A DNA stretch of 64,000 bases, from assembly GCF_000635915.2 (NCBI RefSeq), contig NZ_CP015614.1, forward strand, positions 1,967,501 through 2,031,500, read 5' to 3'. The notes under the pieces were generated by a model, which was not told the DNA's origin, made no database searches, and was given only the letters and a program-made list of their open reading frames with translations. Positions within the stretch are counted from its first letter, which is position 1. Each line of letters starts with the position of its first letter. This document shows positions 1 to 64,000 of the stretch, piece by piece. The DNA is from Brevundimonas naejangsanensis. Lineage in GTDB: Bacteria > Pseudomonadota > Alphaproteobacteria > Caulobacterales > Caulobacteraceae. Made by a program: the position numbers and the translations under genes.

Positions 1-99
1 CAGGACGATCAGACCGAACCCGGCCAGAAAGCAGACCAGCGGATGAATCTTGGACGCGTTCGGTGCAGGCGCGACCTTGCCTGGATGGACCAGAGCCAT
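1..99 (-). CDS. N-terminal fragment of a small membrane protein (cut by window edge)
   Basis: An ATG on the minus strand at 99 opens a frame that stays open to base 1 (33 codons visible). The visible part is a short polar, proline-containing stretch followed by a hydrophobic segment (LVCFLAGFGLIVL) that looks like a transmembrane helix. An SD-like purine stretch (GGGAAGGGAAAA) lies just upstream of the start. The rest of the gene is outside the window, so no family can be named. It is divergent from prfC. Confidence 0.5.
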   Translation of the reverse strand, partial: MALVHPGKVAPAPNASKIHPLVCFLAGFGLIVL

Positions 100-258
100 G
101 ACGTTTTCCCTTCCCTAGTGCGGCGAACTCATGGTCCGCCGTCTCCCAGAAACGAGGATGCCTCGAATAACCCTCATAGGCGAAGGGTCTCTCACGGCAT
201 CGTGAACGTCGACAATTGAGCGCCGGCGCGCTAGGTCGCGCCTCCTAAAGGAAGCTCC

Positions 259-1887
259 ATGTCCAAACTGACCCTCGCTCAGGAGGCCGATCGCCGTCGG
301 ACCTTCGCCATCATCGCTCACCCGGACGCCGGTAAGACGACGCTGACCGAGCATATCCTGCTGGCGGGCGGCGCCGTGCGGGCTGCCGGCGCGGTCAAGG
401 CGCGCGGCGAGAACCGCCGGGCGCGCTCGGACTGGATGAAGATCGAGAAGGAACGGGGCATCTCGGTCACCGCCTCGGTCATGACGTTCGAGCACGACGG
501 CAAGATGTTCAACCTGCTGGACACGCCGGGGCACGAGGACTTCTCCGAAGACACCTATCGCACCCTGACCGCCGCCGACTGCGCCATCATGGTGCTGGAC
601 GCCGCCAAGGGCATCGAGCCGCAGACGCTGAAGCTGTTCGAGGTGTGCCGCCTGCGCGACATCCCGATCATCACCTTCATCAACAAGCTGGACCGCGAGG
701 CGCAGGACCCGATGGCCCTGCTGGACGAGATCGCGTCCCGCCTGCAGCTGGACCCCTCGCCGATCTGGTGGCCAGCCGAGAGCGGCAATCGCCTGCGCGG
801 TCTGGCCGAGGTCGGCGGTCAGGGCCGCTTCCAGCCCTATACGCGCAAGACCGCCGACAACGACGGCGAACACCCGGCGCCCCTGCCCTTCGATCAGGCC
901 GCCGACTTCTTCCAGGGCACGGAGCAGGCCGACATGGTCGATGCGCTGGAACTGGTCGAGGCGGGCTATAAGCCGTTCGATCATCAGGCGTTTCTGGAAG
1001 GCCACATGACGCCTGTGCTGTGGGGCTCGGCCCTGCGCCACTTCGGCATCGAGGAGCTGCTGAAGGCCATCGGCGAATGGGCCCCGCCGCCCAAGACCAT
1101 GAAAGCCCGTAAGGAGGCGCCGCCCGAAACCCGCAACGCCCCCGCGCCCGAAGACATCACGGTCGAGCCGAGCAAGGACGAAGTCACCGGCTTCGTCTTT
1201 AAGGTCCAGGCCAATATGGACCCCAACCACCGCGACCGCATCGCCATGTTCCGCATGGCCTCGGGCAGCTTCAAGCGCGGCATGAAGCTGAAGGTCCAGA
1301 ACACCGGCAAGCAGCTGTCGGTGAACGCCCCCATCATGTTCTTCGCCTCGGACCGGGAACTGGCCGAAGAGGCCTATGCCGGCGACGTCATCGGCATTCC
1401 CAATCACGGGGTGCTGCGCGTCGGCGACAGCCTGTCGGAGAGCGGCCTGGTGCGCTTTGCCGGCCTGCCCAACTTCGCCCCGGAAATCCTGCAGCGCGTC
1501 CGCGTCAAGGACCCGCTGAAGGCCAAGCACCTGCAAAAGGCGCTGGTCGGTCTGGCAGAGGAAGGCGTGACCCAGCTGTTCCGCCCGGAACTGGGCGCGG
1601 ACTTCATCGTCGGCGCCGTGGGCCAGCTGCAGTTCGAGGTCATGGCCGACCGCCTAGGCGAGGAATACGGCCTGGACGTCATGTTCGAGCCGTCGCCTTA
1701 CGCCGAGGCCCGCTGGGTGTCCGGAGCCAAGGCCGACCTTGAAGACTTCGCCGGCAAATACCGGCCGCAGATGGCCGCCGATATCGACCAGAACCCGGTC
1801 TTCCTGGCCAAGTCGAGCTGGGAGACGGGCTACGTCGCCGAACGCTTCCCCAAGGTCGCTTTCTCGAAGACCAAGGAACGGGGCTGA
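259..1887 (+). CDS. prfC: Peptide chain release factor 3 (RF3)
   Basis: This 542-residue translational GTPase recycles RF1/RF2 from the ribosome after peptide release. The P-loop AHPDAGKTT is near residue 20, the switch II motif DTPGHEDF near residue 90, and NKLDRE lies in the G4 position. The phrase SDWMKIEKERGISVTASV is typical of RF3 and separates it from EF-G and TypA. Length matches the family (about 530 residues). The ATG at 259 is preceded by AAAGGAAG, a good ribosome binding site. It is monocistronic: the next gene is convergent and starts 4 bp after its stop. Confidence 0.96.
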   Translation: MSKLTLAQEADRRRTFAIIAHPDAGKTTLTEHILLAGGAVRAAGAVKARGENRRARSDWMKIEKERGISVTASVMTFEHDGKMFNLLDTPGHEDFSEDTYRTLTAADCAIMVLDAAKGIEPQTLKLFEVCRLRDIPIITFINKLDREAQDPMALLDEIASRLQLDPSPIWWPAESGNRLRGLAEVGGQGRFQPYTRKTADNDGEHPAPLPFDQAADFFQGTEQADMVDALELVEAGYKPFDHQAFLEGHMTPVLWGSALRHFGIEELLKAIGEWAPPPKTMKARKEAPPETRNAPAPEDITVEPSKDEVTGFVFKVQANMDPNHRDRIAMFRMASGSFKRGMKLKVQNTGKQLSVNAPIMFFASDRELAEEAYAGDVIGIPNHGVLRVGDSLSESGLVRFAGLPNFAPEILQRVRVKDPLKAKHLQKALVGLAEEGVTQLFRPELGADFIVGAVGQLQFEVMADRLGEEYGLDVMFEPSPYAEARWVSGAKADLEDFAGKYRPQMAADIDQNPVFLAKSSWETGYVAERFPKVAFSKTKERG

Positions 1888-1891
1888 CCGA

Positions 1892-2500
1892 TTACGCGCT
1901 GGCGCGGGCGGGCGCGCCTTCCCGCGCCAAACTCTGGAACCACGGCAGGAAGATCTGGATCAGCGGGCCGATGCCCACGGCGAAGACGATGGTGCCGACG
2001 CCGACCGAGCCGCCTAGCAGCCAGCCGCCGGCCAGGACGCTGAGCTCGATCAGCATCCGCGACACGCGGATCGACCACCCCAGCCGCTGGTTCAGCCCGA
2101 CCATCAGGCCGTCGCGCGGCCCCGTCCCCATGCCCGCCCCGATATAGGCCGCCGCGCCCACCGCCGTCAGCACGACGCCCCCCGCCATGAAGGCCAGCCG
2201 CAGCGGCAGGGTCGTCATCTCAGGCATGACCGCGAGAGCCGCGTCCATCGACAGGCCGATGACGAAGATGTTGAACAGGGTGCCGATCCCCGGCTTCTGC
2301 CGCAGGGGAATCCACGTCAGCATCACCACCACCCCCATCAGGATGGAGGCGGTCCCCAGGCTCATGCCTGTGCGCAACGACAGACCCTGATGGAAGACGT
2401 TCCACGGATCCAAGCCCAGGTTGGCCCGCACCATCATGGCGGCGGCGACACCATACAGGCACAGGCCGAATTGAAGCTGGATGAAGCGGCGCATGAACAT
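1892..2500 (-). CDS. YczE/YitT-like integral membrane protein
   Basis: A 202-residue protein with about five hydrophobic segments. The N-terminal pattern ANLGLDPWNVFHQGLS and the later GMGTGPRDGLM match the YczE/YyaS membrane protein family, whose biochemical role is not established. Those glycine-rich loops are the conserved family features. It lies directly downstream of and in the same direction as the MFS gene (29 bp gap), so the two are probably co-transcribed. Its stop is 4 bp from the convergent prfC stop. Confidence 0.8.
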   Translation of the reverse strand: MFMRRFIQLQFGLCLYGVAAAMMVRANLGLDPWNVFHQGLSLRTGMSLGTASILMGVVVMLTWIPLRQKPGIGTLFNIFVIGLSMDAALAVMPEMTTLPLRLAFMAGGVVLTAVGAAAYIGAGMGTGPRDGLMVGLNQRLGWSIRVSRMLIELSVLAGGWLLGGSVGVGTIVFAVGIGPLIQIFLPWFQSLAREGAPARASA

Positions 2501-2529
2501 GGCCCCCTTCTGCCTGATCGCGCCGGGAA

Positions 2530-3681
2530 TTAAAGGCCCGGCTTTCGTCTGAGCCCGAAGGTCATGGCGAACATGACCAGACAGACCCCGCTGGACAGCA
2601 GCATGGCCAGCCCCGCCGAGCGGTCCAGCACCACGCCGTAAAGCGCCGGAGCCGCCGCTTGGACGAAACGGGCGGGCGTCAGCACAAGGGCCTGTCGCGC
2701 GCCATAGTTCTCACGCCCGAACAGATGCAGCGGCAGGACGCCCGAGGCCACCGCCAGCAGGCCGTTGCCCGCCCCCTGCCCCAGCGCCACAGCGCCCGCC
2801 GCCCCCTTGCCGCCGACGAAGGCGATCAGGGCGCCGAACGGATGCAGCAGGGTCGCCGCCCGCGCCGCCGCAACGGGCGAGCCCCTGCCCGGCGCCGCCA
2901 GGGTGATCAGGCGTACCGCGATGGCCGCGCCCGCCATCAGGCCGGCGGCCATGGCCGCCTCGGCTGCGCTCAAGCCCAGCCGGGTCAGCAGACGCGGCAG
3001 GTGGGCGCTCATGGCCGTAGCCACCCACCAAGCTCCGGCGAACAGGACGGCCAACCGGATCATGGTCCCGTCCCACCGCACGCGGCCGGACGCAGGAGGC
3101 CTGCCCCCGGCCCGCCCATCCGGCAGCACGGCCCAATAGAGCGGCAGACACAGCACGACATGCGCCCCCGCCCAGACGAAACAGGCGCCGCGCCAGCCGA
3201 CAGTCTCGATCATCAGCAAGGTCAGCGGCCAGCCCAACGCCCCGCCGAAGGCCCCCAGCAGGGAAACGGCGGTGATCGGCTTCTTCGCCGCCTCGCCATG
3301 CAGGGCCACCAGCACGGCGTAGGCGGGGCCGTACAGCCCCACGCCCATGCCCGCCCCCAGCATCAGCACGCCCGCGACCATGACGACCGGATCGCGCGCC
3401 AGCCCCAGCAGGATCAGCGCCAGAGCGAAGATCAAAGCAGCCGCCGACAACACCTCGCGCCCGCCGCGCCGGTCGATCCAACACCCGCCGAACGGGCTGA
3501 GCGCCGCCGAGACCAGAAATGCGCCCGACAGAGCCGTGAACACCACCCCCGGCGTCGTCCCCACGCCCCCCGCCAAAGGCTCGGCCAGCACGCCGAGCAG
3601 ATAGTAGCTGGAGGCGAAGGAAACGATCATCCCAAGGCCCAGAACGGGAATGATCAGGCGAGAAACGGCGAGGCGCGACAT
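2530..3681 (-). CDS. Major facilitator superfamily transporter
   Basis: A 383-residue polytopic protein with about 12 hydrophobic segments. The loop FGGCWIDRRGGREVL corresponds to the MFS signature between TM2 and TM3 (G-x-x-x-D-R-x-G-R-R). The substrate cannot be told from sequence. It is divergent from a LysR regulator with only 56 bp between starts, a layout in which the regulator usually controls the transporter. The ATG at 3681 follows a short AT-rich stretch. Together with the downstream YczE-like gene it forms a probable two-gene operon. Confidence 0.85.
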   Translation of the reverse strand: MSRLAVSRLIIPVLGLGMIVSFASSYYLLGVLAEPLAGGVGTTPGVVFTALSGAFLVSAALSPFGGCWIDRRGGREVLSAAALIFALALILLGLARDPVVMVAGVLMLGAGMGVGLYGPAYAVLVALHGEAAKKPITAVSLLGAFGGALGWPLTLLMIETVGWRGACFVWAGAHVVLCLPLYWAVLPDGRAGGRPPASGRVRWDGTMIRLAVLFAGAWWVATAMSAHLPRLLTRLGLSAAEAAMAAGLMAGAAIAVRLITLAAPGRGSPVAAARAATLLHPFGALIAFVGGKGAAGAVALGQGAGNGLLAVASGVLPLHLFGRENYGARQALVLTPARFVQAAAPALYGVVLDRSAGLAMLLSSGVCLVMFAMTFGLRRKPGL

Positions 3682-3724
3682 GGCGCGCTGTGTCAGCGGA
3701 TTTGCCCGCGTGGCGAAAGCGACC

Positions 3725-3747
3725 TATCGAACGCGAGATGTTCGAAA
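3725..3747. promoter_or_regulatory. Inverted repeat, probable LysR operator
   Basis: The arms TATCGAAC and GTTCGAAA (7 of 8 positions complementary, inner six perfect) are separated by 7 bp (GCGAGAT). LysR-type proteins typically bind interrupted dyads of the T-N11-A kind between divergent genes, as here. The right arm overlaps the ATG of the LysR gene at 3738, which would suit autorepression. The assignment is inferred. Confidence 0.5.
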
Positions 3748-4640
3748 ACCTCACAGCCTCAGCGCCTCTGCCTTCGCTGAACGCCCTGCGCGCCTTCGAG
3801 GCGATGGCGCGCACCGGCAGCGCGACCCGCGCGGCGGCTGAGTTGAACGTCACCCACAGCGCCGTCAGCCGACAGGTCAAGGCGCTGGAGACGCAACTGG
3901 GCCTGCGCCTGTTCGAGGGGCCGCGTCACGCCCTGACGCTGACGGAGGCGGGGCGGGGCCTCCTGCCCGGACTGACCGTCGCCTTCGACCAGATCGCCGC
4001 CGCCGTGGCCGAGGCGCGGGGCGACGGGCGCGACCTGAATGTCGCCGCCAACGCCAGTCTGGCGGTCAAATGGCTGATCCCCCGGCTGGCGGACTTCAAC
4101 CGCCTGTATCCGCAGGTGCGGGTTCATCTGGTCGAACTGGCGCCCCACGCCGTCAGCCGCCGAGGGGCCGATGTGCTGTTGCGGCTGCTGGACGCCTCGC
4201 GCATCGACAGTCTGGGCGCCCTTCGCGTCATTCCCAATGCGATCGGGCCGGTGATCGCCCCAGCCCTGATCCGGCGCGATGCGCGGATGGACGTCCTGAA
4301 CGCGCCGCGTCTGGCCCCGCGCACCCATCTGTCGGCGTGGAAGGACTGGGCCCGCCTGACGGATCGGCGCCTGCCCGATGCGCACGAGCGTCCTGTGGCC
4401 CATCTGCATTTTGCGCTGGACGGCGCCCTGGCGGGCTGGGGCGCGGCGGTCCTGCCGTGGGCGCTGACGGCCGAGGCGGTGGCGGACGGGCGGCTGCTGG
4501 CGCCGTTCGGCTTCGCCCGCGACGAGGGCGCTGTGGCCGCCATTCCGGGCGCAGGCGAGATGTCGAAAGGCCGCCGTCAGTTCCTGCGCTGGCTCGCAGA
4601 TCAGGGCCGCGCCATGCCGAAGGCCCCGGATGCAACCTGA
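3738..4640 (+). CDS. LysR-family transcriptional regulator, GcvA-like
   Basis: A 300-residue regulator. The N-terminal winged helix reads LPSLNALRAFEAMARTGSATRAAAELNVTHSAVS (in two parts LPSLNALRAFEAMARTGS and AAAELNVTHSAVSRQ), typical of the GcvA/AmpR branch. The C-terminal half is a periplasmic-binding-protein-like effector domain. The frame is open further upstream to 3690, but the ATG at 3738 gives the normal N terminus just before the HTH. It is divergent from the MFS gene and likely regulates it. The effector is unknown. Confidence 0.88.
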   Translation: MFENLTASAPLPSLNALRAFEAMARTGSATRAAAELNVTHSAVSRQVKALETQLGLRLFEGPRHALTLTEAGRGLLPGLTVAFDQIAAAVAEARGDGRDLNVAANASLAVKWLIPRLADFNRLYPQVRVHLVELAPHAVSRRGADVLLRLLDASRIDSLGALRVIPNAIGPVIAPALIRRDARMDVLNAPRLAPRTHLSAWKDWARLTDRRLPDAHERPVAHLHFALDGALAGWGAAVLPWALTAEAVADGRLLAPFGFARDEGAVAAIPGAGEMSKGRRQFLRWLADQGRAMPKAPDAT

Positions 4641-4728
4641 AGCTTAGCTGAACACGTCTTTCATCCTTCGCGGGGACGTGGTTCTCTAGTAGGGCCAGTT
4701 CGGCGCTCCCCGCGCCTGTGGAGTTCTG

Positions 4729-5109
4729 ATGTTCATCCTTGCCGTCACCGCCGCCATGGCGCTGGCTCAGACCTCGGCGCAGGCCCAGACCTCGCCCCAG
4801 GCTGCGGCCCCAGCGCCCAGCGCCCGGCTCGTCTCCTATGACGAGGCGGTGCGTTGCGCCGGTTTGACACAGGCGGCCTCCGAACTGGAGGGCGGAGAGA
4901 GCCGTTATGGCCGCTCGCTCTATGACGCCGCCCTCTACTGGTCGCTGGCGGCCATGCAGGCGGCGACCGTCGCCGGGCGCAATCCGGCCGTGGCCGAAAC
5001 GGAACAGACTCGCGCCCGTCTGGACGCCGTGCGTCGCCTTTCCGCCGGGGAATCCGAGGCCCGCGCCACCCTGCAGCGCTGCCGCCAGAAGGCGCCCCGC
5101 CTGGGCTGA
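4729..5109 (+). CDS. Small exported protein of unknown function
   Basis: A 126-residue protein with a short hydrophobic N terminus and an alanine/glutamine-rich stretch containing AQAQ, consistent with a signal peptide. The mature part is helical and carries two cysteines (VRCAGL near residue 45 and LQRCRQ near residue 119) that could form a disulfide. I recognise no family. The start ATG follows GGAGTTCTG, a usable ribosome binding site. It stands alone between the LysR gene and the next forward gene. Confidence 0.65.
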   Translation: MFILAVTAAMALAQTSAQAQTSPQAAAPAPSARLVSYDEAVRCAGLTQAASELEGGESRYGRSLYDAALYWSLAAMQAATVAGRNPAVAETEQTRARLDAVRRLSAGESEARATLQRCRQKAPRLG

Positions 5110-5273
5110 GGGGCGCTGCGACGCCGCAGGACCGAGGCCCGCGCTGACGCCCGCCCGACAATTTGTCTTCATAGCCAAGGCGAACCGTTCCAACGGCGCT
5201 GCGTTTGCTTGGTCGATGCCGGGATCATCCTCTTGATCCCGAAGCGGGACGATGCAGGCGGCGATACAGGCGA

Positions 5274-6521
5274 ATGTTCGAATTCGGCAGAGATCTCAGA
5301 CGGCTGTTCGAGAAGGCGCGCGACAGCGACGACCTTGGCTGGCTGGAGCTGATCGGCGTGGGTCTGGTCGAGGTTGAGGCGCGCCAGCAATCCACCGACG
5401 CCGGGCGCGTCTCATGCCCCCGTCCGTTCGACGCAGCCCTGCGCGCCGCCGCCCTGTGGCGCGAGCACGCCCGCCGCTGCGGCGCGGCCGCCAGCGTGGA
5501 GCGCGCCGAAAGCAGCGGCCGCGACGCCGCCAAACACGCCGCCAACGGCGATCAGGCGGTGCGCGCCGCCCTGGATCTGGCGACAAGCGCCATGCTGGCC
5601 TTCGACCTGCGCGGCGGGCCGGAACGGCTGACCGCCGCCCTCGACCTGTTGAGCGACCTGCCTGCGGCGCGACGTGTGGATACGGTGGCGGCGGCTGCGG
5701 CGCTGCACGCCCGACTGCGCTCGCGGCTGGCGCTTCTGTCCGGCCGCCTGTCGGAGATGAACGAGGCCGCCAGCCTGCTGGAAACCGCCCTGGCCAATCT
5801 GAAGGGCCCGCGCACTCTGGAAGACGAGATACGACTGGACCGCGCCGCCCTGGTGCTGGAGATCGGCCTGACGGCGCGCGATCCCCGGATGCTGGATCAG
5901 GCCGGGCGCGACCTGCGCGCCCTGGTCGAGGCGGCTGCTCCGGAACAGAGGCCGCTGAGCCGCGCCCGCGCCCTGGCCCTTTGCGCGGCGGGGATGGCGG
6001 CCCTGGCGGCCGTCGCCGACGCCCCTGCCGCCCGCGATCAGGCGCAGGCCATGTTCGATGTCGCCGCCCAGTTGTTCACGCCCGATCACAGCCCGCTGGA
6101 CTGGTCCGCCATTCAGGTCATGCGCGCCGAGCGCGAGACCCTGCCGTCGGTGGTGCTGATCCAGGCTGAGGCCCTCACCGAAGGCGGCGGCCTGGTCCTG
6201 GGCGCCCTGGCCCATGAGCAGCGGGTGGCCCAGGACGCCGCCCGCGCCAGCGCCGCCGGCGACCTGACCGCCTTGCTGGATATCGAGACCAGCCTGCGGC
6301 GCCGTCTGGCGCGGCCTTCGGTCACGGCCACGCCGCTGGACTGGGCGGCCGAACAGATCGGCCTGGCGCGGGTCGCGCTGGCCCGGGCGCGGTGGACCGG
6401 CGAAAGCCCCCGCGGCGTCGGCCTGATGCTGACTGAAGCCGCCCAGACCGCGCGCGAATACGGCGCCCAGACGCTGGCGGAACGGGCCGAACGGCTGACC
6501 GCCCGCACGCAGTCCGCCTGA
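5274..6521 (+). CDS. Alpha-helical repeat-like cytoplasmic protein, function unknown
   Basis: A 415-residue alanine- and leucine-rich protein beginning MFEFGRDLRRLFEKARDSDD. It lacks a signal peptide or membrane segments. The repeated helix pairs (for example LLETALANL, ALALCAAGMAAL, AREYGAQTLAERA) look like degenerate TPR/helical solenoid units. The reading frame extends upstream to 5205, but the ATG at 5274 gives a cleaner amphipathic N terminus. Codon use matches neighbouring genes. No catalytic motif is visible. Confidence 0.65.
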   Translation: MFEFGRDLRRLFEKARDSDDLGWLELIGVGLVEVEARQQSTDAGRVSCPRPFDAALRAAALWREHARRCGAAASVERAESSGRDAAKHAANGDQAVRAALDLATSAMLAFDLRGGPERLTAALDLLSDLPAARRVDTVAAAAALHARLRSRLALLSGRLSEMNEAASLLETALANLKGPRTLEDEIRLDRAALVLEIGLTARDPRMLDQAGRDLRALVEAAAPEQRPLSRARALALCAAGMAALAAVADAPAARDQAQAMFDVAAQLFTPDHSPLDWSAIQVMRAERETLPSVVLIQAEALTEGGGLVLGALAHEQRVAQDAARASAAGDLTALLDIETSLRRRLARPSVTATPLDWAAEQIGLARVALARARWTGESPRGVGLMLTEAAQTAREYGAQTLAERAERLTARTQSA

Positions 6522-6553
6522 GGCGCGCAGTCCGCCCTGCACCGCCCCTGCAC

Positions 6554-6583
6554 TGGCCCTGGACTGGCCCTGGACTGGCCCGG
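6554..6583. repeat. Short tandem repeat, 11-bp unit
   Basis: The unit TGGCCCTGGAC occurs about 2.7 times in tandem just before grxD. It lies in non-coding sequence between the helical-repeat gene and grxD. Its role is unknown, and it could simply be a replication-slippage tract. Confidence 0.6.
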
Positions 6584-6643
6584 CCTTGACCCGGCCCCAA
6601 AGGGCGCCTAGCTCACGGGCTCCTCAAGAAGGGTTTCGACACA

Positions 6644-6997
6644 GTGACCGAACAAACCGCCGCCGCCGATCCCGTCCACGCCTTCATCGCCCAGGCGGTG
6701 GCTGAGCATGACGTGGTGCTCTTCATGAAGGGCACGCCGGACTCGCCGCGCTGCGGCTTCTCCTCGCTGGCCGTTCAGATCCTGGATCACGTCGGCGCGC
6801 CCTTCGTCGGCGTGGACGTGCTGCAGGACGAAGCCCTGCGCGAAGGCATCAAGACCTTCACCGACTGGCCGACCATTCCCCAGCTCTATGTGAAGGGCGA
6901 GTTCGTCGGGGGTTCGGACATCGTGCGCGAGATGTTCCAGTCGGGCGAGCTTCAAGCCCTGATGGCCGAGAAGGGCGTCGCCCTTGGCGAAGCGTAA
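6644..6997 (+). CDS. grxD: Monothiol glutaredoxin, Grx4 family
   Basis: A 117-residue CGFS-type glutaredoxin. The motif CGFSSLAVQIL near residue 37 holds the single active cysteine; WPTIPQLYVKGEFVGGSDI is the conserved glutathione-binding cis-Pro and GG region. These proteins carry [2Fe-2S] clusters with BolA partners and take part in Fe-S trafficking and iron sensing. The start is GTG at 6644. A bolA gene, often adjacent in alphaproteobacteria, is not next to it here. It is followed 20 bp later by a thioesterase gene in the same direction. Confidence 0.95.
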   Translation: MTEQTAAADPVHAFIAQAVAEHDVVLFMKGTPDSPRCGFSSLAVQILDHVGAPFVGVDVLQDEALREGIKTFTDWPTIPQLYVKGEFVGGSDIVREMFQSGELQALMAEKGVALGEA

Positions 6998-7017
6998 GCC
7001 GAGCGGAGCCTGAACCG

Positions 7018-7443
7018 ATGGCCCGGCCGCAGCTTCAGCCGCGTGAAGACCGCGAGGTCTTCGTCGTGCCGCTGGAGGTGCGGCCGGAGCACATCGACGA
7101 GAACAACCACGTCAACAACGTCGTCTATGTCGGCTGGCTGCAGGATGTCGGCACGGCGCACTGGAACGCGCGTTTCGACGAGGAGACGCGCGCGAAATGG
7201 GCCTGGCTGGCCTTGCGTCATGAGATCGACTACCTGCGCGCCATCGAACCGGATGCGACAGGCGTGATCGCCCGCACCTGGGTCGGCGATCCGCAGGGGC
7301 CGCGCTTCAACCGCTATGTCCGTATCGAGGACGCCCAAGGCCGCCTGTGCGCCCAAGGGCTGTCCGAATGGTGCCTGGTCGACGCCAGAACCCTGCGTCC
7401 GGCCCGCATCCCGAAAGAGATGCTGGGGCCGTTTCAAGCCTAG
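7018..7443 (+). CDS. Acyl-CoA thioesterase, 4HBT hotdog family
   Basis: A 141-residue single hotdog-fold protein. The motif HIDENNHVNNVVYVGWLQD matches the 4-hydroxybenzoyl-CoA thioesterase/YbgC-FadM signature, with an acidic residue expected to act in hydrolysis. It would hydrolyse acyl-CoA in the cytoplasm; the chain length is unknown. It lies 20 bp after grxD and probably shares its transcript. Its last 4 bp overlap the convergent lipoprotein gene. Confidence 0.88.
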   Translation: MARPQLQPREDREVFVVPLEVRPEHIDENNHVNNVVYVGWLQDVGTAHWNARFDEETRAKWAWLALRHEIDYLRAIEPDATGVIARTWVGDPQGPRFNRYVRIEDAQGRLCAQGLSEWCLVDARTLRPARIPKEMLGPFQA

Positions 7444-7823
7444 AGGCTGATGGGGTTCAGCACGCGCACCGGCTGGCCCGGCTCAAGACCCAGTTCGGCG
7501 TAGGTCCAGCTGACCGTCACGCCTTCGGGAACCAGAGCCTTGCACAGGTCCGGCGTACGGCGCGTCAACGTCAGTTCGGCCGGTTCGCCGTCCTTGATCT
7601 TGACCTCGAAGCTGGAGGTTTCGGTGCAGCCGTTGGAGCCGACCACGACATTCAGCCGCTGACCGTCGAAGTCGACCTTGCGCACGGCTTCAAGCGCCTC
7701 GACGCGCGTCGTCCCCTGATCGGCGACGATGGAGATCTTCTCGCCCCCCTCGTTCGAATAGATGACGCAGCCGCCCAGCAGGGGCAGCAGGGCGGCCGCA
7801 GCCAGAACAACAGCCAGACGCAT
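7440..7823 (-). CDS. Small lipoprotein with paired cysteines (paralogue A)
   Basis: A 127-residue protein with a lipobox LLGGC at residues 15-19. The mature domain has the blocks VGSNGCT, TLTRRTPDLC, GVTVSWTYAELGL and PVRVLNP. The same blocks appear in the same order in the lipoprotein at 10510-10890, so the two are paralogues. The two conserved cysteines probably form a disulfide in the periplasm. Its start codon overlaps the stop of the tiny upstream lipoprotein gene (TGATG), implying translational coupling. Function unknown. Confidence 0.75.
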   Translation of the reverse strand: MRLAVVLAAAALLPLLGGCVIYSNEGGEKISIVADQGTTRVEALEAVRKVDFDGQRLNVVVGSNGCTETSSFEVKIKDGEPAELTLTRRTPDLCKALVPEGVTVSWTYAELGLEPGQPVRVLNPISL

Positions 7824-7951
7824 CAGTTCGCCTCAGCCGGGGCCGAGTGGATGACGCGCGTGGTCGGCTTCTCGGTGGCGATGATGATGCAGCCCGACAG
7901 CATGGGCGCGGCGACCGCAGCGACGGCGAGAGCGATGATGAGACGACGCAT
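7823..7951 (-). CDS. Very small (42-residue) predicted lipoprotein
   Basis: The frame starts at ATG 7951 and ends with TGA at 7823-7825. It encodes a positively charged start (MRRL), a hydrophobic stretch, a lipobox MLSGC near residue 21 and a short tail CIIIATEKPTTRVIHSAP. The stop shares one base with the start of the next lipoprotein gene (TGATG). The tail echoes the beginning of that mature protein (CVI and TTRV). The coupling and the lipobox support a real gene despite its size. Confidence 0.6.
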   Translation of the reverse strand: MRRLIIALAVAAVAAPMLSGCIIIATEKPTTRVIHSAPAEAN

Positions 7952-8038
7952 AGGATTTTCCCGTGTTGATTGGCCCAAGACTGCCAGCGTCGCCGTTCCG
8001 GATCACGTGAATAATCGGAAAGGCTGCGGCCGGGCGGC

Positions 8039-10399
8039 TCAGGCGGCCGTTCTGGCCGTCGCCGTCGCCGGGATCACGGCGGCGCCATGCGACAGGGCGT
8101 CAGCCTCGGGCTGGGGCCGGCCCAGCAGGTAGCCTTGCACCTCATTACAGCCCTGAGCGCGCAGGAAGGCCAGTTGCTCGGCCGTCTCCACGCCCTCGGC
8201 CAGCACCGGGATCGACAGGCTTTCGCCGATGGTCAAAACCGCGCGGATGATGGCGCGCGACTGGGGCGCCGCTCCGTCCAGCTCCAGCATGAAGGAGCGG
8301 TCCAGCTTGATCTTGTCGAAGGGGAAGGCCTTCAGCGTCGACAGGGAGGAATAGCCGGTGCCGAAGTCGTCCATCGCCACCGTGACGCCCAGCGCCTTCA
8401 GCTGACGCAGGACATGGGTGGTGCGCTCCATGTCGGTGATCATCGCCGTCTCGGTGATTTCCAGCTCAAGGCGCGACGGCGACAGGCCGGTCTCGATCAG
8501 AATCTGATGCACCAGACGCGGCAGGTCGACATGGCTCAGCTGGACCGGCGACAGATTGACCGCAATGCGGTGCGGCTCGGCCCAGGCGGCGGCCTGACGG
8601 CAGGCCTGACGCAGGACCCATTCGCCGATCGGCAGGATCAGCCCGGTCTCCTCGGCCACGGGGATGAAGTCTACGGGCGAGATATAGCGGCCCTCGTCGT
8701 TCTTCCAGCGAAGCAGGACTTCATAGCCCGTCGCCTTGCCCGTCTCGACCGAGGCCTGGACCTGATAGTGCAGTTCGAACTGTTCGCGCTCCAGCGCCTC
8801 GCGCAGGGCCTGGGTGACCCGGCGGCGCGCACGCACGGCCTGATCCATGTCCGCCTCATAGAAGCAGACGTCCTGCGTCAGCGAGGCCTTGGCGCGATAC
8901 ATGGCCAGGTCCGCATTGTTGATCAGGGTCGAAACGTCCCGCGCGTCTTCCGGCCACAACGACACGCCGATGCTGGCGCCGCACGACAGGTCGGCGTGCT
9001 CTATGGTGACGGTTTCCATCACCGCCTTTCGCAGGCGTTCGGCGACGGCGAGGGCCTGATCCCGGCCGGCGACCGACGCCAGGGCCAGGAATTCGTCTCC
9101 GCCCTGACGCGCAATGAATTCGCCCTCATGCAGGGCCGCCTTCATCCGCTCGGCGATGACGCACAGAAGCTGGTCGCCCACGGCATGGCCGTACAGGTCG
9201 TTCACCTCCTTGAAGCGATCGAGGTCGAGGGCGAACAGAGCCAGGGTCTCGCCTTCCGCCGCCGTCTTCTTCAGCCGGGTCAGCCGCTCCAGGAATGAGG
9301 CCCGGTTGGGCAGGCCCGTCAGACTGTCGTTCCTCGCCAGATGGGCCATCCGCCGTTCCTGGGCCATGCGGTCGCGCAGATCGCGCACGGCGTAGATCAT
9401 GACGCCGCCGGCGGTCGTCTGGTCGCGACGGGCCGACAGTTCGACGGCGATGTCTCCGGCCTCGGTCCGCAGCACGGTCTGGGCCACCGCGCCGTCCCCG
9501 AGACGATGAGCGTCCTCGACCCATTGCTCCAGACTTGCCCCTACCAGGGCTTCGCGCTCGATCCCCAGCAGGGTCGCCAGGACTTCATTGGCGGCGATGA
9601 TGGCCCCGTCGCGTTCGATCGCCATGCCGTCGACGCTGCTGTCGATCAGATACTGTTGACGCTCACGGTGCAGCGCGTGCGCCTGACTGTCCAGAAAGTG
9701 GCTGGCGGCCCCTGCCCCCAGCACCAGCAACCCCACGCCCGCAACGCCCAACGCCAGCACATGCTGGGCGTCCTGCCCCGTCAGAACGCCGTCCGTGGCG
9801 GCGACGGGGATGACCGTCATCGCCGCCATCGCGGTGAAATGCAGGCAGACGATGCCCAGGACCATGGCGGCGGCTCCCTTCGGGCGAGCGAACCGGTCGT
9901 CAGCACGGGCGCTGAACTGGAAGGCGGCGGCCCCGAAGACGACCGAACCGATCAAGGCCACGGCGACATAGGCGTAGGACCAGTGCACCACGGCCTCCAC
10001 CGCCATGGCCGCCATGCCGACAAAGTGCATGGCGGAGACCGCCAGGCCGAACACCGCCCCGCCCAGCGCAGGCATGAAGCGCCCCCGGATCGTCGCTCCG
10101 CCCAACGCCAGGCCGACGCCGACAATGGCGATAGCCAAGGACACCCCGGTGAGCAGCGGCTCGTAAGCGATCTCGACGCCGGGTCGATAGGCGATCATGG
10201 CGACGAAATGGGTGCACCAGATGGTGGCGCCGCCGGCCAGCGCTCCCAGGAACACCCAAGACGCCAGCGGCACGCCGCGCTCTTCCCTGACCCGCCGCAA
10301 AAGTCCGCAGGTAACCCAGCTGCCGACCAGGCAGATGAAAGCCGCCAAGGCCACCAGACCGAAATGGTGATCTTCGGTCAGACACGAGAGGACGCGCAT
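8039..10399 (-). CDS. Membrane-bound c-di-GMP enzyme, MHYT-PAS-GGDEF-EAL
   Basis: A 786-residue protein. Residues 1-235 carry seven hydrophobic helices with three MHYT-type motifs (THFVAM 63-68, MHFVGM 124-129, LHFTAM 186-191), a domain proposed to bind copper and sense a diatomic gas. A PAS-like region covers about 245-350. The GGDEF site is intact at 433-437 and lacks an RxxD inhibitory site at the usual distance. The EAL domain (530-770) has EVL at 560-562 in place of EAL but keeps NLSP, EITE, DDFGTG and EGVET. It is therefore probably a bifunctional cyclase/phosphodiesterase. It lies between two related lipoprotein genes. Confidence 0.93.
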   Translation of the reverse strand: MRVLSCLTEDHHFGLVALAAFICLVGSWVTCGLLRRVREERGVPLASWVFLGALAGGATIWCTHFVAMIAYRPGVEIAYEPLLTGVSLAIAIVGVGLALGGATIRGRFMPALGGAVFGLAVSAMHFVGMAAMAVEAVVHWSYAYVAVALIGSVVFGAAAFQFSARADDRFARPKGAAAMVLGIVCLHFTAMAAMTVIPVAATDGVLTGQDAQHVLALGVAGVGLLVLGAGAASHFLDSQAHALHRERQQYLIDSSVDGMAIERDGAIIAANEVLATLLGIEREALVGASLEQWVEDAHRLGDGAVAQTVLRTEAGDIAVELSARRDQTTAGGVMIYAVRDLRDRMAQERRMAHLARNDSLTGLPNRASFLERLTRLKKTAAEGETLALFALDLDRFKEVNDLYGHAVGDQLLCVIAERMKAALHEGEFIARQGGDEFLALASVAGRDQALAVAERLRKAVMETVTIEHADLSCGASIGVSLWPEDARDVSTLINNADLAMYRAKASLTQDVCFYEADMDQAVRARRRVTQALREALEREQFELHYQVQASVETGKATGYEVLLRWKNDEGRYISPVDFIPVAEETGLILPIGEWVLRQACRQAAAWAEPHRIAVNLSPVQLSHVDLPRLVHQILIETGLSPSRLELEITETAMITDMERTTHVLRQLKALGVTVAMDDFGTGYSSLSTLKAFPFDKIKLDRSFMLELDGAAPQSRAIIRAVLTIGESLSIPVLAEGVETAEQLAFLRAQGCNEVQGYLLGRPQPEADALSHGAAVIPATATARTAA

Positions 10400-10509
10400 A
10401 CTAGGGGGACGCCAGACATGAGAAAACGGTCGGCCCTTCTATGACCGAGGCCTTAAACGCGTCTGTCTGAGCGTAGCTAACAAAAGCTGAAAATTCAGCT
10501 CGATCGGAC

Positions 10510-10890
10510 CTATTGGGTCACGCCCTCGTCCCCGTTCAACAGATAGGGGTTGTTGACCACCACATTGGCGCCGGGCGGCAGACCCAGCTCCTCAAAAGTC
10601 CATTGCAACTGGACGCCGTCCTTGACCGGACGAGTGCAACGGTCCTCGTCCAGGCGGCGCAGGGTGATGACCGCCGAATCCTTCAGCCGCGTAATGAACG
10701 GCTTTACGTCGGCCTTGTCGGTGCAGCCGTTGGAGCTGACGCGGAACACCGCCAGGTCGCGGGTGAAGGCGGCGGCGTGGATCGGCTCCAGCTGGCCCGG
10801 CATGCCTTCGGTCCGCACCAGTTCGCCCGGCGCATGAGCGCAGGCGGCGAGCCCGGCGGCCAGAACCAGACCAAAGAAAGACCTTCTCAT
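10510..10890 (-). CDS. Small lipoprotein with paired cysteines (paralogue B)
   Basis: A 126-residue protein with a lipobox-like LAACAH at residues 14-19. It shares with the gene at 7440-7823 the ordered blocks SSNGCT, TLRRLDEDRC, GVQLQWTFEELGL and NVVVNNPYLL. The two conserved cysteines suggest a disulfide. It is upstream of and co-directional with the MHYT-GGDEF-EAL gene (110 bp gap), so transcriptional linkage is possible but not shown. Function unknown. Confidence 0.75.
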   Translation of the reverse strand: MRRSFFGLVLAAGLAACAHAPGELVRTEGMPGQLEPIHAAAFTRDLAVFRVSSNGCTDKADVKPFITRLKDSAVITLRRLDEDRCTRPVKDGVQLQWTFEELGLPPGANVVVNNPYLLNGDEGVTQ

Positions 10891-10981
10891 GTTCGGCCTC
10901 CCTGGGCGCGATCCTGATGATTATCCATTGTGCGCTCAATTGGCCCGAAAGTGAACCGTCAAGGCCGCAATATGAACAAAG

Positions 10982-11007
10982 AAAGGCCCCGGCGACGCCG
11001 GGGCCTT
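10982..11007 (-). terminator. Rho-independent terminator of rpsD
   Basis: A GC-rich hairpin (AAGGCCCCGGC pairing with GCCGGGGCCTT) lies 42 bp after the rpsD stop. On the minus strand it is followed by TTCTTTG. Confidence 0.8.
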
Positions 11008-11048
11008 CCAAAGAACCTTGGCCAAGAAGCTTGGCAGATCCGTCGAAC

Positions 11049-11666
11049 TTACGAGGAGTAGTATTCGACGACCAGGTTCGGCTCCATCTTCACCGGGTAC
11101 GGCACGTCGGACAGTTCCGGCACGCGGCCGTAACGGACCGAGAAACCGCGATCGCCCAGTTCCAGATAGTCGGGCAGGTCACGCTCGCCCGACTGCTGGG
11201 CTTCCAGCACCAGGGCCATATTGCGCGACTTTTCCTTGACCTCGATGACGTCGCCGACCTTCACGCGGTAAGAGCCGATGTCGACCTTCTTGCCGTTGAC
11301 GGTGACGTGGCCGTGCGAGACGAACTGACGGGCGGCCCAGACGGTCGGCACGAACTTGGCGCGGTAGACGATGGCGTCCAGGCGCGATTCCAGCAGACCG
11401 ATCAGGTTTTCCGAGGTGTTGCCCTTGCGGCGGGCGGCTTCGGCGTAGGTCGCCGCGAATTGCTTCTCGGTGATGTTGCCGTAGTAGCCCTTCAGCTTCT
11501 GCTTGGCCTTCAGCTGCAGACCAAAGTCAGAGACCTTGGACTTGCGGCGCTGACCGTGCTGGCCGGGGCCGTAGGAGCGCTTGTTGACAGGAGACTTGGC
11601 GCGACCCCACAGGTTTTCACCCATGGCCCGGTCGAGCTTGTACTTGGCGCTGTGGCGCTTGGACAT
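11049..11666 (-). CDS. rpsD: 30S ribosomal protein S4
   Basis: A 205-residue primary 16S rRNA-binding protein. It begins [20 protein letters not shown] and contains [10 protein letters not shown] and the S4 RNA-binding domain around [10 protein letters not shown]...[14 protein letters not shown]. Length matches the family. It is monocistronic here, outside the large ribosomal-protein operons, as is common in alphaproteobacteria. A strong terminator follows. Confidence 0.98.
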
Positions 11667-11783
11667 ATGTCACTCTTCATCATGATGCGGCCCGGCCCCT
11701 CCCCTATTGGAGCGGCGATCTCAACGGCGGTCCACGCATCGTCCGTAATAGACATCGCGCCTCGGGACGAACCCGATGCGAGA

Positions 11784-11809
11784 AGGGCGGGCTTATGAAG
11801 GCCCGCCCT
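11784..11809 (-). terminator. Hairpin after sodB
   Basis: AGGGCGGGCTT pairs with AAGGCCCGCCCT around an ATG loop, 25 bp after the sodB stop. It has no clear U-tract, so it may be an attenuating or Rho-assisted terminator. Confidence 0.55.
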
Positions 11810-11833
11810 CCCTGAGTCAAGCAAACCGAAGGC

Positions 11834-12448
11834 TCAGCCCTTAGCGGCTTCGTACAGTTCGTTGACCTTGTTCCAGTTCACCACCGACCAGAAGGCCTTG
11901 AGGTAGTCGACGCGGCGGTTCTGGTACTTGAGGTAATAGGCGTGCTCCCACACGTCGGCGGCCAGCAGGACGGCGCCCTTTTCGGCCGCGTCGTCCATCA
12001 GCGGGTTGTCCTGGTTCGGGGTCGAGGTGACCTTCAGCTTGCCGTCCTGAAGGATCAGCCAGGCCCAGCCCGAACCGAACTGACCGGCGCCGGCCGCGTC
12101 GAAGTCAGCCTTGAACTTGTCCATGCCGCCCAGTTCGGCGTCGATCTTGGCGGCCAGTTCGGCCGAGGGCTCGCCGCCCGTGCCGACCGGGGCCAGCAGC
12201 TCCCAGAACAGGCTGTGGTTCCACACGCCGCCGCCGTTGTTGCGGATCGACTTGGGCAGCTTGGACATCATCGCGAAGATCTCTTCCAGCGACTTGCCTT
12301 GCGCCTCGGGCGTGGCGTCGACGAACTTGTTCAGGTTGTCGACGTAGGTCTGATGGTGCTTGTCGTGGTGGAAGGTCATCGTCTCCTTGTCGATGGCCGG
12401 CTCCAGCGCGTCATAGGCGTAGGGCAGCGGGGGCAGGGTGAAGGCCAT
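11834..12448 (-). CDS. sodB: Superoxide dismutase, iron-type
   Basis: A 204-residue cytoplasmic Fe/Mn superoxide dismutase. Metal ligands are visible as the first His in [11 protein letters not shown] (about residue 27), His in VWNHSLFW, and Asp and His in [12 protein letters not shown]. The region [12 protein letters not shown] carries the second-sphere features usual for the Fe form. Length is normal. The ATG at 12448 is preceded by AGAGGAGTC. It is divergent from a small forward gene. Confidence 0.96.
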
Positions 12449-12641
12449 GGGAGACTCCTCTTTACGGCGTGTGATTCCTCTGGACCCTATCTAGGGCCGC
12501 GCGCGCCAGACCCAAGCCTTGAACGTCGCCTTTGTTCACAATTGTCGAGCCAAGGCCAGTTTTCGGAACCTAAAGCGGCAAATAGCGGTTTTCCGCACGC
12601 CCCGGACCGTCATTGCGGTCGCTTTTCAAGGATGGTGCATC

Positions 12642-12824
12642 ATGCCTGTCCGTTCTCGCGACGCCTTCCTCTCCGACGCCGAAGCGGAAAGCCTGCGCCT
12701 GCGGTTGCTGGAGGTGATTCCACGTCTGCGCCGTCATCAGTTGCTCGATCTCGCCGACACCCTGCACGAAGCCGCGCGGGAGCGGCGCTGGTCTTCGGAA
12801 GATCGCCTCGACCTCAGGGCCTGA
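12642..12824 (+). CDS. Small helical protein of unknown function
   Basis: A 60-residue charged, arginine/leucine-rich protein beginning MPVRSRDAFLSDAEAE. The frame extends upstream to 12519, but the ATG at 12642 has AAGGA 9 bp ahead of it and the upstream part is poor in typical codons. It is divergent from sodB and ends 15 bp from the convergent cckA stop. No family recognised. Confidence 0.5.
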   Translation: MPVRSRDAFLSDAEAESLRLRLLEVIPRLRRHQLLDLADTLHEAARERRWSSEDRLDLRA

Positions 12825-12839
12825 CGCCCTCGCCCTGAA

Positions 12840-14924
12840 TCAGCTCGCGTGAAGCTCCTGCTTCACGCGCTCGGCCAGGGTCTTGATGTCCAGCGGCTTG
12901 GGCAGGAAGGACACGCCGACCTCGTCCTGCAGCAGGTCCGAGAAGTCGCTCTCGGCATAGCCCGAGATGAACATGACCGGCGCGTCGCCAAGGAACGGCC
13001 GCGCCTTGCGCAGCAGCGACGGGCCGTCCAGCCCGGGCATGATGACGTCCGAGATCAGCATGTCGATCTGGCCCGCCCACTCCTCAGCCAGGATCAGAGC
13101 CTCCTCGCCATCGGCGGCCTCGATCACCTCATAGCCGCGCTGGCGCAGCAGGCGGGCGGCGATGCCGCGCACGGCCGCCTCGTCCTCGACAAACAGAATG
13201 CGGCCGGCGCCCGACAGGTCGCGCGGCGCCTTGACGACCTTCTCGACCGCCGGGGCCTCGACCAGTTCCTCGGCCGTGGCCGCGGGCAGGAAGATGCGGA
13301 AGGCCGCGCCGGCGCCATCTAGGTTGACGACAGTGATGTGGCCGCCCGCTTGCTGGGCGATGCCGTAGACGGTGGCCAGCCCCATACCCGTCCCCTCGTT
13401 CACCGCCTTGGTGGTGAAGAAGGGCTCGAAGATCTTGTCCAGCAGGGCCGCTGGCACGCCGGGGCCGGTGTCCGAGACCTCGATCAGGGCGACCTCTTCG
13501 GGGGCCTCGCGCCAGCCCAGATCGCGAGCCTGCGCGCCCGTCAGGCGGCGCGTCTTGATGGTGACCACGCCCGCGCCCGGCTCGACCACGCCGCGCATGG
13601 CGTCGCGGGCGTTGACGGCCAGGTTCATCACCGCCGTCTCCAGCTGGCTCTTGTCGGCCAGCACCAGCGGCAGGTCGCGGCCGTAGTCGGTCTCCAGCCG
13701 CACGTCCTCGCGCAGTAGACGACGCAGCAGGACGGCGAACTCGCCGACCAGCTCGCCCAGGTCCAGCCGCTCGCGCCGCACCGTCGACTTGCGCGAGAAA
13801 GCCAGCAGCTTGCGCACCAGATCGGCGGCGCGGATGGCCGTCTGGCGGATTTCGTTCAGCCCGTCATAGGAGGGATCGCCGACCGGGTGACGCTCCAGCA
13901 GGCCGGACAGCTGCAGTTGGATCGCCGTCAGCAGGTTGTTGAAGTCGTGCGCCACGCCGCCCGCCAGCTGGCCCACGGCCTGCATCTTCTGGGCTTGGGA
14001 GAGCTGCAGCTCCATCGACTTCTGCGCCGCCACGTCGAACAGCCAGACACGGCGCTTATCGCCTTCGGGGGCGACATAGAGGTGCAGCTGGCGGTCCGGG
14101 TGGGCGCGGGCGATCAGCTCGATCGGGCCGGAGGAGCCGGCCTCCAGCTTGGTCCGGGCCTCGGCTACGCCCGCCGGGTCGAACAGATGGCCGAAGGCGG
14201 CGTCGCCCGAGGCCGCCGGACCGGTCAGCAGGGCCATGGCCGCGTTCGGCTCCTCAGCTCGTCCTGCGAACAGGTCTTCGCCGCCGATGACGGCCGAGCC
14301 GAAGGGGGCGCCTGCGGCCATGGCGCGAGCCTCGCCGGTCGAGGCGATGGGCTGGGGCGCAGCGGGCGCAGACGGGGCCAGCGGCAGGACGGCGTCGGGC
14401 GCGGCGCGGACCAGGAAGCGCCCCTGCCCCGCCTGACCGATCAGCACCTCCTTCTCGCGCGCGCCGATCTGGACGATGGCGCGGCCCTGCTGGCCTTCAC
14501 GCGCCTGGGCGAAGGCCATGTACAGGGCCTGAGCGGACTTGCCCCCTCCCTTGCCGGACCTGGGAAGCGTGGTGACGGTTCCGTTTTCTTCGGCCCAGGC
14601 GGCGTTGTAAGCCAGCACCTGGCCCGACGGCCACACCAGGGCGGCGGGCTCGGCCAGGGCGTCCAGCATCTCGACCGCCGTATCGCCATTGGCGCGCCGC
14701 ACCTCGGCCCGGCCGAAGGCGAACAGCCAGATCAGCGCCGTGGCGCCCGCCGCGAAGATCAGCATCAGACCCGGCGCGCTGAAGGCGTTGGCCCGAAAGG
14801 CCGGATAGGCGATGGCGGCGACCGCCAGGGTGAAGCCCACGGCCATGATCACCAGCAGAGGATCGAACGTCGGGCGGCGCGTCGCCTGCGCCTTCAACCT
14901 GTCTTGGGGTCGGGAAATCATCAT
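12840..14924 (-). CDS. cckA: Hybrid cell-cycle histidine kinase CckA
   Basis: A 694-residue protein, close to the Caulobacter CckA length (691). Two membrane helices lie at about 22-43 and 52-71, then a poorly conserved PAS-like region. The phosphoacceptor His326 sits in [12 protein letters not shown], the ATP-binding boxes are [16 protein letters not shown] and [11 protein letters not shown], and the receiver Asp626 is in [11 protein letters not shown]. CckA feeds phosphate through ChpT to CtrA and CpdR. The frame is open to 15029, but a 16-bp perfect hairpin lies in that stretch, so the ATG at 14924 is preferred. It follows flhB in the same direction, as in Caulobacter. Confidence 0.93.
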
Positions 14925-14973
14925 GGCGTCTCGCCCGCGCGAATCAGGGTTCGTCAGCATACCTTCTAGCACG

Positions 14974-15010
14974 ACGCCTCTCCCTCCCCGGGACGGGGAG
15001 GGAGAGGCGT
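14974..15010. repeat. Perfect 16-bp-stem hairpin between flhB and cckA
   Basis: ACGCCTCTCCCTCCCC at 14974-14989 is the exact complement of 14995-15010, with a GGGAC loop. There is no U-tract. It lies 16 bp after the flhB stop and 50 bp before cckA. It may stabilise or partly terminate the upstream flagellar transcript, or belong to the pyrimidine-rich palindrome family seen elsewhere in the window. Confidence 0.8.
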
Positions 15011-15025
15011 GGCGCCCGTCTCCCC

Positions 15026-16102
15026 TCACCGCCGTTTCCGCTGCTGCATGACGAAGCCGATGACCTTGGCGGCCGCCTCGAAATGTTCGCGAGGGATCAC
15101 ATCGTCGACCTCGACTGCCGCATAGAGGGCGCGGGCCAGGGGCACGTTCTCGACGATCGGCACCTGGTGCTCCTTGGCCACTTCGCGGATGCGCAGGGCC
15201 AGGGCGTCCACGCCCTTGGCGACGCAGACGGGCGCGCCGTCGCCCTGATCGGGCTCATAGCGCAGGGCCACCGAATAGTGGGTCGGGTTGGTGATGATGA
15301 CCGTGGCGTCCGGCACCGCCTGCATCATCCGCTGGCGGCCGCGCTGCATGCGGATCTGGCGCAGCTTGGCCTTTACATGGGGGTCGCCCTCGGACTGTTT
15401 GAAGTCGTCCTTCAGCTCTTCCTTGGTCATCCGCATCCGCTTGGCGAAGCGCATTCGCTGCCACAGATAGTCCATGCCCGCCGTCAGCCCCAGAAACACC
15501 AGGGCCGACACCATCAGCGCCAGCGCCAGGTCCCGCGCGAACGGCAGGATGTAGGCCGGGCTCATGGCGGCCAGTGCCTCCAGTTCGCGCACATGCGGGT
15601 TCAGCACCCAGAAACACACGGCGCCGATGGCGACCAGCTTGATGAACGTCTTGAGGAACTGCACCACGCCGTCCGGGCCGTAGATGCGTTTGAACCCCTC
15701 CAGCGGGTTCACCTTGGACCATTTGGGCTTGATCTTGTCGGCGGTGAAGATCAGGCCCGACTGCGCCAGATTGCCCCCGACCCCGCCCAGAATGACCGCG
15801 AACGACACCGCCGCCAGAAACGGCGTCACCACCCAGACAGCGCGCATCCCGATCTCGATGCCGGCCCCCGCCTCCAGCCCGCCGATCATAGCGTGCGGCT
15901 GCGACAGGAAGGGCATCAGCCCCTCGGCGATCTGGGTGGCGAACATGCCGCCCCCCGCCAGCAACACCCAGGCCGCGCCCGCGAGCGACAAGGCCTGCGC
16001 CACGTCCGGCGACTTGGCGACATCGCCCTTCTTGCGCGCCTGTTCGAGTTTTCGCGGGGTGGCTTCTTCTGTTTTCGACTCGGGATCGGGACCGTCAGCC
16101 AA
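15026..16102 (-). CDS. flhB: Flagellar export switch protein FlhB
   Basis: A 358-residue inner-membrane component of the flagellar type III export gate. The N terminus ESKTEEATPRKLEQARKKGD is typical. Four membrane helices are followed by the cytoplasmic domain with the autocleavage motif NPTH at residues 272-275. Cleavage there changes export specificity from rod/hook to filament. Its start overlaps the fliR stop by 8 bp. Confidence 0.97.
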   Translation of the reverse strand: MADGPDPESKTEEATPRKLEQARKKGDVAKSPDVAQALSLAGAAWVLLAGGGMFATQIAEGLMPFLSQPHAMIGGLEAGAGIEIGMRAVWVVTPFLAAVSFAVILGGVGGNLAQSGLIFTADKIKPKWSKVNPLEGFKRIYGPDGVVQFLKTFIKLVAIGAVCFWVLNPHVRELEALAAMSPAYILPFARDLALALMVSALVFLGLTAGMDYLWQRMRFAKRMRMTKEELKDDFKQSEGDPHVKAKLRQIRMQRGRQRMMQAVPDATVIITNPTHYSVALRYEPDQGDGAPVCVAKGVDALALRIREVAKEHQVPIVENVPLARALYAAVEVDDVIPREHFEAAAKVIGFVMQQRKRR

Positions 16103-16865
16103 CGGCGCCTCCCGTGAAGAAGGCCGCTACCGTGCGATAGCGGTCGATGAAGACGGTGCCCAGAACCCCGAGGCTGAGGGCGAACACCGACAGCCCCAGA
16201 ACGACGCTTAAGGGCGCGGCGGCGAAATAGACCTGAAAGCTGGGCATGACGCGCGCCACCAGCCCCGAAGCCAGGTTGAAGATCAGGGCGAAAACCAGCA
16301 CCGGCGCCGCCAGTTGCACCCCGAGCGCGAAGCTCTGGCTCAGGGTGCGGATCGCCATCTGGGTGAAGTCCGACACGATCAGCGGCTTGGCCGGGGCGAT
16401 CGCCTCATAGGATCCGACCATGCCGCCGATGAACAGATGATGGGTGTTGGTGGCGAACACCAGGGTCACGCCAAGCAGCATCAGAAAAGCCGACAGGGTC
16501 GTGCCCGGCTGGGCCTGCATCGGGTTGGCCGTCTGAGAAAAGCCGAGGGTGGTCTGCAGGGAGACGACCTCGCCCGCCGTCGTCATGGCGGTCATGAAGC
16601 TGCGCAGGATGGCGCCGATGGCCAGCCCGGTCAGCACCTCGCGCATGACCCAGCCGACGGTGGCGCCCAGGGTGGCGGGCAGGGCCGGCAGGCTGCTGGC
16701 CACGATGGGCCACAACGCCAGCGACAGCACCAGGGCCAGCGACAGCCGCACCCGCGGCGGCACATAGGATTCCCCGAAACCGGGCAGCAGCATCAGGATG
16801 GCGCCGACGCGCGCGAAGATCAGCCCGCCGGTCCAGACCTGCTCCGCCGTCGCATAGGGCTCCAC
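16095..16865 (-). CDS. fliR: Flagellar biosynthetic protein FliR
   Basis: A 256-residue polytopic export-gate protein with about six hydrophobic segments. Motifs include FARVGAILMLLPGFGESYVPPRV near the N terminus and MREVLTGLAIGAI. FliP, FliQ and FliR together form the core export complex. It lies 15 bp downstream of fliQ and overlaps flhB by 8 bp, so fliQ-fliR-flhB is an operon. Confidence 0.96.
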   Translation of the reverse strand: MEPYATAEQVWTGGLIFARVGAILMLLPGFGESYVPPRVRLSLALVLSLALWPIVASSLPALPATLGATVGWVMREVLTGLAIGAILRSFMTAMTTAGEVVSLQTTLGFSQTANPMQAQPGTTLSAFLMLLGVTLVFATNTHHLFIGGMVGSYEAIAPAKPLIVSDFTQMAIRTLSQSFALGVQLAAPVLVFALIFNLASGLVARVMPSFQVYFAAAPLSVVLGLSVFALSLGVLGTVFIDRYRTVAAFFTGGAVG

Positions 16866-16880
16866 CCGCCTGCCCTCGCC

Positions 16881-17144
16881 TTACATTCCCGCGATGCGGG
16901 CGGCGATTTCGTTCATGAACCCGCCCAGAAGCGCGCCCATCATCGGCAGAAACAGCAACAGGGCGGCGAAGACGGCGACGATCTTGGGCGCATAGACCAG
17001 GCTCTGCTCCTGAACCTGCGTCAGGGCCTGAAACAGGCCGATGGAGACGCCGACGCCCAGCGCTACCGTCAGGATCGGCAGACACAGCTGAATGGTCAGC
17101 CACAGGGCGTCGCGCCCTACATCCAGAACTTCCGCGCCGTTCAT
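16881..17144 (-). CDS. fliQ: Flagellar biosynthetic protein FliQ
   Basis: An 87-residue protein with two membrane helices (WLTIQLCLPILTVALGVGV and FAALLLFLPMMGALL), containing the family core GLFQALTQVQEQSL and FAPKI-like YAPKIVA. The ATG at 17144 gives the family length; an upstream in-frame codon at 17177 would add 11 atypical residues. First gene of the fliQ-fliR-flhB operon. Confidence 0.95.
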   Translation of the reverse strand: MNGAEVLDVGRDALWLTIQLCLPILTVALGVGVSIGLFQALTQVQEQSLVYAPKIVAVFAALLLFLPMMGALLGGFMNEIAARIAGM

Positions 17145-17207
17145 CGCTGTTCCCCAAACCCGCCGAACATCAGACACGGGACAGTGGGCAGAAAATGCCG
17201 ACAGGAT

Positions 17208-17226
17208 GGTTAACGCCGCGCTAACC
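17208..17226 (-). promoter_or_regulatory. CtrA-like box upstream of fliQ
   Basis: Read on the minus strand the sequence is GGTTAGCGCGGCGTTAACC. It matches the CtrA consensus TTAA-N7-TTAA(CC) with one mismatch (TTAG). It lies 66 bp before the fliQ start. In Caulobacter fliQ is a class II flagellar operon activated by CtrA, so the site fits its position. Confidence 0.7.
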
Positions 17227-17293
17227 GTCCGGACAAAAAGTCGCTCAAGCTCGGCTCTGGCCTTCGGCGGCGGCTCGGCGCTATGAAGCGCCC

Positions 17294-17881
17294 ATGACCG
17301 ATCACGCCCCCACCCCGCCCGTCTCGCAGGAAGAAGCCGAAGCCGCCGTCCGCACCCTGATCCGCTGGGCCGGCGACAATCCCGCGCGCGAAGGCCTGAT
17401 CGAGACGCCCAAGCGCGTCGCCAAATCCTATCGCGAGCTGTTCCAGGGCTATGAGGTCGAACCGCGCGACTATCTGGAAAAGACCTTCGAAGAGGTCGGC
17501 GGCTATGACGAACTGATCGTCCTGAAGGACATCCGCTTCGTCAGCTTCTGCGAACACCACATGCTGCCGGTGGTGGGCAAGGCGCACGTGGGATATCTTC
17601 CGACCGACCGGGTCGTGGGCATCTCCAAGCTGGCGCGCGTGGTGCGCGGCTACGCCCGCCGTCTGCAGATCCAGGAAAAGATGACCTCCGAGATCGCCCA
17701 GGCCATCCAGGAAGTGTTGCGTCCGGTCGGCGTCGGCGTCGTCATCGAGGCCGAGCACAGCTGCATGACCATGCGCGGCGTAGACGTTCCAGGCGCCAGC
17801 CTGTCCACCAGCTGCCTGCTGGGCGCCGTCCGCGAAGACCCGCGCACGCGTGAGGAATTCCTGCGGCTGGTGCGGGGGTAG
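17294..17881 (+). CDS. folE: GTP cyclohydrolase I
   Basis: A 195-residue enzyme that converts GTP to dihydroneopterin triphosphate, the first step of tetrahydrofolate synthesis. Motifs include [20 protein letters not shown] (zinc-binding Cys and His), [20 protein letters not shown] and [12 protein letters not shown] (second zinc Cys). Length is normal. It is divergent from fliQ. Confidence 0.97.
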
Positions 17882-17889
17882 GATCATCT

Positions 17890-17945
17890 TCCTTCTCCCC
17901 TTGTGGGAGAAGGTGGCAGGCGAAGCCTGACGGATGAGGGGTGTA
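17890..17945 (+). repeat. REP-like palindromic element, left copy
   Basis: The element starts with a hairpin CCTTCTCCCC-TTGTGGG-AGAAGG, continues with a short variable hairpin (CAGGCGAAGCCTG), then GGATGAGGGGTGT. It lies 8 bp after folE. A second copy in opposite orientation follows at 18007-18059. Similar intergenic palindromes are common in alphaproteobacteria. Confidence 0.8.
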
Positions 17946-18006
17946 AGCGCGCCCGCCCCATCCGAAAGGCGCTTCACGCAGGCACGCGACAACCGACCGC
18001 AGCGCC

Positions 18007-18059
18007 GACACCCCTCATCCCGTCCTCACGGACCACCTTCTCCCACAAGGGGAGAAGGA
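18007..18059 (-). repeat. REP-like palindromic element, right copy (inverted)
   Basis: The reverse complement repeats the left copy over the first 27 bases and the distal GGATGAGGGGTGT, with a different variable middle (TCCGTGAGGAC). The two copies form a large inverted pair about 170 bp across that could fold as a cruciform between folE and the acyltransferase gene. Confidence 0.8.
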
Positions 18060-18113
18060 CATGGCGAGACGGCCTCTTTCCTGCATGGAACCCTCTGAAC
18101 AAGGGGGGTCGCC

Positions 18114-19259
18114 ATGTTGCAGGCCGTGTTTTCGTCCCGGAATGAGCCGCCGCCGATCGGGCGCGGGGGGTGGCTGGATGCGCTGCGCTTCATCGTGGCC
18201 GCCCTGATCATCCTGCATCACTTCCAGATGTCGGCGCCCGTGCCGCTGGCCGAAGGGCTGCATCCCGTGTTCGAGCGGGGCGGCTTTCTGCTGACCAACT
18301 TCTTCCTGATCGACAGCGGATATGTGCTGATGCGCGTCTATGGCCGCGCCGTCGGGTCGGGGCGGATGTCCAAGACGGACTTCTTCCTGAAGCGGGCGCT
18401 GAGGGTGTTTCCGGCGCACCTGATCGTCCTGGGCCTGCTGGTGGCGCTGGTGCTCGTCGCCACGGCTGCAGGGATGCCGCCCAACCATCCCGAGTGGTTC
18501 GCCTGGGACCAACTTCCCGCCCAGATCGCGCTGGTGCAGTCGTTCGGCGTGCCCGGCGGCATCGGCTGGAACGCGCCGACGTGGTCGATCTCGGCGCTGC
18601 TGGGCTGCTACGTCGCCTTTCCCTTCGTGCTGCGCGGCCTCAGCCGGATCGGGCCGTGGACGGCGCTGATTCTGGTCGTCGTCGGCTATCTGGCCGCCAA
18701 TGAGCTGAGCTGGGCGATCCTGAAATATCCCGTCTATCAGATGCCGCTGAACCTGGGCATCTGGCGCGCCCTGCCCCTGTTCATCCTCGGCATGGGTCTG
18801 GCCTGGTTCGCGCAAGGGGTATGGATCAACCCGCGCGTCGCCGGCTGGGCCGGCGTGCTGGCCGCCGTCGCCCTGGCGGGGGTCCAATATTTCGACAAAC
18901 ACGCCCTGATCTCGCTGGTCTTCATCAGCCTCATCATCCTGGCGGCGGGGGCCGTTCCTGGACGCAGGCCCTCAAAACTGGTCGAGCAGGCGGCGATGGT
19001 GTCCTTCTCCATGTTCATCTCGAACGAAGTGGTGCGCATCGCCTGGTTCGGCCTGGCCGACGCCGTGGCCGGCAAGCTGGCGCTAGGCGAAGCCTGGCGC
19101 TGGGGGCTGTGGGGTCTGGGCGTGCTGGCCGCCTTCGTCTTCGCCTTTGGCCTGCACTATCTGATCGACCAGCCGATCCAGAACCGCATCCGCGCCTGGC
19201 TGAAGGCGCGCGGCCGCAGCGCCGCCGTCAGCCAGCCGGTGGTGTCTCTGGAAGGCTAG
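18114..19259 (+). CDS. Acyltransferase 3 family membrane protein
   Basis: A 381-residue protein with about ten hydrophobic segments. The N terminus GGWLDALRFIVAALIILHHF carries the family histidine (normally within R-x-x-A...H), and FLKRALRVFPAHLIVL is the usual arginine-rich loop after helix 3. Relatives O-acylate surface sugars (OafA/YrhL type). The acceptor here is unknown, and no polysaccharide genes lie next to it. Start ATG 18114 follows AAGGGGGG. Confidence 0.85.
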   Translation: MLQAVFSSRNEPPPIGRGGWLDALRFIVAALIILHHFQMSAPVPLAEGLHPVFERGGFLLTNFFLIDSGYVLMRVYGRAVGSGRMSKTDFFLKRALRVFPAHLIVLGLLVALVLVATAAGMPPNHPEWFAWDQLPAQIALVQSFGVPGGIGWNAPTWSISALLGCYVAFPFVLRGLSRIGPWTALILVVVGYLAANELSWAILKYPVYQMPLNLGIWRALPLFILGMGLAWFAQGVWINPRVAGWAGVLAAVALAGVQYFDKHALISLVFISLIILAAGAVPGRRPSKLVEQAAMVSFSMFISNEVVRIAWFGLADAVAGKLALGEAWRWGLWGLGVLAAFVFAFGLHYLIDQPIQNRIRAWLKARGRSAAVSQPVVSLEG

Positions 19260-19261
19260 GC

Positions 19262-19645
19262 TCAGCCTGCGCCGGCGCCGCCGACCAGATGCAGCACATT
19301 GCCGTCCGGGTCCTTGAACCACGCCAGGCGCAGGGACCCGCACACATGGATGTCGCCGTCGTGCTCCATGCCGTCATAGCGTTCAAACGCCACGCCCTTG
19401 GCCTTCAGAGCGGCGACGATGTCGTCCAGCTCGACCCCGACATCCCAGGATACGGCGTTGGCCTGGTTCGTTCCGGCGAAGTCGGACTTGTAGACGATCA
19501 GCCAGGTGCCGCCGGTGCGGTAGCCCAGCATCCCTTCCATCCCGCTATCAGCCAGGTTCAGCTCCAGCACGTCTGAATAGAAGGCGCGGGCGCAATCCAG
19601 ATCCTTGACCGCCACGATGGCCGAGGAGTTCTTGTCCTTGAGCAT
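19262..19645 (-). CDS. VOC (glyoxalase/bleomycin-resistance) superfamily protein
   Basis: A 127-residue single-module VOC protein: SSAIVAVKDLDCARAFYSDVL at the N terminus and LAWFKDPDGNVLHLVG at the C terminus are the classic beta-alpha-beta signatures. Substrate unknown. The ATG at 19645 has AGGAAGACCC ahead of it; an upstream in-frame codon at 19702 is not preferred. It is convergent with the acyltransferase gene. Confidence 0.85.
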   Translation of the reverse strand: MLKDKNSSAIVAVKDLDCARAFYSDVLELNLADSGMEGMLGYRTGGTWLIVYKSDFAGTNQANAVSWDVGVELDDIVAALKAKGVAFERYDGMEHDGDIHVCGSLRLAWFKDPDGNVLHLVGGAGAG

Positions 19646-19727
19646 GGGTCTTCCTTTCACTGTCGGGAAAGAAAGCGTGCGGGGCGCTGGTTCGATCCGC
19701 ACTCGTCAGGAAATGGAGAAGCCGACG

Positions 19728-20051
19728 CTAGATCGGCATCCTCATGATCTCCTGATAGGCCGAGATGACCTGGTCGCGGACGGCCATCACTGTCTCCAGC
19801 GAGGCCTCGGCCGACGAGATGGCCGTGACGACGTCGATCAGATTGCCCTGGCCCTGAACCGACTGGGCCATCTGGGCCTCGGCGACGCGGGTGGCCTGCG
19901 TCGTCTGCGTCATGACGTTCTGCAACAGGTCGGCGAAGCCGCCGGCCGCGTTCGGACCGGCGCTCGCGGCGGCGTTGGCCGAGGTCGTGACGCTGACGCC
20001 GCCTCCGCCCTGAACGGCGGCGTAGGCGCGGGCGGCCATGATGGGGTTCAT
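19728..20051 (-). CDS. fliE: Flagellar hook-basal body protein FliE
   Basis: A 107-residue protein that joins the MS ring to the rod. It has the typical C-terminal block [36 protein letters not shown] (seen in parts) and a disordered N terminus. Third gene of flgB-flgC-fliE on the minus strand. Confidence 0.94.
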
Positions 20052-20062
20052 GCCTTAGCCCC

Positions 20063-20497
20063 TTACTTCTTGATGATGTCGAGGGTGCGCGAATCCATGT
20101 TCCGCGCCGTCTCGATGACGTTCAGGTTGGCCTCATAGGCGCGCTGCGCCTCGCGCATGTCCATCGCCTCGATCAGGGTGTCGACGTTGGGCCGCATGAC
20201 ATAGCCTTCGGCGTCCGCCGCCGGGTGCGACGGGTCGTAGTCCTTGCGGAAGTCGCTCTGATCCGGCCGCACCTCGGCCAGGGCGACGCCAGTCGCGCCG
20301 TCCACGTCGCGTGCCTGAAACACCGGCATCTGGCGGCGATACGGCTGGCCGCCCGCGACAGTGGCGGTGGACTGTGCGTTGGCGATGTTCTCGGCGATGA
20401 TCCGCATCCGCGACTGCTGCGCCTTCAGCGCGCTGGAGGCGACCGCCATGGCGGTGTTGCGGGGACTTACCGGGCGGTTGTTGATCGGGTCAGGCAT
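20063..20497 (-). CDS. flgC: Flagellar basal-body rod protein FlgC
   Basis: A 144-residue proximal rod subunit. The N-terminal motif ALKAQQSRMRIIAENIANAQST and the C-terminal MDMREAQRAYEANLNVIETARN are characteristic of FlgC. It sits 13 bp after flgB and 11 bp before fliE. Confidence 0.96.
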   Translation of the reverse strand: MPDPINNRPVSPRNTAMAVASSALKAQQSRMRIIAENIANAQSTATVAGGQPYRRQMPVFQARDVDGATGVALAEVRPDQSDFRKDYDPSHPAADAEGYVMRPNVDTLIEAMDMREAQRAYEANLNVIETARNMDSRTLDIIKK

Positions 20498-20510
20498 GTT
20501 TCATTTCCCC

Positions 20511-20915
20511 TCAGGCGGCCGGCTTCTTGGCCGCCAGGCGGATCATCTGCATGGACTTCTGGTAGAAGCCGATGGCGGCGTCATAGGCCATGCGGCTCTC
20601 GGCCATCTTGAGCATCTGCTCTTCGACCACGACCGAGTTGCCGTCCAGGGTGGTCTCGGAATCCGGCGACGCCATCCCCTCGAACTGCGGCGCCCGCGCC
20701 GGCGGGGACACATGCTGGGCGTTGGTGGCGACCATCCGAAGCCCTGCGTTCTTGCGCACCGCGGCGGCGAAGTCGGCTGGCGTCTTCAGGTCGCGCGCGA
20801 CATAGCCGGCGGTGTCGGAGTTGGCGACGTTCTCGGCGATCACCCGCTGACGGTCGTCCAGCCAGGCCAGACGGCCCTTGATCTGATTCAGCAGCGGCAG
20901 GTCGGTGACGGACAT
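20511..20915 (-). CDS. flgB: Flagellar basal-body rod protein FlgB
   Basis: A 134-residue rod subunit with QRVIAENVANSDTAGYVARDL near the N terminus. The ATG at 20915 (MSVTDLPLLNQIKGRLAWLD) gives the usual length; the frame is open to 20960. First gene of the flgB-flgC-fliE operon, with a CtrA-like box 65 bp upstream. Confidence 0.95.
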   Translation of the reverse strand: MSVTDLPLLNQIKGRLAWLDDRQRVIAENVANSDTAGYVARDLKTPADFAAAVRKNAGLRMVATNAQHVSPPARAPQFEGMASPDSETTLDGNSVVVEEQMLKMAESRMAYDAAIGFYQKSMQMIRLAAKKPAA

Positions 20916-20977
20916 GCGAATCCCTCGGACGAACGGATCGGCAGATTTTGCCGCCTGCATGGTTAATATCCCGTATC

Positions 20978-20996
20978 CCTAAACGCGCCGTTAACC
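20978..20996 (-). promoter_or_regulatory. CtrA-like box upstream of flgB
   Basis: On the minus strand it reads GGTTAACGGCGCGTTTAGG, that is TTAA-N7-TTTA, one mismatch from TTAA-N7-TTAA. Its distance to the flgB start (65 bp) equals the distance of the other box to fliQ (66 bp). A further TTAA at 20963-20966 may add a half-site. Confidence 0.62.
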
Positions 20997-21068
20997 ACGT
21001 CCGTTGAAACATGGCCCGAAGCGTGGCGGCCGAACGCCGGATCGTCGCGCGTCTGGGGCTGCATCCGC

Positions 21069-21347
21069 ATGAACTTCCTTGATCTGTTCCGGGCGATCTT
21101 CGGCCTGGCCATCACCCTGGGCATCATCGGCCTGGCCGCATGGGCGGCGCGTCGTTATGCGCCGGAGATTCTGGCGCGCTTTCAGGGCCAGCAGGGACAG
21201 GTGCGGCGGATGAAGGTCGTCGAGACTCTGGTGCTGGACCCGTCGCGCCGTCTGGTCCTGATCCGCGTCGATGACGAAGAACGGCTAATCCTGCTGGGCG
21301 AGGGCCGCGAACTGATCGAGCCGCGCCAACCGGGAGGCGTGAAGTGA
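21069..21347 (+). CDS. fliO: Flagellar biosynthetic protein FliO
   Basis: A 92-residue protein with one N-terminal membrane helix (LFRAIFGLAITLGIIGLAAW) and a small beta-rich cytoplasmic domain containing VVETLVLDPSRRLVLIRVDD, typical of FliO. It helps assemble the FliP ring. It overlaps fliP by 4 bp (GTGAAGTGA region). It is divergent from flgB. Confidence 0.9.
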   Translation: MNFLDLFRAIFGLAITLGIIGLAAWAARRYAPEILARFQGQQGQVRRMKVVETLVLDPSRRLVLIRVDDEERLILLGEGRELIEPRQPGGVK

Positions 21348-22159
21348 AACGCCCCGCAGTTTTCGCCATGCCGACCCGCGCCGAACTCAAACGCGCGGCC
21401 CTGCTGTCGCTGATCACCACCGCCCTGTGCCTGATCTGGCCGCTGGGCGCCCTGGCGCAGGAGGCGGCGCAGAGCGGATCGGCCATCAACATCGACCTGG
21501 GGACCGGCGCCGGCCTGACGCAGCGCGTGGTGCAACTGGTGGGGCTGATGACGGTGCTGTCGCTGGCGCCGTCCATCGTCATCATGACCACCAGCTTCGT
21601 GCGGATCGTCGTGGTGCTGTCGCTTCTGCGCACGGCGCTGGGGATGCAGCAGTCGCCGCCGAACGCCGTCCTGGTGTCCCTGGCCCTGTTCCTGAGCGCC
21701 ATCGTCATGGCTCCGACCTGGCAGGACGCCTATGATTCGGGGGTCCGTCCGCTGATGGATCAGCAGATGGAACTGCCTCAGGCCTTCGATGCGGCGTCCG
21801 AACCGGTAAAAACCTTTATGCTGGCTCAGGTGAAGCCGGACGACCTGGCCCTGTTCACTCGACTGTCGGGCGTCACGGCCACCGCGAACATGCAGGACCT
21901 GCCCCTGAGAGTGGTCACCCCGGCCTTCATGATCAGCGAGCTGAAGACCGCCTTCACCATCGGATTTCTTCTTTTTGTTCCGTTCCTTGTGATCGATCTG
22001 GTGGTCGCCAGCGTGCTGATGTCGATGGGCATGATGATGCTGCCGCCGGTGGTGGTCAGCCTGCCCTTCAAACTGATCTTCTTCGTGCTGGTGGACGGGT
22101 GGAGACTGGTCGCGGGCAGCCTCGTCGAGAGCTTCCAGAGAGCCTCCGGCGCAGGATAA
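21344..22159 (+). CDS. fliP: Flagellar biosynthetic protein FliP
   Basis: A 271-residue export-gate subunit. Signature blocks are MTTSFVRIVVVLSLLRTALGMQQSPPN and LKTAFTIGFLLFVPFLVIDLVV (seen in parts), plus SMGMMMLPP. The N terminus is about 20 residues longer than many FliP proteins and carries a cleavable signal-like segment (ALCLIWPLGALAQ). The GTG start at 21344 overlaps fliO; an in-frame ATG follows at 21368. Confidence 0.96.
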   Translation: MKRPAVFAMPTRAELKRAALLSLITTALCLIWPLGALAQEAAQSGSAINIDLGTGAGLTQRVVQLVGLMTVLSLAPSIVIMTTSFVRIVVVLSLLRTALGMQQSPPNAVLVSLALFLSAIVMAPTWQDAYDSGVRPLMDQQMELPQAFDAASEPVKTFMLAQVKPDDLALFTRLSGVTATANMQDLPLRVVTPAFMISELKTAFTIGFLLFVPFLVIDLVVASVLMSMGMMMLPPVVVSLPFKLIFFVLVDGWRLVAGSLVESFQRASGAG

Positions 22160-22281
22160 ATCCCCAGCCTGCAAGGCCTTCTGGGCGATGCGGGCTTGCC
22201 AAGTTCACAAAAACCGTCGTTGATCCCCCGGTCCTCGCTCGGCGCTTCCTTCCGGGCGACCACCATTGGGAAAATACCCTC

Positions 22282-22560
22282 ATGACCACTCAAGCTGAAC
22301 TGATCGCCGCTGTCGCCAAAGACGCGGGCGTGTCGCAAGCTGACGCCGGCAAGGTTCTGGCCGCCATTGTCGAGAACATCCACAAGGCTCTGAAGTCGGG
22401 CGACGACGTCCGTATCTCCAACCTGGGCGTGTTCGACACGGCTGAGCGCGCCGAGCGCGAAGGCCGCAACCCGGCCACGGGCGCGACGATCAAGATCCCG
22501 GCCTCGAAGGCCGTGCGCTTCCGCGTGTCCAAGCCGCTGAAGGACGCCGTCAACGGCTAA
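22282..22560 (+). CDS. hup: HU-family DNA-binding protein
   Basis: A 92-residue nucleoid protein. It begins MTTQAELIAAVAKDAGVSQ, and GRNPATGATIKIPASKAVRF is the DNA-embracing arm with the conserved Arg-Asn-Pro. The reading frame is open to 22099, but the ATG at 22282 gives the family length. Strong bidirectional terminator downstream. Confidence 0.96.
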   Translation: MTTQAELIAAVAKDAGVSQADAGKVLAAIVENIHKALKSGDDVRISNLGVFDTAERAEREGRNPATGATIKIPASKAVRFRVSKPLKDAVNG

Positions 22561-22600
22561 GCCTTTACGGCGCGTTCGTCCTGCTCGTCAGGATTGATGC

Positions 22601-22636
22601 AAAAAACCCCTCTCCCGCCGGGAGGGGGGTTTTTTT
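22601..22636. terminator. Bidirectional Rho-independent terminator
   Basis: AAAAACCCC-TCTCCCGCCGGGAGG-GGGGTTTTTT forms a stable hairpin with an A-tract on one side and a T-tract on the other. It separates the HU gene from the convergent TPR protein gene and overlaps the stop of the latter. Confidence 0.9.
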
Positions 22637-25463
22637 ATTGGCCCGCGCCCGTCTTCGCCCGGAACTCGGCCTTGGTCTGGGCGATCCAGCCGGCATAGGC
22701 GTCGGCCCCGGCGCTGAGGGCGGCGAAGTCCTGGGGTCGGCCCGAGTCGCCGCCGTCCAGCCCCGCCAGCGCTACCCGGATCGCGCCCGGCGAGCGCGCG
22801 CCCTCGGCGAAGGCGGCGTAGTTCTTGGACAAACGGGAGAGCGCCCCCGCGTCCCGCGCCAGCGAATATCCCGCGCCCGCACGGATCAGGCGCGTCTCCT
22901 CGACCTCGCTGAGCGGCGCGGCGGTCTCCTTCCATCGGTCGCCCAGGCGCTGCTCATAGAGGGCGGCGGCCGCCCCCCACTGCTGCTGCTTCCACAGGAT
23001 GTCGGCGCGCACGTCGCGCGCGGCGGGCGAGGCGTCCTTGCCCAGCACCTCCAGCGCGTGGTCATAGCGCCCCAGTTCCATCAGGGCGCGAGCCTCCAGC
23101 GCGCGGCGCTCGATGTTCATGGCGGTCGGCAGCAGGGTCGTGCGCGACGACCACAGGGCCTGCAGCGCCTCTTCCGGCTGGCGGTTCATCAGATAGACGG
23201 CGGCCAGATTGGTCGAGACCTGAGCCTTGGCCACCCCGTCCAGCCGGTTCTCGGCCTGATACTTCAGCAGCTCCGCCGCCTGATCCAGCAGGTCGACGTC
23301 GATCAGGCGCCGCGCCAGCCGGCGCACCATTTCGTCGCCGTCGGCGCCGACGGGCGTCAGTTCTCGGAAGTCGAAGAACAGGGCCAGCGCCTGCACCGGC
23401 TGCAGACCGTCCGCCGCGCCTTCCAGGAACAAGGCGCGGAAGGCGTTGTCGAGATCAGCCTGAAGCCGGTCGCCGCCCGGCAGGGTGACGATCTTCGGCC
23501 CCGCCGTCTTCAGCGTGGTCAGAGCCTCGCGATAGCGGCCCTGCGAGAGATAAAGCTCGCCCAGAGTGCGGATCACCGCCAGCTCGGTCGCATCTCCGCG
23601 CCAGCGCCATTTCAGCGCCTCCAGCTGGGCGGCGGCGGCGTCCGCCTTCAGCGTCCCCTTGGCCATCTCCAGCTTGATGACGCCCAGGCGCGCGGGCGTG
23701 GCGACGCCGTCCAGCGGGGCGCGCGCCACCGCCTTGTACACCGCCAGAGCCCGGTCGGGCTTCTCGTCCAGTTCGAACAGGCGCGCCTGCACCAGGCGGG
23801 CGGTCAGTTGACCGGGGGCCGAGACGTTCGGCTGGCTGAAGACATAGGCCAGCAATTCGCGCGCGGCGTCGGCGTCGCCGGTCTCGACCGCCGCCATCGC
23901 ATGGGCGGCGCCGAAGCGCGCGCGCCATTCGGGAGCGAAGCCGTCGACCACCCCTGCGCCGGCCGCGAACAGCCGCCGCGCATTGGTCCAGTCGCCCTGC
24001 TGGGCCGCGATATAGCCCTGCCACACCTTGGTCGAGGGATCGCCCGCCAGGGCGCCGGACGAGAAGTCGGCCTCCGCCTCGTTAAACCGGCCGATGGAGG
24101 CGCGGGCGGCGCCGCGCAGGCCGCGCACCTCGGCCACGCCCTGCATGGCGGGCGTCTGTTTGATCAGGGCGTTCAGCACCCCGACCGCTTCGAACCCCAG
24201 ACCATGCCCGACCAGGAAGCGGGCATAGGCCAGCCGCGCCTCGATCGGGGCGCGCGGGTCTTCGACGGCGCGGCCGCTTTCGCGTTCGGCGGCGTCCTGC
24301 AGCGCGCGGTGGCGGGCGATGAAGCCCCCCTCGCCCGCATCGGCGGACCAGTCGGCCGGGATCAGCGCCGGACGAGACGCCGCGCGCGGCGCGTCGGCGC
24401 CTTCAGCCGCCCGTTCCAGCCCGGCGGTCGGCGAGGACAGCGTCAGGCCGCGCGGCCTTGTCACCGTCACCAGATCGCCGTCGGCGGTGACGCTCAGATC
24501 GTCGGTCGGGGTCTCGACCGCCAGGCCGTGGGCGGTCGGGAGGAAGCCGGCGTCCACCGTACGCCGTCCGGTCTTCAGCCCCTTGCCCGGGGCCAGGGCG
24601 GTGACGGCGGCGAAGCGGTCGCCGATCATCGGGTCGGTCAGCCAGACGGTGCGGGTCGCCCCGGCCATGCGGGCGGTCAGCGACGCCTTGACCGCGTCGT
24701 CGCGCTCGATGTCCACGCCGCTGGGCGCAGGGGCGGTTCCGCCGATGGTCACGACCCAGGTCGAGCCCTCGGCGCGGGCGGCCACGGCCTGACCCGGCTC
24801 GACCGGAATGCGCACGGCGGTGAAGTCAGGCCCGGCGGCCCAGCGGGCGCCGTTCAGGCCCTCGCCCTTCATCTGCATGCGGGCGGCGTGGTCGAACACG
24901 GCCCAGACCGCCTCGCCGCGCCGGAAGACGGCGGCGCCGACCGGCCCGTTCCAGGCGAAACGCATCACCGTCTGCTGGCCTTTGACCTCGGCCGCCACCG
25001 GCACCGCCCCGCCGATCGGCACCGGCGAGCGGCGCAGACCGTCGCCGTCCTTGGCCGGCGCATAGAGGTTCAGCCAGACGGCGCCGTCCGCGGACCCGCT
25101 GGTCGCGCCCGCCCCCTCGGCCAGGATCAGGACCAGTTCGGTCGCGCCCTGGGCGGCGCGGGTCTCGATCTTCTCCAGCCCCTTGGGCGGATCGACGCGC
25201 AGGCGGCTGACGTCGGGAGCGGCGGTCGTGCCGATGCGGACCACGACCGTGCGGCCGTCCCGACGCACCCGTGCGCGCGCCCCGACGACCCCGGCGAACT
25301 CGATCCTGGTGAAGCCCGCATTGGCGCCGATGCGTATCTCGACTGGAGCGCCCGCCTGGGCCAGCGACGGCGCCGGAGCCAGAGGCGCGAAGACGACGAC
25401 GCCCGCCGCGGCGGCCGCCACGGTCGTCTGCAGAACGCGCTTCTTGGCGGGGGCCCCGGACAT
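22635..25463 (-). CDS. Large exported or membrane-anchored TPR protein
   Basis: A 942-residue protein. The N terminus (KKRVLQTTVAAAAAGVVVFAPLAPAPSLAQA, in parts) is a signal peptide or anchor ending at ALAQ-like SLAQA. Residues about 35-340 form a beta-rich region with repeated short strands, and about 380-940 are alpha-helical TPR-like repeats (for example GLGFEAVGVLNALIKQTP, QGRYREALTTLKTAGP, ELGRYDHALEVLGKD). No enzyme motif is visible. It lies next to fliP and HU but faces them, so a flagellar role is only suggested by location. Confidence 0.8.
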   Translation of the reverse strand: MSGAPAKKRVLQTTVAAAAAGVVVFAPLAPAPSLAQAGAPVEIRIGANAGFTRIEFAGVVGARARVRRDGRTVVVRIGTTAAPDVSRLRVDPPKGLEKIETRAAQGATELVLILAEGAGATSGSADGAVWLNLYAPAKDGDGLRRSPVPIGGAVPVAAEVKGQQTVMRFAWNGPVGAAVFRRGEAVWAVFDHAARMQMKGEGLNGARWAAGPDFTAVRIPVEPGQAVAARAEGSTWVVTIGGTAPAPSGVDIERDDAVKASLTARMAGATRTVWLTDPMIGDRFAAVTALAPGKGLKTGRRTVDAGFLPTAHGLAVETPTDDLSVTADGDLVTVTRPRGLTLSSPTAGLERAAEGADAPRAASRPALIPADWSADAGEGGFIARHRALQDAAERESGRAVEDPRAPIEARLAYARFLVGHGLGFEAVGVLNALIKQTPAMQGVAEVRGLRGAARASIGRFNEAEADFSSGALAGDPSTKVWQGYIAAQQGDWTNARRLFAAGAGVVDGFAPEWRARFGAAHAMAAVETGDADAARELLAYVFSQPNVSAPGQLTARLVQARLFELDEKPDRALAVYKAVARAPLDGVATPARLGVIKLEMAKGTLKADAAAAQLEALKWRWRGDATELAVIRTLGELYLSQGRYREALTTLKTAGPKIVTLPGGDRLQADLDNAFRALFLEGAADGLQPVQALALFFDFRELTPVGADGDEMVRRLARRLIDVDLLDQAAELLKYQAENRLDGVAKAQVSTNLAAVYLMNRQPEEALQALWSSRTTLLPTAMNIERRALEARALMELGRYDHALEVLGKDASPAARDVRADILWKQQQWGAAAALYEQRLGDRWKETAAPLSEVEETRLIRAGAGYSLARDAGALSRLSKNYAAFAEGARSPGAIRVALAGLDGGDSGRPQDFAALSAGADAYAGWIAQTKAEFRAKTGAGQ

Positions 25464-25610
25464 ATCGCGCGCATGCTCGCGCGAAGGGCTTTAATCGTCG
25501 TTAACGGGGCCTGACGCGAGGGTCTGTCGCGGATAGGACAAAACACCCGCTTGCTTCCCTGTGACGAACGGCCGACATCATGGACATCGTTCGCCGCAGG
25601 AACAGCTTTA

Positions 25611-26063
25611 GTGTCCGATCCCGTCTATCCTCCGATCAGCCCCGTGAAGACCGGCGTTCGCGCCCGCTGCCCCCGCTGCGGCCAGGGTCCCGTGTTCAAG
25701 GGCTATCTGAGCCTGCGCGAGTCTTGCCCCGAATGCGGGCTGGACTACAAGTTCGCCGATCCGGCGGACGGCCCGGCCTTCTTCGTCATGTGCGCCGTCG
25801 GCGTCGTCGGCATGATCGCCTTCATGATCTTCGAGTTCACCGTTCATCCGCCGGTCTGGGTCCACTTCCTGGTGACCTTCCCGGTGCTGGCGGCCATGTG
25901 CCTGTCGGTGCTGCGCCCCTTCAAGGGCTGGATGGTGTCCGAGCAGTATTTCCACAAGGCTGAGGAGGCGACCTTCGTCAGCGTCGGCAAACATGGCGAA
26001 GGCTATGGCTGGCGCGGCCAGGCCGAGCGCGCGGCCAAGGCTGCGGCCCGCGACAAGGACTGA
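25611..26063 (+). CDS. DUF983 family zinc-ribbon membrane protein
   Basis: A 150-residue protein. Two cysteine pairs (RCPRCGQGPVF and ESCPECGLDY) form a predicted zinc ribbon, followed by two membrane helices (FFVMCAVGVVGMIAFMIFEF and VHFLVTFPVLAAMC). That is the DUF983 arrangement; members often lie near cytochrome oxidase genes, but not here. I chose GTG at 25611, which has AGGAA 9 bp upstream, over the open frame from 25551. Function unknown. Confidence 0.83.
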   Translation: MSDPVYPPISPVKTGVRARCPRCGQGPVFKGYLSLRESCPECGLDYKFADPADGPAFFVMCAVGVVGMIAFMIFEFTVHPPVWVHFLVTFPVLAAMCLSVLRPFKGWMVSEQYFHKAEEATFVSVGKHGEGYGWRGQAERAAKAAARDKD

Positions 26064-26077
26064 TCCGACCGAGAATT

Positions 26078-26113
26078 TAAAAAGGACGCCAGCATCGCCG
26101 GCGTCCTTTTTTC
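26078..26113. terminator. Bidirectional terminator
   Basis: AAAAGGACGCC pairs with GGCGTCCTTTT and is flanked by A- and T-rich tails. It separates the DUF983 gene from the convergent TonB-dependent receptor gene. Confidence 0.88.
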
Positions 26114-26119
26114 ATGGCC

Positions 26120-28495
26120 TCAGCGCATGACCCGCAGAGTCACGCCCACCGTGCGCGGCGCGCCCAGGAAGGCGCCCAGGGTGCCCGTCTGGAACGGGGC
26201 GCCGAAGGCCACCTGGCGATAGTCCTGATCGAACAGATTGCGGCCCCACAGCTCGACGCTCCACGCATCGTCCCGCGCCAGGGCGACGCGGCCGTCCACC
26301 AGCCAGAAGCCCGGCTGGCTCTTGGCCGGATCGAGGTCCGAGCCGGTGTTGTATTCCGACGAATATTTGGCCGCCAACGTCACCCGTCCGGTCAAGCCGG
26401 CCGTCACCGGCCGCTCATAGGTTCCGGCCAGCGATCCGCTCCACAGGGGAGCGAAGTTCATCCGCTTGCCCGCCAGCAGCGGCAGGCCCGGCACGGCGTC
26501 GTCGCCATACTCCGTCTGGGCGTAGGTCAGGCCGCCCTGCAGCGACAGACCCTCGAACGGCAGGAACATGAAGTCCGCCTCGACGCCCTTGGCCCGCACC
26601 TCGGGGATGGAGCGGACCAGGAAGGTCGTGCCCAGGAAGGTGTTCAGCTGGAAGTCGTCATAGGTCTGGCGGAAGGCGGCGGCCGAGACCAGCAGGCGCC
26701 GGTCCAGCATCACGCTCTTGATCCCCGCTTCGAAGGCGTCGGCGCTCTCGGCCGGGAAGGCGCGCGAGGCGTCGGGGACCAGATTGGTCTGTCCCCGGTC
26801 CAGGTTGAAGCCGCCGTTCTTACGCCCTCGCGACCAGGAGGCGTAGAGGCGCGTTCCTTCGGCCGCCTTGAACTCGGCGCGGGCCATGCCGGTCCAGGCC
26901 TCGTCCTTGACCGTCTCGGACTGGCTCAGGCCGTTGAAGGCGGGGTTCGACCACGGCAGGCACAGGATGGCGTTGCGGACGCCGTTGGCCAGGGCGGCGG
27001 CGCAGGCGCGCCCGCCGTCGGTGTTGTGATAGGCGGCCGTCATCTCCTTGGTCTCATGGGTGCGGCGCAGGCCCCCGGTCAGGGTCAGGCGGTCGGTCAC
27101 GGCGTAGGAGACCTGGCCGAACAGGGCGGCGCTGCGGGCCGTCTGCCAATAGCGGTCCAGCTGACCCTCGCCCTCGACGAAGCTTTGGCCGACGGGAAGC
27201 CCCGTGATGCCGGACACGAAGGCCGGGTCGCCCAGCGGGTTCGACGCCGAGCGCGACAGCAGGCGGCTGACATAGCCTTCGTAATCGGCGCCGTAGAACA
27301 GGCTGTCGCGACGGGTCAGCTTCTCATCGGCGAAGAAGGCGCCGGCCGACCAGTCCAGCTTTCCGTTCTGGCCCGACAGGCGGAACTCCTGCGTCAGGGT
27401 GCGGAAGCGGTTCGACCAGCTGCCGTCGTCCGGGCGATAGGCCAGGTCGGCCGAGGTGAAGTCCCAGTCCTGACTGATGACGCCGCGCCAGTCGCGCACC
27501 GCCGAGGTGCTTTCCAACGTCGCCCAGCCCAGATCGGCGTTCAGGTGCAGCGCCAGCCCCTTGTCGCGGATGCGGGTGTTGGTGTCGCGGTTCGAATAAG
27601 CCACGCGATCCCACGGCTTCGGCGTCGCCGCCACGCCGCCGTCGGGCGCAAAGGTCGCCAGCAGGGGCGCCGTCGCGCCTGTCACCAGCTGAACGCCGAC
27701 GCAGCAGCGCTCGTCCCGCTCGGTCCAGTCTGCGGTCAGGCGGGCGGTCAGGTCCGGCGTGGCGCGCCACAGCAGCTGACCGCGCACGGTGTCATAGTGT
27801 TCGCTCTGATCGTCGGTCGAGGTGCGCGGCCCCTCCCCCGTCTTCACGTCATAGAGGCCGTCGCGGCGACGCGCGGCGGCATACAGCCGCCCGGCCAGAA
27901 CCTCGTCCACGATCGGGCCGGTCAGGGAGACGGAGCCGCCGTGCGTTCCATAGTCGCCGAAGGTCGCCTCGCCCGCCATGCGCGCGTCGAACGACGGGGC
28001 GGCGGTGACGACGTTGATGACGCCCGCCGAGGTGTTCTTGCCGAACAGGGTCGCCTGCGGACCCTTGAGCACCTCGATGCGCTCGACCTCGCCCAGATCG
28101 CCCAGCGCCGCCCCGTTGCGCGGGCGGTAAACGCCGTCGATCATGACGCCGACCGAGCTCTCCACGCCCGGATTGTCGCCTACCGTGCCGACGCCGCGGA
28201 TGCGGGCGGTGGTGAAGGTCTGGTTCGAGGTCGAGGCCACGATCAGGCCCGGCGCCAGGATCTGCAGATCCTTGATGTCGCGCACGCCGACGCCGTCCAG
28301 CAGGGGCTGGCTCGCCACCGTCAGCGACAACGGCGTCGCCGCCAGCGGCGCCTCGCGGCGCTCGGCCGTCACCACGATCTCGGACACCTGGGTCGGGCCG
28401 GTGTCTATAGGCGCTTCGGCCAGAACAGGCGCGGCGAAAGCAAGCACGGACAGAGAGGCGGACGCGAGAGACGCGGCGCGAACGGCGAAATTCAT
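26120..28495 (-). CDS. TonB-dependent outer-membrane receptor
   Basis: A 791-residue receptor. A signal peptide (SLSVLAFAAPVLAEA) precedes the TonB-box-like SEIVVTAERRE near residue 38. The plug domain has IKDLQILAPGLIV, ARIRGVG and VERIEVLKGPQATLFGKNTSAGVINVV (in parts), and the protein ends in the barrel strand GVTLRVMR. The plug type resembles receptors for siderophores or complex organic ligands; the ligand is unknown. It is monocistronic, with a perfect short palindrome about 100 bp upstream of the start. Confidence 0.93.
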   Translation of the reverse strand: MNFAVRAASLASASLSVLAFAAPVLAEAPIDTGPTQVSEIVVTAERREAPLAATPLSLTVASQPLLDGVGVRDIKDLQILAPGLIVASTSNQTFTTARIRGVGTVGDNPGVESSVGVMIDGVYRPRNGAALGDLGEVERIEVLKGPQATLFGKNTSAGVINVVTAAPSFDARMAGEATFGDYGTHGGSVSLTGPIVDEVLAGRLYAAARRRDGLYDVKTGEGPRTSTDDQSEHYDTVRGQLLWRATPDLTARLTADWTERDERCCVGVQLVTGATAPLLATFAPDGGVAATPKPWDRVAYSNRDTNTRIRDKGLALHLNADLGWATLESTSAVRDWRGVISQDWDFTSADLAYRPDDGSWSNRFRTLTQEFRLSGQNGKLDWSAGAFFADEKLTRRDSLFYGADYEGYVSRLLSRSASNPLGDPAFVSGITGLPVGQSFVEGEGQLDRYWQTARSAALFGQVSYAVTDRLTLTGGLRRTHETKEMTAAYHNTDGGRACAAALANGVRNAILCLPWSNPAFNGLSQSETVKDEAWTGMARAEFKAAEGTRLYASWSRGRKNGGFNLDRGQTNLVPDASRAFPAESADAFEAGIKSVMLDRRLLVSAAAFRQTYDDFQLNTFLGTTFLVRSIPEVRAKGVEADFMFLPFEGLSLQGGLTYAQTEYGDDAVPGLPLLAGKRMNFAPLWSGSLAGTYERPVTAGLTGRVTLAAKYSSEYNTGSDLDPAKSQPGFWLVDGRVALARDDAWSVELWGRNLFDQDYRQVAFGAPFQTGTLGAFLGAPRTVGVTLRVMR

Positions 28496-28593
28496 GGGAG
28501 GAAAAACCGCTTTGCGGAGCGACGGCGCAAGGCTTCGTCGCGGACTGTCAACGGCTGTAACAGTCCGGTCGGCAGGACGAAACCCTGGCCGAC

Positions 28594-28608
28594 CATCATC
28601 AAATGATG
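28594..28608. promoter_or_regulatory. Short palindrome upstream of the TonB-dependent receptor
   Basis: CATCAT-CAA-ATGATG is a perfect 6-bp dyad 99 bp before the receptor start. A second dyad, GGACTGT...ACAGTCC (28542-28566), lies closer to the gene. Either could be an operator; no regulator is identified. Confidence 0.35.
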
Positions 28609-28612
28609 ACTT

Positions 28613-28939
28613 TTAGGCGCGCCCCGCCAGCGGTCCCGAGGCGCGCGGAGCGAAGCTGTGCTCCACCCGGCTGCGATGGGCGTCGACGTCGTTACGAACC
28701 CCGCCGCCGATGCGGCACAGCTGCTCCAGCCCGCGCCCGCCGCCGCTTTCGTGTGATGTGATCAGGTCCAGAAGGCGCTCCGCCTCGGCCAGGGTCTCAG
28801 GCCGCTGCTCCAGCAGCCAGACCTCAAGCGCCCCCAGTTCAGCCATCAGCCCCCCCGCACGAACGGAGGCCTCAAGCCGTTTGTCATTCCATTGACGAAG
28901 CAGCGCGCGGGCCGCCTCCATCGTCCACTGTTGAGCCAT
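28613..28939 (-). CDS. Small soluble helical protein, unknown function
   Basis: A 108-residue protein starting MAQQWTMEAARALLRQWND, mostly alpha-helical, with a charged C-terminal tail. It overlaps the 3' end of the upstream membrane-protein gene by 56 bp in a different frame, suggesting translational coupling. It is the last gene of a probable three-gene set with the membrane protein and the anchored LuxR-type regulator. The start at 28939 is preferred to 28951. Confidence 0.6.
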   Translation of the reverse strand: MAQQWTMEAARALLRQWNDKRLEASVRAGGLMAELGALEVWLLEQRPETLAEAERLLDLITSHESGGGRGLEQLCRIGGGVRNDVDAHRSRVEHSFAPRASGPLAGRA

Positions 28940-29372
28940 GTCGCCCCCCAAAGGCGAAGCGTCGGGCGGCTTCGATTTCCCAGACGCCGAAGAAAAATGT
29001 CAGTGACGTCAGGAACCAGAGGACCCAGATCAACGTCATCGCGGCCCAGGCCAGACTGGTCGAGGTCAAGAACGGCGCGACGTAGACCAAGGTCGACACC
29101 AGGTGCAGCGCAGCGGCCATCACGATCCACCACCGCCCCGCCCGCTCGGCGATCAACCACAGGGCGAGGAAGGCCGTCGTATCGATGATGACCACGCCGA
29201 ACTCAAACCCCTGCGGGCTCGCGTCATCGACCGCGTAGGACAAGGTCAGAGCCATCAGGACGACGCCGGCGGCCGCACGGTCCCAGGTCCTTCCCCGCCA
29301 GAGCAGCAGGAAAAGGCCCGCCAGACTGAACGCCAGCAATGCGAACTGCAGTGCGAGCTGCACAGGGGTCAT
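28884..29372 (-). CDS. Small polytopic membrane protein, unknown function
   Basis: A 162-residue protein with about five hydrophobic helices (for example LALQFALLAFSLAGLFLLLW, FGVVIIDTTAFLALWLI, TLIWVLWFLTSLTFFFGVW) and a polar C-terminal tail. The acidic residues in SYAVDDASPQG between helices are notable. I recognise no family. It lies 78 bp downstream of the LuxR-type gene and overlaps the next gene. Confidence 0.65.
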   Translation of the reverse strand: MTPVQLALQFALLAFSLAGLFLLLWRGRTWDRAAAGVVLMALTLSYAVDDASPQGFEFGVVIIDTTAFLALWLIAERAGRWWIVMAAALHLVSTLVYVAPFLTSTSLAWAAMTLIWVLWFLTSLTFFFGVWEIEAARRFAFGGRHGSTVDDGGGPRAASSME

Positions 29373-29450
29373 CGACGTCTCCGCTCGGCCCGATCAGTCG
29401 TCAGGCGCTTAAATCCCTTTGATCATGCGCATCTCCGCCCATCATAAGCG

Positions 29451-29927
29451 TCAGCGCAGGCTATGGATCATCTCCAGGACGGGAGGAATTAAACTGATCG
29501 CAGCGGCTGCGAGCAGAATCCACGCCAGCGCCCCGCCCAGGATCAACAGCAGAACAGAGCCGCCGACCGTGCGTGGCCGACGCCAGCGCCCCAGGCCTAC
29601 ATAGCTCCCATAGAAGGGAACCGGCCAGGGTGTCTTCCCGTCCTCGACACGTTCGGAACCTGCAAGGACGCCATGTTCTGAGCCCAGAAACGGCTCGGAC
29701 GACAGGGGCGGCGATTGCCGTGAGTAGGAATTACTCAGCAGGCGGGCCGCCTGCTGGCGGTCGGAAACGCCCAGCTTCTCATAGGCGCGATGCAGGTGGT
29801 TCTGAACGGTGCGGGGCGACAGGTTCAGTTGCTGGGCGATCTCCTTGTCGCCCAGACGTTCCGCTACGAGCAGAAGAATTTCCCGTTCGCGCGGCGTCAA
29901 TTTGTCGATCGCCGAAACTATGGTCAC
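29451..29927 (-). CDS. LuxR-type HTH regulator with a C-terminal membrane anchor
   Basis: The protein begins close to the HTH: IDKLTPREREILLLVAERLGD, then KEIAQQLNLSPRTVQNHLHRAYEKLGV, a complete GerE/LuxR DNA-binding domain. After a linker of about 60 residues comes one hydrophobic helix (SVLLLILGGALAWILLAAAAI) near the C terminus. There is no receiver or autoinducer domain. The start is uncertain: GTG at 29927 puts the HTH at the N terminus as in similar short proteins, but has no clear ribosome binding site; the frame is open to a TTG at 30020. It heads a probable set with two small genes. Confidence 0.75.
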   Translation of the reverse strand: MTIVSAIDKLTPREREILLLVAERLGDKEIAQQLNLSPRTVQNHLHRAYEKLGVSDRQQAARLLSNSYSRQSPPLSSEPFLGSEHGVLAGSERVEDGKTPWPVPFYGSYVGLGRWRRPRTVGGSVLLLILGGALAWILLAAAAISLIPPVLEMIHSLR

Positions 29928-30107
29928 AAAACCCGAATATCCATTTGAAAGGTCGCGCGTCCAGTCTTCAGCGACGCCCGCGACGGATAGGTCGTTAGGT
30001 GTCGCCGCGATGCGACACAACCTTTGCGTTTCAGCATTTCCATTGCATGTCGTCGGAGGATCGCCGCACTAGGAGCCGAGACTGGATAAGAAGACAGAGG
30101 GAAGCGC

Positions 30108-30896
30108 ATGCTGGCGACGTTGATGGGCGGCCTGGGACTGATCGTGGGCAGCTTTCTGGGCCTGGTCAGCCTGCGTCTGCCCAAGGGCCAGGATGTCGTC
30201 GTGCAGCGCTCCCGTTGCGGGTCATGCGAGCGCCCCCTGAAGCCCTGGCGGCTGATCCCGGTCGTCAGTTGGGCGATGACGCGCGGGAAGTGCAGCGACT
30301 GCGGCGCGGCCATTCCTGTGCGCTATCCCCTGATCGAGCTGGCCGCCGCCGCCATCGGCGTCTGGGCGGCGCTGCGCTTCGACGATCCCGCCTGGGCGCT
30401 GGCGGGCGCGGTGTTGGGCTGGCAGCTGCTGCTGATCGCCATCATCGACGCCGAGCATTTCTGGCTGCCGGACGCCCTGACTCTGCCGCTGTTTCTCAGC
30501 GGCCTGTTCGCGGCTGTGGCGCTGGACCCCGCCAATGTGCAGAGCGGCCTGCAATGGTCGCTGGTCGGCCCGCTGAAGACGCCCTTGATCGGGGCGGCGG
30601 CGGGCTTCGGCGGCCTATGGCTGCTGGCCTTTATCTATAAGCGCCTGCGCGGTCGCGACGGGCTGGGCGGGGGCGATCCTTTCCTGTTGGGCGCGATCGG
30701 CGCCTGGGTCGGCTGGATGGGCCTGCCCAGCGTGCTGCTGTGGGCGTCCTTGAGCGGCCTGAGCCTCGTCGCGGCCAAGGTCGTCCTGCGCCGCCCCGTC
30801 GCCGGAACCGACCGCCTGCCGTTCGGCGTCTTTCTGGCCATCGGCGCCTGGCTGACCTGGCTTTACGGCCCCCTCGGGCTCGGCGTGACCGGCTAG
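30108..30896 (+). CDS. Prepilin peptidase, A24 family
   Basis: A 262-residue inner-membrane aspartic protease that processes type IV prepilins or type II secretion pseudopilins. The N-terminal cytoplasmic domain has the two cysteine pairs CGSC and CSDC of the bifunctional methylase-peptidase form. The catalytic aspartates are in LIAIIDAEHFWLPD and GGGDPFLLGAIGA (GxGD-type). No pilin or type II secretion genes are in the window, so the substrate is unknown. Its last 4 bp overlap the convergent TonB-like gene. Confidence 0.93.
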   Translation: MLATLMGGLGLIVGSFLGLVSLRLPKGQDVVVQRSRCGSCERPLKPWRLIPVVSWAMTRGKCSDCGAAIPVRYPLIELAAAAIGVWAALRFDDPAWALAGAVLGWQLLLIAIIDAEHFWLPDALTLPLFLSGLFAAVALDPANVQSGLQWSLVGPLKTPLIGAAAGFGGLWLLAFIYKRLRGRDGLGGGDPFLLGAIGAWVGWMGLPSVLLWASLSGLSLVAAKVVLRRPVAGTDRLPFGVFLAIGAWLTWLYGPLGLGVTG

Positions 30897-31774
30897 AGGG
30901 ACAGCAGGTCGGACCAGCGCCAGCGCCCGCCGCTACCCAGCGCCACGCGCGGCGCGCCCGGCTGGTCGCTGAGCGTCAGCAATACATAGCCGTTCACGGT
31001 CTCGGCCTTACAGGCGCGCGGCGAGAAACCGACCGTGACGGCGATGGCCTGTCGCACCCCGGCCAGCCCCTTGCCTGCCTCGCCGGGGCTTTGCAGCCAG
31101 TCGCCGTTCCACATCAGGATCGCCCGGCCCGAGGCGCCGGAGGTGCGATAGGCCTGTCCGATCGCGGCGTTGATCCGCGCATCATTGCGCAGGGCGTTCT
31201 GGATGCGCTTGACCATGTCGCACCCCTGCCCTGAACCGCCCCCTGCGCCTGAACCGGAGCCGCCGCCCGAGCCGCCCGACCCGGAGCCCGCCCCGCCGCC
31301 TCCGCCCGTCCCCTGCCCCGCGGTCAAGGCGCCGCTGAGCGCGCCGTCTCCCAACAGCACGAAGGACACGCTGGGTTCCGGCGCCGAGATCGGCAGCGGC
31401 TCGACCTGCGGCGCCACAGGCGTCGGACGAGGGGGGCGAGGCGTCGGCGGCGTCGGGGCAGCGGCCCGCGCCTTCTGGGGCGTTTTCGCCGGAACCGGAA
31501 CGGGCGTCGCAACCGCGGGGGCGGCAGGCGCCGGTTCAGGCTGAGGCGCGGGCGCGGCCTCGGCGCCTCCCGCCGGCGCATCGCCCGGCGCCGGCTCTGA
31601 AGGCGCGGGCGGGGGCGGCTCGACCAGGATCACCTCGACCGGCGGCGGCGGCGGCGGCGCGACGACGGGCTTGACCGGAGCCGTCATCATCATCGCCAGG
31701 ATCAGGCCATGCGCCGCGATGCTGGCCGCAACCGGCAGGACCCCGGACCGTTTACGCCTCGACGCCCGCCTCAC
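30893..31774 (-). CDS. TonB-like energy-transducer protein with an unusual C terminus
   Basis: A 293-residue protein (GTG start). It has an N-terminal membrane helix (LPVAASIAAHGLILAMMMT), a long proline/alanine-rich periplasmic stretch (PPPPPPVEVILVEPPPPAP), a Gly/Ser-rich linker (about residues 155-185) and a compact domain with QGCDMVKRIQNALRND and FSPRACKAETVNGYVLLTL. The Pro-rich start resembles TonB, but the C-terminal TonB fold (YP...A...G.V...V) is not obvious. Two cysteines may form a disulfide. It could energise the TonB-dependent receptors nearby, but that is inferred. Confidence 0.72.
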   Translation of the reverse strand: MRRASRRKRSGVLPVAASIAAHGLILAMMMTAPVKPVVAPPPPPPVEVILVEPPPPAPSEPAPGDAPAGGAEAAPAPQPEPAPAAPAVATPVPVPAKTPQKARAAAPTPPTPRPPRPTPVAPQVEPLPISAPEPSVSFVLLGDGALSGALTAGQGTGGGGGAGSGSGGSGGGSGSGAGGGSGQGCDMVKRIQNALRNDARINAAIGQAYRTSGASGRAILMWNGDWLQSPGEAGKGLAGVRQAIAVTVGFSPRACKAETVNGYVLLTLSDQPGAPRVALGSGGRWRWSDLLSL

Positions 31775-32058
31775 TACCTGGCGCCTGTTCCGCTGCAGGT
31801 TCCGCGAACGCCCGATGGTGACATTTGCAACAAGGCTCCTCGCCGTTCAGATCGCGAGAAACTGATCACCTGAGAACGTCAGGAAAAAGGCGTCAGGCGA
31901 GGAAGGGAGAATAACAAGAACGTCGGTTCTTTATATTTTTTTACAGTCAAGCTGAACCTTTTCACTTCTTCGCGCGTCTTTGCTCCGCCGTTTTGCAACC
32001 GACATCGGTGCGGCGCGTAACATCCCCGGAGTTGGGCCGGGCACGAAGGAGACTTGAT

Positions 32059-32628
32059 TTGATCAATTTGGCATCTAGGACCGCTGTTATCGGCGCCGTC
32101 GCCGTTCTCGGCATCGCCGTCAGCGGCTGCGCCAGCCATCGGTTCGTCCGCGACAACGTCCAGGTCGTGAACGAGCGCGTAGACGGCGTCGACGCTCATC
32201 TGACGCAGGTCGAAGGCACGGCGGGCGAAGCCCTTGCCCGCGCCAACGCCGCGCACAAACTGGCCCAAGGCAAATTCCTGTACGAAGTCGTTCTGTCGGA
32301 CGACTCGGTGAAATTCCCGGTCAACCACACCGAACTGTCGCCGGAAGCCGAACAGCGCCTGGCCGAACTGGTCCAGCGCCTGCGCGCCGAGAACGCCAAC
32401 GTGTACCTGGAGATCCAGGGCCACACCGACTCGACCGGCACCGACCAGATCAACGAGCGTCTTGGCCAAGAACGCGCCGAAGCGGTGCGTCGCTTCCTGA
32501 GCGATCAGGGCATCGCCCTGAACCGCATGGCGACCATCTCCTACGGCGCCTCAAAGCCGGTGGCTCCCAACAACACCCGTGAAGGCCGCGCCCAGAACCG
32601 CCGCGTCGCCATCATGGTTCTGGCCTAA
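32059..32628 (+). CDS. OmpA-family (Pal-like) lipoprotein
   Basis: A 189-residue outer-membrane lipoprotein. I chose TTG at 32059 because AAGGAG lies 8 bp upstream and the resulting signal peptide ends in the lipobox AVSGC. The C-terminal OmpA domain has VYLEIQGHTDSTGTD, ERLGQERAEAVRRFL and ARNRR-like QNRRVAI, which bind peptidoglycan. A short helical spacer lies between. It is monocistronic; an inverted repeat TGAGTTGG...CCAACTCA follows at 32649-32671. Confidence 0.92.
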   Translation: MINLASRTAVIGAVAVLGIAVSGCASHRFVRDNVQVVNERVDGVDAHLTQVEGTAGEALARANAAHKLAQGKFLYEVVLSDDSVKFPVNHTELSPEAEQRLAELVQRLRAENANVYLEIQGHTDSTGTDQINERLGQERAEAVRRFLSDQGIALNRMATISYGASKPVAPNNTREGRAQNRRVAIMVLA

Positions 32629-32648
32629 CAGCCAAGAGCGAAATCGGC

Positions 32649-32671
32649 TGAGTTGGACGCATGCCCAACTC
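32649..32671 (+). terminator. Weak hairpin after the OmpA-like gene
   Basis: TGAGTTGG-ACGCATG-CCAACTCA forms an 8-bp stem 20 bp after the stop. No T-tract follows directly, so its terminator function is uncertain. Confidence 0.35.
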
Positions 32672-32785
32672 AACTCAGATATTTGCTCCAAGTAGTTCTG
32701 GACCCTTGTTCCGGGTGCGGTCGATTCCGACTGACCCGCAAAGGGTCTAGCCATTCGCTCCGGCCTCCTGCCCCGGCTGGAACGA

Positions 32786-32822
32786 GAAACGGCGGCGTCC
32801 CGCGAGGGGCGCCGCCGTTGTC
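32786..32822 (-). terminator. Terminator of the copA-cueR operon
   Basis: AACGGCGGCG and CGCCGCCGTT pair over 10 bp. On the minus strand the stem is followed by TCTCGTT. It lies about 30 bp after the cueR stop. Confidence 0.6.
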
Positions 32823-32850
32823 ATTCTGACGTTCAGCTTCAGTCCGCGCG

Positions 32851-33255
32851 CTATTGCTGACCGGCGGATCCGCCCGCCAGATCCGACAGGATGGGACAGT
32901 CCGGACGTTCGTCCCCGGCGCAGCATTGGGCCAGGTAGCGCAGGGTGTCGGCCATCTCGCGCATTTCGCGGATGCGGGCGTCCAGATCCTCCAGATGTTT
33001 CTGCGCCATCGCCTTGACCTCGCGGCTGGGCCGGGCCTCGTCGCGCCACAGGGACAGCAGGCGGCTGATCTCCTCAATTGAAAAGCCCAGCCCCCGCGCC
33101 CGGCGGATGAAGCGCAGGTCGTTCAGGTCGCGCTCTGAAAAGTCGCGGTAATTCCCCTCGGTGCGGTCCGCAGGGCGGATCAGCCCTTGCGCCTCATAAT
33201 AGCGGATCATCTTGGCCGAGACGCCGGTCGCCTCAGCAGCCTTGCCGATGTTCAT
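32851..33255 (-). CDS. cueR: Copper-responsive MerR-family regulator CueR
   Basis: A 134-residue regulator. The N-terminal HTH reads [26 protein letters not shown], and the metal-binding loop has [13 protein letters not shown], with the spaced cysteines of Cu(I) sensors. It is expected to bind the promoter at 35777-35809 and activate copA by DNA distortion. It is downstream of copA and overlaps its stop by 4 bp (ATGA), so it is in the operon it controls. Confidence 0.93.
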
Positions 33256-35744
33256 CGCGCGGCTCCCTTCGCGCTGCCGATATGGGGTTTGAAGGCGCGC
33301 AGGCGCAGGGCGTTCAGCACCACGCTGACGCTGGACAGGGCCATGGCCCCCGCCGCCAGCATGGGCGACAGCATCAGGCCGAAGACCGGATACAGCACCC
33401 CCGCCGCCACCGGGATCAGCAGCACGTTGTAGCCGAAGGCCCAGGCCAGGTTCTGGCGGATGTTGTTCATCGTCGCCCGCGACAGGCCGATGGCGCTGAC
33501 CGCGCCGCGCAGGTCGCCGCCGGTCAGGACCACGTCCGCGCTCTCGATCGCCACGTCCGAGCCGCCCCCGACCGCAAGACCAACGTCCGCCGCCGCCAGA
33601 GCCGGGGCGTCGTTCACCCCGTCGCCGACGAAGGCGACCCTGCGCCCGCCCTTTTTAAGCGCCTCGATCACCGCCACCTTGCCGTCCGGCATGACCTCGG
33701 CGTGGACTTCGTCAATGCCCAGACGACGCGACACGGCGGCGGCGGTGCGGCTGTTGTCGCCGCTGATGACCGCCACCTTCAGCCCCAGCTCATGCAGGGC
33801 GGCGATCGCCTCGGCCGTCGTCGCCTTGACCGGGTCGGCCACGGCGATGATGGCGGCCAGTCGACCGTCCACGGCGGCGTAGAGCGGCGTCTTGCCCTCG
33901 TCGCCCAGACGGGCCGCCGCCTCGGCGAACAGGGCAACGTCGCAGCCCAACTCGGCCATGTAGCGGTCGGCGCCGACCGCGACGCGCGCCCCGTCAACCA
34001 GACCCGTCACGCCTTTGCCGGGGATGGAGGCGAAGTCCAGCGGCCGGGCCACCGTCGCGCCGCGCGCCTCGGCCGCAGCGACCAGGGCGCGGGCCACCGG
34101 GTGCTCAGACAGGCTTTCCAGCGCCGCCACCTGGGCCAGCACCGTCGCCTCGTCAAAGCCCTCGGCCGTGACCAGATCGGTCAATGTCGGCTTGCCCTCG
34201 GTCAGGGTGCCGGTCTTGTCGAAGGCGACGACGTCCACGCCCTGCAGGGCCTGAAGCGCCTCGCCCTTGCGGAACAGCACGCCCAGCTCGGCCGCTCGGC
34301 CCACGCCCACCATGATGGAGGTCGGCGTCGCCAGCCCCATGGCGCACGGACAGGCGATGATCAGCACGGCCACCGCGCTGACCAGCGCCATGCCCAGCGA
34401 CGGCGACGGCCCGAACAGGAACCACGCCAAGAAGGTCAGGGCGGCGATGGCCATGACGGCGGGCACGAACCAGCCCGTCACCTTGTCCACCAGCGCCTGG
34501 ATCGGCAGCTTGGCCCCTTGGGCGGCCTCGACCATCTTGACGATCTGGGCCAGCACGGTCTGGGCGCCGACCTGACGCGCCTCGAAACGGAAGGCGCCGG
34601 TGGTGTTCAGCGTGCCGCCCGTGACCTTGCCGCCGGCGGTCTTCTCGACTGGGATCGGCTCGCCCGTCAGCATGGATTCATCGACAAAGGAGGCCCCGTC
34701 CGTGACCACGCCGTCGACCGGCACTCGCTCACCGGGGCGCACCACGACCACGTCGCCGACCTTGACCGCATCGACGGCCACGTCCTGCTCGACGCCGTCG
34801 CGCACCACGCGCGCAGTCTTGGCCTGAAGCGACATCAGGCGGCGGATCGCCTGGCCCGTGCGGCCCTTGGCCCGCGCCTCGATCCAGCGCCCGACCAGGA
34901 TCAGGGTGACGATCACCGCCGCCGCTTCGAAATAGATGTTGGCCGTGCCCGCAGGCAGCCACTGCGGGGCAAACGTAGCCACCGTCGAGAAGGTCCACGC
35001 CGCCGTCGCGCCCAGCACGACGAGGGAGTTCATGTCCGGCGCCCAGCGCAGCAGGGCGGGCACGCCCTTGCGGTAGAAGATGATCCCCGGAACGAACAGC
35101 ACGAAGGTCGCCAGCACGAAGCTGATGACCTTCCAGTTGAAGGCGCCGATCGTCTCGCCGATCCAGTGGTGCATCCCCGGCACGAAGTGCGAGCCCATCT
35201 CCAGCACGAACAGCGGCAGGGTCGCCGCGCCCGCGATCAGCACCGCCCGGCCCAGCTTCCTGATCTCGGCGTCGCGAGCGGCCTGTTCGCGGTCGCTGGC
35301 GTCCGGCCCGGCGTTCTCGGGCGTGTCCAGCACATAGCCGGCCTGTTCCACGGCGGCGGCCAGATCCTGAAACGTCGTCGTCCCCGACAGGAAGCGCACG
35401 GTCGCCCGCTCGGTCGCCAGATTGACGCTGGCCGACAGCACCCCCGGCACGGCGGCCAGCGCCTTTTCCACGCGGCCGACACAGGACGCGCACGTCATGC
35501 CCCGCACAGGATAGGCGACCTCCTCCTGCATCGGCTCATAGCCTGCGCTCTTGATCGCGGCGGCCACGGCGGCGGCGGAACCGTCAGGCGACAGCGACAC
35601 CTGCGCCCGCTCGGCGGCCAGATTGACCTGCGCGTGCGTGACGCCCGGCACGGCGCGGATGGCCTTTTCGACCCGGCCCACGCAGCTGGCGCAGGTCATG
35701 CCCAGCACGGGTATATCCAGTGTTCTGAAGCCTTCGGCGGCCAT
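33252..35744 (-). CDS. copA: Copper-exporting P1B-type ATPase
   Basis: An 830-residue pump. Two heavy-metal-associated domains carry GMTCASC at residues 15-21 and 82-88. The transmembrane metal site is CPC at 465-467, the phosphorylated Asp509 is in DKTGT, and GDGVNDAP closes the hinge. It exports Cu(I) from the cytoplasm. The frame runs to 35777, but that codon lies inside the -10 element; the ATG at 35744 has GAGG 9 bp upstream and follows the predicted transcription start by about 25 bp. Confidence 0.97.
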
Positions 35745-35776
35745 GGCGTCGTCCTCGCAAACCTTTGACGACGACA

Positions 35777-35809
35777 CTGCTAAACCTTCCCATCAAGGGA
35801 AGGTCAACA
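35777..35809 (-). promoter_or_regulatory. CueR-type copper promoter and operator
   Basis: On the minus strand a -35 element TTGACC is separated by 19 bp from a -10-like TAGCAG. Inside is the dyad ACCTTCC-N7-GGAAGGT (35784-35804). A 19-bp spacer with this dyad is the hallmark of MerR/CueR-regulated copper promoters. Confidence 0.88.
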
Positions 35810-35885
35810 GTCAGGAAACCCGCCGCGGAGGCTGGGGTTAGAGAGGCCCCGGAGTGCGCCATAACGTTCACCCGCGTCTCATAAG

Positions 35886-36086
35886 GGACAAGCGGATCGC
35901 CGATCGCCGCATGACGCACGAAGCCGATGATATGGGCGGCGATGTCAGCGTTGCGCGCGCCCGACCATAAGGCACCGAAGCCTCAACGAGGTCGCTCGCC
36001 ACACCCGCGAAGCAAGCCAAGTCGCCCTCGCCGATGACGCCATGACGATGCTTGAAAAGGCCGAAACGACTACAAGCGGTGTCTAA
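35886..36086 (+). pseudogene. Possible decayed tyrosine-recombinase (integrase) C terminus
   Basis: The last forward frame, open from 35931 to the TAA at 36084, contains HRSLNEVARHTREASQ and ALADDAMTMLEKAE. This resembles the end of phage-type integrases (GHxSLxEVxRYTxAAxQ...LAxxAM). The catalytic tyrosine position is His here. The upstream part can be followed only by changing frame. It lies 55 bp from a tRNA gene, the usual place for an integrase. The likeness was judged by eye and needs a profile search. Confidence 0.4.
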
Positions 36087-36098
36087 CCAGTTAGACAC
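36079..36098. repeat. Perfect hairpin near tRNA-Arg
   Basis: GTGTCTAA and TTAGACAC (8 bp) flank CCAG. It overlaps the stop of the integrase-like relic and lies 43 bp from the tRNA 3' end. It may be a terminator of the relic or part of an old attachment region. Confidence 0.5.
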
Positions 36099-36140
36099 CT
36101 CGCCCTATGTACCTGATTTAACACACGAAAAAGCGAGGGG

Positions 36141-36217
36141 TGGCGACCCCGGGAGGACTCCAACCTCCGACCTCGGCTTTAGGAAAGCCTTGCTCTATGC
36201 AGCTGAGCTACGGGGCC
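36141..36217 (-). tRNA. tRNA-Arg (anticodon CCU)
   Basis: The 77-nt minus-strand sequence folds as a cloverleaf: acceptor GGCCCCG with CGGGGTC (one G-U), D arm GCTC...GAGC, anticodon loop TTCCTAA giving CCU, T stem GGAGG/CCTCC, discriminator G and encoded CCA. It reads AGG codons. Two details are odd: the D loop has G18-C19 in place of GG, and the T loop is TTGGAGT with G56 in place of C. Together these would still allow a C19-G56 pair. Position 27-43 is an A-G mismatch. Confidence 0.93.
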
Positions 36218-36320
36218 ACGCGCGTCTGCCTAAAGGAGGTTGAGGCGTCAGGGAAGCCCCTGCGAAAACGGAGCGCTCGGCGACGATCGCGCGAGGGTTC
36301 GGCGTTGTGGTTAAGGCGCG

Positions 36321-36376
36321 TTAAGCTACTATCCCTAGTAGGGAACAAAGCCTGAATCGGTGAACGTCGCCGATTC
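36321..36376. repeat. Two short hairpins upstream of the helicase gene
   Basis: CTACTA-TCCC-TAGTAG and, just after, GAATCGG-N9-CCGATTC (36354-36376) lie in the 284 bp between tRNA-Arg and the helicase gene. They could belong to the 5' leader of the helicase mRNA. Nothing else is evident in this gap except a TTAA-N6-TTAA element. Confidence 0.45.
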
Positions 36377-36501
36377 GGTCATGATTCGTTTCGCCCGTGT
36401 TCCAGGGCGCGGTAAGGTTCCGCTTACCATTCCTCGCTTCCGCTTTCTTCCTGTCGGTCCCGCTTGTGCAAGCGGGCGGGGTTCGCCACCTTGGGCGGGT
36501 C

Positions 36502-39027
36502 ATGAGCGATCGGTCCGCAGGCATGGCTCCATCGCGCGTCACGGCGATCCTGGGCCCCACCAACACTGGCAAGACCCACTTGGCGGTGGAGCGGATGCTG
36601 GGCCATGGCTCGGGCATGATCGGCCTGCCGCTGCGGCTGCTGGCGCGCGAGATCTATGAGCGGATCGTCAGGCGGCGCGGGGCGGCCTGCGTCGCCCTGA
36701 TCACTGGCGAGGAGAAGATCGTCCCGCCGCGCCCCGCCTTCTTCGTCTGTACGGTCGAGGCCATGCCGCTGGAGCGGTCGGTCGACTTCCTGGCGGTGGA
36801 CGAGATCCAGCTGGTCGCCGACCCCGAGCGGGGCCACGTCTTCACGCAAAGGCTGCTGCACGCGCGCGGCCGGTTCGAGACCATGTTCCTGGGCGCCGGG
36901 ACGATGGCGCCGCTGATGCGGTCGCTGGTTCCGGATGCGGAGATCGTGACCCGCGACCGTCTGTCGACGCTGTCTTACGCCGGGTCGAAGAAGCTGACCC
37001 GCCTGCCTCGCCGCAGCGCCGTCGTCGCCTTTTCGACCGAGCAGGTCTACGCCATCGCCGAGTTGCTGCGCCGTCAGAGGGGCGGGGCGGCCGTAGTCAT
37101 GGGCTCGCTGTCCCCCCGCACCCGCAACGCCCAAGTCGAGCTGTTCCAGTCTGGCGAGGTGGACTTCCTGGTCGCCACCGACGCCATCGGCATGGGGCTG
37201 AACATGGACGTGGACCATGTGGCCTTTGCGGGCCTGCGGAAGTTCGACGGGCGGCGCACGCGCTGGCTGCACGCCGCCGAGATCGGCCAGATCGCGGGGC
37301 GGGCCGGGCGGCACCTGCGCGACGGGACCTTCGGCGTCACGGGCGAGGCGGAAGAGCTGGACGAGGACCTGGTCGAACAGGTGGTCGAGCATCGCTTCGA
37401 TCCGGTCGAGGCGGCCGAGTGGCGCAGCGGACGGCTGGATTTCGACACCCTGCCCGACCTGCTGCGCTCGCTTACGGTGACGCCGGATCGTCATGGGTTG
37501 CGGCTGACGGCGCAGGCGCTGGACGAGACCCTGCTGCGGCGCTTTGCGGTCGATGAGGACGTCAGGAAGATCGCCCGCTCGCGCGGCGCTCTGATGCGTT
37601 TGTGGGAGGCGTGCCAGCTGCCGGACTTCCAGAAGACGACGCTGGACGAGCACGCCCGCCTGTCGAAGGAGATCTTCACCGCCCTGACCAGCCGACGCGG
37701 GCGGCTGACCGAGGACTGGGTGGCGCCGCGTTTCAACGACCTGGACCGCGACGACGGCCAGATCGACCAGCTTTCGGCGCGGCTGTCGGGGGTGCGGACG
37801 CTGAGCTACATCGCCAACCGGCCCGACTGGATGGCGGGCGCGCAGGAGTGGCGCGACAAGACCAAGGCGCTGGAGGAGCGGCTCAGCGACGTGCTGCACG
37901 AGCGGCTGACGGCGCGCTTCGTCGACCGGCGCACGGCGGCCCTGATGCGAGCGCTGCATGTGCGCTCGGACGTGCTGGCGGGCGTGGCCGACGACGGCGA
38001 GGTGACGGTCGAGGGCGAGGTGGTCGGCCATCTGGACGGGGTGCGCTTCACCGTCGACGCGGGCGGCTCGGCCCTGGCCGACCGGGCGCTGCGACAGGCC
38101 GCGACGCGCGCCGTCGGGCCCGAGGTGGCGCGGCGGCTGGGACGACTGGCGGCGGACGAGGACGCGGCCTTCGGCGTCACGCCCGACGGCGGAGTTCTGT
38201 GGACCGGGGCCCTGACCGGCCGCATCGTCAACGAAGACCCCTTCTCGCCACGCGTGCGGCTGCTGGGCGAGCTGGGGCCGGCGCCGGCGCGCGAGCGGGC
38301 CGAGCGGCGCATGGAGGCCTGGCTGGCGGGCGAGGCCGGACGCGCGCTGAAGCCGCTGAAACGGCTGCGCCATGCGATCGAGAGCGGCGCCCTGACCGGC
38401 CTGCCGCGCGGCCTGGCCTTCCGCCTGATCGAGGCGGGCGGCCTGATCCCCCGACGCGAGGTCGAGCGCGACCTGGCGGCGCTGAGCCAGCATGAGCGGC
38501 GCACGCTGAAGACCTTCGCCATCCGCGTCGGCGCCCATTCGGTCTGGCTGCCGGGCGTGACGAAGCCGCGCGGCGCGGCGCTGGCCCAGGCCTTTCTGCC
38601 CCGCGAGGCGGCCAACGGCCTGGCAGGCGAGGGCCTGCTGCCCCTGCCGGAGCCGGCGCCCTCGGCGCGCGCTCTGTCCGCCTTCGGCCGACGCGCGGTC
38701 GACCGCTGGACAGCGCCGGTCGAGGCGCTGGAAGCTCTCGCTGACGCGGCGCGGGCGGCGGGCAAGGAGCCGCTGTCAGCAGAAGCGCTGGATGCGCTCG
38801 GCTGGACGGCGGATCAGGCCAAGGCGATCCAGGCCGCCCTGCGTACGCCGCGCGCCGAGCGGGCGCCGCGCCCCGGCACGCCCACGCCGCCGCCCAAGGA
38901 TTCGCCCTTCGCCGCCCTCGCCCAGCTGACCCAGCTGGCGCGCCCGGCCCCCTCAGCCACGCCCAAGACGGCGCGCAGACCCCGGCGACGCCCCCGCAGA
39001 GCGGCGGCCGGCAAGACCGCCGAATGA
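36502..39027 (+). CDS. Suv3-like RNA/DNA helicase
   Basis: An 841-residue superfamily 2 helicase. Walker A is GPTNTGKTHLAVERM near residue 17, the DExx motif is DEIQ (FLAVDEIQLVADPERG), and GQIAGRAGRH is motif VI, all as in mitochondrial Suv3. Those proteins help degrade RNA with a 3' exonuclease partner. The basic tail (KTARRPRRRPRRAAAG) probably binds nucleic acid. The ATG at 36502 precedes the helicase core closely; the frame is open from 36397. It overlaps the S4 gene by 4 bp. Confidence 0.9.
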   Translation: MSDRSAGMAPSRVTAILGPTNTGKTHLAVERMLGHGSGMIGLPLRLLAREIYERIVRRRGAACVALITGEEKIVPPRPAFFVCTVEAMPLERSVDFLAVDEIQLVADPERGHVFTQRLLHARGRFETMFLGAGTMAPLMRSLVPDAEIVTRDRLSTLSYAGSKKLTRLPRRSAVVAFSTEQVYAIAELLRRQRGGAAVVMGSLSPRTRNAQVELFQSGEVDFLVATDAIGMGLNMDVDHVAFAGLRKFDGRRTRWLHAAEIGQIAGRAGRHLRDGTFGVTGEAEELDEDLVEQVVEHRFDPVEAAEWRSGRLDFDTLPDLLRSLTVTPDRHGLRLTAQALDETLLRRFAVDEDVRKIARSRGALMRLWEACQLPDFQKTTLDEHARLSKEIFTALTSRRGRLTEDWVAPRFNDLDRDDGQIDQLSARLSGVRTLSYIANRPDWMAGAQEWRDKTKALEERLSDVLHERLTARFVDRRTAALMRALHVRSDVLAGVADDGEVTVEGEVVGHLDGVRFTVDAGGSALADRALRQAATRAVGPEVARRLGRLAADEDAAFGVTPDGGVLWTGALTGRIVNEDPFSPRVRLLGELGPAPARERAERRMEAWLAGEAGRALKPLKRLRHAIESGALTGLPRGLAFRLIEAGGLIPRREVERDLAALSQHERRTLKTFAIRVGAHSVWLPGVTKPRGAALAQAFLPREAANGLAGEGLLPLPEPAPSARALSAFGRRAVDRWTAPVEALEALADAARAAGKEPLSAEALDALGWTADQAKAIQAALRTPRAERAPRPGTPTPPPKDSPFAALAQLTQLARPAPSATPKTARRPRRRPRRAAAGKTAE

Positions 39028-39299
39028 GCGTGGAGAGCTGTCGCATCGACCTCTGGCTGTGGCGGGCGCGCTTCGCCAAGACCCGCAGCCTGGCCGCCTC
39101 TATGGTCGAGAAGGGCGCGATCCGCCTCACGCACAACGGCGTCCAGACGCGCCTCGACAAGCCGAGCCGCAGCGTTCACCCCGGCGACGAGGTGCTGTTC
39201 GCCCAGGGCGGGCGGCTGGTCGCCGTGCGCGTGGTGCAGACGGGCGAAAGGCGCGGCCCGCCAGAGGAAGCGCGCGCCCTGTATGAGGCGCTGGACTAA
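39024..39299 (+). CDS. S4-domain RNA-binding protein, Hsp15-like
   Basis: A 91-residue protein with the S4 fold: RIDLWLWRARFAKTRSLAAS, then GAIRLTHNG and PGDEVLF. Hsp15 binds free 50S subunits carrying nascent chains. It overlaps the helicase gene (ATGA) and is surely co-translated with it. This helicase/S4/ferredoxin/CarD order recurs in alphaproteobacteria. Confidence 0.9.
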   Translation: MSVESCRIDLWLWRARFAKTRSLAASMVEKGAIRLTHNGVQTRLDKPSRSVHPGDEVLFAQGGRLVAVRVVQTGERRGPPEEARALYEALD

Positions 39300-39304
39300 C
39301 CCCT

Positions 39305-39329
39305 CTCCTCCCCCTGCAATGGGGAGGAG
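39305..39329. terminator. Hairpin between convergent S4 and yceI genes
   Basis: CTCCTCCCC pairs with GGGGAGGAG around a short loop. It lacks a U-tract and resembles the pyrimidine-rich palindromes near folE and cckA, so it may be a repeat element acting as a terminator. Confidence 0.5.
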
Positions 39330-39332
39330 AAC

Positions 39333-39983
39333 TCAGCCCTGCGGCTTCACGAACTCGCCTTCGATGTGCAGCTTCACCTCGTCGCCCAGCGCGGGCAGGC
39401 CGAAGTTGATGCCGAAGTCGGACCGCTTGATCGTCGCCTCGCCGTCGAACCCGGCCTTGTAGCCGCCGCGCGTCGGACCGGCCTGATTGAACTCGACCTC
39501 CATCACGACCGAACGGGTCACGCCGCGCAACGTCAGATCGCCGTGAACCGTCGCCTCGCCGGGCTCGTTGGCGTCGATCACGATCCGCGTCGAGCGGAAG
39601 GTGGCGACCGGATGGTTGGCGGTGTCGAAGAAATCCGCCGTCTGCAGGTGTTTGTTCAGGCCGTCGGAGTTGGACGCCACGTCCGTCAGCGGAATGGTGG
39701 CGGTCAGGGTGCTGGCGGACGGATTGGCGGGATCCAGCTTCAGCTCGGCCTGCACGTTCACGAACTGACCGACATAGGTCGAGAAGCCCAGATGATCGAC
39801 CGACCAGGTGATCTTGCCGTGCGCGGAATCCAGCTTGTAGTCGCCAGCCTGCACTTCGGCCGGGACCTTGGTCATGGCGGCCTGGGCTACGACCGCGCCG
39901 CCTGTCAGCAGGCTAAGCGCAACGCCGGCGGCGCCGATGCGGCCGAGAGCCGAGCGAGGGATGAAACCTTGATTGAAAGTCAT
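39333..39983 (-). CDS. YceI-family periplasmic protein
   Basis: A 216-residue protein. A signal peptide (ALSLLTGGAVVAQAAM) is followed by a lipocalin-like YceI domain: YKLDSAHGKITWSVDHLGFS, PLTDVASNSDGLNKHL, and DLTLRGVTRSVVMEVEF. Relatives bind isoprenoid quinones or other lipids. The ATG at 39983 has GGAGG 8 bp upstream; the frame is open to 40133. It is divergent from the ferredoxin gene. Confidence 0.92.
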   Translation of the reverse strand: MTFNQGFIPRSALGRIGAAGVALSLLTGGAVVAQAAMTKVPAEVQAGDYKLDSAHGKITWSVDHLGFSTYVGQFVNVQAELKLDPANPSASTLTATIPLTDVASNSDGLNKHLQTADFFDTANHPVATFRSTRIVIDANEPGEATVHGDLTLRGVTRSVVMEVEFNQAGPTRGGYKAGFDGEATIKRSDFGINFGLPALGDEVKLHIEGEFVKPQG

Positions 39984-40151
39984 AGGGCTGCCTCCAGGAA
40001 GACGATGATTCGGCGTTGGCGAAAGGAAGCGCGGCCCGGCGCCGTCGGGCCTGAACAGCGTTGCAACAGCGCCGTCGGTTGACAGTTGGTTCCGTCGGGG
40101 CCATGTGCCCGCCCTCGACCTCCTCGCTGCCACAGGCCCGCCCGAAACGCC

Positions 40152-40493
40152 ATGACCTACATCGTCACCGACGCCTGCGTGAAATGTAAGTTCATGGACT
40201 GCGTCGAGGTGTGTCCGGTGGACTGCTTCTACGAGGGCGAGAACTTCCTGGTTATCGCGCCCGACGAATGCATCGACTGCGGCGTGTGCGAGCCCGAGTG
40301 CCCCGTCGACGCCATCGTCCCCGACACCGAGGACGAGCCGGATGGCAAGTGGCTGCAGGTCAACGCCGAATACGCCAAGGTCTGGCCCAACATCACGGTC
40401 AAGGGCGTCCCCCCGGCGGACCGCGAGCAGTACGAACGCGAAACGGGCAAGTTCGAGAAGTATTTCAGCCCCAAGCCGGGCAAAGGCTCCTAA
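40152..40493 (+). CDS. fdxA: Seven-iron ferredoxin (FdxA type)
   Basis: A 113-residue ferredoxin. Cysteines in [17 protein letters not shown] and [15 protein letters not shown] fit a [3Fe-4S] plus [4Fe-4S] arrangement. The extension after residue 60 ([19 protein letters not shown]) is typical of the alphaproteobacterial FdxA. ATG at 40152; the upstream open frame to 40086 is not needed. It lies between the Suv3/S4 pair and carD. Confidence 0.95.
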
Positions 40494-40801
40494 GAACGCG
40501 CCACATTGCAGTCACAATGTGCCAGTCGTCGCCGACGGCCCTGTGGATGTTTTGAGATTTCCTAATTTTATGATAGGTTCCTCCCTATTCGAAACGGGCG
40601 GTACCGCAAGTCTGCGCGCCGCCCGCATTTACGACAGAACCTCGCCGCGAGGACGGGGTCGGCCAGAGGTTCGGTGATCCTTTTTCGCGTCTGACAATAC
40701 CACCTCCGCTCAACCGCCTGGCTCCCTGCCCGGCGGCCGGGCGGATTTTGCTTTGAAAGACACGGCGGAGATCTCGCCCTTCGGTTCGGGAAAGGAATGA
40801 C
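40494..40801. other. Intergenic stretch before carD
   Basis: About 308 bp without a gene. An AT-rich patch (40552-40577, TTGAGATTTCCTAATTTTA) is conspicuous in this GC-rich sequence and probably marks the carD promoter, but the spacing of -35 and -10 elements is unclear. A short segment before carD holds the ribosome binding site AAAGGA. Confidence 0.5.
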
Positions 40802-41344
40802 ATGACGAGCAAGACCGGTCTGGAATTCAAGGTTGGCGATGCGGTGGTCTATCCCGCGCACGGCGTCGGCAAGGTCGCCGCGATCGAGACTCAGGAAGTC
40901 GCCGGCATGGCGCTCGAGGTCTACGTCGTGACCTTCGAGCACGAAAAAATGACCCTGCGCGTCCCGACCAAAAAGGCCAAGACCGCCGGTCTGCGCACCC
41001 TGGCCGCCGACGACACCGTGTCCAAGGCCCTGACGACCCTGAAGGGCCGCGCCCGCGTCAAGCGCACCATGTGGTCGCGTCGCGCCCAGGAATATGAAGC
41101 CAAGATCAACTCGGGCGACCTGATCTCGATCGCCGAAGTGGTCCGCGATCTGCACCGCGCCGACACCCAGCCGGAACAGTCCTATTCGGAGCGTCAGCTC
41201 TATGAATCGGCTCTGGACCGCATGGCCCGTGAAGTCGCCGCTGCGAACAAGATCGACAAGGACGCCGCCATGGCTCTGCTGGGCAAGTCGCTCAGCGCCA
41301 AGAAGCCGGTGGCTCCTGCGGCCGAAGAGGCTGAAGCCGCCTGA
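40802..41344 (+). CDS. CarD-family RNA polymerase-binding regulator (CdnL)
   Basis: A 180-residue protein. The N-terminal Tudor-like domain (GDAVVYPAHGVGKVAAIETQE) binds the RNA polymerase beta subunit and the helical C-terminal domain contacts promoter DNA (MWSRRAQEYEAKINSGDL). In Caulobacter the CdnL homologue supports housekeeping promoters and is degraded by ClpXP through C-terminal alanines; the protein here also ends in Ala-Ala. A strong terminator follows. Confidence 0.94.
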   Translation: MTSKTGLEFKVGDAVVYPAHGVGKVAAIETQEVAGMALEVYVVTFEHEKMTLRVPTKKAKTAGLRTLAADDTVSKALTTLKGRARVKRTMWSRRAQEYEAKINSGDLISIAEVVRDLHRADTQPEQSYSERQLYESALDRMAREVAAANKIDKDAAMALLGKSLSAKKPVAPAAEEAEAA

Positions 41345-41366
41345 TCCAAGGCGCCCGCCGATAATG

Positions 41367-41400
41367 AAAAAGGCCCGGCTGCGACGCCGGGCCTTTTGTT
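41367..41400. terminator. Terminator after carD
   Basis: AAAAGGCCCGGC and GCCGGGCCTTTT form a 12-bp stem with a TTTTGTTTT tail on the forward strand. It also faces the convergent DUF3617-like gene. Confidence 0.9.
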
Positions 41401-41419
41401 TTGGGTCGAACCGCTGAGT

Positions 41420-41917
41420 TTAGAAATACTCCGCACCGGCCGGGCATTGGGCGGCCAGCCGCCGCGCCGTGATGCTGGCGGGGATGTAGGGCGTCCCGCG
41501 CGCCAGCTGGGCGCCGCCGTTGAAGCGGAAGGCCTGCTCCTCATAGGTCCCGTTCAGACGCACGTTGATGCGCCGGCCCTTGCGATCCTGACAGCTGCCT
41601 TCAAAGCGGGCCTTGCCGTCGCCGACCTCGCGCGTGGGGTAGGTGCAGCGCCATTTACGCGTCGACAGGCCGCCGAAGAAGCGGTTGATCTCGCTGGGAC
41701 GAACGCATTTCTGCTCGGTGTCGCGAGCGCCCATCACGCTCGTAGTGTATTCCCAATAACCGGGCAGGACCTCGGATTGGGCGGCCGACTGGGCTTGGGG
41801 CGCCGACGCGGGCGCGGCCAGCATAACAGCGCCCGCGACCATGGGGGCGGCGACGGCCATCAGCTTGGCCAGGTTGGGCAGGGTCTTCATGGATTTGCCG
41901 TTCATGGGACTCATCAT
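41420..41917 (-). CDS. Exported DUF3617-like protein
   Basis: A 165-residue protein with a signal peptide (AAPMVAGAVMLAAPASA). The mature part has VLPGYWEYTTSVMG, KCVRPSEINRFFGG and CQDRKGRRINVRLNGTYEEQ, with cysteines at CTYP and SCQD, typical of DUF3617 proteins. Role unknown. Several ATGs lie near the start (41917, 41914, 41905, 41890) and none has a strong ribosome binding site, so the exact start is open. Confidence 0.78.
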   Translation of the reverse strand: MMSPMNGKSMKTLPNLAKLMAVAAPMVAGAVMLAAPASAPQAQSAAQSEVLPGYWEYTTSVMGARDTEQKCVRPSEINRFFGGLSTRKWRCTYPTREVGDGKARFEGSCQDRKGRRINVRLNGTYEEQAFRFNGGAQLARGTPYIPASITARRLAAQCPAGAEYF

Positions 41918-42133
41918 GGGGTCTCTATATAGTCAGGGCTTGAACGGCTGCTGAACGAAGGTGATCCCTCGCCTTCACAATGACTCGACGCGTACTGCGC
42001 CACGACTCCGGCCTTGACGCCCGATGATTCATTCCTCTATACGGCCACCTCTCGCGTAGGCCTCCTTGGCTTGCCGCGCCCCTGTTTCATGCGTCCGCGC
42101 CGGTATTGCGGATGTGACCTTGAGGATCTTCAG

Positions 42134-42430
42134 ATGTCGCGTCGCTGCGAACTCACCGGTATCGGCCCCATGGTCGGCAATCACGTGAGCCACTCCAACA
42201 TCAAGACCAAGCGTCGTTTCCTGCCGTCGTTGAAGACGGTCAAGGTTCAGTCGGACGCTCTGGGCCAAACCTTCTCGCTGCGTATCTCGAACGCCGCGCT
42301 TCGCACCCTGGACTTCAAGGGCGGCCTGGACGCCTTCATCGTCAAGGCGCGCGACGAGCAGCTGTCGATCGCCGCCCTGCGCATCAAGCGTCAGGTCCGC
42401 GCCAAGCTGGCCGAGCAAGCCGCCGCCTGA
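42134..42430 (+). CDS. rpmB: 50S ribosomal protein L28
   Basis: A 98-residue protein beginning MSRRCELTGIGPMVGNHVSHSN, followed by KTKRRFLPSL, as in alphaproteobacterial L28. The ATG at 42134 is preferred to the open frame from 42014. It is monocistronic with its own terminator. Confidence 0.97.
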   Translation: MSRRCELTGIGPMVGNHVSHSNIKTKRRFLPSLKTVKVQSDALGQTFSLRISNAALRTLDFKGGLDAFIVKARDEQLSIAALRIKRQVRAKLAEQAAA

Positions 42431-42456
42431 TTGGCGTCAGCTGACGGATTTTGAAG

Positions 42457-42486
42457 AGGCCGGTGGAAACACCGGCCTTTTTCTTT
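42457..42486 (+). terminator. Terminator after rpmB
   Basis: AGGCCGGTG-GAAA-CACCGGCCT with a GNRA-like loop is followed by TTTTCTTTT, 27 bp after the rpmB stop. Confidence 0.92.
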
Positions 42487-42535
42487 TGAGCGCGCTCCCG
42501 CTACCCTCACGGCTCGTCCAGCCGGAGCCTCAGCC

Positions 42536-44233
42536 TTGCGCCCCCTCGCCGCCCTCTGCCTGACCACGGCCCTATTGTCGTCCCCAGCCTTCGCACAGGA
42601 GGCCGCGCGCGAAACCTCCGCCTTCACCCTGTCCAGCGGCACGCCGCGCACGGCGGAGCAACTGGCCCTGCGTTTCGACAAGGCTGACCTGTCCTTCAAA
42701 CTGCTGCCCGAGACGCAGTCGCTGGAAGGCGTCGCCGTTCTAGACTTCACCGCCACAGCGTCGACAGCGGCGGTCGTGGTCGAGTTGGACGCCGTCTTCG
42801 CCATCGCCGCCGTCACCGTGGACGGTCAGGCGGTCGCCGACTGGTCCAACCCCGAGGGGCGGCTGACCATCCCCCTGCCCCGCCCTCTTAAGACCGGGGA
42901 GACGGCCAGCGTCCGCATCGTTTACGCCGGCCGCCCGCATCAGGCCAAGCGCGCACCCTGGGACGGCGGCTTCGTCTGGACGACCACGCCCGACGGCCAG
43001 CCGTGGATCGCCAGCGCGGTTCAGGGCGAGGGCTGCGATCTGTTCTGGCCCTGCATCGATCATCCGCAGGGCGAGCCGGAGCAGGTGGATCTGCACATCA
43101 CCATCCCCTCGACCCTCAGCGCCCCCGCCAACGGGCGCTTTCTGGGCAAGAGCGACAATGGCGACGGCACGACGACCTGGAACTGGACGACGCGCCAGCC
43201 CGACACCTACGCCATCAGCCTGAACGTCGGCCCCTATGTGGAGATGGCCGCCGACTATCACAGCCGGTTCGGCAATGTGATTCCCTTGCGCTTCTGGCGC
43301 CTGGCATCCGCTGATCCGGCCAAGGCGCAGCGCCTGTTCGACGAATTCCCGCAGATACTCGATTTCTATGAGGCGACCATCGGCCCCTTCCCCTTCGGCG
43401 ACGAGAAGATGGGGGTGGTCGAGACCCCGCACCTGGGCATGGAGCACCAGACCATCAACGCCTATGGCAACGGCTATAAGCTGGACGGCAAGGGCTACGA
43501 CTGGCTGCTGCAGCACGAACTGGCGCACGAATGGTTCGGAAATCAGCTGACCAACGCCGACTGGGACGACATGTGGCTGCACGAAGGGTTCGGCACATAC
43601 ATGCAGCCCCTCTACGCCCGCTGGCTGAACGGCGAGCGGGCCATGCAGGCCGAACTTCAGACCATGCGGCTGACCCTGGCGAACCGCTTCCCGGTCGTGT
43701 CCGGCCAGTCGCAGGACGCGGCGACCGTCTATCACGACAAGACCGGCCCGGCGCTGGATCTCTACTATAAGGGCGCGCTGATCGCCCACACCCTGCGCCT
43801 CTACATCCGCGACGACGCCTTCTATGAGAGCCTGCGCCGCCTGGTGTACGGCCGCGCCGACCCCAAGCCGGGGAACTTCCAGCCGCGCTACGCCACGACC
43901 CGCGAGTATATGGCCATCGTCAATGAGGTGACCGGCCGCGACCTGGGCTGGTTCTTCGACGCCTACCTCTATCAGGCCGCCCTGCCCGACCTTGTCATGT
44001 CGCGGCAGGACGACCAGGTCACTCTGGAGTGGAAGACCGGAAACGGCCGCCCCTTCCCCCTGCCGGTCGAGGTCGAGGTGGACGGCGAGCCGCTCGCCTT
44101 GCCCATGACCAACGGCCGCGCGACCTTCACCGCCCCCGAAAGCGCGCACATCCTGCTGGACCCCGGCTCGAAATTACTGAGACGGTTAGAATATCTGGAG
44201 GCGTGGAAAGCCTCGCAGGCGAAGACGAACTAG
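42536..44233 (+). CDS. M1-family zinc aminopeptidase, exported
   Basis: A 565-residue protein with a signal peptide (LCLTTALLSSPAFAQEA). The zinc site is HELAHEWFGN with the third ligand Glu in LHEGFGTYM, about 20 residues later. The exopeptidase motif usually reading GAMEN is LGMEHQ here. The protein is shorter than E. coli PepN and lacks its C-terminal helical domain. The TTG start at 42536 has GGAG 9 bp upstream. It probably trims peptides in the periplasm. Confidence 0.92.
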   Translation: MRPLAALCLTTALLSSPAFAQEAARETSAFTLSSGTPRTAEQLALRFDKADLSFKLLPETQSLEGVAVLDFTATASTAAVVVELDAVFAIAAVTVDGQAVADWSNPEGRLTIPLPRPLKTGETASVRIVYAGRPHQAKRAPWDGGFVWTTTPDGQPWIASAVQGEGCDLFWPCIDHPQGEPEQVDLHITIPSTLSAPANGRFLGKSDNGDGTTTWNWTTRQPDTYAISLNVGPYVEMAADYHSRFGNVIPLRFWRLASADPAKAQRLFDEFPQILDFYEATIGPFPFGDEKMGVVETPHLGMEHQTINAYGNGYKLDGKGYDWLLQHELAHEWFGNQLTNADWDDMWLHEGFGTYMQPLYARWLNGERAMQAELQTMRLTLANRFPVVSGQSQDAATVYHDKTGPALDLYYKGALIAHTLRLYIRDDAFYESLRRLVYGRADPKPGNFQPRYATTREYMAIVNEVTGRDLGWFFDAYLYQAALPDLVMSRQDDQVTLEWKTGNGRPFPLPVEVEVDGEPLALPMTNGRATFTAPESAHILLDPGSKLLRRLEYLEAWKASQAKTN

Positions 44234-44674
44234 CGCCTGCGCGACACTCGCACCGGCCAGGGCGCCCGTTGCCCTATGCCTTGAGCAAGACCTCTAGGCG
44301 CGCCAGGCTAGCTGCGCCCGCTTTGTCGAAAGACGGCGGATGTGAGTTCCCATCGTCCCCAATCCCACGACAGGCTCGACGCAAGCCTGTCGCCTCCAGG
44401 CAGTTTACCGGGGCTAGAGCGATCCGTCCTTCTTGCGCCGCCGCACGGGCCGCCACCCGCGCGGGCCGCCCGAATGTGGCAAATGTGTCAAAGCGACGAA
44501 AATAAAGCGCAAAAAAGGCAAGACTCGACTTCTGGACCTAAACATGGCTTTTTCCGGGCGCTGTCATATGGCTATAGCTAAGCTCACGTCGACGATTGTG
44601 ACGTACGGTAGCGGCCCAGGCTGGGGAAGAACCTTCAGCAATAATGGGCGCGCGTTCTTCAATGGGGGCCTCTT
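44234..44674. other. Intergenic stretch before the second TonB-dependent receptor
   Basis: About 440 bp with no convincing gene. The first half is GC-rich with a short minus frame (44274-44456) that lacks support. The second half is AT-richer, with a run AAAAAAGGCAAGA and a possible leader for the downstream receptor. No repeat of a known family was seen. Confidence 0.5.
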
Positions 44675-47623
44675 TTGAAAAAGAGATTTATGCGCGAGCA
44701 GTTGCTCGCAACGACAATAATCGGGGGAGCTGCGCTGGGCTTCATGGCGGCCACGCCTGTCATGGCGCAATCTGTCAGCGAGGAAGTGTCCGAGGTCAGC
44801 GCGATCGTCGTGACCGGCTCGCGCATCCGCCAGCCGGGCTATGAGGCGGCCAGCCCGATCTCATCGGTAGGGGCCGAAGAGATCGCCCTGGAGCAACCGG
44901 TCGCGGTCGAAGAACTGGTCAAGGACCTGCCGGCCGCCGTTCCGGCTGTCGGTTCGGCCACCAACAACGGCTCGGGCGGCGGCGCGACCATCAACCTGCG
45001 CGGCCTGGGCACCAACCGTACGCTGGTGCTGATCAACGGCCGCCGCGTTGTGCCGTTCAACCTGGCCGGCGTCGTCGACACCAACACCATCCCGGTGGCG
45101 CTGGTCGAGCGCATCGACGTCGTCTCGGGCGGCGCCTCGGCCGTGTACGGCGCTGACGCCGTCGCCGGCGTCGTCAACTTCATCCTCAAGGACAACTTCG
45201 AAGGGGTGGAGTTTGCTTCATCCTACGGCATGTCCGAAGAAAACGACGCCATCCGTCGTAAAGTCGACCTGACCATCGGCGGCAACTTCGCCGACGACCG
45301 CGGCAACGCCGTCGTCAGCTTCGGCTACACCAAGACCGACCCGCTGTATCAGGATCAGCGTCCGTGGGGCCTGGTCGCGCGCTCGTCGAACACTGGCGCT
45401 CCGCTCGGTTCGGGCACCTCGGTCCCCGGCCGCTTTGGCGTGACGCCCGTCGCTGGCGGGACCCCGCTGCCGTCCGGCGCCGAAATCAATCCGGCCACTG
45501 GCGCCCTGATCGGCGCGGGCTCGCCCGGCTACAACTCGGCGGGTTATAACTACAACCCGTTCAACCTGTATCAGACGCCGCTGAGCCGTTATCAGATCAA
45601 CGCCCTGGGATCCTACAAGATCAGCCCGGCGGCCGAGGTCTACAGCCACCTGACCTACGTCCAGAGCAACGTCTCGCTGGACAACGCTCCGACCGGGACG
45701 TTCGGCAACACCTACAGCGTGCCGATCGGCAACCCGCTCATCCCTGAACCGATGCGCCAGCAGCTCTGCGCGGCGCGCGGCATCCCGGCCGCCAGCTGCG
45801 TCCCCGGCGCCGCCGGTTCCACCATCGTTCCGCTGACCATCAACCGTCGCTTCACCGAGATGGGCAGCCGCCCGGTGGACTATGAGAACAAGACGGTTCA
45901 ACTGCTGGCCGGCATCCGCGGCGACATCGGCGCCAGCTGGAACTACGACGTCTACGCCTCGCACGGCGAGACCGAGCAGCTGGTGACGCGTCGTGACTGG
46001 GGCTCGCTCTCCAAGCTGCGCAATGCGCTGAACACGACCTCGGCCACCCAGTGTATCGCTCCGGGCACCACCACCCCGGTGGCCGGCTGCGTGCCGATCA
46101 ACGTCTTCGGCGCCGAAGGCTCGATCACCCAAGCGATGATCGACTACATCAACCTGGCCTCGATCAATAAGACCTCGATCGACCAGGACGTGATCTCGGG
46201 CTCGATCTCGGGCGTCCTGCCTGAGCAGCTGAGCAGCCCGTGGGCCGCCCGCCCGATCGCGACGGCCTTCGGCCTGGAATGGCGTCGTTCCGGCGCCGCC
46301 ACGCGCGCCGATGCTCCGTCCCAGATCAACGGCGAAGTCCTGGGCACCGGGGCCCCGGTTCCGGATCGTGAAGGCCAGTTCGAAATGCGCGAAGCCTTCG
46401 CCGAACTGTCGATCCCGCTGGTCGAGAACCTGCCCTTCGTCCAGAGCCTGAACCTGGAAGCGGGCTACCGCTACACCGAGTTTGAAGCCTCGGGCGCCAA
46501 GACCGACTACGGCAGCTACAAGATCGGCGGCGACTGGTCGCCGATCGAGGACGTCCGCGTCCGCGCCATGTTCCAGCGCGCCACCCGCGCCCCGAACATC
46601 GGCGAGTTGTTCAACCCGCAGGTCACCGGCCTGAGCAACCTGGCCGTCGACCCCTGCCAAGGCGCCAGCATCAACGCGGGCCAAGCCACCGCGGCCGGCA
46701 CGCTCAGCAATCTGTGCCGTCTGACGGGCGTTCCGACCGCAGCCGTCGGCTTCGTCGCGCCGCCGAACTCGGGCCAGGTCAACGTGCTCACCGGCGGCAA
46801 CCCGAACCTGGGGCCGGAAGAAGCCGACACCTGGACCATCGGCGCCGTCTGGCAACCGGCCTTCGTGCCGAGCCTGCGTCTGAGCCTGGACTACTACGAC
46901 ATCAAGATCGACAAGACCGTCAGCAGCAACAGCGTCAATGACGTCATCCAGGGCTGCTACAGCACGGCTTTGAACCCGAGCTTGACGTTCAACGAGTTCT
47001 GTCAGCTCATCGGCCGCAACACGGCCAACGGCACGCTGAACGGCGTTGAATCCCCGGGCGTGGCCCTGCTGCTGTCCAACCTGGGCAATGAGCGGGTGTC
47101 GGGCTTCGACCTGGCGGCCAACTATCGCGTCGAACTGTCGGACTACGGCTTCGGCGACGTCGGCCGGATCGACCTGAGCGTCAACGGCAACATCGTCACC
47201 AAGAACGAGAGCCAGGCCACCCCGTCGTCGATCCTGCGCGACTGCGTCGGCTTCTACTCGACCTCGTGCGGCGAGCCGCGCCTGAAGCAGCGTTGGACCA
47301 GCCGTGCGACCTGGTCGCTGGGCGACTACGCCGCCTCGCTGCAGTGGCGTCACCTGGACGGCGCCGTGGTCGAACCGGGCACCGGCAACTGGTACGCCCC
47401 CTACGCCAAGATCGACGCCTACAACTACTTCGATCTGACCGCGCGTTGGGACCTCACCGAAACCGTGCGCTTCACGGCGACGGTCAACAACCTGCTGAAC
47501 GAGGCGCCCCCCGAGGTCGGCTCGAACATCGGCACCACGGCGTCCAACAACGGGAACACCTTCCCGCAGACCTATGATGCGATTGGCCGCTACTACACCT
47601 TCGGCCTGCGTCTGAAGTTCTAA
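44675..47623 (+). CDS. Large TonB-dependent outer-membrane receptor
   Basis: A 982-residue receptor. A signal peptide (GGAALGFMAATPVMAQS) is followed by AIVVTGSRIRQPG (TonB-box region). The plug has INLRGLGTNRTLVLINGRR, VERIDVVSGGASAVYGADA and VAGVVNFILK, the form common in Caulobacter and Xanthomonas receptors for plant-derived or peptide ligands. It ends with YTFGLRLKF, a terminal beta strand with Phe. The TTG at 44675 and the ATG at 44690 (preceded by AAGAGA) are both possible starts. Confidence 0.93.
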   Translation: MKKRFMREQLLATTIIGGAALGFMAATPVMAQSVSEEVSEVSAIVVTGSRIRQPGYEAASPISSVGAEEIALEQPVAVEELVKDLPAAVPAVGSATNNGSGGGATINLRGLGTNRTLVLINGRRVVPFNLAGVVDTNTIPVALVERIDVVSGGASAVYGADAVAGVVNFILKDNFEGVEFASSYGMSEENDAIRRKVDLTIGGNFADDRGNAVVSFGYTKTDPLYQDQRPWGLVARSSNTGAPLGSGTSVPGRFGVTPVAGGTPLPSGAEINPATGALIGAGSPGYNSAGYNYNPFNLYQTPLSRYQINALGSYKISPAAEVYSHLTYVQSNVSLDNAPTGTFGNTYSVPIGNPLIPEPMRQQLCAARGIPAASCVPGAAGSTIVPLTINRRFTEMGSRPVDYENKTVQLLAGIRGDIGASWNYDVYASHGETEQLVTRRDWGSLSKLRNALNTTSATQCIAPGTTTPVAGCVPINVFGAEGSITQAMIDYINLASINKTSIDQDVISGSISGVLPEQLSSPWAARPIATAFGLEWRRSGAATRADAPSQINGEVLGTGAPVPDREGQFEMREAFAELSIPLVENLPFVQSLNLEAGYRYTEFEASGAKTDYGSYKIGGDWSPIEDVRVRAMFQRATRAPNIGELFNPQVTGLSNLAVDPCQGASINAGQATAAGTLSNLCRLTGVPTAAVGFVAPPNSGQVNVLTGGNPNLGPEEADTWTIGAVWQPAFVPSLRLSLDYYDIKIDKTVSSNSVNDVIQGCYSTALNPSLTFNEFCQLIGRNTANGTLNGVESPGVALLLSNLGNERVSGFDLAANYRVELSDYGFGDVGRIDLSVNGNIVTKNESQATPSSILRDCVGFYSTSCGEPRLKQRWTSRATWSLGDYAASLQWRHLDGAVVEPGTGNWYAPYAKIDAYNYFDLTARWDLTETVRFTATVNNLLNEAPPEVGSNIGTTASNNGNTFPQTYDAIGRYYTFGLRLKF

Positions 47624-47644
47624 TCGGAACGAAGGTCAAACAGG

Positions 47645-47672
47645 GCGACGGGAAGCATTCGCTTTCCGTCGC
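47645..47672 (+). terminator. Hairpin after the TonB-dependent receptor
   Basis: GCGACGGGAAGC and GCTTTCCGTCGC pair around ATTC, 21 bp after the stop. A second hairpin follows at 47691-47718. Confidence 0.55.
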
Positions 47673-47690
47673 TTCTGGAGCTGAAAACTT

Positions 47691-47718
47691 CAAGGCTCGC
47701 CTCGGCGGGCCTTTTTTC
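47691..47718. terminator. Terminator between receptor and HNH genes
   Basis: AAGGCTCGCC...GGCGGGCCTT is followed by TTTTTC on the forward strand. It is the likely terminator of the receptor gene. Confidence 0.75.
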
Positions 47719-47730
47719 ATGCCGCCCGGC

Positions 47731-48300
47731 CTAGGGTTCCAGCTCGATGTCCCAGTAGAGATAGTCGAGCCAGCTCTGGTGCAGGAAGTGCGGCGGGAAA
47801 CGACGTCCCGCCTGTTGCAGCTGCCAGGCGCTGGGTTGGTGGGCGGTGCGGCGCAGGGGCATCTGCGCCTGGCCGGGCGTGCGGCCGCCCTTCTTCAGGT
47901 TGCAGGGTCCGCAAGCGGCGACGATGTTCTGCCACGTCGTGCGCCCGCCGCGCGAGCGCGGGATGACGTGATCGAAGGTCAGGTCCTGGGACGTGCCCGG
48001 CTCGCCGCAGTACTGACAGGCGAAACCGTCGCGCAGGAAGACGTTGAAACGGGTGAAGGCCGGCTTGCGGTCCTGGTCCACATAGGACTTCAGGCAGACC
48101 ACGCTGGGCAGCTGCATCTCCAGCGAGGGGCTTCGCACGACCTTGTCATAGGTGGCGACCACGTCGACGCGGTCCTGCCACACGGCCTTGACCACCTCTT
48201 CCCAGGGCCAAAGCGACAAAGGGAAGTAGGACAAGGGCCTGAAATCGGCGTTCAGCACCAGGGCTGGAAAGCCGGACGGCGGACGGGTCAGGACCTGCAT
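47731..48300 (-). CDS. HNH endonuclease family protein
   Basis: A 189-residue protein widespread in alphaproteobacteria. The HNH core shows CQYCGE, LTFDHVIPRSRGG, TTWQNIVAACGPCNLKK, with two CxxC zinc pairs around the His/Asn residues. It begins PALVLNADFRPLSYFPLSLWPW, the conserved lead of this subgroup. Substrate unknown; not part of any recognisable restriction system. Confidence 0.9.
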   Translation of the reverse strand: MQVLTRPPSGFPALVLNADFRPLSYFPLSLWPWEEVVKAVWQDRVDVVATYDKVVRSPSLEMQLPSVVCLKSYVDQDRKPAFTRFNVFLRDGFACQYCGEPGTSQDLTFDHVIPRSRGGRTTWQNIVAACGPCNLKKGGRTPGQAQMPLRRTAHQPSAWQLQQAGRRFPPHFLHQSWLDYLYWDIELEP

Positions 48301-48440
48301 CAGGCCCTCCCGCAGATACGGGGGGTTATCGACGCGACAGGACTGAAGACACGTCTCCTTCCTTGGTCTGATGGCGAAACCCTACGCCTGATTCTCCCGC
48401 ATCGCCATGACAGATACGGCGCGTTTTCGTGACGCGGCGG

Positions 48441-48839
48441 TCAGAACTCCTCGACCAGTTCAAAGCGTTCGCAGACCACCTTCATGCCCGGCGCCCAGGT
48501 GCCTTCGCGGCGGAAATAGGCCTCATGGGCGTGGTGCCACCATTCGTAGCTCAGGTCGCCCTCCCCCTCGGCCCGGGCGAAGTCCTCGCTAACCTGCTCG
48601 AAGGGCATGATCTCGACCTCGGTCGTACGGATCGCGCAGCGAGGAACGCCGGCGCCGTCCAGAATGACGCTGACCTCGCCCACGGTCGGCATGATGTCGG
48701 CCTCGCACGACGCCAGCGACGAACAGGTCGCGCGCTTGCCGCCGGCCAGCACCAGGGCCAGCAATTCATCAGCCAGTTCAGGGCTGTCGCCAAAGGGCCA
48801 ACGGGGCGCGGCTGCATAGGCGGCAGGAAGGTCGTTCAT
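48441..48839 (-). CDS. ASCH-domain protein
   Basis: A 132-residue protein with the ASCH pattern: LVLAGGKRATCSSLASCEAD, VSVILDGAGVPRCAIRTTEVE and EGEGDLSYEWWHHAHEAYF. ASCH folds bind RNA or modified nucleosides; some hydrolyse N4-acetylcytidine. The conserved Lys-Thr in GGKRAT fits. It lies 21 bp downstream of the TRIC-family gene on the minus strand. Confidence 0.86.
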   Translation of the reverse strand: MNDLPAAYAAAPRWPFGDSPELADELLALVLAGGKRATCSSLASCEADIMPTVGEVSVILDGAGVPRCAIRTTEVEIMPFEQVSEDFARAEGEGDLSYEWWHHAHEAYFRREGTWAPGMKVVCERFELVEEF

Positions 48840-48860
48840 CTGCGTTCTCGTCAGTTGGGT

Positions 48861-49523
48861 TCAATATCGCGAAGCGGCGGTTGGGAAGGCGGGCAGGCTC
48901 CAGCCCCATTTCAGAGCGCCGGCCCGCACGCCGAACCCGGCCACGACAGCCACCGCCACAGCGGGCCATGTGGGAAGGCTCACGGCCTTCAGCCCGACGA
49001 ACAGGGCCGCCGAGACCAGGGCGGCGGTGATGTTCAGCTCGCGCCGCAGCAGGATGGAGGGCTGGTGCGCCAGCACGTCGCGCACAATGCCGCCGAAACA
49101 GGCTGTCAGCACGCCCATGACGATGCAGATCAACGGCGTCACGCCATAGGACGCCGCCTTGGCCGCCCCCATGACGCCATAGGCCGCCAGCCCGACCGCA
49201 TCCAGCCACAGCAAGGCCCGGAACCGCCACGAGCGCGCGCCCAGCAGCCAGAAGCCGACGGCCACCGCCACACAAACCGCCACATAGACCCAGTCCTGCA
49301 CCCAGAAGACCGGCGCCCCGATCAACAGGTCGCGCAGGGTGCCCCCGCCCATGCCGGTGACGGCGGCGAAAAAGGCAAAGGTCAGAACATCGTGCTTGGC
49401 CCGGGACGCCGCCAGGGCGCCGGTGGCGGCGAACACGGCCACGCCCGCGAAATCCAGCAGCGGCAGCACCGCAGCCGGACGAACCAGGTCTGCGCCCGCG
49501 ATCGGCTCCAACATCGTCATCAT
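48861..49523 (-). CDS. TRIC-family (UPF0126) cation channel-like protein
   Basis: A 220-residue protein made of two three-helix repeats. Each repeat carries the glycine-rich motif GMGGGTLRDLL (near residue 57) or CFGGIVRDVLA (near 143), as in bacterial TRIC channels. It probably conducts K+ or similar ions in the inner membrane. Starts at 49523 or 49514 are equally possible. Confidence 0.88.
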   Translation of the reverse strand: MMTMLEPIAGADLVRPAAVLPLLDFAGVAVFAATGALAASRAKHDVLTFAFFAAVTGMGGGTLRDLLIGAPVFWVQDWVYVAVCVAVAVGFWLLGARSWRFRALLWLDAVGLAAYGVMGAAKAASYGVTPLICIVMGVLTACFGGIVRDVLAHQPSILLRRELNITAALVSAALFVGLKAVSLPTWPAVAVAVVAGFGVRAGALKWGWSLPAFPTAASRY

Positions 49524-49583
49524 CCCCAGGGCGCCGCCGGGCGCCGTCTTCGGGGTCGCCCCCAGCCTTCATGAAGACGAGGA

Positions 49584-50237
49584 TCAGGCGCCCTCGTCCA
49601 GCGCGATTTCGCCGCGCCGAACGCCACCATACCACCCCCAGAGCAAATGCGCCGCCACCGCGCGATGCGGCCGCCAGATCTCGGCCCGGGCGTAGGCCTG
49701 TTTCTCATTTGGACGGTCCTCGGCGCGGTCCGCCCAGCGCATGGCCTCCTGCAGGGCCACGTCGCCGCCGGGGAAGACGTCCTGTCGCCCCTCGCAGAAC
49801 ATCAGGAAGGTCTCGGCCGTCCACCGCCCCACCCCCTTGATGGCCACAAGGGCGGCGATGGCCTCGGCGTCGTCCAACCGCTCCAGATGGTCGAAGTCGA
49901 TATGACCCTCGGTCTGGGCGCGGGCGATCTCATGGCCGTACTTCGCCTTCTGGCCGGACAAGCCGAAGCTCCGCAGCGTCTCGACATCGCGCGCCAGAAC
50001 CGCCTCGGGCGTCACCTGCCCGTCCAGCCCCTCGACCACCCGTCTCCAGATCGAGGCGGCGGCCGCCACCGAAACCTGCTGCTCGACAATCATGCGGAAC
50101 AGGCCCTCATAGCCGCCGGGCCTCAACCGCCATTCAAACACGGGCGTCGAGGCGTGGGCGCGCGCCAGGGCCGGATCGGCGGCGGCCAGAGCCTCGCGGG
50201 CGGCGGCGACGGAGGCGGGAGACGGAGCAAGGGCCAT
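49584..50237 (-). CDS. DNA-3-methyladenine glycosylase, HhH-GPD type
   Basis: A 217-residue base-excision repair enzyme. The helix-hairpin-helix reads LVAIKGVGRWTAETFLMF and the catalytic aspartate follows in VFPGGDVALQEAM. There is no Fe-S cluster motif. It resembles the AlkA/MagIII group and removes alkylated purines. It is divergent from the JmjC-like gene. Confidence 0.9.
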   Translation of the reverse strand: MALAPSPASVAAAREALAAADPALARAHASTPVFEWRLRPGGYEGLFRMIVEQQVSVAAAASIWRRVVEGLDGQVTPEAVLARDVETLRSFGLSGQKAKYGHEIARAQTEGHIDFDHLERLDDAEAIAALVAIKGVGRWTAETFLMFCEGRQDVFPGGDVALQEAMRWADRAEDRPNEKQAYARAEIWRPHRAVAAHLLWGWYGGVRRGEIALDEGA

Positions 50238-50281
50238 GGGATCGTATCGACAGAAAAACGGCGCCGCTTTAGCATCGCGCC

Positions 50282-51415
50282 ATGCGTACCTTGGACGATC
50301 TTCTCCACCCGATCACGCCTGATCGTTTCTTCGCCGAATTCCACGGCCGAAAACCGCTGCATATCCCCGCGGAAGCAGGCGCCGCCAAGCGGGCCCTGCT
50401 GGACTGGTCGACGTTCAACGGCCTGCTGAACCAGCCCTCGATCTGGACGGCCCAGAGCCTGAAACTGGTGCAGAACACCCAGCCCGTGCCGCCCGAACGC
50501 TATTGCCGCACCGTCCAGACCCAATCCGGGCCGGCCTTCCGCCCCGATCCGGCCAAGGTGGCGCTGTTCGTCGCCGAGGGGGCCAGCCTGATCGCCGGCG
50601 ACGTGCAGGATCTGACCCAGCCGATCGCCGAACTGTCCTCGATCCTCGGCCGCACCTTCGCCGCCAGTGCGGGCGCCAATATCTATTGCTCGTTCAAGGG
50701 GGTGCAGGCTTTCGGCGCCCATTTCGACCTGACGGATGTCTTCGCCGTTCAGACCGAGGGCGAGAAACTGTGGCGCATCTATGAGAACCGCGCCGACGCC
50801 CCGGTCGAGATGCCGTCCGACGTCGGCGACATGCGCCGCTGGTTCGACCAGACCAAGGGCCGCCTGCTGGCCGAGGTGATGATGCGGCCGGGCGACGTGC
50901 TTTACCTGCCGCGCGGCTGCTACCACGACGCCCTGGCCCAGGACGCGGCGTCGCTGCACATCACCTTCTCCATCGCCGCCTTGCATGGCCGCATCCTTTT
51001 CAACCTGCTGGAACAGGCCGCCATGCAGGACCCCGCCTTCCGGGCCTATCTGCCGCCATCCGGTCAGGACGGCGGCCGCGCCCTGCAACAGCACCTGGCG
51101 GGCCTGGGGCAGCGGCTGGCGCAACTGGCCGCCTCATCCGCCTTCCGCGATGAGATCGCCATGGCGCAGGAACGGCTGACGCCGCGCGCCCATCGCTTCA
51201 CCCTGCCCCATCGCGAAGCGCTGACCCGCTACAGCCGCACCGCCATGACGGCCCCCGCCTACGCCGGGCCTGTGGCCCACGCCATGCACTGGGCGCTGTC
51301 GCAGCACGTCTTCAGCCTTGAAGACCTGATCGCCCAGTTCGACTTCGTGTCCGAGGTCGACATCCGCGCCGCCGTGGATCAGGCGGAGAAAGCAGGAGCG
51401 TTGAAGCGGGTCTGA
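50282..51415 (+). CDS. JmjC-like cupin protein (possible 2-oxoglutarate oxygenase)
   Basis: A 377-residue protein. The cupin core has AHFDLTDVF (HxD iron ligands, near residue 147) and RPGDVLYLPRGCYHDAL (third His). The opening FFAEFHGRKPLHIP matches the YcfD/ROX ribosomal-oxygenase group. A C-terminal winged-helix-like region ends LEDLIAQFDFVSEVDIRAAVD. Its substrate could be a ribosomal protein, by family, but is not shown. It lies 17 bp upstream of gluQ. Confidence 0.82.
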   Translation: MRTLDDLLHPITPDRFFAEFHGRKPLHIPAEAGAAKRALLDWSTFNGLLNQPSIWTAQSLKLVQNTQPVPPERYCRTVQTQSGPAFRPDPAKVALFVAEGASLIAGDVQDLTQPIAELSSILGRTFAASAGANIYCSFKGVQAFGAHFDLTDVFAVQTEGEKLWRIYENRADAPVEMPSDVGDMRRWFDQTKGRLLAEVMMRPGDVLYLPRGCYHDALAQDAASLHITFSIAALHGRILFNLLEQAAMQDPAFRAYLPPSGQDGGRALQQHLAGLGQRLAQLAASSAFRDEIAMAQERLTPRAHRFTLPHREALTRYSRTAMTAPAYAGPVAHAMHWALSQHVFSLEDLIAQFDFVSEVDIRAAVDQAEKAGALKRV

Positions 51416-51432
51416 CCCGTTTCGCCGACGCC

Positions 51433-52281
51433 ATGTTCGTCACCCGTTTCGCGCCTTCACCTACCGGCCGTCTGCACAAGGGCCATGCCTTCTCGGCCCT
51501 GACGGCCTGGCGGGCGGCGAAGGATGCGGGCGGGCGCTTCCTGCTGCGGATCGAGGACATCGACCCGACGCGATGTCGGCCCGAGTTCGAGGTCGGGATC
51601 TTCGAGGATCTGGCCTGGCTGGGGCTGGATTGGGAGACGCCGGTGCGGCGCCAGTCCGATCACCTGGCCGACTACGCCGCCGTGGTCGAGGCGCTGGAGC
51701 GGCGAGGCCTGCTCTACCGCTGTTTCCGCACCCGCAAGGAGATATTGGACGCCATCGGCGATGCGCCTCACGGCCCCGCCGAGGCCGCCCGGCCCGGCCC
51801 GCACCCGGCCGACGAGGAGGCGCGCCTGCTGGCTGAAGGGCGCCCCTTCGCCTGGCGGCTGTCGCTGGATCGCGCCAGGGAGGCGCTGGGCGGCGCCGCC
51901 TGGGACGGCTTGAACTTCATCGAGGAAGGCTCAGGCCCCGACGGCGAAAGCGGGCGCATCAAGGCGCGGCCGGAGACGGCGGGCGACGTCGTGCTGGCCC
52001 GCAAGGACGCGGGAACGGCCTATCACCTGGCGGTGACGCACGACGACGCCCTGCAGAAGGTCAGCCATGTCATTCGCGGCCAGGACCTGTTCGAAGCGAC
52101 CCATATCCAGCGGTTGATCCAGGCCCTGATGGGCTGGCCCGCGCCCGTTTATCGCCACCACCGCCTCCTGGCCGGACCGGACGGCCGCCGCTACGCCAAG
52201 CGCGACCGCTCCGTCACCCTGGCCGAGTTGCGGGCGAGCGGCCTGACGCCGGATCGCCTGCGGGCGGAGCTGACGCCATGA
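51433..52281 (+). CDS. gluQ: Glutamyl-Q tRNA(Asp) synthetase
   Basis: A 282-residue truncated GluRS paralogue that glutamylates queuosine at position 34 of tRNA-Asp. The HIGH-like motif is PTGRLHKGHA and the KMSKS-like motif is YAKRDRS. It lacks the anticodon-binding domain, as expected. The zinc-binding cysteines of the E. coli enzyme are mostly absent (only Cys in YRCFRTR). It probably shares a transcript with the JmjC-like gene. Confidence 0.94.
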   Translation: MFVTRFAPSPTGRLHKGHAFSALTAWRAAKDAGGRFLLRIEDIDPTRCRPEFEVGIFEDLAWLGLDWETPVRRQSDHLADYAAVVEALERRGLLYRCFRTRKEILDAIGDAPHGPAEAARPGPHPADEEARLLAEGRPFAWRLSLDRAREALGGAAWDGLNFIEEGSGPDGESGRIKARPETAGDVVLARKDAGTAYHLAVTHDDALQKVSHVIRGQDLFEATHIQRLIQALMGWPAPVYRHHRLLAGPDGRRYAKRDRSVTLAELRASGLTPDRLRAELTP

Positions 52282-52301
52282 GTTCACGGCAAGCGCCCAA
52301 C

Positions 52302-52336
52302 AAAAAAGACGCGGAGGTCGCCCTCCGCGTCTCTTC
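52302..52336. terminator. Terminator after the cold-shock gene
   Basis: AAAAAAGACGCGGAGG and CCTCCGCGTCTCTT form an 11-bp stem. The A-tract supports use from the minus strand (cold-shock gene), while the forward side also follows gluQ. Confidence 0.85.
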
Positions 52337-52361
52337 GTAGAATCCTTTAGGATTCTTGGCC

Positions 52362-52565
52362 TTAGAGAACCTTGAGGTCCACAGCCGAGGTCTTGCCGCG
52401 CTGGGTTTCCAGCTCGTATTCGACCTTGGCGTTTTCATCGAGGCCCACCAGACCAGCCTTCTGAACGGCGGTGATGTGGACGAAAACGTCCGAGCCGCCG
52501 GTGTCGGGTTGAATGAAGCCGAAGCCCTTGGTGGGGTTGAACCACTTGACCGTGCCGGTCGCCAT
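52362..52565 (-). CDS. csp: Cold-shock domain protein
   Basis: A 67-residue single OB-fold protein with RNP-1 KGFGFIQ and RNP-2 VFVHITAVQ. It binds single-stranded nucleic acid. About 200 bp of leader lie upstream, which could act as a temperature-responsive 5' UTR as in other csp genes, though no defined motif was found. Confidence 0.96.
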
Positions 52566-52763
52566 ATTGCGTCTCCGTAAACGCGCTTTTCCAGGCGGAC
52601 GTCCTTGCAGGATCGCCCGTCAGCCCATCTGGACAAGCTCGTTCAGGCGAAGGAGCAAGACGCGGGTTTGGACCCCACGTGAAATCCGGACTGCGCCGAT
52701 GTTGTCACCCGACTATCCACAGCGGTCAACTGTAAAGCGAATCTGGAACGACGGCCTTTACAG

Positions 52764-53561
52764 TTAATCTCGGGTCCTTGCGCACACGCCTGTGGCGGCG
52801 GCGTCTAGATGAAAGTGGTCCCGATGCGCAGCATTATAGTCCGGCGTCAGGACATTTTTGAACAACTTGCACCCGCCGTCGCGCAGACGCCGAAGAAAGA
52901 TTGCGCCTTCGCGTCCTGTCGGCCCCAAACCGTCCCAATCCTCCGCCACCGACACCCGGCGGCCATCCGAAAGCCTTACCCCGCTGACGTCCAGGGCGTT
53001 GGCGCGCGCATGCTGGCTGGGCCGCGCGGCCGCATCGCGCGAGCCATAGACTCGGCGGCAGGCGAAGGTCCCCAGGTTGTCGATCCGCGTCGCCTGCGAC
53101 CCAAGGATGTCGCGCGACGCCGGCTGCACTATCTCGCGATCCCACAGAAACAGACGCGCGGCCATGGGGCAGCGCATGACCACCCCCGCCGGATTGAGCG
53201 GCGTCTGCTCGCCGCCGGAAATCCTGATCGCGCCGCGCACCACGCAGAAGCCGCCGTCATCCTGATCCGGGACCCGCGACGCGGTCACGCCGGCTTGCCG
53301 CAGCAGGGTCAGGCATTGAGCCGTCAGTTGATCGGCGCGTTGCGCCGTGTCCGCGTCGGACACCTCCAACGCCGCGAGCTTGGCGGCGGTCGCCGCGCCG
53401 ATCGGCTGACGCAGGTCCAGAGGCTTCCAGGGGAGGTCCTGAGCCGGCGCGAAGGCGTCCACGAGCGCGAACAAGCCGCAGGCGGCCAGGATCGCCGCCC
53501 ATAGTCCGCTCCACAGATCCGCAACAGGGGTCGCACGCGTCGCCATAGGGGGCCAATGCAT
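52764..53561 (-). CDS. Extensin-like C-terminal (DUF882/M15-like) protein, membrane-anchored
   Basis: A 265-residue protein with an N-terminal membrane helix (LWAAILAACGLFALVDAF). The C-terminal domain shows CRRVYGSRD, QHARANALDVSG and AHRDHFHLDA, the zinc-ligand pattern (H...D...HxH) of LAS/M15 peptidases that act on peptidoglycan. Conserved cysteines (CVVRGA, CPMAARL, CKLF) suit a periplasmic location. Start at 53561 chosen; 53546 is also possible. Confidence 0.85.
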   Translation of the reverse strand: MHWPPMATRATPVADLWSGLWAAILAACGLFALVDAFAPAQDLPWKPLDLRQPIGAATAAKLAALEVSDADTAQRADQLTAQCLTLLRQAGVTASRVPDQDDGGFCVVRGAIRISGGEQTPLNPAGVVMRCPMAARLFLWDREIVQPASRDILGSQATRIDNLGTFACRRVYGSRDAAARPSQHARANALDVSGVRLSDGRRVSVAEDWDGLGPTGREGAIFLRRLRDGGCKLFKNVLTPDYNAAHRDHFHLDAAATGVCARTRD

Positions 53562-53653
53562 CGAACCGCGCGTTGATCCTTCAAGCCGGCCGCCTCTGGC
53601 GCGTCCGGCGAAATAGCCGCAAGGTCGATACATCACGACACGGGGACACGCCG

Positions 53654-54397
53654 ATGGCCAAGGACGACTATGCCGACATCCTCGAAGCCCTGCAGATCCA
53701 GATGGTCGAGACCCAGGCCTGGGCCATCGAACAGGGGTTGAAGGTCGTCATCGTCTTCGAAGGGCGCGACGCCGCCGGCAAGGACGGGGCGATCAAGCGG
53801 ATGACCGAGTATATGGCGCCGCGCCAGACGCGGGTGGTCGCCCTGCCCAAGCCGACCGAGCGCGAGACGACCCAATGGTATTTCCAGCGCTACGCCGCCC
53901 ATCTGCCGGCGGCGGGGGAAATCGTGATCTTCAACCGCTCCTGGTACAACCGGGCCGGGGTCGAGCCGGTCATGGGTTTCTGCACGCCCGCGCAGCACGA
54001 GCGCTTTTTGCACGACGCTCCGCACTTCGAGCGGATGCTGACCCAGTCGGGGACCCTGCTGATCAAGCTGTGGCTGGACATCAGCCGCGACGAACAAGCC
54101 CGCCGTCTGGAGGAGCGCGTCGACCATCCGCTGAAACGCTTCAAGGTCTCAGCCCTGGACGCCGAGGCTCAGGCCCGCTGGAGCGCCTATTCCGCCGCCC
54201 GCGATGAAATGCTGAATCGCACCCATGTCGACTATGCCCCCTGGACCGTAGTGGCGACTGACAAGAAGAAGACAGCGCGGCTGAACATCATGCGCCACGT
54301 CCTGCGCCGTCTGGACCGGCCCGGTCTGGAATGCCGCGAACCGGACCCTGCGGTCGTCTTTTCCGCCGATGCGGCGCAGGGGCGACTGGCGCAATAG
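53654..54397 (+). CDS. ppk2: Polyphosphate kinase 2
   Basis: A 247-residue PPK2 that transfers phosphate between polyphosphate and nucleotides. Walker A is FEGRDAAGKDGAIKRM near residue 36, Walker B-like FNRSWYNRAGVEPVMG lies near residue 95, and the lid has RRLEERVDHPLKRFK. One PPK2 domain only, so class I. The ATG at 53654 is preferred over the open frame from 53573. Confidence 0.94.
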   Translation: MAKDDYADILEALQIQMVETQAWAIEQGLKVVIVFEGRDAAGKDGAIKRMTEYMAPRQTRVVALPKPTERETTQWYFQRYAAHLPAAGEIVIFNRSWYNRAGVEPVMGFCTPAQHERFLHDAPHFERMLTQSGTLLIKLWLDISRDEQARRLEERVDHPLKRFKVSALDAEAQARWSAYSAARDEMLNRTHVDYAPWTVVATDKKKTARLNIMRHVLRRLDRPGLECREPDPAVVFSADAAQGRLAQ

Positions 54398-54403
54398 GCG
54401 TCG

Positions 54404-55042
54404 TCAGCCGCCGAACAGACGCCGGTTCCTGTCGACGAAGGCGCGCATGGCCCGCACCAGCGGCCCGCCTTCGCGCCCTTTCAGATAGGCCCAGCCGGCG
54501 CCCGCCCCGATCAGGGCGCCGATGGCGTCGACGATCAGGTCCCACATGGTGTCGACCAGGCCGGACTTCTGGGTGTTGAGGCCGAACACTTGGTCCAGCA
54601 TGAACTCCCAGATCTCCCACAGGGCGCCGATGGTCACGGCGAAGCAGAAGGCGAAGAAGGCCACCGTCAGGGACGCCGCCTTCAGCTGGCTTCCCTGCAC
54701 CAGCATCAGCATCAGCAGGGCGCCGACCAGGCCGAAGGCCACGGCCGAACCGCCGTGCAGCACCACGTCCCACCACCAGTAGCGCTCGTAGAAATCGCCC
54801 AGTTCGCCCAGGAACAGGGTGGCGCACAGGAAGACGGCGATGGCGGTGACGAAGCCGATCGGCAGATTCAGCCCCACGCGCGGCGCCAGCCAGAAGGGAA
54901 CCAGGGTCAGCAGAAAGGTCCCGACGCCGACGAAGGTGACGCTGAACTCCCCCGTCAGAAAGCCCCCGACGGCCGCCCCCAGCAGCACCATCCAGGTCAA
55001 AAGCAGCAGCCACGGTAAAGGAGCTCTTGTGCGCGTCGTCAT
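54404..55042 (-). CDS. YjdF/DUF2238-like integral membrane protein
   Basis: A 212-residue protein with about six hydrophobic helices. The motif FYERYWWWDVVLHGGSA and the later GALWEIWEFMLD and SGLVDTMWDLIVDAIGALIG are the conserved features of DUF2238, which may bind an unknown ligand through His, Glu and Asp residues. It is convergent with ppk2 (6 bp gap). Confidence 0.83.
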   Translation of the reverse strand: MTTRTRAPLPWLLLLTWMVLLGAAVGGFLTGEFSVTFVGVGTFLLTLVPFWLAPRVGLNLPIGFVTAIAVFLCATLFLGELGDFYERYWWWDVVLHGGSAVAFGLVGALLMLMLVQGSQLKAASLTVAFFAFCFAVTIGALWEIWEFMLDQVFGLNTQKSGLVDTMWDLIVDAIGALIGAGAGWAYLKGREGGPLVRAMRAFVDRNRRLFGG

Positions 55043-55216
55043 CCGTCCTGTCCGCCCGGCTGCTGTTCCCGATCACGACCCTGATCTGGACGGCTCGGGC
55101 GCGCAAGCCCGGCCTCTCCGATCCCCTCGCCTGTCTGGCCGGTGAAAGACCTTATGCAACGGCGATCTGATGCAGCCTCTTCACCCCGCGCCGCCTTGGG
55201 GGCTAAGACCAGAGGC

Positions 55217-56236
55217 ATGAACACAGCCCCGCTTCCCGACGCCGCTGGCCAGAACTGGGTCGATCGGCATGCGCCCGAGCGTCTGAAGCCCTGGCTGAAG
55301 CTGGGCCGCTTCGACCGGCCGATCGGGACGTGGCTGCTGCTGCTGCCTGGATGGCAGGGGATCATGCTGGCGCTGAACCAGTACGACCGGCCGTTCGGCG
55401 GCTATGAGCTGTGGCTGGTCGTCGGCTTCGCCATCGGCGCCGCCCTGATGCGCGGGGCGGGCTGTGCGGTGAACGACATCGTCGACCGCGACTTCGACGC
55501 CCAGGTCGCGCGCACCGCTTTGCGGCCTATTCCGGCAGGCCAGATCAGCGTCAAGCAGGCGTGGGCCTTCGTCGGCGGCCTCAGCCTCATCAGCCTGTGC
55601 ATCCTGCTGACGATGAACCTGATGTCGGTGCTGCTGGGCGCCCTGTCGCTGGGGCTGGTGGCGGCCTATCCCTTCATGAAGCGCATCACCTGGTGGCCGC
55701 AGGCCTGGCTAGGCCTGACCTTCAACTGGGGCGCCCTGCTGGGCTTCGCCGCCGCGACGGGCGGGCTGTTCGCGCTCGGCTGGCTCTATGTGCTGCAGGT
55801 CAAGCTCAGCGGCGACAGCTACTGGATGGCCGAGGGTCTGAACCGCATGGGGAACCTGGCCCTGTCGGCGGGGCTGCTCTATGCGGGCGGGCTGTTCTGG
55901 ACCCTGGGTTACGACACCATCTATGCGCTTCAGGACATCGAGGACGACGTCATGGCCGGGGTAAAGTCCTCGGCACGAGCGCTGGGCGGCAAGGTGAAGG
56001 AAGGCGTGGCCGTCTTTTACATCCTGGCCGTGGCCCTGGCGGGGGCGGCGGGCTACGTCGCGGGCCTGGCGCCGGTCTTCTATGTCGGTCTGGCGCTCTA
56101 CGCCCTGCATTTCGTCTGGCAGGTGCGGCGGTTGCGGCCGGACGATCCGAAGCTGTCCCTGCGTCTTTTCAAATCAAATCGCGATGCGGGGTTGATCCTT
56201 CTGGCCGCCATAGCGTTCAACGGCCTAGCTTTCTGA
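55217..56236 (+). CDS. ubiA: 4-hydroxybenzoate polyprenyltransferase
   Basis: A 339-residue membrane enzyme of ubiquinone synthesis. The two prenyl-diphosphate-binding motifs are NDIVDRDFDAQVART and DTIYALQDIEDDVMAG. Eight to nine hydrophobic helices are present. The ATG at 55217 is preferred over 55142. It lies 25 bp upstream of a lipoprotein gene in the same direction. Confidence 0.96.
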   Translation: MNTAPLPDAAGQNWVDRHAPERLKPWLKLGRFDRPIGTWLLLLPGWQGIMLALNQYDRPFGGYELWLVVGFAIGAALMRGAGCAVNDIVDRDFDAQVARTALRPIPAGQISVKQAWAFVGGLSLISLCILLTMNLMSVLLGALSLGLVAAYPFMKRITWWPQAWLGLTFNWGALLGFAAATGGLFALGWLYVLQVKLSGDSYWMAEGLNRMGNLALSAGLLYAGGLFWTLGYDTIYALQDIEDDVMAGVKSSARALGGKVKEGVAVFYILAVALAGAAGYVAGLAPVFYVGLALYALHFVWQVRRLRPDDPKLSLRLFKSNRDAGLILLAAIAFNGLAF

Positions 56237-56261
56237 TCGAACCGTTCCAAAGGAGCCCGGC

Positions 56262-57104
56262 ATGATCCCTTCGCGCCCCCTTCGCGTCCTTCTCGTCACC
56301 GCCGCCGTCGCGGCCTCGCTCGCCGCGTGCCAGCGCAATGAGAAGAAGGAGGCCCCGGCCGCGCCGGCCGCCTCCGCCCACGCCGTCGAAGGGCCGCTGA
56401 AGTACGACAGCGCCACGCCCTACGCCAAGGTCAGCCTGAGCCTGCCGGAGGCCGTGCTGTCCTATCCGGCGCTGTACACTCCGCTGTACCGCGACGAGGT
56501 GGCCAAGCTGAAGGAATACGCCGAGGGCGCCCAGGCCGACCGCACCGAGGCCGGCTCGCCCGAAGGCATGCCCCCCTATGAGAAGACCATCGTCTACGGC
56601 GCCCCGATCGAGACCGGCCGCCTGTTCAGCCTGATGCGGACCGACTTCGACTATTCGGGCGGCGCCCACCCGAACACGGTCGCCACCGGCCTGCTGTGGG
56701 ACAAGAGCGAAGGCCGCCGCATCGCCGCCGCCGACCTGTTCGCCGACAAGGCCGACAAGACCAATCTGGAGCGCGCCCTGTGCCAGGCGGTGAACACCGC
56801 CAAGACCAAACGCCCCGGCGCCACGCCCGTCTCGACCACCAGCGGAACGTGGACCTGTCCCAAGCTGAAGGACGTGGCCGTGACGCTGGCTCCGGGCTCC
56901 ACGCCGGGCAAGGCGGGCGGCCTGACCTTCCTGCTGGACGCCTATGCGGTCGGTCCCTATGTCGAGGGCGCCTACTACCTGACCTTGCCGCTGTCGGCCT
57001 TCCAGAGCGCCCTGTCGCCGGAGTATGCAGCCGAGTTCGCAGGCGCTCCGACCAAGGCAGGCGACGTGACCGAGGACTTGCGCCTGAAAGCGCCGGCCGC
57101 CTGA
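56262..57104 (+). CDS. DUF3298/RsiV-like lipoprotein
   Basis: A 280-residue protein with the lipobox SLAAC. The mature domain has SLMRTDFDYSGGAHPNTV and FADKADKTNLERAL, then YVEGAYYLTLPLSAFQ, as in DUF3298 proteins (RsiV relatives, where the domain binds lysozyme or cell-wall fragments). No sigma factor gene is adjacent. ATG at 56262 has AAAGGAG 10 bp upstream. Confidence 0.86.
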   Translation: MIPSRPLRVLLVTAAVAASLAACQRNEKKEAPAAPAASAHAVEGPLKYDSATPYAKVSLSLPEAVLSYPALYTPLYRDEVAKLKEYAEGAQADRTEAGSPEGMPPYEKTIVYGAPIETGRLFSLMRTDFDYSGGAHPNTVATGLLWDKSEGRRIAAADLFADKADKTNLERALCQAVNTAKTKRPGATPVSTTSGTWTCPKLKDVAVTLAPGSTPGKAGGLTFLLDAYAVGPYVEGAYYLTLPLSAFQSALSPEYAAEFAGAPTKAGDVTEDLRLKAPAA

Positions 57105-57144
57105 TCAGGGCGCCCAATCGTTCCGGTTGGTCGATCATGATGAA

Positions 57145-57186
57145 GCGCCGGGCGTCGTCGACGCGTTTCAGCGTCACGCCCGGCGC
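57145..57186. terminator. Long hairpin after the DUF3298 gene
   Basis: GCGCCGGGCGT at 57145 pairs with ACGCCCGGCGC at 57176 around a 20-bp loop. No T-tract follows, so it may be a structural repeat or weak terminator. Confidence 0.45.
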
Positions 57187-57249
57187 CGTCGCCGTGCGCC
57201 CACGTCTCCCCCGGTGACGGTGACGCGGGCGATTATGAAGTAAGGTTAT

Positions 57250-57268
57250 CCTGACTTGACGCGTCAGG
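57250..57268. promoter_or_regulatory. CCTGAC dyad at the 3' end of the XRE gene
   Basis: CCTGAC-TTGACGC-GTCAGG is a perfect dyad at the end of the XRE gene. The hexamer matches the half-sites repeated in the promoter of the same operon (57879-57953). Confidence 0.5.
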
Positions 57269-57461
57269 CATGCGGGTTCTCGAAGATGTCCTCGACCGGC
57301 TGTTCGAACAGGGCGGCGATGCGATAGGCCAAGTCCAGCGAAGGGTCGTGCTTTTCAGTCTCCAAAGCATTGACCGCCTGGCGCGACACGCCCAGCGCCT
57401 GACCCAGTTGCTCCTGGGTCCAGTTCCTCTCGGCGCGCAGCAGTTTCAGCTTGTTCTTCAT
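57264..57461 (-). CDS. XRE-family helix-turn-helix regulator
   Basis: A 65-residue protein that is almost only an HTH domain: KLKLLRAERNWTQEQLGQA, then GVSRQAVNALETEKHDPS, ending PVEDIFENPH. This short YozG/YgzD-like type is often paired with a small membrane protein gene, as here. Its ATG overlaps the upstream gene stop (TGATG). It is likely to bind the repeats at 57879-57953 and regulate its own operon. Confidence 0.88.
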   Translation of the reverse strand: MKNKLKLLRAERNWTQEQLGQALGVSRQAVNALETEKHDPSLDLAYRIAALFEQPVEDIFENPHA

Positions 57462-57868
57462 CAGTTCGATGACCGGATGAAGGACGAGACCAGGCCGAAC
57501 GCAGCCCAGAACAGCGGATAGATCAGCCAGGCCGGCAGATGCGGCGCCCCGGCGAAACTCTCGCCGAAGCCCCAGAAGGTCGCCGCCGCCATCGCCAGCC
57601 CCGAGGCGATGATGAACTGCTTGGCCGTGACCATGCGCACGAACTCGTCGCTGTCGCGCATCAGGGCCAGGGTGGCCCAGATTTGCCCCACCACGGGGGC
57701 GACGACCATAGCGGCGAGCGCCCAACCGACAGGCCTGCCGATGACGCCATCGAACAGGTCCGTGGTCATCATCGCCACGCAGATCGCCACATAGGCCGCC
57801 ATAAAGCCGAACGTGCGCAGGACGTAGCGGCGTCCCGCCGGAACGTGTTGCTTAGAAAGGGCCGGCAT
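57461..57868 (-). CDS. Small membrane protein paired with an XRE regulator
   Basis: A 135-residue protein with four hydrophobic helices (for example TFGFMAAYVAICVAMM, GWALAAMVVAPVVGQIWA, FIIASGLAMAAATFWGF, LIYPLFWAAFGLVSSF). The motif TLALMRDSDEFVRM recalls small membrane proteins co-encoded with XRE regulators. It has no catalytic motif. ATG at 57868 chosen; the frame is open to 57907, which would fall inside the repeat region. Confidence 0.78.
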   Translation of the reverse strand: MPALSKQHVPAGRRYVLRTFGFMAAYVAICVAMMTTDLFDGVIGRPVGWALAAMVVAPVVGQIWATLALMRDSDEFVRMVTAKQFIIASGLAMAAATFWGFGESFAGAPHLPAWLIYPLFWAAFGLVSSFIRSSN

Positions 57869-57878
57869 AGCAGGTGCT

Positions 57879-57953
57879 CCTGACTTTATGTCACGAAAAC
57901 CTGACACCAGCCTTATGTCATGTCAACCTGACTTTTTATCAGCCTGTGCTGAC
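57879..57953. promoter_or_regulatory. Direct-repeat operator region of the XRE operon
   Basis: A 27-bp unit CCTGACTTTxTxTCA-N7-CTGAC occurs at 57879-57905 and at 57927-57953. CCTGAC or GCTGAC half-sites start at 57879, 57900, 57927 and 57948, that is with steps of 21, 27 and 21 bp (about two helical turns). The region is AT-rich and lies just upstream of the operon start. The binding of the XRE protein is inferred. Confidence 0.65.
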
Positions 57954-57992
57954 TTTATTGCCAGAGGCTTCGGCGCCCCCTAGCTTGCCCTC

Positions 57993-58565
57993 ATGCGTAG
58001 TCTCCTCGCCCTCGTCGCCGCTTTCCTGTCGACAGCCGCGCCGCTTTCAGCGGTCGCCTCCGCCCCCGCGCCATTTCACGCGGAAGACGTGCGCGGCGCA
58101 CGCGACTACAGGGACCTGCCGCGCCTCGACGGGGCGCGCATTCGCGCCTGGCGGCAGTTGTCGGTGGCCGAGATCACCTTGCCGACCGCCGCCGTGGCCG
58201 AAGGCGCCGCTTCTGAAGGCGCCCTTCGCATGCAGGGCCAGATCAGCCACCTGGACTATGTGGTGCGCCCTGCCGTCGCGCCGATCGACATGGCGCGGCA
58301 TTATGAAGACGCCCTGCGCGAGGGCGGTTATGAGACCGTCTTCGCCTGCACCGGCATCGCCCGCTGCGGTTCCGGCATGAGCGCCTTAATCCTTCTGAGC
58401 GACACCGTGGCCCCGGCCGGGTTCGCCGACGGCGTGTTCAACGATCAGGTCAGAGTGATCGTGGCGCGCAAGGGTTCGACCTGGGTGCTGCTGCACATGA
58501 CGCGCGGGCCGGACCGGTCGCTGGTCTATCAGGCCGTCGTCGAGGGCGCCCGTGAGCTCGACTAG
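57993..58565 (+). CDS. Exported protein of unknown function
   Basis: A 190-residue protein with a signal peptide (LLALVAAFLSTAAPLSAVASA). The mature part contains DYRDLPRLDGARIRAW, HLDYVVRPAVAPIDMARHYED and FACTGIARCGSGM with two cysteines 7 apart, loosely like DUF4892 proteins. Function unknown. It overlaps the next gene by 14 bp. Confidence 0.7.
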   Translation: MRSLLALVAAFLSTAAPLSAVASAPAPFHAEDVRGARDYRDLPRLDGARIRAWRQLSVAEITLPTAAVAEGAASEGALRMQGQISHLDYVVRPAVAPIDMARHYEDALREGGYETVFACTGIARCGSGMSALILLSDTVAPAGFADGVFNDQVRVIVARKGSTWVLLHMTRGPDRSLVYQAVVEGARELD

Positions 58566-59217
58566 GCGCATCGCCGACCCTGCCCGTTTCATTCGCGACA
58601 ACACCCGTCTTCAGCCCGTCTCGCACACGCCCGAAATCGCCCTGTGGCTGGCAGACGAGGTCACGCCCATCTGGCGCCTGACGGAAGAAGAGCTTGGCGA
58701 GATGGGCCTGCCGCCTCCGTTCTGGGCCTTCGCCTGGGCGGGCGGACAGGCGTTGGCGCGCTGGCTGCTGGACCATCCGGAGGCTGTAGCGGGGCGCCGG
58801 GTGCTGGACCTGGCCGCTGGATCGGGCCTCGTCGGGATCGCGGCGATGAAGGCCGGCGCCGCCTCGGTCCTGGCCGCCGACATCGACCCCTTCTGCGCCG
58901 CCGCCGTGGCCGCGAACGCGCAGGCCAACGGCGTCCAGATCGCCTTCACCGCCGACAATCTGCTGGAGGCGCCGTCTGCGTCGTTCGACCTGATCTGCGC
59001 CGGGGACGTCTTCTATGAGGGGCCGATGGCGCAGACGATGCTGGCATGGCTGAAGCAGGCGCGCTCAGCCGGAACAAGCGTGTTGGTCGGCGACCCCGGC
59101 CGCACCTATTTCCCTAAGGAAGGGCTCAGCCTGCTGGCGGAATACCGGGTGCCCACGACGCGCGAGCTGGAGGAGCAGGAGGTCAAGCGCACGCGGGTCT
59201 GGTCGCTGGACGCCTGA
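58552..59217 (+). CDS. Class I SAM-dependent methyltransferase, METTL20/ETFB-KMT-like
   Basis: A 221-residue methyltransferase. Motif I is VLDLAAGSGLVGIAAMKAGA, followed by AADIDPFCAAAVAANAQ and LICAGDVFYEGPMA. The lead sequence FIRDNTRLQPVSHTPEI and the PPPFWAFAWAGGQAL region match the electron-transfer-flavoprotein lysine methyltransferase group. GTG start at 58552, inside the preceding gene (coupled). Confidence 0.87.
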   Translation: MSSTRRIADPARFIRDNTRLQPVSHTPEIALWLADEVTPIWRLTEEELGEMGLPPPFWAFAWAGGQALARWLLDHPEAVAGRRVLDLAAGSGLVGIAAMKAGAASVLAADIDPFCAAAVAANAQANGVQIAFTADNLLEAPSASFDLICAGDVFYEGPMAQTMLAWLKQARSAGTSVLVGDPGRTYFPKEGLSLLAEYRVPTTRELEEQEVKRTRVWSLDA

Positions 59218-59224
59218 CGCCCCC

Positions 59225-59797
59225 TCAGGCGCCGCGCGGCAGGACGGTCAGCACCCGCGCCATATGCTGGTGGAAGGCTTCCATATAGTCGCGCAGGAAC
59301 TGTTCGGTGCCGGGGACGCTGACGTTTCCGTCATCGTCGATCAGGTCCGGCTTGAACTGGATGTAGGCCTCGACCGCGTTCATCTGCGGGGCCTGGAGGA
59401 AGCCCAGGATCGGGCGCAGGGCCTGTTGACCGACCGCCGTGCCGATGGCGCCGGGCGAGGCGCCGATGACCGCCGTCGGCTTGTTCTTGAAGACATTGGT
59501 CCCATAGGGCCGGCTGGCCCAGTCCAGCGCGTTCTTCAGCCCGCCGGGGATGGAGCGGTTGTATTCCGGCGTGACGATCAGGATGGCGTCGGAGCCCTTG
59601 ATCGCCGCCTTGAAGTCGTTGGCGACGGCCGGATAGTCGGCGTCGTAGTCAGAGGAATAGAGCGGCAGGTCGGCGAAGCTGATCTCGCTCATGTTCAGCT
59701 TGTCCGGCGCCAATCGAACCAGCGCCTTGGCCAGTTTGCGGTTGATCGAGCCCTTGGCCAGGCTGCCGATGATGTAGCCGACGTTATAGGTGGTCAT
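59225..59797 (-). CDS. NADPH-dependent FMN reductase
   Basis: A 190-residue flavodoxin-like reductase. It begins MTTYNVGYIIGSLAKGSINRKLA, with LYSSDYD, VTPEYNRSIPGGLKNALDWASRP (in parts) and a Gly-rich GASPGAIGTAVGQQ loop, the ArsH/ChrR/azoreductase signature. It probably reduces quinones or azo compounds. ATG at 59797 chosen; the frame is open to 60019. Confidence 0.92.
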   Translation of the reverse strand: MTTYNVGYIIGSLAKGSINRKLAKALVRLAPDKLNMSEISFADLPLYSSDYDADYPAVANDFKAAIKGSDAILIVTPEYNRSIPGGLKNALDWASRPYGTNVFKNKPTAVIGASPGAIGTAVGQQALRPILGFLQAPQMNAVEAYIQFKPDLIDDDGNVSVPGTEQFLRDYMEAFHQHMARVLTVLPRGA

Positions 59798-59874
59798 GAC
59801 AGGCGTCCTGCTGGGTAAGGGCCGCGTCCACGGCCGCTGGCGAGTCAATGCCCAGCCAAGCTTGGCGGTTCCGT

Positions 59875-61185
59875 TCAGACGCGCACGGCCTGCCGCCCCC
59901 GTCCCGCCTCGCCGAAGACGCGCAGATAGCGTTCGATCTCGGCGCGGTCGCCGGTGGCCTTTTCGACATTGTCCGACAGCTTGACGGCCGGGCGGCCCGC
60001 CGCCTGCGTCACCTTGCACACCAGCGACAGGGGCAGAAGTTCAGGCGCCTCGACCGGCGCGCAGTCGCGGAAGTCGTTGGTCAGATTGGTGCCCCAGCCG
60101 AAGCTGGTGCGCACCCGGCCCTTGAAGTGGGCGTGGGCCGCCTCGATGCCGTCCACGTCCAGCCCATCGGCCAGGACCAGCAGTCGTTCGCGCGGGTCGC
60201 GGCCCTTGGACGCCCACCACTTCATGATGATCTCGCCGCCCTCGATCGGCGGAGCGGAATCGGGGCGGAAGCCCTTCCAGTCGGCCAGCCAGTCGGGCGC
60301 GTCGTTCAGAAACGCCTGCGTGCCGAAAGCGTCCGGCAGCGCGATCAGCAGATTGCCGTCATAGGCGGCGCGCCATTCCTCCAGCACCCGATAGGGCGCG
60401 GCGCGCAGAGCCGCCTCGTCCTCGCCCGCCATCGCCGCCAGCACCATCGGCAGTTCGTGGCCGTTGGTGCCGATGGCCTCAAGGTCGTTGTTCATGGCCA
60501 GCAGGACGTTGGAGGTGCCGATGAAGGCGCTTCCCAGCCCCTCCTTCAGCGCTTCGACGCACCAGCCCTGCCACAGGAAGCCGTGGCGGCGGCGCGTTCC
60601 GAAGTCGGACAGGGACAGCGGCTCCAGCTGTCGCAGGCGCTCGATCTTGCTCCACAGCTTGGTCTTGGCGCGCGAATAGAGGATGTCCAGTTCGAACCGG
60701 CCCATTCGGCGCAAGGCCCGGCGGCTGCGCAGCTCGTTCAGGATCGACAGGGCGGGGATTTCCCACAGGGTGACATCGGCCCAGCTTCCCGAAAACTCGA
60801 GCCGGTACTGACCGTCGGCGCTGCGCGAGAGGTCGTATTCCGGCAGACGATATTCGGCCAGCCACGCCAGAAAGTCCGGGCTGAAGATCGACTTCACCCC
60901 GTAGAAGGTGTTGCCGCCCAGCCAGATCAGCTCGCGGTTGGTGAAGCGCAAGGAGCGGGCGTGGTCCAGCTGGGCGCGCAGTTCGGCCTCGTCCACCTCT
61001 TCGGCCAGGCGCACCGAAGTCGTGCGGTTGATGACCGAGAACGTCACCGGCACGTCGCGGAACCGCCGCCAGATCAGCTGCAGCATCAGCAGCTTGTAGA
61101 AGTCGGTGTCCAGCAGGCTGCGGACGATGGGGTCCAGGCGCCAGCCGTGATCATAGGCCCGCTTGGCCAGGTCGATGTTCGCCAT
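59875..61185 (-). CDS. pncB: Nicotinate phosphoribosyltransferase
   Basis: A 436-residue enzyme of the NAD salvage pathway. It has [27 protein letters not shown] and [25 protein letters not shown] (in parts) and [11 protein letters not shown]. The active-site His within NGHELPM and the lysine/aspartate residues are present. Length is typical. It is convergent with nothing and divergent from the CBS gene. Confidence 0.95.
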
Positions 61186-61427
61186 GCCCGATCAATCCGC
61201 CTTTTATTTCACCGGTTCGCCTGACGCAGGGCGCGTCGCCCCCCTGCCTATCACACACAAGCTCGGCCGCCAGGCTGCGCCTCCGCTAACATATTGGGCG
61301 CGCCGCGATCGATTACGATGGCGGGCGTCCTGGCGAACGTCGCCAACACGCCTGCGGTGGAACTGCACGCCTCGCGCGCGGGTTTCCCCGCAGGGCCGCC
61401 ACGAGCCCCTTTCACCGGGAGAACGCC

Positions 61428-61841
61428 ATGAAGATTCGCGACGTGATGAGCAAGGACGTGCAGGTCGCCCGCCCCGAAGACACCCTGCAGGCCGTCGCCG
61501 GACGCATGGCGGCGGGCGACTTCGGCTTTATCCCCGTGGCCGACGGCGACCGGCTGATCGGCGCCCTGACCGACCGCGATATCGTCGTGCGCGGCGTAGC
61601 CTCTGGGGCCGGGCCGAACGCGCGGGTGCTGGACGTGCTGTCGCGCGACGCCCTTGTGGTGCGGGCCGACGATGATTTGAAGGTCGCCCTGGACCTGATG
61701 TCGTCGCGTCAGATCCGCCGCTTGCCGGTGGTGGACAAGGACGGCCGCCTGGTCGGGGTGGTGTCGCTAGGCGACCTGTCCACACGGGTCAAGGAACGCT
61801 ACGCCGGAGAGGCGCTGGAAGAGATTTCCCGCCCCGGCTGA
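61428..61841 (+). CDS. CBS-domain pair protein
   Basis: A 137-residue protein made of two CBS motifs (MKIRDVMSKDVQVARPEDTL and VLDVLSRDALVVRADDDL). Such small proteins bind adenosine nucleotides or act as regulatory subunits. ATG at 61428 has GGGAGAACGCC ahead of it. It lies 20 bp before a CtrA-like element. Confidence 0.9.
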   Translation: MKIRDVMSKDVQVARPEDTLQAVAGRMAAGDFGFIPVADGDRLIGALTDRDIVVRGVASGAGPNARVLDVLSRDALVVRADDDLKVALDLMSSRQIRRLPVVDKDGRLVGVVSLGDLSTRVKERYAGEALEEISRPG

Positions 61842-61845
61842 CGGC

Positions 61846-61862
61846 TTTAAGGCCCGCTAACC
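61846..61862 (+). promoter_or_regulatory. Weak CtrA-like box before the 61931 gene
   Basis: TTTA-AGGCCCG-CTAACC is two mismatches from TTAA-N7-TTAACC. It lies 69 bp upstream of the next start. It is weaker than the boxes near fliQ and flgB. Confidence 0.35.
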
Positions 61863-61930
61863 ATGTCGCGGAACCCCGCGATAACAGCTGACGCGCCATG
61901 CTGCCTCTTTGATTTTCAGGAGAGACCGGC

Positions 61931-62521
61931 ATGGCGCGCGCCCAGTTCCAGAAGGGCCAGAAGGTCTGGGTCGAAAGCGTCGGCGTCTGGGCCCAGGTCG
62001 AGAAGGTCAATCCGGTCTGGGCCAAGGGCTTCGACGAGCCCGTCCGCATCACCTACGACGTGGGTCTGGGGCGTGAATTCGCCGGCGCCGAGCTGCAACT
62101 GCCCGCTGAGGACCGCGCGGCCACAGCCATAGGCGACTGGCGCATCCTGCGCGCGCGCAACAAGTGGCAGGACGCCGCCGATTGCGCCCACCATCCCTTC
62201 CCCGGCAGCTATCCGGTCGTGGTCACCGACAAGGCCGACTGGGGCGGCTGGCGCGTGCCCGGCGCCGAATACGACCGCGATCCTCAGCGCATCGAGTTCC
62301 AGTCCCGCCTGATCGCCGCCGCGCCTGACCTGATGGATCTGGCGCGCGAACTGCTGGCGTCGGTGGCCGAGGCCCCGGAAGACGCCCCGCCCGAGACCGT
62401 GCGCCTGGCGCGCCGGGCCCAGACGGTGCTGCGTCGGATCACCGACGTGCTCGCCCCTCCGCACGAAGCCGCGCGAACCGGGCCCGGCGAGGCCGCCCCG
62501 CCTTTCGAAACCGAGGCTTAG
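61931..62521 (+). CDS. Conserved protein of unknown function upstream of pleC
   Basis: A 196-residue protein beginning MARAQFQKGQKVWVESVGVWAQVE, with WRILRARNKWQDAADCAHHPFPGSYPVVV (in parts) and DWGGWRVPGAEYDRD. The N-terminal part resembles a small SH3-like beta barrel; the C-terminal part is helical and charged. No membrane segments. It shares direction with the downstream kinase (102 bp gap). Function unknown. Confidence 0.7.
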   Translation: MARAQFQKGQKVWVESVGVWAQVEKVNPVWAKGFDEPVRITYDVGLGREFAGAELQLPAEDRAATAIGDWRILRARNKWQDAADCAHHPFPGSYPVVVTDKADWGGWRVPGAEYDRDPQRIEFQSRLIAAAPDLMDLARELLASVAEAPEDAPPETVRLARRAQTVLRRITDVLAPPHEAARTGPGEAAPPFETEA

Positions 62522-62623
62522 CGGCCAAGCGCAGCCTTGAGGCCCCCTCCCGGCCGCCGACCCTCGACAGGAGTCGGCGACACAGCCTAGATTCTTCGCT
62601 GAATCGGCACAGGAGGTCGCCTT

Positions 62624-64000
62624 TTGCAGGGCATAGAGCGGCGCAGCTATGGGCCGGGCCGCAGGGCCACGGACCGACAGGGCGCGCGATCCGCTCCCTG
62701 GGCGCGCATCCTTGCGCTCGCCGTCGCCATTGCGCTTGTGGCTTACGCCCTGCTGGTCCTGCGCGAAGCCGACCGGCCCCGCCGCGAAGCCGAGGCCGCC
62801 CGCATCGAAGCCCTCAGCCTGGAAGCCCGCCTGGCCGCCTCGCAGGTCGAGGCCCAGGCCAACCGCGCCGCCCTGGCCCTGCGCGCAGGCGCCCGCGCCC
62901 TGAACCAGACGCCCGCTCAGCCCGCCGCCGCCCTTGATCATGCGCGCGGTCTGGCGCCCGAAGCCGCCTTCATGATCGTGGACCCGCAGGGCCAGATTCT
63001 GGCCGCCAGCGGCGCGCGCCTGTCCGCCCCCGCCGCCGCTATCTCCGCCGTCCAGCTGGGCGAGGACGGCATGACCCAGAGCGTCACGGCGGGCGGCGGC
63101 GCGATCCTGCTGGCCCGCACGCCCCTGCCTGAACTCAAGCCCAGCCTGAGGGACGTGACCCTGTCGGTCATGCCGGCGGGCCATACCCCGGCCGAGCCGG
63201 GCCGCGCGGTCAAGGGACCGGACGGACAGGCGCGCTCGGCCGCCGTCGCGCCCATCGGCGACACCGGGCTGGCCGTGGTGGCCGCCCTGCCCCGCGCCCA
63301 CGGCCTGGCCGCCTGGCTGGAAGACGCCTGGATGCTGGCCGGGCCCTTGCTGCTCGTGGTGCTGATGCTGGCCGTCATCGCCGTTCAGAACAGCCGCCAG
63401 ATGCGGGCAGGCCGTCGCTGGGCCGAGACCGAGCGGCGCTTCCGCGTGGCGGTCGAGGCCGCTCGTTGCGGCATATGGGAGTGGGACATCAGTCGCGGCG
63501 AGATGGTCCTGTCCGACTATATGGCCGCCCTTCTGGAGGTCGAGGAGGGCACGCGGCTGACGACGCAGGCTCTGATCGAGCGCGTCCACCCCTCCTATCG
63601 CGACGTGCTGCATCAGGCCCTGGACGAAGCGGCCGTCAGCGGCGCGTTCGAGGCCGCCTTCCCGATTCCGCTGAAATCGGGCGGCGTCCGGTGGATCGAC
63701 GCGCGCGGCCAGTCGCGCCAGCCCCGCCGCGACGGCGCCTTCGTCAGCCTGATGGGCGTGGCGCTGGACGTGACCGACGCGCGCCGCACCAAGGCGCAGG
63801 CCCAGGCCGCCGAGGGTCGGTTGCGCGACGCGATCGAGAGCGTGTCGGACGCATTCGTCCTGTTCGACCGACGCGGCCGTCTGATCCTGTGGAATCAGGG
63901 CTTTCAGGACGCCTTCGCCTTTCCGCCCGGCGTCGTTCGGCGCGGCGCGCTGAAGGACGAGCTCAACCGCATCGCCGCCGACGCCATCAAGTCCGAGCGT
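62624..64000 (+). CDS. pleC: PleC-like sensor histidine kinase, N-terminal part (cut by window edge)
   Basis: The frame starts at TTG 62624 with AGGAGG ending 7 bp upstream and stays open for 459 codons to the window end. Membrane helices lie at about 29-47 and 237-254 with a periplasmic domain between. A PAS domain follows from about 270: ERRFRVAVEAARCGIWEWD and WIDARGQSRQ; a second PAS begins near 400 with RDAIESVSDAFVLFDRRGRL and WNQGFQDAF. This order and wording resemble Caulobacter PleC, the DivK phosphatase/kinase. The catalytic domain is outside the window, so the name rests on the sensor part. Confidence 0.82.
   Translation, partial: MQGIERRSYGPGRRATDRQGARSAPWARILALAVAIALVAYALLVLREADRPRREAEAARIEALSLEARLAASQVEAQANRAALALRAGARALNQTPAQPAAALDHARGLAPEAAFMIVDPQGQILAASGARLSAPAAAISAVQLGEDGMTQSVTAGGGAILLARTPLPELKPSLRDVTLSVMPAGHTPAEPGRAVKGPDGQARSAAVAPIGDTGLAVVAALPRAHGLAAWLEDAWMLAGPLLLVVLMLAVIAVQNSRQMRAGRRWAETERRFRVAVEAARCGIWEWDISRGEMVLSDYMAALLEVEEGTRLTTQALIERVHPSYRDVLHQALDEAAVSGAFEAAFPIPLKSGGVRWIDARGQSRQPRRDGAFVSLMGVALDVTDARRTKAQAQAAEGRLRDAIESVSDAFVLFDRRGRLILWNQGFQDAFAFPPGVVRRGALKDELNRIAADAIKSER

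Follow-up and report, generated by a model that had tools for sequence, protein, structure and literature searches.

The ribosome, RNase P and many proteins read the base pair between positions 19 and 56, which is the tertiary pair exposed at the tRNA elbow (PMC4810234). G19 and C56 are described as a conserved pair (PMC4810234, PMC7912444), and where a review of non-canonical tRNAs deals with these two bases it makes no mention of a swapped pair (PMC7609411). A tRNA engineered with G19C and C56G reportedly charges like the wild type, whereas charging is lost when the pair is broken (cited in PMC3602588). Cleavage by AtPRORP1 is sensitive to single mutations of C56; AtPRORP1 is a different enzyme from the bacterial ribozyme, and its listed mutants do not include the double swap (PMC5039416). 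The main arginine identity base is A20 (PMC9976931), which is intact in the tRNA described here. The string C19-G56 does appear in PMC10944890, apparently for an ordinary tRNA. Our search of the open-access literature found no earlier description of a natural swap.

The window, a stretch of 64,000 nucleotides from Brevundimonas naejangsanensis, contains a tRNA gene in which this pair is reversed (Table 1). ARAGORN calls the gene as tRNA-Arg(CCT), and it matches the Rfam tRNA model RF00005 over model positions 1-71, its full length, with 52.5 bits against a gathering score of 29. The CCU anticodon, A20 and G73 together assign it to tRNA-Arg(CCU). Read directly, the D loop is A14-G15-C16-U17-G18-C19-A20-U20a-A21 and the T loop is U54-U55-G56-G57-A58-G59-U60. 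The elbow elements G18, U54, U55 and A58 are thus all present, and the outer pair G19-C56 is replaced by C19 and G56, with pairing potential kept and orientation swapped. An alternative fold that restores G19-C56 was ruled out, as no register of the D or T loop gives it. The C19/G56 pattern has a single match in the window and none in 100 shuffles. The reading of a tRNA-Arg with C19 and G56, proposed in an earlier note on this DNA, is confirmed.

Table 1. Positions, in window coordinates, of the tRNA-Arg(CCU) gene, its parts and its 5' neighbour
Feature	Position	Strand	Source
tRNA-Arg(CCU) gene, single copy, encoded CCA at 36141-36143	36141..36217	minus	ARAGORN and Rfam RF00005
3' half equivalent to the 45 bp attachment core shared by integrative elements of relatives; contains positions 42 and 56, not 19	36141..36185	minus	
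T loop UUGGAGU; U54, U55 and A58 intact	36157..36163	minus	direct reading
G56, partner of C19, where nearly all tRNAs have C	36161	minus	direct reading
C42, paired with G28; most Brevundimonas alleles with a canonical elbow have A42	36175	minus	
Anticodon CCU	36181..36183	minus	ARAGORN
A27, mismatched with G43 (36174); common to the swapped alleles and most canonical ones in the genus	36190	minus	
D loop AGCUGCAUA; G18 and A20 intact	36196..36204	minus	direct reading
C19, where nearly all tRNAs have G	36199	minus	direct reading
Suv3-like helicase gene, divergently oriented, next to the tRNA on its 5' side	36397..39027	plus	

The host genome is complete, with one contig of 2.97 Mb; 45 tRNA genes were found in it, and 42 distinct sequences were recovered. 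Among these 42 the swap is unique to tRNA-Arg(CCU), which is also the only one with a CCT anticodon; the remainder have G19 and C56, including the arginine tRNAs ACG, CCG and UCU. The helicase gene adjoins tRNA-Arg(CCU) in many species, both swapped and canonical, indicating that the tRNA locus is orthologous between the two allele classes. ARAGORN also reports a tRNA-Met at 38452-38529 on the minus strand, within the helicase gene and opposite to it; this is probably a false positive, because it is absent from the Rfam tRNA list of the genome. Beyond the 3' end of the tRNA gene, a MerR-type regulator-like gene (32851-33255) lies beside a heavy-metal P-type ATPase (33252-35777).

In order to follow the swap within the genus, a pattern with positions 19 and 56 both open was used. 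It matched 126 of 131 Brevundimonas genomes, and one further genome (G071), with a four-base variable loop, was added to give a total of 127. Counted from the listed rows, C19/G56 occurs in 92 and G19/C56 in 35 of these 127 genomes with a CCT tRNA; no mixed state was found among them. Since 19 and 56 always change together, the tRNA probably works normally. Position 42 moves with the elbow, with C in every swapped allele and A in the majority of the canonical alleles. Different anticodon stems occur in G034, G061, G113 and a few more Brevundimonas genomes, and the T stem varies among GGAGG/CCTCC, GCAGG/CCTGC, CCAGG/CCTGG and GGGGG/CCCTC. The changes in the acceptor stem are likewise paired among the alleles of the genus, and these paired T-stem and acceptor changes indicate that the gene is under selection and retained as a working tRNA. 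The A27-G43 combination, which had been singled out as a further oddity, is a real mismatch; comparison of the Brevundimonas alleles shows it to be an older inherited trait, independent of the swap, because it is found in the swapped alleles and in the majority of the canonical alleles, and purine-purine combinations at 27-43 are present in other genera of Caulobacteraceae.

These comparisons bear on whether the gene is decaying or has left translation, either as a pseudogene or as a tRNA for another arginine transfer reaction only. Such a fate would fit its Rfam score, which is below that of most tRNAs of the host genome, and the A27-G43 mismatch. It is nevertheless very improbable, given that the stems are compensated, A20 is intact, CCA is encoded, the swap is conserved in 92 genomes and no other host tRNA has a CCU anticodon; a pseudogene in particular was judged unlikely from the conservation and the compensated stems. 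We hold with high confidence, from comparative sequence analysis, that the gene encodes a functional tRNA-Arg(CCU) and that compensatory change exchanged its G19-C56 pair for a near-isosteric C19-G56. The C-G pair could fill the place of G-C and present the same flat elbow face. As any Watson-Crick pair can presumably stack at 19-56, the face offered to the L1 stalk, RNase P and other partners would be preserved. The effect on RNase P or modification enzymes that the earlier note raised finds no support in these comparisons, and the paired state suggests that any such effect may be small.

The distribution of the swap in other bacteria was analysed in 84,980 species genomes with a C19 and G56 pattern (D stem of GCTC/GAGC type, five-base variable loop), yielding at least 120 records. 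Among the matches listed, tRNA-Arg(CCU) makes up the majority of the true tRNAs and is found in Brevundimonas, in Acidobacteriaceae (Granulicella, Edaphobacter and Terriglobus), in Blastocatellia with Pyrinomonas, and in Marinicaulis. The remaining matches listed are tRNA-Arg(CCG) and scattered single tRNAs for Ala, Asn, Thr, Pro, Gly and Arg(UCU). Within the alphaproteobacteria, 385 genomes sampled from the whole class gave matches to the swap in Brevundimonas only. The description of the swap as rare holds per tRNA gene and gives way at the level of lineages, as the swap is fixed in most of Brevundimonas and recurrent elsewhere. With 19 and 56 left open, G-C, C-G and U-A are the pairs found among the rows listed for 396 Acidobacteriota and 398 Pseudomonadota genomes, and no mismatch appears in these rows. 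Together with the perfect linkage in 127 Brevundimonas genomes and the phage tRNAs described below, this covariation supports the supposition that the two changes compensate each other.

Some further cases came out of these scans. A U19-A56 tRNA-Arg(CCU), a third Watson-Crick state, is present in three Acidobacteriota (G578, G653 and G728) and one member of Pseudomonadota (G1205). Two metagenome-assembled genomes, one of Rhodanobacteraceae (L177) and one of Verrucomicrobia (L195), carry a tRNA-Arg(CCU) near-identical to that of Acidobacteriaceae, either by transfer or by contamination. The reduced genome of Mycoplasma sp. SG1 (L197) has a C19-G56 tRNA-Asn, and tRNAs with a CTA anticodon and C19-G56 occur in the cyanobacterium Symploca (L175) and in L222.

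All four Watson-Crick pairs occur at 19-56 in phage tRNAs. Scans of viral contigs put the number of distinct tRNAs at 58 for C-G and at no fewer than 92 for U-A and 109 for A-U, whereas a complete scan for G-G gave only three. A bystander set comprised 2,225 distinct tRNAs on the same viral contigs that matched none of the scanned patterns. Of its tRNAs, 88 lack C56, and among these the complement of position 56 directly follows the D-loop G in 76, while GG is kept in eight. Positions 19 and 56 covary strongly in phage tRNAs. The ten C19-C56 candidates were set aside, as all have GCG loops in which an alternative G19 reading is possible. The tRNAs with U19-A56 or A19-U56 lie at viral loci L536-L614 and L655-L733, arginine being the commonest identity among the matches listed.

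Arginine tRNAs account for 34 of 58 C-G, 62 of 92 U-A and 45 of 109 A-U phage tRNAs among the matches listed, versus 45 of 188 in the control scan. For the C-G set the excess has a Fisher p of 1e-6 with phage relatedness ignored, and the arginine excess is indicative only because this relatedness is uncorrected. This over-representation and the four phage pairs could reflect escape from an elbow-reading nuclease, toxin or defence factor, which would favour other Watson-Crick pairs both in phage tRNAs and in certain host tRNAs. Phage tRNAs reportedly evade tRNA-targeting defences by changes in the anticodon loop (PMC10264068). Such escape is improbable, considering that the other arginine tRNAs of the host retain G19-C56, that no elbow-reading effector was identified, and that the tRNA-targeting effectors described in the accessible literature act on the anticodon or variable loop. 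Arginine tRNAs may be favoured because a redundant tRNA is weakly constrained, because the gene serves as an attachment site, or because the change allows escape from such enemies.

In the tree of the adjoining helicase, swapped and canonical states interleave with eight changes. In a tree of rpoB, a locus distant in the genome, 30 genomes require six changes of elbow state, and a single-change topology appears in no bootstrap tree of this set. In one genome (G112) rpoB is present twice at full length, on separate contigs, and the copy used fell outside the genus; it was dropped from a test of 26 core genomes, in which the elbow needs five changes. Grouping the swapped genomes as a single clade was rejected on rpoB (p-AU 2e-6, five changes), and the helicase tree shows no such clade. 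Repeated changes on the 26-genome rpoB tree are also found for the T-stem type (seven) and position 17 (four), and 5' halves with C17 or U17 combine with several 3' halves among the Brevundimonas alleles. The mixed combinations of halves and the repeated changes suggest that parts of the gene have been exchanged or that mutation has recurred.

A possible source of such exchange was found in four Brevundimonas genomes (G012, G017, G032 and G088), which carry truncated 3' copies of tRNA-Arg(CCU). Each copy adjoins a tyrosine integrase with Arm-DNA-bind_3 and Phage_integrase domains, as at an attB site used by an integrative element; the genome of the window has no truncated copy of this tRNA. 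The copies begin at gene positions 23 to 33 and extend to the end of the gene, so that 42 and 56 fall inside them and 19 outside. In G017 and G088 the T stem is GGAGG in the truncated copy and GCAGG in the intact tRNA, which sit on different contigs; from this difference, the element appears to have replaced the 3' half of the host gene. Reconstruction of a tRNA from an attP half has been described for other phages (PMC10865867). The canonical allele likewise serves as an attachment site in G012. The suggestion that the swap may affect integrase targeting is accordingly upheld in part: the gene is a target in relatives, and with both alleles used there is no sign that the swap alters targeting. 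The 3' flanks of the tRNA gene are unrelated even among close species, and the 5' flanks are somewhat more alike within clades and do not track the allele; short shared flanks were for these reasons rejected as marks of a transferred tract. An apparent element with the other allele in G090 was also discarded, since the copy lies at a contig edge in an assembly with 4% contamination and has no adjoining integrase.

From these observations a two-step route may be proposed, which we regard as tentative. Elements with a 3'-half core would replace positions 42 and 56 of the host gene upon integration, and position 19, outside the core, would change later to restore pairing. The integrases beside truncated 3' copies, the T stems of G017 and G088 and the interleaved states on the trees support this route. 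No G19-G56 intermediate was found among the 127 Brevundimonas genomes, and for that reason the route is one that we infer. Several swapped alleles differ at position 17 in their 5' half, so another exchange or mutation would be needed as well. The separate contigs of the truncated and intact copies in G017 and G088 likewise count against the route. A more specific version, which we consider doubtful, is that the cores of the elements drift at position 56 and impose their T arm on the host gene, which then restores the pair through position 19. If true, integration hot spots in tRNA genes would give rise to new Watson-Crick pairs at the elbow, matching in kind those that phage arginine tRNAs also carry.

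The main alternative to the integrase route, which leaves the functional assignment untouched, is that compensatory drift took place in a tRNA for which there is little demand: a slightly deleterious change at position 19 or 56 was followed by its compensation, with no part played by mobile elements, and the patchy distribution arose by repeated mutation or ordinary recombination. We consider this plausible, though short of probable. Only 24 of 14,725 codons (0.16%) in the likely genes of the window are AGG, making tRNA-Arg(CCU) little needed; a tRNA-Arg(UCU) is present in the host and probably also reads AGG, and with both conditions the elbow change would be tolerated. Recurrence of the swap in the redundant arginine tRNAs CCU and CCG is in line with drift. 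Yet positions 42 and 56 never switch separately within the core of the genus, which drift alone does not predict; the 127 genomes contain no intermediates; and the swap is fixed in tRNA-Arg(CCU) and absent from the other rare-codon tRNAs of the same genome.

Whatever the route, a natural and repeatedly fixed swap, together with the four pairs of phage tRNAs, suggests that pairing and stacking are conserved at 19-56, and not base identity. Sister species with each state provide natural variants for testing which elbow-reading factors need G19-C56, and the connection with integrase attachment suggests a mechanism, open to test, by which mobile elements would alter the sequence of a host tRNA.

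Compared with known systems, the gene resembles the tRNA sites of P4-type tyrosine integrases in that its 3' half is the core copied beside integrases in four Brevundimonas genomes. It differs from them in that the intact T stem is unlike the truncated copy in two genomes, and that no integrative element is inserted at 36141..36185 in the window. With the canonical bacterial tRNA-Arg(CCU) it shares the cloverleaf, A20, the CCU anticodon, the encoded CCA and the G18-U55 and U54-A58 elements, and has C19-G56 where that tRNA has G19-C56. The engineered G19C/C56G tRNA cited in PMC3602588 carries the same double swap and was made in the laboratory, whereas the swap in Brevundimonas is natural and fixed in most of the genus. 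The selenocysteine, pyrrolysine, allo- and mitochondrial tRNAs reviewed in PMC7609411 also depart from the usual D-loop and T-loop sequence; several of them lose or rebuild the elbow contacts, whereas the tRNA-Arg(CCU) described here keeps the contact with its partners exchanged.
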